Assembly: GCA_016212935.1 (NCBI GenBank) | Contig: JACRDE010000044.1 | Span: 1 to 34,023 of the forward strand | Source: Desulfomonile tiedjei | Lineage (GTDB): Bacteria; Desulfobacterota; Desulfomonilia; Desulfomonilales; Desulfomonilaceae | Length of the DNA stretch: 34,023 bases | Reading direction: 5' to 3' | In this document: positions 1-34,023 of the stretch, in pieces | How positions within the stretch are numbered: position 1 is the stretch's first letter | Layout of the letters: the number at the start of each line of letters is the position of its first letter | The notes under the pieces: generated by a model | The model's database searches: none | Seen by the model: the letters and a program-made list of their open reading frames with translations, nothing else | What the model was told of the DNA's origin: nothing | Program-made: the position numbers and the translations under genes

Positions 1-1
1 C

Positions 2-880
2 TCGCCTGATCCGGAACACCGGGGCTTCCTGTTGATCGGCGGAGACGGCAAGACGAAAAACATTCACGTGGACGTGATCTTTCCGGTATTGCACGGTACA
101 TACGGGGAAGACGGGACGCTTCAGGGACTGCTGGAATTGGCCAACGTGCCGTACGTGGGTTGCGGAGTCTTGGCTTCTGCTGTGGGAATGGACAAGGTAC
201 TGATGAAAAAGGCCTTCCGCGAAAACGGACTTGAGGTCGGACCCTTTTTCTGGTTTTTGAAATGCGAATGGCAGCACAAAAAGTCGGAAATCATGGAAAA
301 AATGCGGCAGGCGAGTTTTCCGTTGTTCGTGAAGCCGGCGAATCTGGGCTCTTCCGTGGGAATAAATAAAGTCTGCGATCCGTCGGAGTTCGACTCTGCA
401 GTGGAAGCTGCCGCATCTTATGACCGAAAAATCCTGGTGGAAGACGGCGTGCCTGGCCGTGAACTTGAAGTCAGCGTTCTGGGCAACGATAAACCCACCG
501 CAAGTCTCCCCGGTGAAGTAATTCCGCATGGGCAATTCTATGATTACGAGGAGAAATATATCCGCGATACAACCGAATTGATTATCCCCGCAGAGCTCCC
601 GCCTCATGTTTGTGAAAAAGCGCAAGAAACCGCCGTGGCAGCGTTCAAAGCGGTGGATGGTTCCGGGCTGGCGAGAGTGGACATGTTCCTCACCCCGGAC
701 AATCGAATTGTTGTCAACGAGATCAACACCTTGCCGGGCTTCACGTCCATCAGCATGTATCCGAAACTCTGGGAAGCGACAGGAATCCCTTATGCCGAAC
801 TTGTCACCAGACTTGTCGAACTGGCACTGGAGAGACATTCGGAAAAGCAAGCGATCCGGACTGACAGGGACCGTGCATGA
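2..880 (+). CDS. ddl: D-alanine--D-alanine ligase, 5'-partial
   Basis: ATP-grasp ligase that joins two D-alanines for peptidoglycan precursors in the cytoplasm. The frame is open back to the first bases of the window with no convincing start (the TTG at 32 lies inside the conserved N-terminal domain), so the gene begins outside; 292 residues are visible. Visible family signatures are the [12 protein letters not shown] stretch near the 5' end, the ATP-grasp segment [13 protein letters not shown] (nt ~335-373), EVSVLGN, RVDMFL and the C-terminal [18 protein letters not shown] with its metal-binding Glu/Asn and substrate-loop residues. The presence of the longer insert between domains is DdlA/VanA-type rather than short DdlB. 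Its TGA overlaps the ATG of the next gene (ATGA), so the two are translationally coupled. Identification is firm; the true start cannot be seen. Confidence 0.95.
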
Positions 881-1890
881 AGGCTATGATTCTGACCGCA
901 GGCCTGGGAACTCGTCTGAGGCCTTTGACCCTGGAGCGTGCCAAACCTTCTATACCCCTACTGGGAAAGCCTCTGGTCGTACGATTGCTGGAGAAGCTTG
1001 CGAGTCAGGGGGCCACTGAATTCAGGCTTAACCTTCATCATCTGCCTGCTTCCATTGAAAAACTTTTTCTCACAGAAGGCGAAAACAAACTCAATGTCTC
1101 TTTTTCACATGAGCCTCGCATCCTCGGAACAGCAGGAGGCCTGAAAGCCAACGAGTCGTTTTTCCAGGACGGCACATTCTTGATGGTCAATGGCGACATA
1201 GTCATGGAATTCCCATTGGAAGAAGCCCTGGCATTCCATCGGGAAAGGAAAGCGTTGGCCACCCTGATCCTGTTTCCACAGCCGGAGCCGGCCAGATACT
1301 TTCCCGTTCATGTGGACCGAGACGGCAGGTTCTTGAATTTCAAAGGAATTAGCGAGATCGGAGTGGCTCGTCCGGACACTTACGTCTTTACGGGGGTTCA
1401 CATTCTTGAGCCGAAGATTTTTCGCTACATTCCTGATGGAGAGTTTTTCGAGATAAACGATCAGGTATATCCGCAGACAATCAAGAACGGAGAAAAGGTC
1501 CTCGGCTTTCCTGTTGAAGGATACTGGAACGATGTGGGAGACCCGGTCAGGTATCTGGAAGCACAAAGAGATCTCCTCTCTGTGAACATTCCCGGACAGG
1601 ACGGTAAACTGCGACAAATGTCCGGACGTCGCTTCTCGCCGGGCGCGGCAATCTCAGAATCAGCCGAGTTCGGTCCATGCGCATCAGCAGGCCCGGGTTC
1701 AGTCATCGAGGCGGGCTCGACAATCCAGAATTCTATCCTGTGGGAAAACGTTCACGTCAAGGCCGGAGCTTCCGTAGTGAACTGTATTGTCAGCTCAGGA
1801 GTGACCCTTGAGGGGGAAGTCCGGAACCTGATAGTTACCGGATACGGAAAATCACCAATCGTCGACACGAAGGTTTCCAAAGCGTTTTGA
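877..1890 (+). CDS. MurU-like sugar-1-phosphate nucleotidyltransferase with C-terminal hexapeptide region
   Basis: Transfers an NMP from NTP to a sugar-1-phosphate. The N-terminus carries the nucleotidyltransferase loop [13 protein letters not shown] (residues 6-18) with K23 following, GTAGGL at 84-89 and the metal-binding NGD at 105-107; GYWNDVGDP sits near residue 215. After about residue 250 comes a short left-handed beta-helix-like stretch (alternating small residues, [18 protein letters not shown]). The neighbour at 1894 is an AmgK-type kinase, and AmgK/MurU pairs convert MurNAc to UDP-MurNAc in cell-wall recycling, so UMP transfer to MurNAc-1-phosphate is the best guess. Pseudomonas MurU is much shorter and lacks the C-terminal part, so mannose-1-phosphate guanylyltransferase or glucose-1-phosphate transferase activity remains possible. 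The start overlaps the ddl stop by 4 nt. Confidence 0.85.
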
Positions 1891-1893
1891 ACC

Positions 1894-2904
1894 ATGCAAC
1901 TTGTCAATGAACTCAATCCTCGAATTGCAGACCTGCTGAAAAACAGCTCACGACCCGTCAAAATAATGAGCTTGGCTGGAGATGCATCCACCAGGTCCTA
2001 TTTCCGCTCGTTTTTCTCGGACGGCAGCACTGCGGTCATCATGCTTCAGGCGAATGCCGGTGAGAATGAAGAGGAAGCTTTTGTCGAGGTTCATCAGTTT
2101 CTTGAAAGACTGGGCCTTCCGGTGCCTGGAATCCTCGGCCATGACCCAGCCAAAAGCGTGCTTCTCCTCGAGGATCTGGGCGACGACCTGCTGGAAACCG
2201 TCACTGCACGCGCCTCAGAAAAGAAATTATTTGAGCTCTATTCGCAGGCTGTGGACCTGTTGATCCGTATACGATCCCTTACAGCCGGGATTGATTCGGG
2301 GTGCAAAGCGTTCGGTCTTGCGTTTGACGAAGAAAAGCTCATGCAAGAGATGAATTTCTTCATGGCCCATTTTGTAGGCGATTTCTGCAAGAATAAACCC
2401 TCGTCTTCAGCAGCGGCCCTGCTGGATAAGTTTTTCCTGCAAATTTGTCGGTTCCTGGCTGCTGAGCCCCGTATTTTCACCCACCGCGACTTCCATTCCA
2501 GAAATCTGGTTCTACATAAGAATCGGCTTGTAATGATTGATTTTCAGGATGCGAGGATGGGTCCGGCTCAGTACGATTTGGCCTCATTGCTCAGGGACTC
2601 TTACGTGACGCTTCCTGAAAGGCTCGTGGATAGGCTTCTGGACTACTATGCGCAAGAATCCATGGAAAAGGATCAGGGCCGATTCCGTTACGTTTTTGAC
2701 ATAATGTCCCTGCAACGCAACATCAAGGCCTTGGGCACCTTCGGGTACCAGGCGGCAATTCGGGGCTCAAGCAGATACTTGTCCTCGATACCGCGTACAG
2801 GCGCTTACATCGCCAAGAATGTCGGGTCTTATACCGAATTCGCCCAGTACACGGGAGTGCTGGAAGACTACATCTTCGGACCGGCAATAGGCGTGAAAGC
2901 CTAA
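1894..2904 (+). CDS. AmgK-like anomeric sugar kinase (aminoglycoside phosphotransferase family)
   Basis: Member of the APH/choline-kinase fold (COG3178 type). The catalytic loop is THRDFHSRN (residues 196-204, catalytic D199), followed by the metal-binding IDFQDA (215-220); the nucleotide-binding half shows LLLEDLGDD near residues 90-98. The HRDxHSRN form of the loop is the one seen in AmgK, which phosphorylates N-acetylmuramate and N-acetylglucosamine at C1. The gene starts 3 nt after the nucleotidyltransferase stop, giving a ddl-MurU-AmgK operon that fits recycling of MurNAc into peptidoglycan. Length of 336 residues is normal for AmgK. Substrate specificity is inferred from the motif and the neighbour; other hexoses are possible. 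Confidence 0.85.
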   Translation: MQLVNELNPRIADLLKNSSRPVKIMSLAGDASTRSYFRSFFSDGSTAVIMLQANAGENEEEAFVEVHQFLERLGLPVPGILGHDPAKSVLLLEDLGDDLLETVTARASEKKLFELYSQAVDLLIRIRSLTAGIDSGCKAFGLAFDEEKLMQEMNFFMAHFVGDFCKNKPSSSAAALLDKFFLQICRFLAAEPRIFTHRDFHSRNLVLHKNRLVMIDFQDARMGPAQYDLASLLRDSYVTLPERLVDRLLDYYAQESMEKDQGRFRYVFDIMSLQRNIKALGTFGYQAAIRGSSRYLSSIPRTGAYIAKNVGSYTEFAQYTGVLEDYIFGPAIGVKA

Positions 2905-2946
2905 TTCCTTCCAGAAAATTAACCGCTCACTTACATTAACAACTTG

Positions 2947-2975
2947 TTGTAACATTCTGGATTTTTTGATATACA
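2947..2975 (+). promoter_or_regulatory. Probable sigma-70 promoter with extended -10
   Basis: A -35 box TTGTAA (2947-2952), a 17-bp spacer and a -10 TATACA (2970-2975) preceded by TG at 2967-2968, i.e. an extended -10. It lies in the short AT-rich gap after the AmgK-like gene and about 40 nt before the start of the secreted coiled-coil gene, which it would drive. Read by eye only. Confidence 0.5.
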
Positions 2976-3021
2976 GTAGCCGCCAAATAATTTGCAGCGT
3001 CCACACCGGGGAGTTGCGGAA

Positions 3022-3582
3022 ATGACAAAAGTTCGGCTAGGCTGCCTCATTTCAGTGATTGCAATAACTGTAATTTCATCTGCTCGGGCTCAGTCGCCTG
3101 AGGTCCAAGGGAAGATTCGCCAGACGCAGCAGAAGATTGACGCACAGATCGAGAGAATTCGGCAGGCCCGCGAACTGGCCGATTCGGAAATGGCCCTAGC
3201 CAAGATTCGCATAGGCGAGCAGTTGAGAAAATCTCAGGAAGACCTTGCTCGTCAGACGGAAAACCTCGAGCGATTGCGGGAAAAACTAGCCGAGCAAAAA
3301 AGTGAGACATCAGCGTCGGTTTCCGATATTCGAAATAACTGGTCGGAAATGATTGACAAGGCGTTCTCAGATGTCGAGTCCGGAATCCAAGACGCGAACT
3401 CTCTCATAAACAAAATGCAGCGAATTGGTGAGGAGATTCAGGAAGACACGGAAGGGAAAAATTCAGCGTCCTGTAACGGAAGCAGCAGTGCCGGTCCGAC
3501 AACCACTACAGACGTTACGGTTCAAACGTCACCGCAGCCGGAGGACTCTGGTAAGCCCCAAATACGTCCGGTCGGGGGGTGA
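3022..3582 (+). CDS. Secreted coiled-coil protein of unknown function
   Basis: 186 residues. ATG 3022 is preferred over an upstream in-frame candidate at 2992 because GGGGAG (3008-3013) sits 8 nt upstream and the protein then begins with a clean signal peptide (MTKVRLGCLISVIAITVISS, cut after ARA at about 23). Residues ~26-125 are almost entirely Glu/Gln/Arg/Lys/Leu heptads (EQLRKSQEDLARQTENLERL), a long coiled coil. The tail is low complexity: Ser/Gly, a short Thr run, then Pro-rich. No enzymatic motif is visible. It has its own probable promoter and stands alone between the cell-wall operon and the MJ0042-finger gene. A periplasmic structural or tethering role is possible but unsupported. 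Confidence 0.75.
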   Translation: MTKVRLGCLISVIAITVISSARAQSPEVQGKIRQTQQKIDAQIERIRQARELADSEMALAKIRIGEQLRKSQEDLARQTENLERLREKLAEQKSETSASVSDIRNNWSEMIDKAFSDVESGIQDANSLINKMQRIGEEIQEDTEGKNSASCNGSSSAGPTTTTDVTVQTSPQPEDSGKPQIRPVGG

Positions 3583-3681
3583 GGGCAGCCCAAGTGAGTC
3601 TGGAAGGCTCAACAAAACGGGTCGGTCGCTGACAGAAGCGGGACCGCATTCACTGGGGTCTTGGTGAATCGTGGGAGTTTC

Positions 3682-3717
3682 TTCGGTTCTCCAATTTTCC
3701 TTGATCCTTGAACCGAA
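3682..3717. repeat. 8-bp perfect inverted repeat (hairpin) downstream of coiled-coil gene
   Basis: TTCGGTTC (3682-3689) and GAACCGAA (3710-3717) can pair with a 20-nt loop. It lies 100 nt after the coiled-coil stop. There is no T-run after it, so it is a weak terminator candidate at best. Confidence 0.3.
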
Positions 3718-3811
3718 AATCTCAGACTCTCCAGGCAGAAAGCTAGCCCAAAACTACTATATGGTGGCAAAAAAGATTGCAGGCTTTACCTCTGTGCGCT
3801 AATTTTAGATA

Positions 3812-4264
3812 GTGAAAGTAAAATGCACAAAATGTAGTACTGTATCGAAACTTCCCGACGGCAAGGTGCCTGTGGGACGATCATACATATTATGTCCTAC
3901 GTGCAACAATCGAATAAACATATTCAAAGGCGTTCGGGTGGGATCAATCATCAAGAATCTTATTGGGTTGAGATTCCTCGGTGATAACGACGACCTCAAT
4001 GACCGTTTTTGCGAGCCGGGAGAACTCTGGCGCGTCGTCAATATAGTCGAGCCGTGCCCTGACAAAGGCAAAGGCCGCTCGTGCGAACGGGAGAATTACG
4101 GCAGATGCCCGAACCAGAGGCTTGTGGTGAGGCTCCGACGCGACAAGACGATTTACAAGACGTGTCTTTACAGGAGGGGAAGGCGGATCTTTGACAAAGG
4201 CGGCAGATCTCCGGTAGGCAACACTGGCATATCCAGCGGATTCAGCTTTCCTGAAGAATCATGA
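3812..4264 (+). CDS. MJ0042-type zinc-finger protein, cysteine-rich
   Basis: 150 residues. The N-terminus is an MJ0042/zinc-ribbon finger: C5-x2-C8 then C28-x2-C31 around a short beta sheet (KVKCTKCSTVSKLPDG). This finger is common at the N-terminus of deltaproteobacterial proteins. Downstream there are five further Cys (67, 82, 91, 99, 118) in a basic region that is not part of the finger and that I do not recognise. GTG 3812 is the only plausible start because TAG closes the frame at 3806; no clear ribosome binding site precedes it. The ending is Gly/Ser-rich. It may bind nucleic acid or a second metal, but no function can be assigned. Confidence 0.65.
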   Translation: MKVKCTKCSTVSKLPDGKVPVGRSYILCPTCNNRINIFKGVRVGSIIKNLIGLRFLGDNDDLNDRFCEPGELWRVVNIVEPCPDKGKGRSCERENYGRCPNQRLVVRLRRDKTIYKTCLYRRGRRIFDKGGRSPVGNTGISSGFSFPEES

Positions 4265-4739
4265 TAATTCGGGCAGGGTTCCGGCCGGGATTATAGTGGT
4301 TCTCGAAACTTCCGTCGAATTGCCTAACAATTCTACCCCGTATTCCGCAATGGGCTAACGAAGTCATTTACAATTGCGAGGGAGTAGGCCGAAGCAGTGG
4401 CATTCGTTTCCAGTTGCGCGTGTCCAATCCGCGATTACTTTTGATAATTCCTATGTAGGTATAAATCGAGGTAGAACGGCCGGTTGTCCGGTCCCGAGAT
4501 CCTGTCCGAACAACCAGAGGAGGCGGAGTCTCCGGGACCTGCATTCCCAAGCTGAAGTCCGGCAACCAGAATCGTCAGTCCGGCACCTACGAAAGTACTT
4601 CCCATAGCGGAGCCATGGCAATAGTTCATAGAAAAAAAGTCCCCATGCTTTTCCTATACAAAAGAACATTCGCTTTGTGCGAAGGATCACGAATCGAAAA
4701 TCCTCACAAGCACCTTCAAGTATTTCAGGGAGCCGATTT
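4265..4739. other. 475-bp gene-free stretch with a GTCATTGCG-type repeat fragment
   Basis: Between the MJ0042-finger gene and the converging ferredoxin gene. Positions 4371-4402 hold a fragment of the ATTGCG-repeat family also seen at 9154 and 13900. A 64-codon minus-strand frame (4435-4629) with one hydrophobic stretch has no good ribosome binding site and is not called. No convincing terminator was found. Confidence 0.5.
4371..4402. repeat. Fragment of dispersed ATTGCG repeat
   Basis: ATTGCGAGGGAG followed by GCCGAAGCAGTGGCA. The second block (GAAGCAGTGGCA at 4391-4402) recurs exactly at 13921-13932, again just after an ATTGCG half-site, and related ends flank the element at 9154-9234. It resembles the short intergenic repeats beginning GTCATTGCGA that are scattered in many bacterial genomes. 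Confidence 0.45.
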
Positions 4740-5030
4740 CTACCAGGAATGGGAAATAGCGCCCGGTTTGCAGGCCTGGACGCATGGTAAAGGCGGCCTG
4801 TCAGTAGAGGGCTTGCACGGACCGCACTCGTACTTGACCTTTTTCTTTTTGTCCGGAACAACGATTGCCACAGGCTCTTCGCTCATGGGATCATTGGGAT
4901 CCTCGTCAACAACCTGGAAAACACGTGCCGGGCAGGCCTCCACGCAATCCCCACAGCCGTTGCACTTGTCTGTGTCTATCGTGATGAAATAACTTCCAGA
5001 ACCGTCACTATAACCGTGGTTCGCCAGCAT
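4740..5030 (-). CDS. 2x[4Fe-4S] ferredoxin, BzdM-like
   Basis: Small soluble electron carrier. From ATG 5030 it has 96 residues; cluster I ligands are C23-x2-C26-x2-C29-x3-C33 in the canonical CNGCGDCVEACP, and cluster II is the looser C69-x2-C72-x10-C83-x3-C87. GAGAGA lies 7 nt upstream of ATG 5030. Upstream in-frame ATGs at 5036, 5045 and 5057 are possible, but the last two fall on or in a dispersed repeat element (5044-5132), so an internal start is more likely. In bzd benzoyl-CoA reductase operons a ferredoxin (BzdM) follows the ATPase genes P and Q, exactly the order here, so it probably feeds electrons to an ATP-dependent BcrA/D-type activase. Partner inferred from context. Confidence 0.9.
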   Translation of the reverse strand: MLANHGYSDGSGSYFITIDTDKCNGCGDCVEACPARVFQVVDEDPNDPMSEEPVAIVVPDKKKKVKYECGPCKPSTDRPPLPCVQACKPGAISHSW

Positions 5031-5043
5031 TATCATTTCTCTC

Positions 5044-5132
5044 ATACTAATGCGCATTCAAAGAAGTAAGATTGGGGGGACTTTAGTAAAGAGTTCCTCC
5101 CCGATTTTATATATTTGAAAGCGAAATGGTAT
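5044..5132. repeat. Inverted-repeat element, copy 1 (89 bp)
   Basis: The ends are imperfect inverted repeats: ATACTAATGCGCATTCAAA at one end and the complement of ATACCATTTCGCTTTCAAA at the other, 15 of 19 matching. The arms are nearly identical to copy 2 at 33027-33118 (left arm 26/27, right arm 31/32), while the central hairpin differs in sequence but still folds (AUUGGGGGGA against UCCUCCCCGAU around a CUUU/AAAG tip). It sits between the BzdQ-like ATPase and the ferredoxin gene. MITE-like or REP-like; there is no coding capacity. Confidence 0.8.
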
Positions 5133-5300
5133 CAGTGTGTCAGGTCTTGGCCTCGGGGTAGGACACCCGCGTCCAAAGATCGGACAAGTTTTGGTTTGGG
5201 AGGAAGAATGCTTCCCTCGCCCATCGGTGTCCGATGGCTGTCGAAGCACGGAACTCCGGGCAATTGGAACGGACAAGCCGCATGCGTCGGCCGTTGGTTC

Positions 5301-6188
5301 CTATTTGCCCTTACCCTTGCCTTTCTGACAGAGAGCATATCCAAACAGAGCCGCTCCTGCAGCGCCCGCCAACTGGGTATCCCACGTGGTCTTTAAGGGT
5401 TCCAAGCCAATCTTCCTCTTCAACCTGTCGATAACGCCCCTGTTCTTGGCCATTCCGCCAGTGATCGCGAATTCCGGCTCAACTCCGACACGTTCCAGGA
5501 GCGAATATATCCTGTCTGCCATGGCCGAGCAGTACGCTGCCAGAACCTCATTGGTACTCAAACCCTTGCGCAACAGGCCGGTGGCTTCGGACTTGGCGTA
5601 AACGACGCATGTGCTCGACACTGGGGCTGGCTCGTTATCCACCTGAAACGAACGATCACCCACTTCACCAATGGGGACAGAAAGGAGGTCCGCGAGAACT
5701 TCCATACCACGGCCTGTGCCTGCCGCACACTTGTCATTCATGAGGAAGTTGGTGACCTTGCCCTTGTCGTCGCAGCGAATCGCTTTGATGTCCTGGCCGC
5801 CGACGTCCAAAACCGTTCGAACCAAAGGGCCGTAGAAGAAATTGGCGCCCCTTGCGTGACATGCGATCTCAGTGACCGTTCGATCGGCCATTGGAACGTT
5901 CACTCGGCCGTAACCGGTTCCAATGCAATAACTGAGCTTGTCTTCGGTGAGAGATATTGTTTCCAGGGCGAACTTCAACGCGTTGCGAGCGCTGTTTGGG
6001 CTGTCCGAACCGGTCCTCATGTTGCCGTAGGCGTACATTTTGCCGTCTACCATGACCACCGCCTGGGAACTCACTGAACCGACATCTATTCCGACTGTCA
6101 CGAACTCGCCGTTCTCCCAGTTGATATCGGGATTGACCCAGTTGGTTTCTGCCCACCTCCAGAATTCATGTTCTTTCTCCTCAGCCAT
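5301..6188 (-). CDS. BcrA/BzdQ-like ATPase (benzoyl-CoA reductase / 2-hydroxyacyl-CoA dehydratase activase family)
   Basis: ASKHA-fold ATPase of the BadF/BadG/BcrA/BcrD family, which couples ATP hydrolysis to low-potential electron transfer from ferredoxin. In order: phosphate loop GIDVGSVSS (33-41), GTGYGR (90-95), DVGGQD (128-133), NDKCAAGTGRG with cluster ligand C154, SSTCVVYAKSE with C194, TGGMAKN (243-249) and AGAAGAALFG near the end. The two Cys per subunit are those that bridge a [4Fe-4S] cluster between two subunits. The N-terminal ~30 residues before the ATPase core (WRWAETNW region) match the A/Q-type subunit rather than D/P. ATG 6188 has GGAGG 8 nt upstream. The gene lies 33 nt after the P-like ATPase gene. 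All motifs are intact, so it looks functional; which acyl-CoA enzyme it serves is unknown because the linked catalytic gene is broken. Confidence 0.92.
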   Translation of the reverse strand: MAEEKEHEFWRWAETNWVNPDINWENGEFVTVGIDVGSVSSQAVVMVDGKMYAYGNMRTGSDSPNSARNALKFALETISLTEDKLSYCIGTGYGRVNVPMADRTVTEIACHARGANFFYGPLVRTVLDVGGQDIKAIRCDDKGKVTNFLMNDKCAAGTGRGMEVLADLLSVPIGEVGDRSFQVDNEPAPVSSTCVVYAKSEATGLLRKGLSTNEVLAAYCSAMADRIYSLLERVGVEPEFAITGGMAKNRGVIDRLKRKIGLEPLKTTWDTQLAGAAGAALFGYALCQKGKGKGK

Positions 6189-6221
6189 CTGTATATCCTC
6201 CGGTAATGCTTTCGATAAGCT

Positions 6222-6998
6222 CTATTTGCCTTGCTTGGCCGCTACAACTGCCGCTCCCACTGCGGCTCCGTATTCAGGCAGATCCGGGATGTAGACCTGC
6301 TCAACTCCCAACTCCCTTTTGAGAGCCGTAACAAATCCCGGATTGTGGGCCACGCCGCCAAGCATGACTATGTCCGGATTCACACCGACGCGCCTGATCA
6401 TTGAACCGATCCTGCTTGCCATTGCATCGTGAATGGCCTTGCTGATGTCCTTTCTTTCGGTCCTGGCATGAATCAGACCGACCACTTCGGATTCAGCAAA
6501 AATGGTGCACTGAGCGTTCATGGGAATAGGATTGCTGGAGGACAAGGCCAGACTCCCCATCTGTTCCAGCGGAGTTTCCAGCGCTCTGGCCATGGCCTCG
6601 ATGAAAGCACCAGCGCCTGCGGCACATTTCTCGTTGATCGCGAAATCTACTACGGCGCCTTTCTCGTCGCAGTTTGCTGCTCTTCCTGCTTCAGCTCCGA
6701 CGTCCGCTACGGTTCTGGCGCTGGGGAAAAAGAAATTGGCTGCTGCTGCAATGGCCTTGATATCGTTAACCGTAACATCAGCTTCCTTTATTGATTTCGC
6801 ACCGGAACCGGTTCCGCCGACGTGAGCCAATTGATCCATGGAAATTCCCGCATTTTTGAGGGCCATGACCAGGGATTCCTTCACGGCCTGAGCTTGATCG
6901 AATCCCGTCAGAACTATACCCCTCCCGATAATTTCGCCGTCTTTGAGAATGACCGTCTTTGTGTTCTTAGCACCACAGTCGATACCTGCAGTGATCAT
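6222..6998 (-). CDS. BcrD/BzdP-like ATPase (benzoyl-CoA reductase / 2-hydroxyacyl-CoA dehydratase activase family)
   Basis: Second, shorter member of the same ATPase family, 258 residues. Motifs: GIDCGAKNTK (5-14), GGTGSGAK (61-68), ADVGAEAGR (98-106), INEKCAAGAGAF with cluster ligand C125, NAQCTIFAESE with C164, LGGVAHNPG (213-221). The start is set at ATG 6998 because AAGGAGG (complement of 7007-7013) is 8 nt upstream and homologues begin at MITAGID; an extension to 7049 is unlikely. It should pair with the 5301-6188 product as a heterodimer sharing one [4Fe-4S] cluster, as BzdP/BzdQ or BcrA/BcrD do. The gene directly upstream is a wrecked HgdB-family subunit. Confidence 0.92.
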   Translation of the reverse strand: MITAGIDCGAKNTKTVILKDGEIIGRGIVLTGFDQAQAVKESLVMALKNAGISMDQLAHVGGTGSGAKSIKEADVTVNDIKAIAAAANFFFPSARTVADVGAEAGRAANCDEKGAVVDFAINEKCAAGAGAFIEAMARALETPLEQMGSLALSSSNPIPMNAQCTIFAESEVVGLIHARTERKDISKAIHDAMASRIGSMIRRVGVNPDIVMLGGVAHNPGFVTALKRELGVEQVYIPDLPEYGAAVGAAVVAAKQGK

Positions 6999-7070
6999 GT
7001 CGAAAACCTCCTTCCGGATCCGGGGCCGGATGCCGGCCTGCCCAGTCAAAGCTTGTCATTGTATGTTTGA

Positions 7071-7640
7071 TTAAGGTTTTTTCAATCCAAGGCTTTCAAG
7101 AAATATGTCGATTCTTGTTTCAGTTGCCTTTTCGTCGAACTCCCGCTCATCGCCGCGGATCGGATACGCTTGTGTCCACTTCATCCCAGCAGTAGCGCGT
7201 TGTCGCCAATGCTCTTCTATCACGACGGTGGCACCGATAGGTTCTCTTTCAGCCATGGTCTCCACAATTTCCGCGAATTCCAGATCATCGTTCTCTGCCC
7301 GACGAGCAACAGTCTCTTGCCGTGGACTCGATCGAGTTTCCTATTGGGGAGTTCGGCCAGGACCTGCTCCGCAACGGGTGCGAGTTCTATGGCATCAGCA
7401 AAGAACTGAGCGCAGGTCATATACATGGCCTCAACCCCTGTTATGGGCGAGTCGTCCTGTCTGCGCAGTTCGCCTATTTGCTTCACGACCCGGCGGACCC
7501 TGTTGATGATTTCAATGCCGCGTCGCAAGTCTCGGTCTGTTGTTGTTTTGCCGCTCCCATTCTTCCAGGTGCTTGATCAAGGGCCGGTATTCACCCTTTA
7601 GAAACTCTATATTGTATAATAGATGTGTGCTTTGCAATTT
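7071..7640 (-). pseudogene. Broken HgdB/BcrB-family (2-hydroxyacyl-CoA dehydratase / benzoyl-CoA reductase) subunit
   Basis: Pieces of one protein are spread over three frames. Reading the minus strand: YNIEFLKGEYRPLIKHLEEW, a shift, then NGSGKTTTDRDLRRGIEIIN and ELRRQDDSPITG running to HGKRLLLVG, a 1-nt shift, ENDDLEFAEIVE to GATVVIEEH, a shift, TTRYCWDEVD to SDP, then a stop. After this comes a tail ATETRIDIFLESLG that matches the C-terminal TRIEAFxE motif of the family. The N-terminal part and the long middle between the RYxWDEV and TRIEAF motifs are missing, so the family's 350-450 residues are reduced to about 180. The cluster-binding part is lost. The TAA at 7071 lies about 70 nt before the BzdP-like start, consistent with an original O-P-Q-M operon. 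Assignment to this family rests on my recognition of the motifs. Confidence 0.75.
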
Positions 7641-7706
7641 TCGCGTGCTATTGCAACATGAGCGGCATCAGGTTAGAATGCCTCGATTTTGGCGGGAGGA
7701 CAAGCC

Positions 7707-8246
7707 ATGCCACTGGATGACGAAATCAATGTCAGCCCCGAAATAAGCGACGATTTCCAAAATTTTGCGGAATTTTGTTCCGAAAATACCGGCAGGGAAG
7801 CAGACTACCTGGAAGTAGTCGGGAAAAATCCTCTGGAAATGGACGCTGTGACCATAGCGTTCAGCATGCGACATCTTGTCCGTCTCTCCAGAGACCTGCT
7901 GGAGGTTTTGCTCCAATCAGTTCAGGACGATTCCATGCCCGCCTCCCTTGAGACTATCCTGGCAACTAAGGGCATTCAGTTGGATAAAGTGCACGCGGCA
8001 ACACTTAGGGATGTCATCTTCGCTTTTCGAGACTCGACGGATGACGATAGCCGTTCTGTTCTGGTGCGGGCGCTCCAAATCATGGCCATAAGCAGGGAAC
8101 GGCGCAGAATGGTTCTGAATCTGGGCGAGTCCTATGCTCCTCCGGAAGAAGGGTGGATTGGAGAAGACTTTGGAGGGGATGATTCCATGCTTGAGACTGT
8201 TCGCGCCATCGAAGATCCCCGCTGGGTTAAAGAAGAGGAGATGTGA
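7707..8246 (+). CDS. Conserved acidic protein of unknown function, coupled to DUF6178-like gene
   Basis: 179 residues, mostly predicted helix, acidic (ends KEEEM). GGGAGGA (7694-7700) is 6 nt before ATG 7707, which decides this start over a TTG at 7689. No signal peptide, membrane segment or catalytic motif is seen. The stop TGA shares its A with the ATG of the next gene (TGATG), so the two are translationally coupled and probably form one functional unit. A TATAAT at 7615-7620, inside the upstream pseudogene, could be its -10 box, but no good -35 accompanies it. I do not recognise the family. Confidence 0.8.
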   Translation: MPLDDEINVSPEISDDFQNFAEFCSENTGREADYLEVVGKNPLEMDAVTIAFSMRHLVRLSRDLLEVLLQSVQDDSMPASLETILATKGIQLDKVHAATLRDVIFAFRDSTDDDSRSVLVRALQIMAISRERRRMVLNLGESYAPPEEGWIGEDFGGDDSMLETVRAIEDPRWVKEEEM

Positions 8247-9040
8247 TGCAGGACACGTTACTCGCTCCAATCTCTCAACATGGAAAACGAGTCGTTGATC
8301 TCTTGAAGACAGACAGACAAGAGGCGTCTCAATTGATGGAAAGCCTCTCAAGAGAAGAGCAGATATCAATTGTGAGCCATCAGGCCAGCAAGGATCCCAG
8401 GGCCGCGCAGGAACTATTGTTCCTGCTCGACGACAACAAGAGCCGAGACATTGTGGAAGGGATCGGTGACCGTACGCTTTTTCGGATCATGAAATCCCAG
8501 AGTTCCACCCACATTGGCGTTCTCACCCTCGTGAATCCGGACAGGGTCCAATCCATCCTGGATCTGGACCAGGAATTGTTCTCCACAAAGGGGGTCACTG
8601 ACCCTCAAACTGCCTACCACTGGATGGTCAGTTTCTTGGAAGAGGACGATGCCACATTTTCACAGTTGCTGTCCAGACTGGATATCCGAGTTGTAGCGTC
8701 TGCATTTCAGGACAAGATTGTCAGGCCGTCAGCAAAATCCGGCGAAGCCGACGATGAAGAAGGGGGTACTTTTCCGGCAGACTTCATGGTCAAGTTGGAC
8801 AGGAACGAGCTTAAGCCCGACGACCTGGAGGTCAGCGACGAGGAGACGCTCGATATTCTGACAAGAATCTATCTGACGGATGAGGCCTATTTTATCGATC
8901 TGATTTCAATCATGCTGCGGGAAGAAGACCTGAAAACACGTTCAGCGGAAGAGGCCTTTGACAGGATTCAGCAGCAGGTCGGAGACATGAGCGAATTCAC
9001 GGAAGAGGCGGACGAAATGTTTATCCCGCTGGACGAGTAG
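8246..9040 (+). CDS. DUF6178-like helical repeat protein
   Basis: 264 residues, strongly acidic and all-helical. The pattern of short helical units (SREEQISIVSHQ, PRAAQELLFLLDD, LVNPDRVQSILDLD, TAYHWMVSFLEED) resembles the N-terminal half of DUF6178 proteins of deltaproteobacteria and, more distantly, the MgtE N domain; full-length DUF6178 proteins are about twice as long, so this is a short or partial version. ATG 8246 is chosen over GTG 8243; GAAGAGGAG precedes it inside the upstream gene and the stop/start overlap is TGATG. The C-terminus is very acidic (SEFTEEADEMFIPLDE). Followed by a strong hairpin. Function unknown; the family match is from pattern only. Confidence 0.8.
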   Translation: MQDTLLAPISQHGKRVVDLLKTDRQEASQLMESLSREEQISIVSHQASKDPRAAQELLFLLDDNKSRDIVEGIGDRTLFRIMKSQSSTHIGVLTLVNPDRVQSILDLDQELFSTKGVTDPQTAYHWMVSFLEEDDATFSQLLSRLDIRVVASAFQDKIVRPSAKSGEADDEEGGTFPADFMVKLDRNELKPDDLEVSDEETLDILTRIYLTDEAYFIDLISIMLREEDLKTRSAEEAFDRIQQQVGDMSEFTEEADEMFIPLDE

Positions 9041-9073
9041 GATTCAAAAGTTCGAGAGCGTTTGGTAGCAAAT

Positions 9074-9096
9074 CGGGGAACTTCCGCAGTTCCCCG
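9074..9096. terminator. Strong hairpin between convergent genes
   Basis: CGGGGAACT (9074-9082) and AGTTCCCCG (9088-9096) form a perfect 9-bp stem with a 5-nt loop. It lies 33 nt after the DUF6178-like stop and 180 nt beyond the stop of the oppositely oriented parvulin gene. There is no real T-run on either side, so termination is plausible but not certain. Confidence 0.5.
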
Positions 9097-9153
9097 GATT
9101 GCCGTATACAAGAAAATACTTTCGGAATTATTCACCAGAGGAAGTATGCAACC

Positions 9154-9234
9154 GTCATTGCGATGGCGGAAGCCCGTGGCAATCTCCCAGCCGTCAGAAA
9201 CATGCTGCTTCGTCGTTTCACTCCTCGCAATGAC
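9154..9234. repeat. 81-bp element with perfect 9-bp terminal inverted repeats
   Basis: GTCATTGCG (9154-9162) and CGCAATGAC (9226-9234) are exact inverted ends; inside is GGCAATCTCCCAG. This is the style of the GTCATTGCGA intergenic repeats found in many bacteria, here between two convergent genes. Partial relatives lie at 4371 and 13900. Confidence 0.65.
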
Positions 9235-9276
9235 CCAGTCTCATAATCCGGCTCGTTGGCAACGACATAATTCCAA

Positions 9277-10173
9277 TTACTTCTTGGGGGCTGCAGCGGG
9301 ACCAGCGGGAATGGGCACGCCCCCTGAAAGTGCGCTTTCATTGACCTGAACATTCATTTGCTTTTTCAGGGTTTCGGCAAGTTTTTCATAGTGCTCCTGC
9401 TGTTTTTGGAATCTGAGTTGCTCTACTATATAGTCCTTGACTTGGTCGAAGCTGTTCTCTTGCGGGGCTTTCTTTTCTTCCAGGAGCAGAACGTGATATC
9501 CGAACTTCGACTTGACCGGGCCGGTGATCTGTCCATCTTTCATTGTGAAAGCCACCTCTTCTATTTCCGGCACAAGGCTTCCTTTGGGCAGCCACTCCAA
9601 GTTGCCTCCCTTGATCTTGCTCGGGCATATGGACACCTGACTTGCCACATCCGGGAATTTTTCACCCTTTTTCAATCTGTCCAGGACATCTTTGGCTTCT
9701 TTTTCGGATGCTACGAGTATATGGTGCAGGTGAATGCTTTCCGGTGTCGCGTACTGGCTTTTGTTCTTTTCATAGTTTTCTTTGGCTTCCGCATCTGTTG
9801 GAGCGGGCAGGTCTTTGCTCATTTGATCGAGATATAATCGGGCCAGAAGGTCCTTCTTGGTGAATTGCAAGAGGTTGGCTACATCAGGCTTCTTGTCCAT
9901 TCCGAGCCTCTCTGCCTCTCCAGCCAGCACATAAATATTCACGACGTATTCGAGAGTTTTCTTGCGCCCTTCCGGCGTGAAGTACAGATGGCGAAATTTT
10001 TCAGGCACCGCGTTCGCGATTTCTTTGAGATCGCCTTCAGTTACAGTCTGATTTCCGATTTTTGCCAGCACGTCGTTGTCTGCGGCAAATGGCTGAGGAC
10101 TCCCCATAAGGGAAAGAGCCACTATTGCGGCTGCGATCAAAAAGTGTCTGTTATAGAATGATTTGATTGACAC
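9277..10173 (-). CDS. Periplasmic peptidyl-prolyl cis-trans isomerase, SurA/PpiC type
   Basis: 298 residues from GTG 10173, chosen because AAGGAG lies 6 nt upstream; an earlier ATG at 10215 would put charged residues before the signal peptide. The signal peptide is residues 1-30 (FLIAAAIVALSLMG core, cut after PFA). An N-terminal SurA-like helical chaperone part follows (VLAKIGNQTVTEGDLKEI). One parvulin domain spans ~148-233, with LHHILV, GGNLEWLPKG, AFTMKDGQITGPVKS and FGYHVLLLEE in the usual order. The tail is helical and then Ala/Pro-rich. The role is folding or proline isomerisation of exported proteins, likely outer-membrane proteins such as the LptD encoded nearby. It has a strong promoter (10244-10272). 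Confidence 0.92.
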   Translation of the reverse strand: MSIKSFYNRHFLIAAAIVALSLMGSPQPFAADNDVLAKIGNQTVTEGDLKEIANAVPEKFRHLYFTPEGRKKTLEYVVNIYVLAGEAERLGMDKKPDVANLLQFTKKDLLARLYLDQMSKDLPAPTDAEAKENYEKNKSQYATPESIHLHHILVASEKEAKDVLDRLKKGEKFPDVASQVSICPSKIKGGNLEWLPKGSLVPEIEEVAFTMKDGQITGPVKSKFGYHVLLLEEKKAPQENSFDQVKDYIVEQLRFQKQQEHYEKLAETLKKQMNVQVNESALSGGVPIPAGPAAAPKK

Positions 10174-10243
10174 CTGGTTCTCCTTTTTTCGTTGTTGTGA
10201 ACTAACTATCAACAATTACATACTTTTTATCATCGAGGTGCGG

Positions 10244-10272
10244 TTTATAGCATAATTCCAGTATCGAGTCAA
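10244..10272 (-). promoter_or_regulatory. Strong sigma-70 promoter for the parvulin gene
   Basis: On the minus strand: -35 TTGACT (10272-10267), a 17-bp spacer ending in TGC, and -10 TATAAA (10249-10244), i.e. an extended -10. Both boxes match 5 of 6 consensus bases. The leader to GTG 10173 is about 65 nt. Confidence 0.65.
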
Positions 10273-10376
10273 ACGTTCCGAGTGCCATTCATCATATTTA
10301 GACCAATGTCCCTATGTTTAAAGGATAATTATGATATTAGGTCCGCGTCGAGTAGTGAGGTGAAGGAGAAATTTGA

Positions 10377-10405
10377 TTTTCACTCTGTTGCCCTTGTGAT
10401 ATAAT
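10377..10405 (+). promoter_or_regulatory. Extended -10 promoter for the FN3-TPR lipoprotein gene
   Basis: A perfect TATAAT (10400-10405) preceded by TG and one base (TGA), with TTTTCA (10377-10382) as a weak -35 at 17 bp. It points away from the parvulin promoter. The leader to the GTG start would be about 95 nt. The rest of the 10174-10506 gap shows nothing else. Confidence 0.55.
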
Positions 10406-10506
10406 TGCACATATTCAGGGGGAGCGAATAACCGTTGGTCCCGGGCTTGTCTCAGGACAGTCAGCGGCTTATAGTGAGTGGGTCGGATTTGTGAAAGGGG
10501 TATGGG

Positions 10507-11124
10507 GTGGTGCATAGAATTTGGGGAATATTTCTTGTTTTGGCTGTTCCTCTGGTTCTGATGGCATGTTCAGGTTCGGTCAAAATTGCGGCCGGTGTCC
10601 CTCCAAAACCGCCCGCGGACGTGGCCTCAGAAGTAGTCGCTCAAGGAATTGAAATATACTGGAATGCTGTTCCAGGAGCAACCAGCTATACCGTATTCTG
10701 GGGAACTGAACCTGCAGATTACAGGTCCATGGTGAATTCCAATGTGACCACAGTGCTTCTTCGCGGCCTCCAGAAGGAGAGGACATACCATATCGCTGTG
10801 ACCTCATGGAATCAGTTCGGAGAGAGCGCTTTTTCAGACGAGCAATTCTTGGTGTACGACGATGACGTGCAGAATGCGGCCAAGTACTTTGCGGCAGGTG
10901 AGGAATTGCTTAAGAGAGGTCACTATCATGACGCCAAAGCCTATTTTTCGGCTGCAATAACCTGCGATCCGGAAAACGGCGAGGCGTATTCGCGACGCGC
11001 ATTCATTTATGAAAAAACGAGCCGATGGGACTTGGCAAAAAAAGACTATTCTCAGGCAGAAACTATATACAAAAAGAAAATGAGTAACACAGATCCTGTA
11101 AAAGGGGCCTTTCTCAAGAATTAG
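10507..11124 (+). CDS. Lipoprotein with fibronectin type III and TPR domains
   Basis: 205 residues. An N-terminal lipoprotein signal peptide has lipobox LMAC, Cys21 being the lipidated residue (an alternative GTG start is one codon later at 10510). Residues ~36-116 form a fibronectin type III domain: IEIYWNAVPGATSYTVFWG, then LLRGLQKERTYHIAVTSWN and GESAFSDEQFLVY. Residues ~122-190 carry two TPR-like helix pairs (AGEELLKRGHYHDAKAYFSA and the following PENGEAYSRRA unit). It is probably an envelope-anchored scaffold; the partner is unknown. It has its own promoter and is a monocistron, with the next gene converging. Confidence 0.88.
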   Translation: MVHRIWGIFLVLAVPLVLMACSGSVKIAAGVPPKPPADVASEVVAQGIEIYWNAVPGATSYTVFWGTEPADYRSMVNSNVTTVLLRGLQKERTYHIAVTSWNQFGESAFSDEQFLVYDDDVQNAAKYFAAGEELLKRGHYHDAKAYFSAAITCDPENGEAYSRRAFIYEKTSRWDLAKKDYSQAETIYKKKMSNTDPVKGAFLKN

Positions 11125-11191
11125 TTCGCTATACGACTACTCCGATTCAGAACGGCATCACGGGGTTATTGCCGATGACCGAGGGAGATGC

Positions 11192-11563
11192 CTACGGTGC
11201 TGATTCCAATCGAACAATCCTCTCATTCATCACCTCTTTGAAGCGGACTGCATCCCCGACCACTTTTCCTATGATATTGACTGAGGACGCGGGAATTATC
11301 CGTTGACCTCTGCTCATCGGGGTAGGCCCGAAAAAAATGCAGAACGCGTTCCCGGAAGGCCAGAACCCTAACTCTCCCAACTCGACCTCTTCTTTAGCTG
11401 TTTTATCCAGTGCGGATTCCACAGGAATGGAGAAGTATATCTCATCGCCCCACGTGTTGAATGATGTCTCAATGGGGAGAATAGAGACCACTTTTTCAGC
11501 TGTGGGTGATTCATTCAACTCAGCATCCATACTGAGCTTTCCAATCACGATTCGGATTTTCAT
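11192..11563 (-). CDS. Cyclophilin-like fold protein (TM1367/PF04126-type)
   Basis: 123 residues from ATG 11563, which has GGAG 9 nt upstream and matches the family N-terminus (MKIRIVIGKLSMDAELNESP). Other family features are the TWGDEIYFSIPV strand pair, ELGELGFWPSGNAFCIFFGP and the SSVNIIGKVVGD strand. The fold is that of cyclophilins, but the peptidyl-prolyl isomerase residues are usually absent and the role in cells is unknown. The frame is open further upstream to 11644, but that extension has no family character. It converges with the lipoprotein gene (67-nt gap). Confidence 0.85.
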   Translation of the reverse strand: MKIRIVIGKLSMDAELNESPTAEKVVSILPIETSFNTWGDEIYFSIPVESALDKTAKEEVELGELGFWPSGNAFCIFFGPTPMSRGQRIIPASSVNIIGKVVGDAVRFKEVMNERIVRLESAP

Positions 11564-11769
11564 CTGGGTCAACTCCGATGTCTCTATTAAGTTACTCCAG
11601 GATTGGGCTACTCTTTTAGGGCACGTTCTCCGAGATTGGCTCAAGACCTTTTTGGTGCCAGGAATCGTGCCACGATAGTTGCCCGGCGCTAAGGCACCGG
11701 TCTATTTTCGATCGCCCCAATGGGGCTCAAATCGCTGGCGTCCCGGACGTTGGACAGTGGACCGTCAAA

Positions 11770-11895
11770 TCATTGCCGGCTGTGAAAATATAGTGCCGGG
11801 GTTAAGTCGCGCCCTTCGAATAGTATGGCGGTCTTTTCGGGTTGGAGTTCGCTCCACCGTTGGATCCGCCACGATGCGTTTGCTGATTTAACCAT
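11770..11895 (-). pseudogene. N-terminal remnant of an AMP-forming acyl-CoA synthetase
   Basis: From ATG 11895 the minus strand reads about 33 residues typical of the N-terminus of acyl-CoA synthetases: NASWRIQRWSELQPEKTAIL followed by FEGRDLT, where the family continues YAEL. Here it breaks into unrelated sequence and stops at 11770. No further adenylate-forming motifs were seen downstream (11564-11769). It follows the CitE-like gene on the same strand, so it is likely the stump of a second gene of that operon. Family assignment rests on one short motif. Confidence 0.55.
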
Positions 11896-12067
11896 CAGAT
11901 CTTCTTGTAATTTGTATTTCCATAAAAGAAACCTGTCGTTTCTCATCGTCGTGGGCACAAACTATATGGCAACTCAGCATCGGGTGCCAATGCCCGGTTC
12001 AATACCATTGGAAAAGGACAGATTTCTTGCAACGGTGTTCATTCTGATCCGGGACCTTCAATTATTT

Positions 12068-12982
12068 CTATCCAGCCAGTCGAGTCAATGCCTCGGCATG
12101 CAATCGTTTCTTTTCCGCAACAGCCTCTGCCAATTCCAGTACTTTCAAGGCTCGCTTGTACACCGGAGTATCTACCATGCGGTCATCCAAAGTCGTAGAC
12201 GCCCGACCCTTTGCAAGGGCTTCCTCAAAAACATGCACCACTCTCTTTGCATGGATGATCTGGTCTTCTGCGGGTGAAAAGACTGAATTCAGTATGTCCA
12301 CCTGATCGGGATGAATGCAGAAAGCCCCTGTACACCCAAGTCTGCGGCCTCGTTCTGCAGCTTTCCGAAAACCGTCCCGGTCTTTGTAGCCTGCCACACT
12401 CCCGAGTATGCCGATGGGGCTTATTTCGGCTGCTTTGCAGACCGTAACCAGAGTGACAAGTGGCAAGAATAATTCAGTTCCTTCTGGAGACGGTTCCACC
12501 CCCAATTCCAGACAGTAGTCGTCCATTCCCAGGCTCATGGATTCGATCCTTGTGCCCGCGGCCAAGACTTCCTGCATTTTCATCAGACCTTTGGGGCTCT
12601 CAATGTGCAGAGAAAGTTTGATGCGGCCTTTTTCAATGCCGCGCTCTGATTCCAGACGGGCGACCAGCCTCTCAGTTCTTTTGACGTCATCCGAGGATTC
12701 GACCTTTGGGAGAAATATAGCATGAAGACCGGGATCAACCGCGGCTGCCACATCTTTTTCAAAAAAGACGGGGTCATTGTTCACGCGTACGAAAACTTCC
12801 GCACCCGTACGACGCACCATCCCGATAGATTCCTTTACCATTTCTCTGGCGGAATCCTTTTGGCTCAGAGGAATGGAGTCCTCCAAATCCAGGACTATAG
12901 CGTCCGCTCCTCTCAAGTGCGCCTTTTCTATGAAACGAGGAACATTAACCGGTAGAATTAGAAGTGATCGCTGCACTCTCAT
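12068..12982 (-). CDS. CitE-like aldolase/lyase (HpcH/HpaI family)
   Basis: 304 residues, the normal size for CitE-like proteins. N-terminal RSLLILPVNVPRFIEKA then GADAIVLDLEDSIP (the LDLEDS motif), VFVRVNN, HAIFLPKVES, LHIESPKGL (metal-binding Glu) and MDDYCLELG; GAFCIHPDQV lies near the C-terminus. The family cleaves or forms 3-hydroxy-acid CoA thioesters (citryl-, malyl- or methylmalyl-CoA) using Mg2+. No CitD or CitF genes are nearby, so it is probably not part of a citrate lyase complex but a stand-alone malyl-CoA-type lyase or thioesterase. An acyl-CoA synthetase stump follows, which would fit CoA-ester metabolism. The substrate cannot be set from sequence. Confidence 0.9.
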   Translation of the reverse strand: MRVQRSLLILPVNVPRFIEKAHLRGADAIVLDLEDSIPLSQKDSAREMVKESIGMVRRTGAEVFVRVNNDPVFFEKDVAAAVDPGLHAIFLPKVESSDDVKRTERLVARLESERGIEKGRIKLSLHIESPKGLMKMQEVLAAGTRIESMSLGMDDYCLELGVEPSPEGTELFLPLVTLVTVCKAAEISPIGILGSVAGYKDRDGFRKAAERGRRLGCTGAFCIHPDQVDILNSVFSPAEDQIIHAKRVVHVFEEALAKGRASTTLDDRMVDTPVYKRALKVLELAEAVAEKKRLHAEALTRLAG

Positions 12983-13054
12983 TTTAGTTTATCCTGCACA
13001 TGGAAAGATGATAAAATGACAAAATATTTAAGGGCTAATAAGGTGGGCGTGTCA

Positions 13055-13429
13055 ATGAAAAAACCATGGTGCATTTGTGCAGTGCTGGTCTTGGTATGTT
13101 GGGGAATTTCCTGGTCTTCCGAGTGTGGGAATCAGACAAACTGCGCAGTAGTGGTTGCTCCGGCCTGTGCATTAAACCTTCCGGTACCTTGCGAGAAAAT
13201 ATCTGCCTACCCGCTGGCCCCGGAGAGACTTTGCGCTCCGCCCGTGTCGTGTGAGAAGATTTGCGCCCCTCCTGTAGCCCCTGAAAGGATTATCGCTGCA
13301 CCCGTTTCTCCGGCCAGATTGTGCTCGCAGCCTGTTGCTCCACAGCGAATGAATTATTCACCCCTCGCCCCTGAGAGAATGTGCACAGTCTGGACCAAGG
13401 AAAAAGAATCCGTGTCGAAGTGTCGCTAG
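13055..13429 (+). CDS. Secreted Cys/Pro protein made of seven decapeptide repeats
   Basis: 124 residues from ATG 13055, chosen over 13016 because AGGTGGG lies upstream and the signal peptide then starts properly (KKPWCICAVLVLVCWGISW). Residues 40-109 are seven back-to-back 10-residue units, for example CAPPVAPERI and CAPPVSCEKI. In each unit Pro is at position 4, Val/Leu at 5, Pro or Cys at 7, Lys/Arg at 9 and Ile/Leu/Met at 10, with no gaps. Cys opens three of the units and also closes the array (C110). The mature chain has ten Cys in about 100 residues (24, 30, 38, 46, 60, 66, 70, 90, 110, 123). I do not recognise the family. It could be a disulfide-linked surface or matrix protein, or a metal-binding one; neither is shown. 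Its last 4 nt overlap the converging zinc ribbon gene. Confidence 0.7.
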   Translation: MKKPWCICAVLVLVCWGISWSSECGNQTNCAVVVAPACALNLPVPCEKISAYPLAPERLCAPPVSCEKICAPPVAPERIIAAPVSPARLCSQPVAPQRMNYSPLAPERMCTVWTKEKESVSKCR

Positions 13430-13629
13430 TCCAAGCCTGTACCGCCTATCTGCCATTCCACTACGAAAGAGTCGGCATCCTTTCCTCTAGAGACCGAGCT
13501 AGGCTCAAAACGGAGATTCAGCTCGGAATCGAAAAAAGCCCCGCATTCCGAACACCATGTTTCGTGTCCCTGTTCCGGATATTGATCAATCATGAAGCCT
13601 CGTCCGCACTCGGGGCAAAACGTTTTCAT
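13426..13629 (-). CDS. Small zinc ribbon protein
   Basis: 67 residues. The zinc ribbon is C5-x2-C8 and C26-x2-C29 (FCPECGRGF and WCSECGAFF). GAGGAGG lies just upstream of ATG 13629 with good spacing, a convincing reason to accept this short gene. The C-terminal half has no recognised motif. It converges on the decapeptide-repeat gene with a 4-nt overlap of stops. Function unknown; such proteins often bind nucleic acid or act as small metal-binding adaptors. Confidence 0.75.
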   Translation of the reverse strand: MKTFCPECGRGFMIDQYPEQGHETWCSECGAFFDSELNLRFEPSSVSRGKDADSFVVEWQIGGTGLD

Positions 13630-13845
13630 AATTACCTCCTCTTGGTTTTGGGCCTAATCTGCCAAAGTACGTTACTAAGTCCCAGAGAACCGCGTAGCCT
13701 CTCAAATTGAACAATAGAGAGTACAGAGAGGAGAAATAGCAATCATTTGCTTAGACACTCCGATTCCAACAAGGTTCCGAGCAGGATCCTCAAAAGGACT
13801 GTAGATATTTATTAATTAATACAATCGGTTATCTCCAATAGGTTC

Positions 13846-13874
13846 TTGACTGGATTTCAGCGGTGTGCTATAAG
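13846..13874 (+). promoter_or_regulatory. Sigma-70 promoter for folC-lptD
   Basis: -35 TTGACT (13846-13851), a 17-bp spacer ending TGC, -10 TATAAG (13869-13874): an extended -10 type. Transcription from about 13881 would give a 225-nt leader that includes the 13900 repeat before the folC ATG. Nothing else is seen in 13630-14105. Confidence 0.55.
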
Positions 13875-13899
13875 GCGAATAGTCTGTGATTTGAGTACC

Positions 13900-13932
13900 G
13901 TCATTGCGCAATGATAGCCGGAAGCAGTGGCA
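13900..13932. repeat. Fragment of the GTCATTGCG repeat in the folC leader
   Basis: GTCATTGCGCAATGAT (13900-13915) is an almost perfect palindrome, as if the two ends of the 9154 element had been joined. It is followed by AGCCGGAAGCAGTGGCA; the last 12 bases equal those at 4391-4402. Confidence 0.5.
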
Positions 13933-14105
13933 CCGGAGCAAACAGAGGCAGGTGCACTTTCGTGCATTAAGAATGGGCTCATTTGAGCGGCGGAGTCCTT
14001 GGTCAGTCAGGCTTGCCGTCCGAATCGGAAAAGACAAGTGGCTGACCGTTGAACGCTATGACCGTTATCAATGCCCAGCAAGTGAAACAAATGGAGGTTC
14101 GGCCA

Positions 14106-15404
14106 ATGCCGACTGTTTCGCAGCAGAGTGCGACCGAGGAGTACGATGAGGCGATCTCATTCATGTACGGCCTGGAAAGGTTCGGCATACTGCTGGGCCT
14201 TGACAACATCGGCAGTCTGCTGAATCAATTAGGGAATCCTGAGAAAAAATTCCCGTCGGTGCATGTGGCCGGAAGCAACGGGAAGGGCTCGACTTCTTCT
14301 TTCGTTTACACAGTGCTCTTGGAGTGCGGTCTGGAAGCGGCGCTTTATACTTCTCCTCACCTCAATGATTTTCGTGAACGAATCAGACTGAACGGCAGGC
14401 TTATATCCAGAGAATCGCTGCTGGAATCCATACGCAAGGTGCGGAAAATCTATGATCCCGAGCGAACTACTTTTTTCGAGTTTTCCACAGCTGCTGCCTT
14501 TGACTGTATAGCGCGGGAAAACCCTGACATAGCGGTGATAGAAGTGGGGCTCGGCGGGAGACTCGACGCGACCAATACTGTCAGCCCGTCTGTCACAGTG
14601 ATAACCGACATATCGCGAGAGCATGAGGATTATCTGGGTGTCGGTCTTGCGGCGGTGGCTGGGGAAAAAGCTGGAATCATAAAAGAAAGGGTTCCCCTCA
14701 TAACAGGAGCCGGCAGGGCCGAAGCTTGGGCTGTAATAGAAAAAACCGCTTTCGAAAAGCAGGCTCCCGTAAGAAAATTCGGTCGCGACTTTGTGGGAAT
14801 ACGCACGGGCTTGAACAAACTGACTTACAGGTCCACCGGTCTGATCTTGGAAGACCTCACCACAGCCATGCCAGGGAGCCACCAAGTGAAGAACGCTGCT
14901 CTCGCAATTGCGGTGCTGGAAGAATTGCGAAACCAGGGATACAACATTCCTGATGAGGCTATACGAAGTGGAGTTAGCAGGACGAGATTCCCGGGAAGGT
15001 TCGAGATCCTTCGCCGCCAGCCTGATGTAGTGATCGACGGAGCTCATACTGCCGAAGGAATGAGGCTACTGAAAAGCACCATCAGGCAAGTTTACCCTGG
15101 GATCAAGCCTCTAATGCTGTTGGGTATGCTCCGAGACAAGAACTATGAGAGGCTCATCGACATAATAGTCCCAATTGCCCGGGAAGTAGTTTGTGTCGCT
15201 CCTCAGGGAAATCGAGCGCTGGATCCGGCAGAATTGGCCTCCCTGGTGAGAACGCACTGTATTCCTGTAAGCATCGCGGCGGACATAACTGAGGGCTTTC
15301 ATCGCCTTCTGGAAAAGGCTTCACGTGAAGACGTTGTTTTGGCCACAGGCTCTCTTTACATGATCGGGCCGGTAAGGCGAGCCTGCGGAATGCAAGACGA
15401 CTGA
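14106..15404 (+). CDS. folC: Bifunctional folylpolyglutamate synthase / dihydrofolate synthase
   Basis: Mur-ligase-like enzyme that adds glutamate to dihydropteroate and to folates. The P-loop GSNGKGS is at residues 56-62, then YTSPHLNDFRERIR (81-94), VGLGGRLDATN (147-157) and, in the C-terminal domain, DGAHTAEGM. Length of 432 residues is normal. ATG 14106 is preferred because GGAGG (14093-14097) lies 8 nt upstream; in-frame starts at 14058 and 14091 would add residues not typical of the family. It is 17 nt before lptD and likely co-transcribed with it. A promoter with extended -10 is at 13846. Confidence 0.95.
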   Translation: MPTVSQQSATEEYDEAISFMYGLERFGILLGLDNIGSLLNQLGNPEKKFPSVHVAGSNGKGSTSSFVYTVLLECGLEAALYTSPHLNDFRERIRLNGRLISRESLLESIRKVRKIYDPERTTFFEFSTAAAFDCIARENPDIAVIEVGLGGRLDATNTVSPSVTVITDISREHEDYLGVGLAAVAGEKAGIIKERVPLITGAGRAEAWAVIEKTAFEKQAPVRKFGRDFVGIRTGLNKLTYRSTGLILEDLTTAMPGSHQVKNAALAIAVLEELRNQGYNIPDEAIRSGVSRTRFPGRFEILRRQPDVVIDGAHTAEGMRLLKSTIRQVYPGIKPLMLLGMLRDKNYERLIDIIVPIAREVVCVAPQGNRALDPAELASLVRTHCIPVSIAADITEGFHRLLEKASREDVVLATGSLYMIGPVRRACGMQDD

Positions 15405-15421
15405 AATGCAGCCCCTCGAAA

Positions 15422-17743
15422 ATGAACAATTCCCACATGACAAACAGCTTTCGAAAGAGCCATACAACGACTTGTGCAGGGAAAAGGCTCTATCCCGGGT
15501 TGTTTTTTCGCGCCGTCATAGTCTCTGCGCTGCTACTGATTCTCGCGTCCAAGTCACACTCGCAAGACGCTCGTTCTCTTGACTCCGCAATTAGCAGCCC
15601 TTCAGGACAAAAGAGTATACTTCCGGGTGAATTGCCGATACAAATCTCATACGAACGCCTCTCGGTCAGCAAACAGGATAACACGTACACTGCCACGGGC
15701 AACGTCGCCTTAACGCAGGGGAATTTCCGCCTACGCGCCGACAGCATTGTGTACAGCGGAAATACGGGAGAACTGACAGCCTCGGGCAAGGTAATAGTGC
15801 GAATGGGCGGCGACGTACTGGAAGCGGACAAGCTCACTATAATGCTGAAATCGGCCACAGGGATCCTGTACGACGGGAAATTGCTTCTGACGCGTCACAA
15901 CATTTATCTGGAAGGCAAGAAGCTGGAGAAGACTGGGCCTTCCAGTTATCGAATAGACGAAGGGAGTTTCACAACCTGCGACGGTGCGATCCCGGACTGG
16001 AGAATCAGAGGTAAGGGCCTGGACGTAACCCTTGAAGGCTATGGAGTTCTCAAACACGGTTTTTTTTACATCAAGGACATCCCTGTATTCTATTTACCCT
16101 GGCTAGTATATCCGGCTAAACGGAAACGTCAGACCGGCTTCTTGATGCCGACTCTGGCGAACAGCAGCCTCAAGGGATTCGATGTACGGCTGCCGTTCTT
16201 TGTCGATATTTCGCCCAGCATAGACGCAACAATAGTACCACGAATCTGCACCCTCAGAGCCGCACAGGTAGGACTTGAATTCAGGTACTTCCCTAATGAG
16301 GACTTTCAAGGAAGATTCTACGGAGAATACACTCACGACTGGCGGTACGGTTCTCAGGCCAATCCCAAGAGTCACCGTTTCTACGTTACATGGAGGCACG
16401 AACAGGACATCGCGGCCCAACTTCGCCTCCAAGCAAATGCAAACTGGATATCAGACCGGGACTACTTCGAATTCTGGGGCGGTAAATTCGACAAACGACT
16501 CAGGGTTCGTTACCTGGAATCAAACGCAGTAGTGTACAAACAACTGAACAATTTCCTGTTCCAGGCCGAGGCAAGGCATTTTGACAATTTGGATCTTCCG
16601 GACAATGCGGTCACCGTTCAGAATCTTCCCACGGTGAGGGCCATCCTTTTCAATCAACAGATCCCTTATACACCTTTCTATTTGAGTTCAGATCTTGTCT
16701 ATAACCATTATTATGCCCCTCTTGCGAACAAGCAATGGATTGGCGGCCGTTTCCAGATGGATACCAGATTAAGTCTTCCCATTGCACTCGGACGTTATTT
16801 AAAAATTGAGCCTTCAATGACTTACTTTCCCAAAGCCTACCTTGCTGACTATTACCAGGGCGACAAGAGCGTCAGTTCCGTGAAAACCATTCGACCGGAC
16901 CTTTACCAGGTCAAGGCTGACGTGTTTACGGATTTGAGCGCAGTGTACGGCAGCGCTTTCGGCTTCCAGAGGATAAAGCATTCAATTCGGCCCCGTGTGG
17001 CATGGACGTACAGACCTTTCCCCAGCCGCCAGACCTACCCGTATTTCGACGATAGCGACAGAATAGACCAGGCTAGTCTGCTCACGGCGGAGATGAGGAG
17101 TGTCCTGACCGGAAGGTTAGGGCAGCAGGAATACCTCGACTTTTTGACTTTTATGATGTCTCAAGGCTATGATTTCTACACCTCCAGGTCAGCACTAGAT
17201 CCTTCGGGTGAAAGGCATCCCAGCGAAGGCTCCCACTGGACCAATACCAGGGCCGAACTCACCGTCAAACCGCATTCCGCTGTGGATTTCGGCGCTCAAA
17301 CCGAGTACGACCCGGTTTTCAATCGGGCGCGAAAGTACAGCCTGAATCTGGGACTCATGGATCACCGGGGCGATTTGATTCGAGTGTTGCATCAGTTCAC
17401 AGAGAGTGACAGGCGTGAAGATCTGAACCGTCAGACGAACGTGAACTTGCAAGTGAAGCTGACTTCAACCCTGGAATGCTTCTTTGAGAACCAGTTTACG
17501 CATCAGTTCAATTTCGCTTATTTCACCAGTTTCGGGCTAAATTACCATCCTCAATGCTGGAGCATTCTTCTCAGATATTCCGAGGTCAGGGAACAGGACC
17601 CAGTTAGCCAGAAGATAAAGGAACCGGATCAGACGGTCTTTATGACTCTTTCTTTGTACGGGCTGGGACAAGTCTATCGCTTCACCAGGGATTGGGGCGA
17701 GATATTGGGCCATTCAACTGAAGCGACCTCAGACATTCACTAG
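15422..17743 (+). CDS. lptD: LPS-assembly protein LptD
   Basis: Outer-membrane beta-barrel that inserts LPS into the outer leaflet. 773 residues, a usual length. The signal sequence is preceded by a basic N-terminus (about 25 residues) with a hydrophobic core (AVIVSALLLILA, ~31-42). The periplasmic OstA/LptA-like jellyroll is at ~75-200 (TYTATGNVALTQGNFRLRAD, LTASGKVIV, LEADKLTI). The barrel starts after IKDIPVFYLPWLVYP, the most diagnostic LptD stretch, followed by RQTGFLMPTL. Cys186 in the TTCDGAIPDW motif and Cys in ECFFENQ and HPQCWSILLRY near the C-terminus are candidates for the N- to C-terminal disulfides. It follows folC closely. Its presence shows an LPS-bearing outer membrane. Confidence 0.95.
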   Translation: MNNSHMTNSFRKSHTTTCAGKRLYPGLFFRAVIVSALLLILASKSHSQDARSLDSAISSPSGQKSILPGELPIQISYERLSVSKQDNTYTATGNVALTQGNFRLRADSIVYSGNTGELTASGKVIVRMGGDVLEADKLTIMLKSATGILYDGKLLLTRHNIYLEGKKLEKTGPSSYRIDEGSFTTCDGAIPDWRIRGKGLDVTLEGYGVLKHGFFYIKDIPVFYLPWLVYPAKRKRQTGFLMPTLANSSLKGFDVRLPFFVDISPSIDATIVPRICTLRAAQVGLEFRYFPNEDFQGRFYGEYTHDWRYGSQANPKSHRFYVTWRHEQDIAAQLRLQANANWISDRDYFEFWGGKFDKRLRVRYLESNAVVYKQLNNFLFQAEARHFDNLDLPDNAVTVQNLPTVRAILFNQQIPYTPFYLSSDLVYNHYYAPLANKQWIGGRFQMDTRLSLPIALGRYLKIEPSMTYFPKAYLADYYQGDKSVSSVKTIRPDLYQVKADVFTDLSAVYGSAFGFQRIKHSIRPRVAWTYRPFPSRQTYPYFDDSDRIDQASLLTAEMRSVLTGRLGQQEYLDFLTFMMSQGYDFYTSRSALDPSGERHPSEGSHWTNTRAELTVKPHSAVDFGAQTEYDPVFNRARKYSLNLGLMDHRGDLIRVLHQFTESDRREDLNRQTNVNLQVKLTSTLECFFENQFTHQFNFAYFTSFGLNYHPQCWSILLRYSEVREQDPVSQKIKEPDQTVFMTLSLYGLGQVYRFTRDWGEILGHSTEATSDIH

Positions 17744-18295
17744 AATCCGGAAGGGAAACCCTCTGAACGGATGAGCCTTTTTCATATCTCAACCTGGATA
17801 GACATCACTTCCGGGTGATGGTCTATGATAGTCACCAAGAATGCTCTCTGTTTCAATTCCGTACCCCCGACGGCCGGTGCCTTCAAATGTCAATCATGTA
17901 TTGCGCAAACCACATTCTTAAATGCGGAACGCTAGTCGCCAAAAAAGCATTCGAGCATTCTGGCAAAACTTCTGGTAATCGCTACGATTCGACACGGAGA
18001 CTCGTTCCAAATCATTTAGCAAGAATTGGTCGCAGGTTATGGAAACGAAACTTCACTTTACAGTGATTCTATGGTAAGTTCGCCGAATGTCATATAAAAA
18101 GAAAGGCTCTACCGTAAAAAGGGCCCTACACAATTGTAAGACTTCTTACCAGGCGAGTCAGGAATGCCAAAACCAGACATAGTCGAGCTAGAAGAAATTC
18201 TTACCAGAATCGCAGAAAAATGATCATGCTGGGAAATTTTCGTATGTCCCTTAGCTATGCGAATAGATGTCTGGTTTTCCCGGGAGTTTGACGGC
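17744..18295. other. 550-bp gap before the polysaccharide cluster
   Basis: AT-richer than its flanks. It holds a 19-codon frame at 18164-18223 (MPKPDIVELEEILTRIAEK), possibly the stub of a lost gene, and a small GTAAG/CTTAC inverted repeat near 18136-18149. No convincing promoter, terminator, RNA gene or JUMPstart-like element was found by eye. A longer plus-strand frame at 17815-18066 lacks any family signal. Confidence 0.4.
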
Positions 18296-19486
18296 ATGCC
18301 TCAGGCCTTGTTCTGTGCCAGTAACTGCTGGGAGAGTTTTGCTCACGTGGGATCCCACCATCTGGCCGTCGGACTTGCCCGGCACGGGTGGCGGGTGGCT
18401 TTTGTGAGCGATCCCGTGTCGCCGCTGCATCTCGTCGGCGGGTTGTCGCCAGAATTGAGGGCGCGCTTCGCACTCTGGGCTTCTGGCGGGCAATGGGTAC
18501 AGGAGAACATCTGGACGTGGCTGCCAGGCGTGCCTATCAGCCCGCACAACAAGCCGTTACTTCGCACCGAGGCAGTGCAACGTCACTGGTATCGATTGGC
18601 TGTGCCAAGCCTGATTTCCAGGATGCGCAAGGCTGGTTTTGATGGCTTCGACCTAGTATACGTGGACTCCTTGCCTCAGGCGTACTGGTGGCGAGGACTG
18701 AAATACTGCAAGTCTCTGTTCCGGATGGCCGATAATCCTGTCGGTTTTCTCAAGCATACTCCTGCGGCCCAATCGGCCTTGAGTAACCTTGTTGCTCATG
18801 TTGACATTGTGGCCTACACCGCAGAAAACCTGGGCCCTCTGGTGGACGCTCTTGGGGCGAAACAAACACTCTTCCTGCCCAACGGAGTAGACTACGATCA
18901 CTTTGCCATTCCAGCGCCACGGCCGGCCGAATACGAGGGTTTAGGCTCCATAGTGCTATACATGGGAACCATCGAGGAGTGGTTCAATTTCGAATGGGTC
19001 CGCCATGCAGCTCGTGCGCTTCCCGGCCACACCTTCGTTCTTGTGGGGTCTGACTCATTGGCCCGGCAGCGTCTAGGGAATCTGCCCAATGTGCGCATTC
19101 TGGGGCCCAGGCCGTTCTCGGCACTGCCGGCATATGTGCAGCATGCCTCCGTGGGAATCATTCCATTTGACGTGAGTAACTGCGGAGCCTTGGTACACGC
19201 AGTGAATCCCATCAAACTTTATGAATATATGGCAGCCGGACTGCCTGTTGTGAGCACGCGTTGGGACCTATTAGAGCAGCTGCAATCACCGGCTGTGTTA
19301 GTGGACGATGCCGAGTGTTTTGTGAACGCCATTGCAGCAGCACCCAAGCCCCCTCTCCCTGAAAGCCGGGCATTCGCTTCCGGTTGCATCTGGGAAAAAA
19401 GGGTGGATACTCTCTTGCGAGCACTCCGTCTGGAAGATCCGGATGGTTTTTGTAGGACTGATTCCCTCGCAGAGCCTCGGCAGTAA
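18296..19486 (+). CDS. Glycosyltransferase, GT-B fold (GT4/GT1-like)
   Basis: 396 residues from ATG 18296 (GGGAG 9 nt upstream); an earlier ATG at 18257 has no ribosome site and adds residues that do not fit the fold. N-terminal Rossmann half: ESFAHVGSHHLAVGLARHGW then VAFVSDP. C-terminal half: LPNGVDYDHF, IVLYMGTIEEWFN, VRILGPRPFSALPAYVQHAS and the nucleotide-sugar region HAVNPIKLYEYMAAGLPVVS with its Glu. This is the pattern of retaining GT4 enzymes in O-antigen and exopolysaccharide clusters. It opens the cluster; the acceptor and donor sugars cannot be told. Confidence 0.88.
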   Translation: MPQALFCASNCWESFAHVGSHHLAVGLARHGWRVAFVSDPVSPLHLVGGLSPELRARFALWASGGQWVQENIWTWLPGVPISPHNKPLLRTEAVQRHWYRLAVPSLISRMRKAGFDGFDLVYVDSLPQAYWWRGLKYCKSLFRMADNPVGFLKHTPAAQSALSNLVAHVDIVAYTAENLGPLVDALGAKQTLFLPNGVDYDHFAIPAPRPAEYEGLGSIVLYMGTIEEWFNFEWVRHAARALPGHTFVLVGSDSLARQRLGNLPNVRILGPRPFSALPAYVQHASVGIIPFDVSNCGALVHAVNPIKLYEYMAAGLPVVSTRWDLLEQLQSPAVLVDDAECFVNAIAAAPKPPLPESRAFASGCIWEKRVDTLLRALRLEDPDGFCRTDSLAEPRQ

Positions 19487-19516
19487 AAGGGAGACGTTAT
19501 AATCTTTAAAGATTCC

Positions 19517-21145
19517 ATGTCTACACTCATTCTGATCTACCATGCCGATACCGTCGATCGTGAGTGCTTGGCCACTCACGCCGGAGACGAAATGGCCAGC
19601 GCCCAGGCCGTCTTTCCGGATACGGTCCGACAGTGGGTAAAGGATCGCTCCATCCTGCGCAAATGGCGGGCTTGGGATACAGTGCTTCTCTACACCCACG
19701 ACAGAAGTGTGGCTCCTGACCCGATGCGGGCCGCATGGGCCGCTCGGTGGCTGGGAAAACGCACCTTTATAGCCGATGCGCAATCCCCTCCAGTTCCCCT
19801 GAATGTCGTTGAGCTTGCGGCTATCAGCGGACGTTATCTGAGCGATTCTCTGCGGGCGCAGCGCTGGCTCAAACAGTTGGATGTGGATTTGCAGAGATTT
19901 GAGGGATTGTTGGCATCGTCGTCCAGGTCCCCTGTCTTGGATATCTCTCATCCCGTGGCGTATCTGCGCACCGACCTCATTGTTCATCTAAAAGCCGGCG
20001 GCTCAGTCGGGCACATTGCTGGTGTGCTCAACAACCTGGAGCGTTTCACTGGAGCCACTCCCATTTTCTTCACAGCGGATTCTCTGCCCACCATAGCCCA
20101 TCACATAGAAACACATCACATTCGGCCTACCAGCCAGGATCGGTGGATGCTGCGAGGCATGGCTGCCTCGGTCTTCAGCTCATATTATAGTCGGCAAGTC
20201 ATGCGGCTTGTGGCTGGGCGAAAAATATCTTTCATTTACCAGCGTCATTGCCTGGACAACTGGAGCGGCGCAGAACTTGCCCTGACGCACGATATTCCGT
20301 TTGTGCTGGAATACAACGGCTCTGAAGTTTGGGTGGCCCGCAACTGGGGGAGGCCTGTCAAGCACGAAGCCGTTTCCTTACGCGTGGAAGAGCTGGCTCT
20401 CCGAACTGCCGATTGTATTGTGGTGGTCAGCCAACCGCTCAAAGAAGAATTGACAGGAAGAGGCATTCAGGCGGAAAAGGTCCTCGTCAATCCCAATGGA
20501 GTGAATCCGGACGTCTACCACCCTGGTGTGGACGGCTCAGCGGTGCGGGGCAAGTTCGATCTGGAGGGCAGACTGGTCATAGGGTTCATTGGAACCTTTG
20601 GCAAATGGCATGGGGCCGAAAAGTTAGCCGAAGCTTTTGCCTTCCTTATTAAGCGCCGCCCGGACCTGCGTCAGAACACACGTCTTTTCTATATCGGTGA
20701 TGGAGTGATGCGCTCGGCCACGGAAGAAATCCTGGAACGCGGCGGAGTCCGTGATTTGGCCGTTTTCGCGGGCACCGTGTCCCAGACCGAGGGCCCGAGC
20801 CACTTAGCATCATGCGACATCCTTGCGGCCCCACACGTGCCCAATGTTGACGGCAGCAAATTCTTCGGATCTCCCACCAAGCTTTTTGAATACATGGCCA
20901 TGGGCAAGGCGATTGCAGCCTCTGCCCTCGAGCAGATGGATGAAGTTCTGGATGACGGTGTAACTGCCCTGAAGGCCGTTCCGGGTGATGCCAACGATCT
21001 GGCACTCATTCTTGAACGCCTCACGCGTGATGAAGCTCTACGCGCTCGTCTGGGGGCCGCCGCTCGTAAGGCTGCTGTGGAGCGGCATTCCTGGCGCGAG
21101 CACACACGCAGGATCGTAGAATTTCTCAAGGGGCGTTGTGCGTGA
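19517..21145 (+). CDS. GT4 glycosyltransferase with extra N-terminal domain
   Basis: 542 residues, about 150 longer than usual GT4 enzymes. Residues 1-~160 form an unassigned domain (MSTLILIYHADTVDRECLAT; also DTVLLYTHDRSVAPDP). Then a GT-B core: HLKAGGSVGHIAGVLNNLER, FVLEYNGSEVWVARNWG, NPNGVNPDVYHP, VIGFIGTFGKWHG, and the donor-binding SPTKLFEYMAMGKAIAAS with E (EYMAMG). It lies 30 nt after the first glycosyltransferase and its TGA overlaps the next GTG (GTGA). The N-terminal part could be a second acceptor-binding or regulatory domain. The core call is firm; specificity is unknown. Confidence 0.9.
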   Translation: MSTLILIYHADTVDRECLATHAGDEMASAQAVFPDTVRQWVKDRSILRKWRAWDTVLLYTHDRSVAPDPMRAAWAARWLGKRTFIADAQSPPVPLNVVELAAISGRYLSDSLRAQRWLKQLDVDLQRFEGLLASSSRSPVLDISHPVAYLRTDLIVHLKAGGSVGHIAGVLNNLERFTGATPIFFTADSLPTIAHHIETHHIRPTSQDRWMLRGMAASVFSSYYSRQVMRLVAGRKISFIYQRHCLDNWSGAELALTHDIPFVLEYNGSEVWVARNWGRPVKHEAVSLRVEELALRTADCIVVVSQPLKEELTGRGIQAEKVLVNPNGVNPDVYHPGVDGSAVRGKFDLEGRLVIGFIGTFGKWHGAEKLAEAFAFLIKRRPDLRQNTRLFYIGDGVMRSATEEILERGGVRDLAVFAGTVSQTEGPSHLASCDILAAPHVPNVDGSKFFGSPTKLFEYMAMGKAIAASALEQMDEVLDDGVTALKAVPGDANDLALILERLTRDEALRARLGAAARKAAVERHSWREHTRRIVEFLKGRCA

Positions 21146-23367
21146 ACGTCCTGCACAGACTTTTCTACTACGGTCGCAAGGCCGTGACCTTGCCACCCAA
21201 GGTGATAGTCCAAAAAATCTTGCACAAGACCCGCTCTGCCGCCTTGAATGCCTGGCAACGCTGGCGCGACATGAGCACGCCTACTTCATGCACGGCGGCA
21301 CGTTTCGGAACGCGTCCCCTGGTGCCGGCAGCGTCCCTGGACCTCTCCGATATTGCGTTGCAGAATTTGCCTGAAATAGCCAACTTTTATATGGAACACC
21401 GGTTTGACCTCCTGGGGTCGGGCTGGGTACGCTGGGGTTACGCCGACCCTTCCCCTGGTCTGGAAGGGCACAGTTACGGCATGTGCCTGAAAGGCAACCC
21501 ACTGTCCGCTCTACGCCCGGCACACCGCGAGGAGGCCCGCCGCATCTGGGCTCTCATCGGCGACCCAAACTATCGGCCCATCGACTGGCAGAAAGATGTA
21601 AAATCGGGGTTCCGCTTTGACGAGGCTCGCTGGTATCGTGACCAGCCCATCGGGACGCATCCCGGCGTAGACATCAAGATGCCATGGGAGATAGGGCGCT
21701 TGCAGCATCTCCCTCAAATGGCCTTGGCTGCCGCTATTGTGCGCGAGAAGAATCCGGAGATGACTCGAGCACTCGCCAGCGAGTTCCGATGCCAAGTGTT
21801 GGATTTTCTAGCGATGAATCCTCCTCGTATGGGCAGCCAATGGACCTGCACCATGGATGTTAGCATCCGGGCTGCCAACCTTGTGCTGGCCTACGACCTC
21901 TTCAGTCAGTTGGAATGCCCGAACCAAATTGATGATATTTTCCAAGCCGAACTGGCCCAAGCCTTGCGCCGCCACGGGCAGCATATCGCTGCGAATCTGG
22001 AGTGGAGTGAAACGCTAACGTCCAACCACTATCTGGCGAATATCTGCGGCATACTGTTTGTGGCTACAGCCCTCGAGGCCACGCCGGAAACCGACGCATG
22101 GCTGGCCTTTGCCGTACACGAACTGGAGACAGAGTTCTTCAAACAATTCTACCCGGATGGCGTCAACTTTGAAGCATCCACGAGCTACCATCGTCTGAGT
22201 CTGGAAATGGTGGCTTTTTCCACGGCACTGCTGCTTGGTTTGCCTCAGGAGCGCCTATATGCCTTGGTCGCTCCGGACAACCGTCATCTTCCCGCACAGT
22301 CGTGTTTGGCAAGGGACTGGACTGCAAGGGCCCATGCCGCCGCCCAAGCAGCTGATACGGCTCTCTTGCTACGAAATGGCTTTTTGGAGCGACTGGCTCG
22401 CGCTGCCTACTTCACAGTGAGTATTACGAAGCACAGCGGAGAGGTTCCGCAAATCGGTGATAACGACTCGGGCCGCTTTTTCCGGCTCACTCCGCTTGGA
22501 GAATGGATGACGCCCGAGCAAGCGGAGGCTTGCTACGAAAACCTGAGAGATTACACCGCACTCATCTCTCCATATAGGAGCAGTGGGGAGCGCTATTTTG
22601 ACGATAATTTGCTCAAACACCACGCTGTGATCGGGGCAGTAGCGGGGATCATAGATCTGCCGTCCCTTTGCTCTGGCTGTTCCCTGGAAAAAAGCATGTG
22701 TGCGGCCCTGGCAAGCGGCAGGCGCTTTGAGCGCGATATCACACCGCTGTCGCCAGTGCTGCGTGCGGCCCTTCCCCTTCCCATGCACAGAATCGAAAGC
22801 ACGATCTATGAGGACTCGGGCACGTCGATGCCACCTCTGACCGAAGAAGGCGCTTGGACGCATTACCCGGACGCGGGAATTCACGTCTACCGTTCCTGCC
22901 GGGTCCATCTGACTGTTAGTGCTGGGCCCAATGGACAGAACGGCAATGGCGGACATGCGCACAACGATAAGTTGGCATTCGAATTGCAAGTGGATGGTGT
23001 GGATCTTGTGCGCGATCCAGGGACGTATTTGTACACGGCCTCAGTAGCACAGCGCAATCTTTACCGATCCAGCGCCGCACACAATGCTCCCTGCCCAACC
23101 GACCATGAGCAGAATCGCTGGGAGCCTGGCCCATTGGGCCTGTTCTGGATGTACGAAGACAGTTCGGCCTGGATCTCCGGCGTTTCGGGCGGGGTCATCA
23201 CCCTTGACCTTCGCCTGCCTGAAGGGTATATTGCTCGGCGGCTTGCAGTCGAAGATCGACGAGTGACAGTGCAGGTTTTCGCTGACTGGCCTGACTTGCA
23301 AGCAAGTCAGCGCATACCCTTTTCCAATGGCTATGGCAGAAAACTGGTCGGGGTAAGCAATTGGTGA
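21142..23367 (+). CDS. Heparinase II/III family protein
   Basis: 741 residues from GTG 21142 (AAGGGG upstream, start overlapping the previous stop). The N-terminal alpha/alpha toroid has SNHYLANICGILFVATAL and FYPDGVNFEASTSYHRLSLE, typical of heparinase II/III-like proteins. The C-terminal beta-sandwich has GNGGHAHNDKLAFELQVDG and RDPGTYLYTAS followed by SSAAHNAP, with the conserved His and Asn residues. The family includes lyases of uronic-acid polysaccharides. Within surface-polysaccharide clusters, as here, such proteins usually lack a signal peptide and their exact role (trimming or biosynthesis) is unsettled; none is seen here. Its stop overlaps the start of a truncated GT2 gene. Confidence 0.9.
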   Translation: MNVLHRLFYYGRKAVTLPPKVIVQKILHKTRSAALNAWQRWRDMSTPTSCTAARFGTRPLVPAASLDLSDIALQNLPEIANFYMEHRFDLLGSGWVRWGYADPSPGLEGHSYGMCLKGNPLSALRPAHREEARRIWALIGDPNYRPIDWQKDVKSGFRFDEARWYRDQPIGTHPGVDIKMPWEIGRLQHLPQMALAAAIVREKNPEMTRALASEFRCQVLDFLAMNPPRMGSQWTCTMDVSIRAANLVLAYDLFSQLECPNQIDDIFQAELAQALRRHGQHIAANLEWSETLTSNHYLANICGILFVATALEATPETDAWLAFAVHELETEFFKQFYPDGVNFEASTSYHRLSLEMVAFSTALLLGLPQERLYALVAPDNRHLPAQSCLARDWTARAHAAAQAADTALLLRNGFLERLARAAYFTVSITKHSGEVPQIGDNDSGRFFRLTPLGEWMTPEQAEACYENLRDYTALISPYRSSGERYFDDNLLKHHAVIGAVAGIIDLPSLCSGCSLEKSMCAALASGRRFERDITPLSPVLRAALPLPMHRIESTIYEDSGTSMPPLTEEGAWTHYPDAGIHVYRSCRVHLTVSAGPNGQNGNGGHAHNDKLAFELQVDGVDLVRDPGTYLYTASVAQRNLYRSSAAHNAPCPTDHEQNRWEPGPLGLFWMYEDSSAWISGVSGGVITLDLRLPEGYIARRLAVEDRRVTVQVFADWPDLQASQRIPFSNGYGRKLVGVSNW

Positions 23368-23732
23368 ACCGATCCGGCCTCACTCTGGCGATTGTACTAC
23401 CATGCTGCAATGAAGAGGCAATGCTGCCAAGCCAGTTTGTAGCTATTTCGGAACTGCTGGAGCCACTCAAACAGCAGGGCCGTATTGCCCAAAAGAATTT
23501 TGTCTTTTATGTGGATGATGGAAGCAAGGACGCTACCTGGCGGTTGTTGGTCGGACAGGCTGGCGTAGGCCTCAATAAAGACTACTGCTACGCCAATATC
23601 GTAATCCTAGTCGTGAGGCGTTGCCGGGTCCAGGCCTTCGTCGTAGCAGTGGTGCTTCACAAAAAAGTCATTGAAGGCTGCGGATTATTCCGGCAGCAAG
23701 CTAATCAGGAAAAACCATGTTGCAGGTATTGA
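23364..23732 (+). pseudogene. Truncated GT2 (dolichol-phosphate-mannose-synthase-like) glycosyltransferase
   Basis: The start GTG (23364) overlaps the heparinase stop as a normal coupled gene. The first ~60 residues are a clean GT2 N-terminus: LAIVLPCCNEEAMLP and FVFYVDDGSKDATWRLL (first metal-binding DD). At about nt 23550 the homology ends, before the RNFGHQ segment and the DXD-containing part, and the frame runs on as unrelated sequence to 23732, overlapping the next start. The family normally has 240-330 residues, so this is a 3'-deleted pseudogene. The following ~140 nt read on the minus strand as part of another protein (KHHCYDEGLDPATPHD, a stop, DYDIGVAVVFIEAYASL), which I cannot name. 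Confidence 0.75.
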
Positions 23733-25867
23733 TAAAGAGCGGCAAGGTAGTGCCATCGGAAGTCCCAGCGCCGGTAGTCAACCCGGGCAGCGTTCTCATC
23801 AAAGTGGTGAACTCATGCATTTCGGCTGGGACAGAACTTTCCGGCGTGCAAGCCAGCGGTAAATCCGTGGTCCGACAGGCCTTGGAGCAGCCTCAAAAGG
23901 TGGCCAAGGCGCTCAACATGATGCGCACGGAGGGAGTTACACGGACACTTGCCAAGATAAAGGGACATTTTGAGGCCGGAAGCCCTACTGGTTATTCTGC
24001 CGCGGGCGTAGTACTGGGCACAGGAGATGGCGTCACCGACCTTCGGCCTGGGGACCGCGTGGCCGCGGCCGGAGCGGGGTACGCCAACCATGCAGAATTT
24101 GTCGATGTGCCGCGTAACCTCGTAATGCGTATCCCCGACGGACTGGATTTTGCCAAGGCCTCCACAGTCACCCTGGGCGGCATCGCCATGCAGGGCGTTC
24201 GCCGGGCGGCCCCTGCGCTTGGTGAGTTAGTTGTGGTGTACGGCTCGGGCATTCTGGGCACGCTCGCCTTACGCATGCTGACACTCTCCGGAGCGCGTGT
24301 CATTGCAGTTGATCTCGATGACAAGCGCCTGGAATTGGCCCGAGCCATGGGGGCTGAGCTTGCTCTGAATTCATCGAGAGATGACGTTCTGGCTGCAGTC
24401 AAGAATCGCACAGACGGACGCCTGGCAGATATAGTGATGTTTTGCGCTTCCACGGGCAATTCCAAGGTCCTCACTGAAGCATTTGGCTTGACTCGGCGCA
24501 AGGGGCGGCTGGTCATGGTGGGGGTGTGGGGGAAGGAACTGGACCGCGACGATATTTATAAGAAAGAAATCGATTTCCTCATTTCCACGTCCTATGGTCC
24601 TGGCCGATACGACGTGGACTACGAAGAGGGCGGGCATGACTACCCCTACGACTACGTGCGGTGGACCGAAAACCGCAACATGACGGAGTACTTGCGCCTC
24701 ATGGCCTCCGGCAAACTTGATGTGACCTCGCTCATCCACGGTATCTACACGATCGATCGCGCTCCCGAAGCATACGCCGCCTTGAAATCGCCTGACAAGC
24801 CCATGATGGTGCTTCTGGACTACGGCCAGGACATGCCGGAAGGGCTGACGGAGTTCCCCCGAAAGGTGTCGGTGCGGATTCCGGGGCTGTCCGGATCGAA
24901 GCGCGTGGCGCCCGTTCGGGTGGCATGCGTGGGGGCGGGCGGCTACGCTCAAGGCATGCACCTGCCCAATCTCAAGAAACTGGATGATCTGTTTATCCTG
25001 CGCACTGTGTGCAGCCGCACGGGCTCCAACGCCAAGGCCGTAGCCACCCAGTATCTGGCTGAGTATGCTACAACTGACTATTATGAAGTATTGGCAGACA
25101 AGGATGTGGACCTCGTCATCCTTTGTACCCGCCATCACCTGCATGGCGCGCAGATCTTGACCGCCCTTGAGGCCGGTAAGCATGTACTGGTGGAAAAACC
25201 TCTTTGCCTCACGCAAGACGAATTGGACGCCATCGCAGCCTTCTATGCCGATGGTGAGAAGAGCGACGATGGAAAACCGTTGCTCGCTGTAGGCTTCAAC
25301 CGGCGTTTCTCCAGATATGCCGACGAGGTGCGCCGGTGCGTCCAAGGCCGAAATACCCCTCTTTTTCTAAGGTACCGTATGAATGCAGGGTATCTGCCTC
25401 CCGATCACTGGACGCATGGTCCCGAAGGTGGTGGCCGCATCATGGGAGAGGCCTGCCACATAGTGGATCTGTTGCGCAGCATAACAGCAGCACCGGTGCG
25501 GGCAGCATCTGCCGCTTCGCTGCATCCTGAGGGACGCAACTTTGTCGCCGCAGACAACAAGATCATCACTCTGGAATACGAAGACGGATCCGTTGGCAGC
25601 ATAGAATATCTAGCCGTGGGAGCCAAAGAGATCCCCAAGGAATACCTGGAAGTCCATTTCGATGGCAAAACCGTGATCGTAGACAACTATCAGTCCATCA
25701 AGGGCTTCGGCTTAGCGGTGCACGGCTTGACAGACTCCATTCCCGACAAAGGGCAACTGTCCATGTTGAAGCAGATAGGCCTGTATCTGGTCGGCAAGCG
25801 TGAGACGTGGCCTGTCAGCCTTGAGGAGTTGATCGAAACCACAGCCATCACTTTTGCGGTAAAGTAG
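23717..25867 (+). CDS. Bi-domain oxidoreductase: MDR alcohol dehydrogenase fused to Gfo/Idh/MocA
   Basis: 716 residues. Residues 1-~375 form a zinc-type medium-chain dehydrogenase: CISAGTELSG, TGYSAAGVVLGTG, LRPGDRVAAAGAGYANHAEF, and the nucleotide fold VVVYGSGILGTLALRML with VIAVDLDDKR. Residues ~395-716 form a Gfo/Idh/MocA oxidoreductase: RVACVGAGGYAQGMHLPNLK, DLVILCTRHHLHG, LVEKPLCLT (EKP motif), GFNRRFSRY and the helix GGGRIMGEACHIVDLLRSI. Such fusions occur next to heparinase II/III-like genes in surface-polysaccharide clusters, as here, and probably act on a sugar nucleotide or sugar acid. AGGA precedes ATG 23717. Reaction not determined. Confidence 0.92.
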   Translation: MLQVLIKSGKVVPSEVPAPVVNPGSVLIKVVNSCISAGTELSGVQASGKSVVRQALEQPQKVAKALNMMRTEGVTRTLAKIKGHFEAGSPTGYSAAGVVLGTGDGVTDLRPGDRVAAAGAGYANHAEFVDVPRNLVMRIPDGLDFAKASTVTLGGIAMQGVRRAAPALGELVVVYGSGILGTLALRMLTLSGARVIAVDLDDKRLELARAMGAELALNSSRDDVLAAVKNRTDGRLADIVMFCASTGNSKVLTEAFGLTRRKGRLVMVGVWGKELDRDDIYKKEIDFLISTSYGPGRYDVDYEEGGHDYPYDYVRWTENRNMTEYLRLMASGKLDVTSLIHGIYTIDRAPEAYAALKSPDKPMMVLLDYGQDMPEGLTEFPRKVSVRIPGLSGSKRVAPVRVACVGAGGYAQGMHLPNLKKLDDLFILRTVCSRTGSNAKAVATQYLAEYATTDYYEVLADKDVDLVILCTRHHLHGAQILTALEAGKHVLVEKPLCLTQDELDAIAAFYADGEKSDDGKPLLAVGFNRRFSRYADEVRRCVQGRNTPLFLRYRMNAGYLPPDHWTHGPEGGGRIMGEACHIVDLLRSITAAPVRAASAASLHPEGRNFVAADNKIITLEYEDGSVGSIEYLAVGAKEIPKEYLEVHFDGKTVIVDNYQSIKGFGLAVHGLTDSIPDKGQLSMLKQIGLYLVGKRETWPVSLEELIETTAITFAVK

Positions 25868-25875
25868 GGGGAGCC

Positions 25876-26700
25876 ATGAATATAGATCCAAATGCTCGCG
25901 AACAAGCGCGGCTCCAATGGAATACAACGCCGTGTGGACGGGTGGAGGGCGATGACCACACGCTTGAGTACTTTCTTGATATCGAACGGGAACGCTACGC
26001 TCAGCAAACGTGGATGCACGGCATTGTTCCCTTCGGAGAATACTGCGGCAAGAATGTGCTGGAAGTCGGCTGCGGCCATGGTACGGATCTCGCGCAATTT
26101 GGAGGGCATGGAGCAGAATGTTTCGCCATTGACATCACGGAGCGACATCTGGAATTGACTCGGCGAAACTTTGCTTTGCGAGGACTTAGAGTTGACGCTC
26201 GCGAATGCGACGCGACAGCTATTTGCTTTGCGAACAGCACCTTCGACTGTGTATACAGCTTTGGAGTCGTTCACCACATTCCTGAGCCAGCCCAAGTCCT
26301 CGATGAAGTGCACCGGGTTCTCAAGCCTGGCGGAGCTTTTTTCATAGGCGTATATAACAAGTGGTCCATATTTCACGTTTTCAGTAAGTTACTCGCCCAA
26401 GGGATATTGCGCAGGGATCTTTTTCGGATCGGTTATAAGGGACTTCTCGCCACTATTGAATGCGGGGCCGATGGCGTCAATATCAAGCCTTACGTGAAGC
26501 TCTACTCCACACGAGAACTTCTTGCCATGCTGGGGCGAGCTGGCTTTTCGGTGGTCAGGCACGGCACTGTCCAACTTGAACCCGGTCATTTCAGTAGGCT
26601 TGCGGGTGTAGCCGCGCGCCACTGGGACGTCTTCAAGAAGTGCGAGCAACGTTTCGGCTGGTACGTATGGGCTTTGGCCCAGAAACAAGGGGCCGTCTGA
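25876..26700 (+). CDS. SAM-dependent methyltransferase (class I)
   Basis: 274 residues. Motif I VLEVGCGHGT (61-70), an acidic residue after strand 2 (FAIDITERH), motif CDATAICFANSTFDCVYSFG and the post-motif LKPGGAFFIGVYN. The C-terminal half has LYSTRELLAMLGRAGFSVV, as seen in ubiquinone/sugar-type methyltransferases. It starts 8 nt after the bi-domain oxidoreductase stop (GGGGGAG just before ATG) and ends 1 nt before asnB-like. First of three methyltransferases in the cluster; likely methylates a sugar or a glycan end. Substrate unknown. Confidence 0.9.
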   Translation: MNIDPNAREQARLQWNTTPCGRVEGDDHTLEYFLDIERERYAQQTWMHGIVPFGEYCGKNVLEVGCGHGTDLAQFGGHGAECFAIDITERHLELTRRNFALRGLRVDARECDATAICFANSTFDCVYSFGVVHHIPEPAQVLDEVHRVLKPGGAFFIGVYNKWSIFHVFSKLLAQGILRRDLFRIGYKGLLATIECGADGVNIKPYVKLYSTRELLAMLGRAGFSVVRHGTVQLEPGHFSRLAGVAARHWDVFKKCEQRFGWYVWALAQKQGAV

Positions 26701-26701
26701 C

Positions 26702-28624
26702 ATGTGCGGCATACTTGGTATACTGGCATTCTCCGGCTCTCGTTGGGAACCTGATGCAGCACTCCTGACGAGCATGCGCGACACCATGATCCATCGCGGT
26801 CCAGACGGCGGCGGCCTGTGGATTTCCACTGACAAACGGGTTGCCCTTGGTCACAGACGGCTGTCCATCATAGATCTTTCCGAGGCAGCGACCCAGCCTA
26901 TGCATTCGAAATGCGGGCGCTATCACCTCACTTTCAATGGTGAGATTTATAACCACGCGGAATTGAGAAAAGAGTTGCAGGGGCTGGGGCACCGGGAATG
27001 GCAGACCTCCCACTCCGACACGGAAGTAATTCTAAAGGCTTACATGCAATGGGGCAAGGATTGCGTTCAGCGCTTTCGAGGAATGTTTGCTTTCGGCATT
27101 TGGGACTCTCAGGAGCGTGAGTTGTGGCTTGTGCGCGACCGCATCGGCATCAAGCCTCTCTATTATTCTGTGCACCATGGCCGTATCTGCTTTGCCTCAG
27201 AAATTAAAGCGCTCCTGCTTGACCCCGACCAGGTTCGTGAAGTGGACCGCGAGGCTTTCTATCACTATCTCTCCTTTCTGACCACACCCGCACCGCAGAC
27301 GCTATTTGCAGGCATCAAAAAAATACCCTGCGGCTGTTGGCTGACGGTAAAGGAAGACGGCACGGTGGCCGAATACCGCTACTGGGACGTGTGGGATCAC
27401 ACGCAGCCGCTGGTAAACGAATCCGAAGAAGCCATAGCTGAGCGCATTCTAGCCGAACTGGAAACTGCCGTACGCTACCGAAAGGTCAGCGACGTGCCCG
27501 TGGGGGTATTCCTTTCCGGAGGGATTGATTCAAGCACCAACGCGGCCCTTTTCTCTCGAGGGGAAGGCGGCCCGGTGAAGACTTTCTCCATCGGCTACAA
27601 AGGAGAATACGACTCGTACAAGAACGAGCTGCATTTTGCTCGCCGAATGGCCCAAGAAATAAATTCGGAGCACCATGAGCTACAACTCTCTCAGCAAGAT
27701 TTGCTGGACTTCGTTCCTCGTATGGTGTGGTTGCAGGATGAGCCCATAGCGGACCCTGTGTGCGTGCCGGTATACTATGTCTCAAAGCTGGCGCGCGACA
27801 ACGGCGTTATAGTCTGCCAATTGGGCGAGGGTGCGGATGAGTTGTTTTGCGGTTATCCGTTCTGGGGCAGCGCCATACGGAAGGCCGCGTTAAACAGGCT
27901 TCCCGTGCCGCGCTTGCTCAAGTCCATTGGCTGCAGAGTGGCAGAAGCATTAGGCAAGACCGACGGCTACAAATACATTCAACTGCGTCGCGCGGTCGAC
28001 GGTCAACCTATCTTCTGGAGCGGTGCTGAGGCCTTTTTCGAGCACCAAAAGAAGCGTCTTCTCTCCCCCACACTGCGCCGGGAGTTGGATGGTCTTTCGT
28101 CCTGGGACATGGCCCTGAAACCATTATACGATCGATTTCGGCAGAAGGCGTGGGATACTTCAGATCTGCATTGGATGACTTACACAGATTTGAATTTGCG
28201 CCTCCCGGAACTTCTCCTCATGCGGGTAGACAAGATGAGCATGGGGGTGAGCCTCGAAGGTCGCGTGCCATTCCTGGACCACAAGTTTGTGGAGCTCGCT
28301 CTTTCCATTCCGGCAGCGCTGAAAACAAAGAATAACACCCTCAAATACATGCTCAAGAAAGCGGTGCGCGGGGTCATTCCAGATGAACTCATCGACCGCA
28401 AGAAGCAGGGCTTCGGTGTGCCGGTGTACGAATGGTTTTTCGACAGGCTCGGGGATGAGGTGCGCAGCGAGATGAAAGATTTTTGTGCCAAGACAGACTT
28501 TTTGGACGGGGAAGAGGTCTTCCGGTACCTGAACTCCGGGGCCGGGCCTCAGGCATGGTATCTGTACAACTTTGCATTGTGGTACAACAGATTTATAGTG
28601 CAAAAGGCCCCTGGTACGATGTGA
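26702..28624 (+). CDS. Glutamine-dependent asparagine synthetase-like amidotransferase (AsnB/WbpS type)
   Basis: 640 residues. The N-terminal class II glutaminase starts MCGILGIL with Cys2 as nucleophile after Met removal; HRGPDGGG (31-38) and FNGEIYN (78-84) follow. The PP-loop SGGIDSS at 272-278 starts the synthetase half, with QLGEGADELFCGYPFWG, MRVDKMSMGVSLEGRVPFLD and KYMLKKAVRG later. In O-antigen clusters (WbpS of Pseudomonas, WbmI of Bordetella) such enzymes are thought to amidate uronic acids rather than aspartate. Its position in the middle of this cluster, next to a heparinase II/III-like gene, supports that reading over plain asparagine synthesis; this is inference from context. 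Confidence 0.93.
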   Translation: MCGILGILAFSGSRWEPDAALLTSMRDTMIHRGPDGGGLWISTDKRVALGHRRLSIIDLSEAATQPMHSKCGRYHLTFNGEIYNHAELRKELQGLGHREWQTSHSDTEVILKAYMQWGKDCVQRFRGMFAFGIWDSQERELWLVRDRIGIKPLYYSVHHGRICFASEIKALLLDPDQVREVDREAFYHYLSFLTTPAPQTLFAGIKKIPCGCWLTVKEDGTVAEYRYWDVWDHTQPLVNESEEAIAERILAELETAVRYRKVSDVPVGVFLSGGIDSSTNAALFSRGEGGPVKTFSIGYKGEYDSYKNELHFARRMAQEINSEHHELQLSQQDLLDFVPRMVWLQDEPIADPVCVPVYYVSKLARDNGVIVCQLGEGADELFCGYPFWGSAIRKAALNRLPVPRLLKSIGCRVAEALGKTDGYKYIQLRRAVDGQPIFWSGAEAFFEHQKKRLLSPTLRRELDGLSSWDMALKPLYDRFRQKAWDTSDLHWMTYTDLNLRLPELLLMRVDKMSMGVSLEGRVPFLDHKFVELALSIPAALKTKNNTLKYMLKKAVRGVIPDELIDRKKQGFGVPVYEWFFDRLGDEVRSEMKDFCAKTDFLDGEEVFRYLNSGAGPQAWYLYNFALWYNRFIVQKAPGTM

Positions 28625-28693
28625 AATCTGTTACGCCACATCCGGATGGGACGCTCGGCCGGGACGATAAAGATAGAGAAGAAATAGATCCTG

Positions 28694-29503
28694 ATGCTCA
28701 GTTTTGATGAATTCAAAGCCGTTCACAGCGAAGTTGCCAACTCGGTTACAAAGCTCTGGACCAGAGACCTCCAGATCGAGGCTTCGCAACACAACGCCAC
28801 GCTGCATCCCGACCATTTCAATATGGAGGCCTATTTCCTCGCCTCCCTTCAGCGGTTTTACGCGGCCTATGCCGCTGTCGCAGACAAAGAAGTGAACACG
28901 GTGTGCGACATTGGCTGTCTTGGAGGTGTTTTCCCGTTGACTATGCGACGTCTTGGCTACGACGTGACCGTCACTGAGACGCTGAGTCTATACAGCGAGA
29001 ACTTCCTGCGGTTCCTTGACTTCCACCGGGACAATGGGATTAAGATTGTAGACTACGATCCTTTCGGCGATTCTTTGCACGGAGCTACCTATGACCTCGT
29101 GTTTTGCATGGCCGTGCTGGAACACTATCCCCATTCACTGAAGCTATTTGCCAGAAACTTCGCAGCCATGATTGGAGATGGCGGTCTGGCCTACATAGAA
29201 GTACCTCTCATCACATACTTTTTCAAACGTCTCAACTTGCTCTTCGGAAAATCTCCTCTGGTAGACATCAGATTTATCTCGGCGTCGAAAATACCGTTCA
29301 CAGGTCATCATCACGAATTCACGATCGAAGAACTGCGTTTTCTGGCCAACATGGCGGGTCTTGATATCCTCGACGAGCATTACGTAAGTTACTCCGCTCA
29401 ATTGCCTTGGCTCCAAAGGCAGCTATATCGGCTCCTCACCCGTTGGTGGCCCGATTGCCACGAAGTTGGTGCCCTGTTGTGCCTGAAGGGAACACCGTCT
29501 TGA
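28694..29503 (+). CDS. SAM-dependent methyltransferase
   Basis: 269 residues. Motif I VCDIGCLGGVF (70-80), then DVTVTETLSL (acidic after strand 2), DLVFCMAVLEHYPHS as motif II with the LEH signature, and GGLAYIEVPLI. N-terminal ~65 residues are helical, the C-terminal part has FTGHHHEFTIEELRFLANMA. It lies 69 nt after the amidotransferase stop and overlaps the next gene by 4 nt. Probably modifies the glycan or its carrier; specificity unknown. Confidence 0.88.
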   Translation: MLSFDEFKAVHSEVANSVTKLWTRDLQIEASQHNATLHPDHFNMEAYFLASLQRFYAAYAAVADKEVNTVCDIGCLGGVFPLTMRRLGYDVTVTETLSLYSENFLRFLDFHRDNGIKIVDYDPFGDSLHGATYDLVFCMAVLEHYPHSLKLFARNFAAMIGDGGLAYIEVPLITYFFKRLNLLFGKSPLVDIRFISASKIPFTGHHHEFTIEELRFLANMAGLDILDEHYVSYSAQLPWLQRQLYRLLTRWWPDCHEVGALLCLKGTPS

Positions 29504-30297
29504 GCTTAATTTCCGACTCGCATGGCAATATCTATGGCCACAATAAACGGCTGCAGATACTTTTGCCGCTACTGTCTCCTCAGGACATTATAGTCGAATT
29601 TGGCTGCGGCACCGGTTATATGATTACCCTGCCTTTATTGCGGTTGGGTTACGATGCCATCGGCGTCGATATGGATGCGCCCTCCATTGAGTATGGCCGC
29701 AATGTGCTGCGGGAAGAGGGTCTGCCCGAAGATCGGCTTCGCTGCATTGACCTGAGGGATCTTGATCTTCAGCCCGACTGCATCATTGCCTCGGAAGTTC
29801 TTGAGCACATCCCTGATGATGAGCTCGAAGGCGTTGTGGCCATGCTTACGTCCAAACTGAACACTGGCGGTACCCTCCTGATAACGGTTCCGAACGGCTA
29901 TGGTTGGTTTGAGGCAGAAAGCTGGTTGTGGAACTCAATGACCATCGGTCGCTTGCTGGAGCGCCTGAGAATTGTGAACGCCATTATAGAAATGAAAAAG
30001 AGAATCGGCATCTGGGACCATGCTGAAATGTTTTCTACCCTGTCCTCCTCGCCTCATGTGCAACGTTTCACTATGTCGCGCATTTGCCTTCTACTTGAGC
30101 GGCACGGACTCAGGATCGAGCAGCGAACGGGTACGGTCTTCTTCTGTGGCCCTTTTTCGCATTTGTTTTTCAGCGGGGTACGTCCCGTTACAGCCTTCAA
30201 CCTGTGGCTCGGTTCGCTGTTGCCAGACTGGGCTGCCGGCTTCATAGTTGTCTGCCGCAAGCCTGGGGAATTGGCTTCGCAGCGGATTGCTCCGTGA
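29500..30297 (+). CDS. SAM-dependent methyltransferase
   Basis: 265 residues from TTG 29500, which overlaps the upstream TGA (TTGA) and has GAAGGG 9 nt before it; an earlier GTG start inside the previous gene is less likely. Motif I is IVEFGCGTGY (31-40), then GVDMDAPS, DCIIASEVLEHIPDDEL and LLITVPNGYGWFEAE, the usual order of UbiG/UbiE-like enzymes. The C-terminal end has a hydrophobic stretch (FFCGPFSHLFFSG to WLGSLLPDWAAGF), which could touch the membrane. Third methyltransferase of the cluster. Confidence 0.85.
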   Translation: MSLISDSHGNIYGHNKRLQILLPLLSPQDIIVEFGCGTGYMITLPLLRLGYDAIGVDMDAPSIEYGRNVLREEGLPEDRLRCIDLRDLDLQPDCIIASEVLEHIPDDELEGVVAMLTSKLNTGGTLLITVPNGYGWFEAESWLWNSMTIGRLLERLRIVNAIIEMKKRIGIWDHAEMFSTLSSSPHVQRFTMSRICLLLERHGLRIEQRTGTVFFCGPFSHLFFSGVRPVTAFNLWLGSLLPDWAAGFIVVCRKPGELASQRIAP

Positions 30298-30370
30298 TTG
30301 GGCTCTGGTTGGGCCCGAGTCTTATCGCTCCAACAGATTTGTTCAGGTCTCGAATGGGCAGTATTTCACG

Positions 30371-31654
30371 ATGAACGATGAGTCCCCAATCACTGGGCAC
30401 ACATGGCTTTCCAGGATTTTTCATTCCGATTTCGTCCAAGGGGTGGCCATTACCTTCGCTAACCGCGGGCTGCTCATCGCGTTAGGCATGATATCCAGTG
30501 TCATCGTTGCCCGTGGTTTAGGGCCCGAGGCTCGGGGCGATTGGGCTTACATCAGTACGCTTATCGGGCTAGTCGGGCAATTCTCTCTCCTCGGCCTGCA
30601 GAGCGCTAATGTCCTTTATGCCAGCCAAGAACCCGATACCGTGCCAGCGCTGCTAGGCAACTCGTTGGCCACGTCCCTGGCACTTGGGAGCGTCAGTTTC
30701 CTGGGCATCGCGGCCTACGACGGGCTGTTGAAGGGCAGCGGGCTTTCTTGGTACGTGCTTTTGTGCATTTATGCCACGGTTTGTGTTCAAACCTGCTCTT
30801 ACCTCTTCCAAAACCTTCTACTCGGCATGCATAAGATACGATCGTACAACCTCACGGAATTTATTTCCCAATTGGTTGGCGTAGGCGCAACGGTGTTACT
30901 GTTTGTCACACATCGATTGAGCGTGGACTGGCTGCTCAGCATTGGCGTGGCAGCAGCTGCTTTGTGCGTCGTCACCGCCGCTGCGGCCATATTGAGGACA
31001 AACAAAACCCTACCGCGCACTGATTGGGGAACCTTTCAAAAATGCTTGCGTTACGGCTGGCGAGTCTATCTCGCCTGCGTTGCGGCCTTTTTTCTTGCGC
31101 GCGGGGAATTATTCTTGCTGGAAGGGCAAATCTCCGCACACGATATGGGCCAGTACGCTGTGGCTTACGGAGTCTTCTCAATGGCCACCGTGCTTCCGTC
31201 GATTATAGGCACGCTGCTATTCCCGAAGCTCTCGGTAATGGATGGAGAGGCGCGATGGGAAGGACTTTTGCGGACGGTCTGGCTATCGCTGCCTCTGTTG
31301 CTCGCGGTCACGATGCTGCTCTGGCTAGCTGCACCGATTGTCGTAAACCTCCTGTACGGGAAGGCCTATAAAGAGTCAGTGATACCTTTTCGCATCCTTG
31401 TGCTCAGCTTACCCGCCGCTGGGATGTGCTCACTATTTTCCAATTATCTTGCTACTTGGCTCTTCCCTGCGGGCCTTCTGGCTGCCTATGCGTTGCTGGC
31501 CTGCGGCAAAGCTGTCGTACTGGCACAGCCGTGGACGCATGCGCTACCAACATTGGCGCTATTGAATTTGAGTGTGACATGCATCCAATTGATCTGCATC
31601 ATGGTGGCCGCACTGGTTCGTAGCAGAGCCGAACGGGCAGCCGCTATCCATTAG
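30371..31654 (+). CDS. Wzx-type polysaccharide flippase
   Basis: 427 residues from ATG 30371 (the reading frame is open back to 30248, but the extension is polar and overlaps the methyltransferase gene; the ribosome site is weak for either). Mostly hydrophobic with about a dozen membrane segments. Family features: FANRGLLIALGMISSVIVAR, GLGPEARGDWAYISTLIGLV, QFSLLGLQSANVLY and the later VLPSIIGTLLFPKLS with PIVVNLLYGKAYKESV. It would flip undecaprenyl-linked repeat units to the periplasmic side. Last gene on this strand in the cluster. The C-terminal segment is shorter and less typical than in most relatives, so a small deletion there is possible. Confidence 0.85.
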   Translation: MNDESPITGHTWLSRIFHSDFVQGVAITFANRGLLIALGMISSVIVARGLGPEARGDWAYISTLIGLVGQFSLLGLQSANVLYASQEPDTVPALLGNSLATSLALGSVSFLGIAAYDGLLKGSGLSWYVLLCIYATVCVQTCSYLFQNLLLGMHKIRSYNLTEFISQLVGVGATVLLFVTHRLSVDWLLSIGVAAAALCVVTAAAAILRTNKTLPRTDWGTFQKCLRYGWRVYLACVAAFFLARGELFLLEGQISAHDMGQYAVAYGVFSMATVLPSIIGTLLFPKLSVMDGEARWEGLLRTVWLSLPLLLAVTMLLWLAAPIVVNLLYGKAYKESVIPFRILVLSLPAAGMCSLFSNYLATWLFPAGLLAAYALLACGKAVVLAQPWTHALPTLALLNLSVTCIQLICIMVAALVRSRAERAAAIH

Positions 31655-31788
31655 ACGCCACCATATTACGGTCGGTTGGCAACACCGCCTAATCAACTGC
31701 AAATCGTAACATTTTGTCGCCACTGAAAAACATGACAACTACACACGATTGCTTTGTGCAACAAGGACTCCACATGGGGTTGGCAGGC

Positions 31789-32901
31789 TCAATTTCCCTT
31801 ATTGTTAACTCCAACGTTCTCCAGCAAGCGCAGGTATGCTTTGGCTGCAGTGTCCCAGGAGAAGCGTTCCATTCGTCTTCTTTGTTCCGACAGTTTCTTG
31901 TGCAGTAGTTCCGGTTCGCGCAAGAACTTAATGATCTTGTTTGCCAAATCCTTGGGGTCTTTCGGGTCAAAACGCAGATCAGGATCGTCCACTACTTCCG
32001 AAAGAGCGGCTGCGTCTGCCACCAGTGGCAGAGTGCCAAATCGGACCGCTTCCAGAGGGGTGAGCCCAAAGCCCTCGTATAATGAGGGCACCACGTGAAG
32101 ACTGGCATTATGATACAACGTTCCCATATCTTCATCCGAGACGCGGCCTGTGAGAACCACATCTTCCGCTCTCAACTGTTCACATGACGATCCCAAAAAA
32201 CGAACCTTCGCCCTGTCGCTCTCGAAAGTCTGTCCTGTAATGACCAATTTGAGACTCGGATCAGCAGCTTTCTTGACAAGGAAAAAAGCCTTGAGGAGTA
32301 TTTCAAGATTCTTATGCGGCTTGACGTTTCCAACTGCCAGAATATATGGCAAGACCACATCATAGCGGGCTAACCGATCGACCGACATGTCAACCGGTGG
32401 ACCGAAGGAGCGACCCGGTCCGTTAAGGATGGTAATCACTCTTTTTGGAGCAACCCGCACATGAGTTAGGATCTCTTTGCGAGTGAATTCCGAAGGCGAG
32501 ACTATCATGGCAGCGTTTCTCAACACTACGCGGAAAAAAAGATGAGCATAAAGCCTTTTGGCCATCCCGCTGAAGAACTGAGGAAGTACCAGATGCGCCA
32601 AGTCGTGAACTATGACAACAATCCGTGAAAAAGTAGAGACTGGAATGTTGTAGTGCGGACAGAGCAGCACGTCGGTGCCCCGAAGCAATCGCCTGGGAAA
32701 GCTGATCTGCTCGCCAATGGAGTAGATTGGATTTTGGAATGACATGGCTTCCGTATGGTCGCTTACATAATTGGCCAGTTTTTCGGGATCCCCTAGCAGG
32801 ACAAAGTGATGGGGAGCAGCGAGTAATCGAGGGACCACTTCCTGAATTACAGTCCCGATGCCACTTTGATCGATCATACGGCAGTCTATAACGATCTTCA
32901 T
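31789..32901 (-). CDS. GT4 glycosyltransferase
   Basis: 370 residues. Motifs: DQSGIGTVIQEVVPRLL near the N-terminus, VVIVHDLAHLVLPQFF, IVSPSEFTRKEIL, YILAVGNVKPHKNLEILLKA (start of the second Rossmann domain), LTGRVSDEDMGTLYHNASLH, and SLYEGFGLTPLEAVRFGTLP, the classical EX7E donor site of GT4 mannosyl-type transferases. It points towards the cluster and ends 134 nt from the flippase stop, so it has separate regulation but probably the same glycan or a related one. ATG 32901 is in a good position, with no strong ribosome site seen. Confidence 0.92.
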   Translation of the reverse strand: MKIVIDCRMIDQSGIGTVIQEVVPRLLAAPHHFVLLGDPEKLANYVSDHTEAMSFQNPIYSIGEQISFPRRLLRGTDVLLCPHYNIPVSTFSRIVVIVHDLAHLVLPQFFSGMAKRLYAHLFFRVVLRNAAMIVSPSEFTRKEILTHVRVAPKRVITILNGPGRSFGPPVDMSVDRLARYDVVLPYILAVGNVKPHKNLEILLKAFFLVKKAADPSLKLVITGQTFESDRAKVRFLGSSCEQLRAEDVVLTGRVSDEDMGTLYHNASLHVVPSLYEGFGLTPLEAVRFGTLPLVADAAALSEVVDDPDLRFDPKDPKDLANKIIKFLREPELLHKKLSEQRRRMERFSWDTAAKAYLRLLENVGVNNKGN

Positions 32902-33341
32902 TTGACTAGTGTATCACAGATGGGTCTTCACCGAGGCGCATGCAAAGAAGAATTTGCTTTGGATCGACCTTCCCGGAACAGCACCATTTGGGTCTCGCTA
33001 CCCCTTATCATCGCTCTTGTGATGTAATACTAATGCGCAATCAAAGAAGTAAGTTCAGGGAGGAACTTCTTACAAGAAGTGCCTCTCCGATTTTACATAT
33101 TTGAAAGCGAAATGGTATAAGCACGTGGCCCGTCGCGGCAAATTGTCGACCCCTTCACCCGTATGGCGGATACCATCGGCAAGTATCACCTCAATTTTGC
33201 ATCGCTGAGAACCATAACCTGAAGTTCGAAAAATGAATTGGCATAACAGTCTGGTTACTTTCGGAGAGAGAATAATCTTGCATGACTCGCATGTGTCATG
33301 ATTTACTCTTAGTTTGAGAGGCCTTGAGAAAGGAGGAAAAG
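32902..33341. other. 440-bp gap holding repeat copy 2 and a 6-bp inverted repeat
   Basis: Separates the GT4 gene and the DUF4019 gene, which diverge. Besides the element at 33027-33118, CATGAC (33281-33286) and GTCATG (33295-33300) form a perfect 6-bp inverted repeat with an 8-bp spacer about 40 nt before the DUF4019 start, a possible operator. No RNA gene was seen. Confidence 0.4.
33027..33118. repeat. Inverted-repeat element, copy 2 (92 bp)
   Basis: Same ends as the copy at 5044-5132: left arm 33027-33053 (26 of 27 identical) and right arm 33087-33118 (31 of 32). The centre differs but again folds: ACTTCT/AGAAGT with loop TACA, extended by GGGAGG against CCTCTC. This preserved pairing with changed sequence argues for a selected structure. 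Located between two divergent genes, 28 kb from copy 1. Confidence 0.8.
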
Positions 33342-33773
33342 GTGGGAATCAAAGTTTGCGCAGCATTGATCCTGTTGTCGTTCGTTCTTGCACCTGTGTG
33401 CCAGGAAACGCTTCTCGCAGGCCCCGCTGATGAAAAGGCGGCATTGGAATCTGCAGGGGCGTGGCTAGGGTTGGTGGATTCCACCGAGTATGACAAAAGC
33501 TGGGATCAAGCAGCTGCTTTTTTCAAAGGCGCTGTGGCCAAAGCACAGTGGTTCGGATCTCTTCAAGGGGTCAGAAAGCCACTTGGAGCGGTGATCTCCA
33601 GGCAGATCGTTTCTGCGAAATACACAACAAACTTACCTGGGGCACCGGACGGTCATTATGTGGTAATTCAATACAACACTGCGTTCGAAAACAAGAAATC
33701 CGCTGTTGAGACAGTTATACCCATGCTCGACAAGGACGGAAGCTGGAGAGTCTCCGGCTACTTTATAAAATAG
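33342..33773 (+). CDS. DUF4019 family exported protein
   Basis: 143 residues from GTG 33342 (AAGGAGG at 33330-33336, 5-nt spacing); a TTG at 33324 lies upstream of this site and is unlikely. Signal peptide with core VCAALILLSFVLAPVC, cut near LLAG-P. The domain reads AGAWLGLVDSTEYDKSWDQA, AAFFKGAVAKAQW, GAVISRQIVSAKYTTNLPGA, YVVIQYNTAFENKKSAVETV and DGSWRVSGYFIK, matching DUF4019 throughout. A periplasmic or lipid-free envelope protein; function unknown for the family. Confidence 0.88.
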   Translation: MGIKVCAALILLSFVLAPVCQETLLAGPADEKAALESAGAWLGLVDSTEYDKSWDQAAAFFKGAVAKAQWFGSLQGVRKPLGAVISRQIVSAKYTTNLPGAPDGHYVVIQYNTAFENKKSAVETVIPMLDKDGSWRVSGYFIK

Positions 33774-33903
33774 ACCTTCGCCGTCGCTTGCTCATCCGGG
33801 TAAAGCCAATAGGCAAATCTTCCCTGTGCTGTACAAGCAGCCACCGGAACAGACGCGGGATTCTTACTTACTTGACAGTTAGTCTATATAAGACTCCGGA
33901 TCC

Positions 33904-34023
33904 TCATATATGGTGAGCCTTTGCCACTGCCTGTTCTGCCGACTTTGCCTCAGGTAAAGGCTGCGTCAGCGCAGGCTGGTCGTCACCGTCAAGATTTTTC
34001 TTGAAGGACTTAATCCCCTGAGC
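33904..34023 (-). CDS. Sec-independent translocase TatA/TatB-like protein, C-terminal part
   Basis: Only the last 39 residues are inside the window; the gene starts beyond the right edge. The visible part begins AQGIKSFKKNLDGDD, the amphipathic-helix end GxGIKxFKKxL typical of TatA, then a polar, Pro/Ala-rich tail (PALTQPLPEAKSAEQAVAKA) and TGA (complement of 33904-33906). The membrane helix and hinge are not seen. Assignment to TatA rather than TatB rests on the IKSFKK motif alone. 33774-33903 between this and the DUF4019 gene holds nothing recognisable. Confidence 0.7.
   Translation of the reverse strand, partial: AQGIKSFKKNLDGDDQPALTQPLPEAKSAEQAVAKAHHI

What the first reader, a model, noticed from the sequence alone, without database searches (positions are those of the whole stretch)
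13055..13429. Secreted protein of seven perfect-length decapeptide repeats with ten cysteines in the mature part
Units such as CAPPVAPERI repeat seven times with no insertions, alternating Pro-rich and basic-hydrophobic positions; Cys opens several units. The period, the signal peptide and the cysteine content do not match a family I know. A regular Pro-rich rod cross-linked by disulfides or binding metal would be a simple explanation.
Basis: seen in the sequence. Interest (0 to 1): 0.55.

Follow-up and report, generated by a model that had tools for sequence, protein, structure and literature searches.

The report
Secreted cysteine-proline ten-residue repeat protein
A small, probably exported protein built of eight ten-residue units with a cysteine at most joints is a real, conserved gene so far seen only in one family of sulfate-reducing bacteria; it matches no known protein family and may be a disulfide-linked rod in the cell envelope.

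Summary
Window 13055-13429 (+) encodes 124 residues: a signal-peptide-like start, seven gap-free decapeptides preceded by one atypical unit (eight in register), and a conserved C-terminal cap. Lag-10 self-identity was reached in 0 of 20000 shuffles. Ten cysteines follow the leader. It is a gene, not a chance frame: three other genomes encode relatives with the unit [C]xxP[VLI][AS]Px[RK][ILMV] and similar caps; two have eight gap-free units, one about four. In three of four genomes it lies divergently beside the same HpcH/HpaI aldolase gene. NG86 dN/dS between the two congeners is about 0.33. Beyond this bacterial family nothing convincing turned up in 395 sampled genomes of the phylum or in pattern-based collection scans; the other hits look like shadow frames. 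No Pfam, NCBIfam or PHROG match is credible, and two AlphaFold2 runs were uninformative (mean pLDDT 44 and 50). Best mechanism, inferred: an exported Pro-rich rod, oxidised by the VKOR-DsbA protein present in all four genomes and cross-linked through its periodic cysteines into an envelope polymer. Function is untested. A lineage-restricted orphan family, moderately interesting.

The parts
13055..13429 (+). decapeptide-repeat gene, 124 aa plus stop
   Evidence: relatives in three other genomes
13055..13120 (+). signal-peptide-like leader, residues 1-22 (cleavage site inferred)
   Evidence: direct reading: MKK, hydrophobic core, small residues; relatives have comparable leaders. No predictor run
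13124..13144 (+). N-cap with Cys24 and Cys30 before VVVAP
   Evidence: Cys-x(5 to 7)-Cys near a following [VT]VVAP in window, L005 and L006 (in L006 the second Cys lies four residues before unit 1); L007 has a single Cys there
13142..13171 (+). unit 1, atypical (CAVVVAPACA)
13172..13381 (+). units 2-8, the seven decapeptides of the finding
13382..13426 (+). C-cap CTVWTKEKESVSKCR; the C-T-x-[WY] start and the last Cys are shared with L005 and L006
   Evidence: similar C-x-x-Y-x(6)-C in L007
13012..13017 (+). candidate extended -10 box (TGnTAAAAT; TAAAAT here), 37 nt before the ATG
   Evidence: the same TGnTAAAAT precedes the gene in L005 and L007, not exactly in L006; not reported by the promoter scan
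12068..12982 (-). divergent HpcH/HpaI aldolase (CitE-like) neighbour
   Evidence: Pfam PF03328 E 3.8e-43; beside the repeat gene in window, L005 and L007
13426..13629 (-). convergent 67-aa zinc-ribbon-like protein, conserved neighbour in L005
   Evidence: Pfam Zn_ribbon_4 E 0.00037, below its curated cut-off; 48% identity to the L005 neighbour

Best explanation
An exported envelope protein of the Desulfomonile lineage: a capped array of Pro-rich decapeptides that stays largely extended (polyproline-II-like). Its periodic cysteines are oxidised after export by the VKOR-DsbA pathway and join neighbouring chains, giving a disulfide-linked rod or mesh in the periplasm or on the outer membrane. Shown: the array, the caps, conservation in four genomes, constraint on the coding frame between congeners, and presence of the oxidising proteins. 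Inferred: export, extended shape, disulfides, polymer, structural role. If the chain is polyproline II (about 3.1 angstrom and three residues per turn, recalled), successive unit cysteines are about 31 angstrom apart and 120 degrees turned, too far for bonds within one straight chain, which favours bonds between chains.
For: Unit positions 4, 5, 7 and 9 are Pro, Val/Leu/Ile/Met, Pro and Arg/Lys nearly throughout in the three eight-unit proteins. Array cysteines (unit 1 to the cap's first residue) are in register 8 of 8 in L005 and 7 of 7 in L006, counted on the units printed. The caps persist while unit number goes from 8 to about 4. dN 0.61, dS 1.82 (NG86) for window against L005; identity by codon position 58, 59 and 38%. 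Leader-like start in all four. A VKOR-DsbA fusion in one open frame in 4 of 4 genomes (one read through). AlphaFold2 finds no globular fold, as for an extended chain, though three sequences alone could explain that failure.
Against: No direct sign of disulfides or of localisation. Cys number after the leader is not always even: 10, 10, 11 and 6. In the window five array Cys are in register and three are off register. Unit number differs in L007. VKOR-DsbA is general machinery and was not checked in relatives that lack the gene. dS is near saturation, so dN/dS is rough.
Confidence: 0.35

Rival explanations
1. A self-contained solenoid: one or two decapeptides form each coil, cysteines stack or bond within the molecule as a brace, and the caps close the ends.
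For: Conserved caps around a variable number of units are typical of solenoids. The profile matches LPX-type leucine-rich-repeat chains of solved structures (best E 8.3e-10, chain 3g06_A), and a reversed profile matches nothing at E up to 1, so the likeness is directional.
Against: Period is 10, not 20 or more; no asparagine ladder (Asn 2, 1 and 0 in units 2-8 of the three proteins); no Pfam LRR model at E up to 10. A 20-residue super-period is not consistent: shuffle P 0.69, 0.03 and 0.14. Repeats inflate profile E-values.
Confidence: 0.2
2. A thiol-rich envelope protein that binds metals or metal sulfides, useful to a sulfate reducer.
For: Ten thiols in about 100 residues; sulfate-reducer habitat (general knowledge).
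Against: No CxxC or CxC pair inside the array of L005 or L006; ten-residue spacing is unlike metallothioneins (recalled); none of the nine neighbouring proteins scanned is a metal-resistance family.
Confidence: 0.2
3. A fast-evolving orphan with little function, kept by drift beside the aldolase gene.
For: Convincing in only 4 of 18 family genomes; 37-43% identity; not beside the aldolase in the other 13 aldolase loci read.
Against: dN/dS about 0.33 between congeners; unit, caps and eight-unit length kept in window, L005 and L006, the last at another locus.
Confidence: 0.12
4. A Sec-exported precursor whose cysteines are chemically modified (RiPP, bufferin-like).
For: Repeated Cys-containing cores behind a leader.
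Against: MbnB/TglH/ChrH (MNIO) enzyme found in 0 of 4 genomes at E 0.001, while the control rang in 2 of 14 genomes. Other maturases were not searched.
Confidence: 0.05

Closest known systems
Mussel foot protein decapeptide arrays (recalled) and the His-Pro-rich decapeptide region of HPRG (one passage of PMC4101493 seen)
   Same: Pro-rich ten-residue tandem units in secreted proteins
   Different: DOPA or His chemistry instead of Cys; animal proteins; no shared family found. Analogy only
Disulfide-linked cysteine-rich envelope proteins of bacteria, such as chlamydial OmcB or clostridial exosporium CdeC (recalled)
   Same: the proposed covalent network of an exported Cys-rich protein
   Different: not decapeptide arrays; tested only through the Pfam and NCBIfam scans
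LPX-type leucine-rich repeats
   Same: a directional profile match, probably through P-x-x-P-x-x-L spacing (the spacing is inferred, the alignment was not printed)
   Different: 20-residue period and Asn position absent
Pentapeptide-repeat proteins
   Same: their antisense and off-frame readings imitate APxRL or Cys-Pro arrays
   Different: the coding unit here is ten residues and no Pfam pentapeptide model matches

Membership tests
Leucine-rich repeat (LPX type) | repeat period of 20 residues or more | tested here: not met
   period 10 in four proteins; super-period 20 inconsistent
Leucine-rich repeat (LPX type) | conserved asparagine in each repeat | tested here: not met
   Asn 2, 1 and 0 in units 2-8 of three proteins
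Leucine-rich repeat (LPX type) | LRR sequence profile | tested here: inconclusive
   no Pfam LRR at E up to 10, but a PDB profile match at 8.3e-10 and NCBIfam NF011917 at 0.0024 in 2 of 4 members; reversed control 0
Pentapeptide repeat | A[DN]LxX five-residue repeat in the coding frame | tested here: not met
   no Pfam match; unit is ten residues
Bufferin / MNIO-modified RiPP | MNIO enzyme in the genome | tested here: not met
   0 of 4 genomes
Disulfide-linked envelope protein | disulfide-dependent polymer in the envelope | not testable with these tools
   needs non-reducing gels and fractionation
Disulfide-linked envelope protein | export to an oxidising compartment with a disulfide pathway | tested here: inconclusive
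   leader read by eye; VKOR and DSBA in 4 of 4 genomes

The most novel reading that the evidence does not exclude
A new kind of minimal ten-residue repeat scaffold, buttoned by a cysteine at each joint, that polymerises into an envelope structure special to this lineage, possibly the collar of Desulfomonile cells, whose molecular make-up I did not find described in two searches of the library.
Probability: 0.05. Interest if true: 0.75.

Novelty: new variant of a known kind. Interest (0 to 1): 0.36.

Why it matters
It defines a lineage-restricted family of probably exported repeat proteins with a very simple rule (about one Cys, two Pro and one basic residue per ten), small enough to synthesise and test. 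If it is a disulfide-linked scaffold, it would be an unusual structural material in an anaerobe and a candidate part of the distinctive Desulfomonile envelope.

Tried and rejected
Chance frame: rejected by shuffles, by relatives and by dN/dS. Shadow of another gene: the profile's weak hits mostly look like shadows. Of 38 non-family hit loci translated, 14 scored 7 or more on a crude pentapeptide pattern on the opposite strand. One, L023 (31 residues, E 0.005), does join two in-register Cys with PVAPDR, but it lies opposite a 143-residue frame that looks like a thioesterase (name recalled), so I took it for a shadow. L028, with eight Cys pairs at lag 10, is an off-frame reading inside a 603-residue pentapeptide-repeat frame. 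L019 is a short Cys-Glu-Glu-Pro run with no listed frame of 60 aa or more on its strand. The other 35 were judged from the printed translations alone, and some also from their frames. The antisense frames of the four family genes were read: all three frames in the window carry stops, the frames of some relatives are open, and none looked to me like a pentapeptide gene; no profile was run on them.

Plasmid and phage tblastn with the M47 protein gave 1 and 5 records, mostly annotated as pentapeptide-repeat or tail proteins. I looked at three regions and translated two matches: one has Arg-Thr-Cys units in a record annotated as pentapeptide repeat on the same strand, one lies antisense to a tail protein and carries stops. 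I took them for shadow frames. Paralogues in the own genome: E 0.13 and worse with the single protein, 0.005 with the profile, a pentapeptide shadow.

Unit-by-unit orthology: same-index units are not clearly more alike than others (permutation P 0.89, 0.09 and 0.83), so units turn over or only the consensus is kept. DNA pattern for two joined units: 13 of 395 phylum genomes, 15 places of which one is the window; my count of the backward control is 11 places, so this is background; in the family 4 of 18 genomes, 11 places, all in the known genes. Collection scans: genome collection with the window protein, 25 stretches, no relative; with the alignment, 131 stretches, one relative, the M47 record; viral contigs, 152 stretches, none. 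These scans use short patterns and may leave out records near the window. Both structure predictions had low confidence, so no fold search was run. Paper searches: no listed title or abstract start concerns this protein (one listed none).

Full report
What is there. The frame 13055-13429 on the + strand reads 124 residues and a stop. After a leader of about 22 residues come Cys24 and Cys30, one atypical unit CAVVVAPACA, seven further ten-residue units without a gap, and a tail CTVWTKEKESVSKCR. The consensus is [C]-x-x-P-[VLI]-[AS]-P-x-[RK]-[ILMV]. Self-identity at lag 10 is 27 matches against a shuffle mean of 7.2; none of 20000 shuffles was as high.

It is a conserved gene. A search of 60 related genomes gave five with E up to 0.01: the window itself, G001 (same genus, 6.5 Mb in 2 contigs; by size probably D. 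tiedjei DCB-1, my inference), G011, G008 and G006. The G006 hit lies opposite a 428-residue frame that I read as a PQQ-type repeat protein, and was dropped. G011 is evidently the record 'MAG: Desulfomonile sp. isolate M47': the locus from the genome collection matches all 135 residues at 100% on a contig of the same length. L005 (G001) and L006 (G011) also have eight units with no gap inside the array; in L006 the second N-terminal Cys lies four residues before unit 1. L007 (G008) has a similar leader, an N-cap with one Cys, about three regular units after an atypical one, and a C-x-x-Y-x(6)-C tail. So unit number varies between genera while the caps stay.

Selection. In the 270-base array the window and L005 share 51% of bases, by codon position 58, 59 and 38%; NG86 dN 0.61 and dS 1.82, about 0.33, with dS near saturation. 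For window and M47 dS could not be computed; for L005 and M47 it is dN 0.57, dS 1.70. This is the pattern of a coding frame under moderate constraint. Units at the same index in two species are not clearly more alike than units at different indexes.

Neighbourhood. The gene is divergent from an HpcH/HpaI aldolase gene (PF03328) in the window, L005 and L007. In the window and G001 the order aldolase, repeat gene, zinc-ribbon-like gene, Mur-ligase-type (folC-like) gene, lptD is shared. Of 18 family genomes 16 have the aldolase at E up to 1e-30; in those 16 loci only these three show the repeat gene beside it. In M47 the gene is elsewhere, near the end of a 10-kb contig, divergent from a 608-residue membrane-protein-like frame. 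A TGnTAAAAT box lies upstream in three of four, which suggests an own promoter; the promoter scan did not report it.

Distribution. The three-sequence profile found the four members and, at E up to 0.1, weak matches in four other genomes of the family (8 of 18 in all); in the class 8 of 42 at E up to 0.01; in the phylum sample 20 of 395. I translated 38 non-family hit loci. None is a leader-led array of the unit; one, L023, shows two units by chance opposite another frame, and many lie opposite pentapeptide or other simple repeats. The best foreign one, G059 at E 6.6e-10, is a run of GCEL-type units with an internal stop, opposite a frame with its own repeats. So convincing members are 4 of 18 family genomes and none elsewhere in what I searched. 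Incomplete genomes make absences soft.

Known families. Pfam and NCBIfam gave no match for the window protein at E up to 10. Over the members only DUF5529 (E 2.6), a PHROG of unknown function (0.014), NF011917 (0.0024, in 2 of 4) and TIGR04523 (0.012) appeared. The profile matches LPX-type leucine-rich-repeat chains in the PDB, best 8.3e-10, and a reversed-profile control gives none at E up to 1. The shared element is probably P-x-x-P-x-x-L, but the period and the Asn position that define such repeats are not met. I keep this as a clue for a solenoid rival.

Mechanism. Each ten residues carry two prolines that disfavour helix and ordinary strand, a base, an aliphatic residue and, at the joint, mostly Cys. 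AlphaFold2 gave mean pLDDT 44.4 and 50.3 from three sequences, which neither supports nor excludes a fold. All four genomes have VKOR and DSBA matches in one open frame (the window genome's read through), so exported cysteines can be oxidised. I therefore rate a disulfide-linked extended envelope rod as most likely, with confidence 0.35; export, oxidation and polymer are inferred.

Novel reading. Desulfomonile cells have a collar, a cell-wall invagination described as a distinct feature of the genus (passages of PMC7773648 seen). A lineage-specific, possibly cross-linked envelope protein is a candidate component. There is no evidence beyond co-occurrence in the genus, and the gene also occurs in two other genus-level groups whose cell shape I do not know.

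Noticed in passing
L097 1501-2070 (-): A DsbA/FrnE-like protein has an in-frame TGA at the first Cys of its CxxC-type site (UPYC), and one TGA lies inside the DSBA match in G000, G001 and G008: a likely selenoprotein.
   Followed up: partly
window 11770-11958 (-): About 30-40 codons like the start of an AMP-dependent acyl-CoA ligase that is complete in G001 (L047 11449-13005) break off here: truncation, pseudogene or assembly join.
   Followed up: no
L047 15509-18979 (-): A 1156-residue sensor-kinase-like frame with many near-identical PAS-type units in tandem, suggesting recent duplication.
   Followed up: no
loci, e.g. L030, L038, L046; L028: Antisense and off-frame readings of pentapeptide-repeat genes give long APxRLAPxRL or Arg-Thr-Cys arrays that match Pro-Arg-Cys repeat profiles: a trap for repeat searches.
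   Followed up: yes
L095 1300-2900 (+): VKOR fused to a DsbA-like domain in the window's genome, a single-chain disulfide system in a lineage of sulfate reducers.
   Followed up: partly
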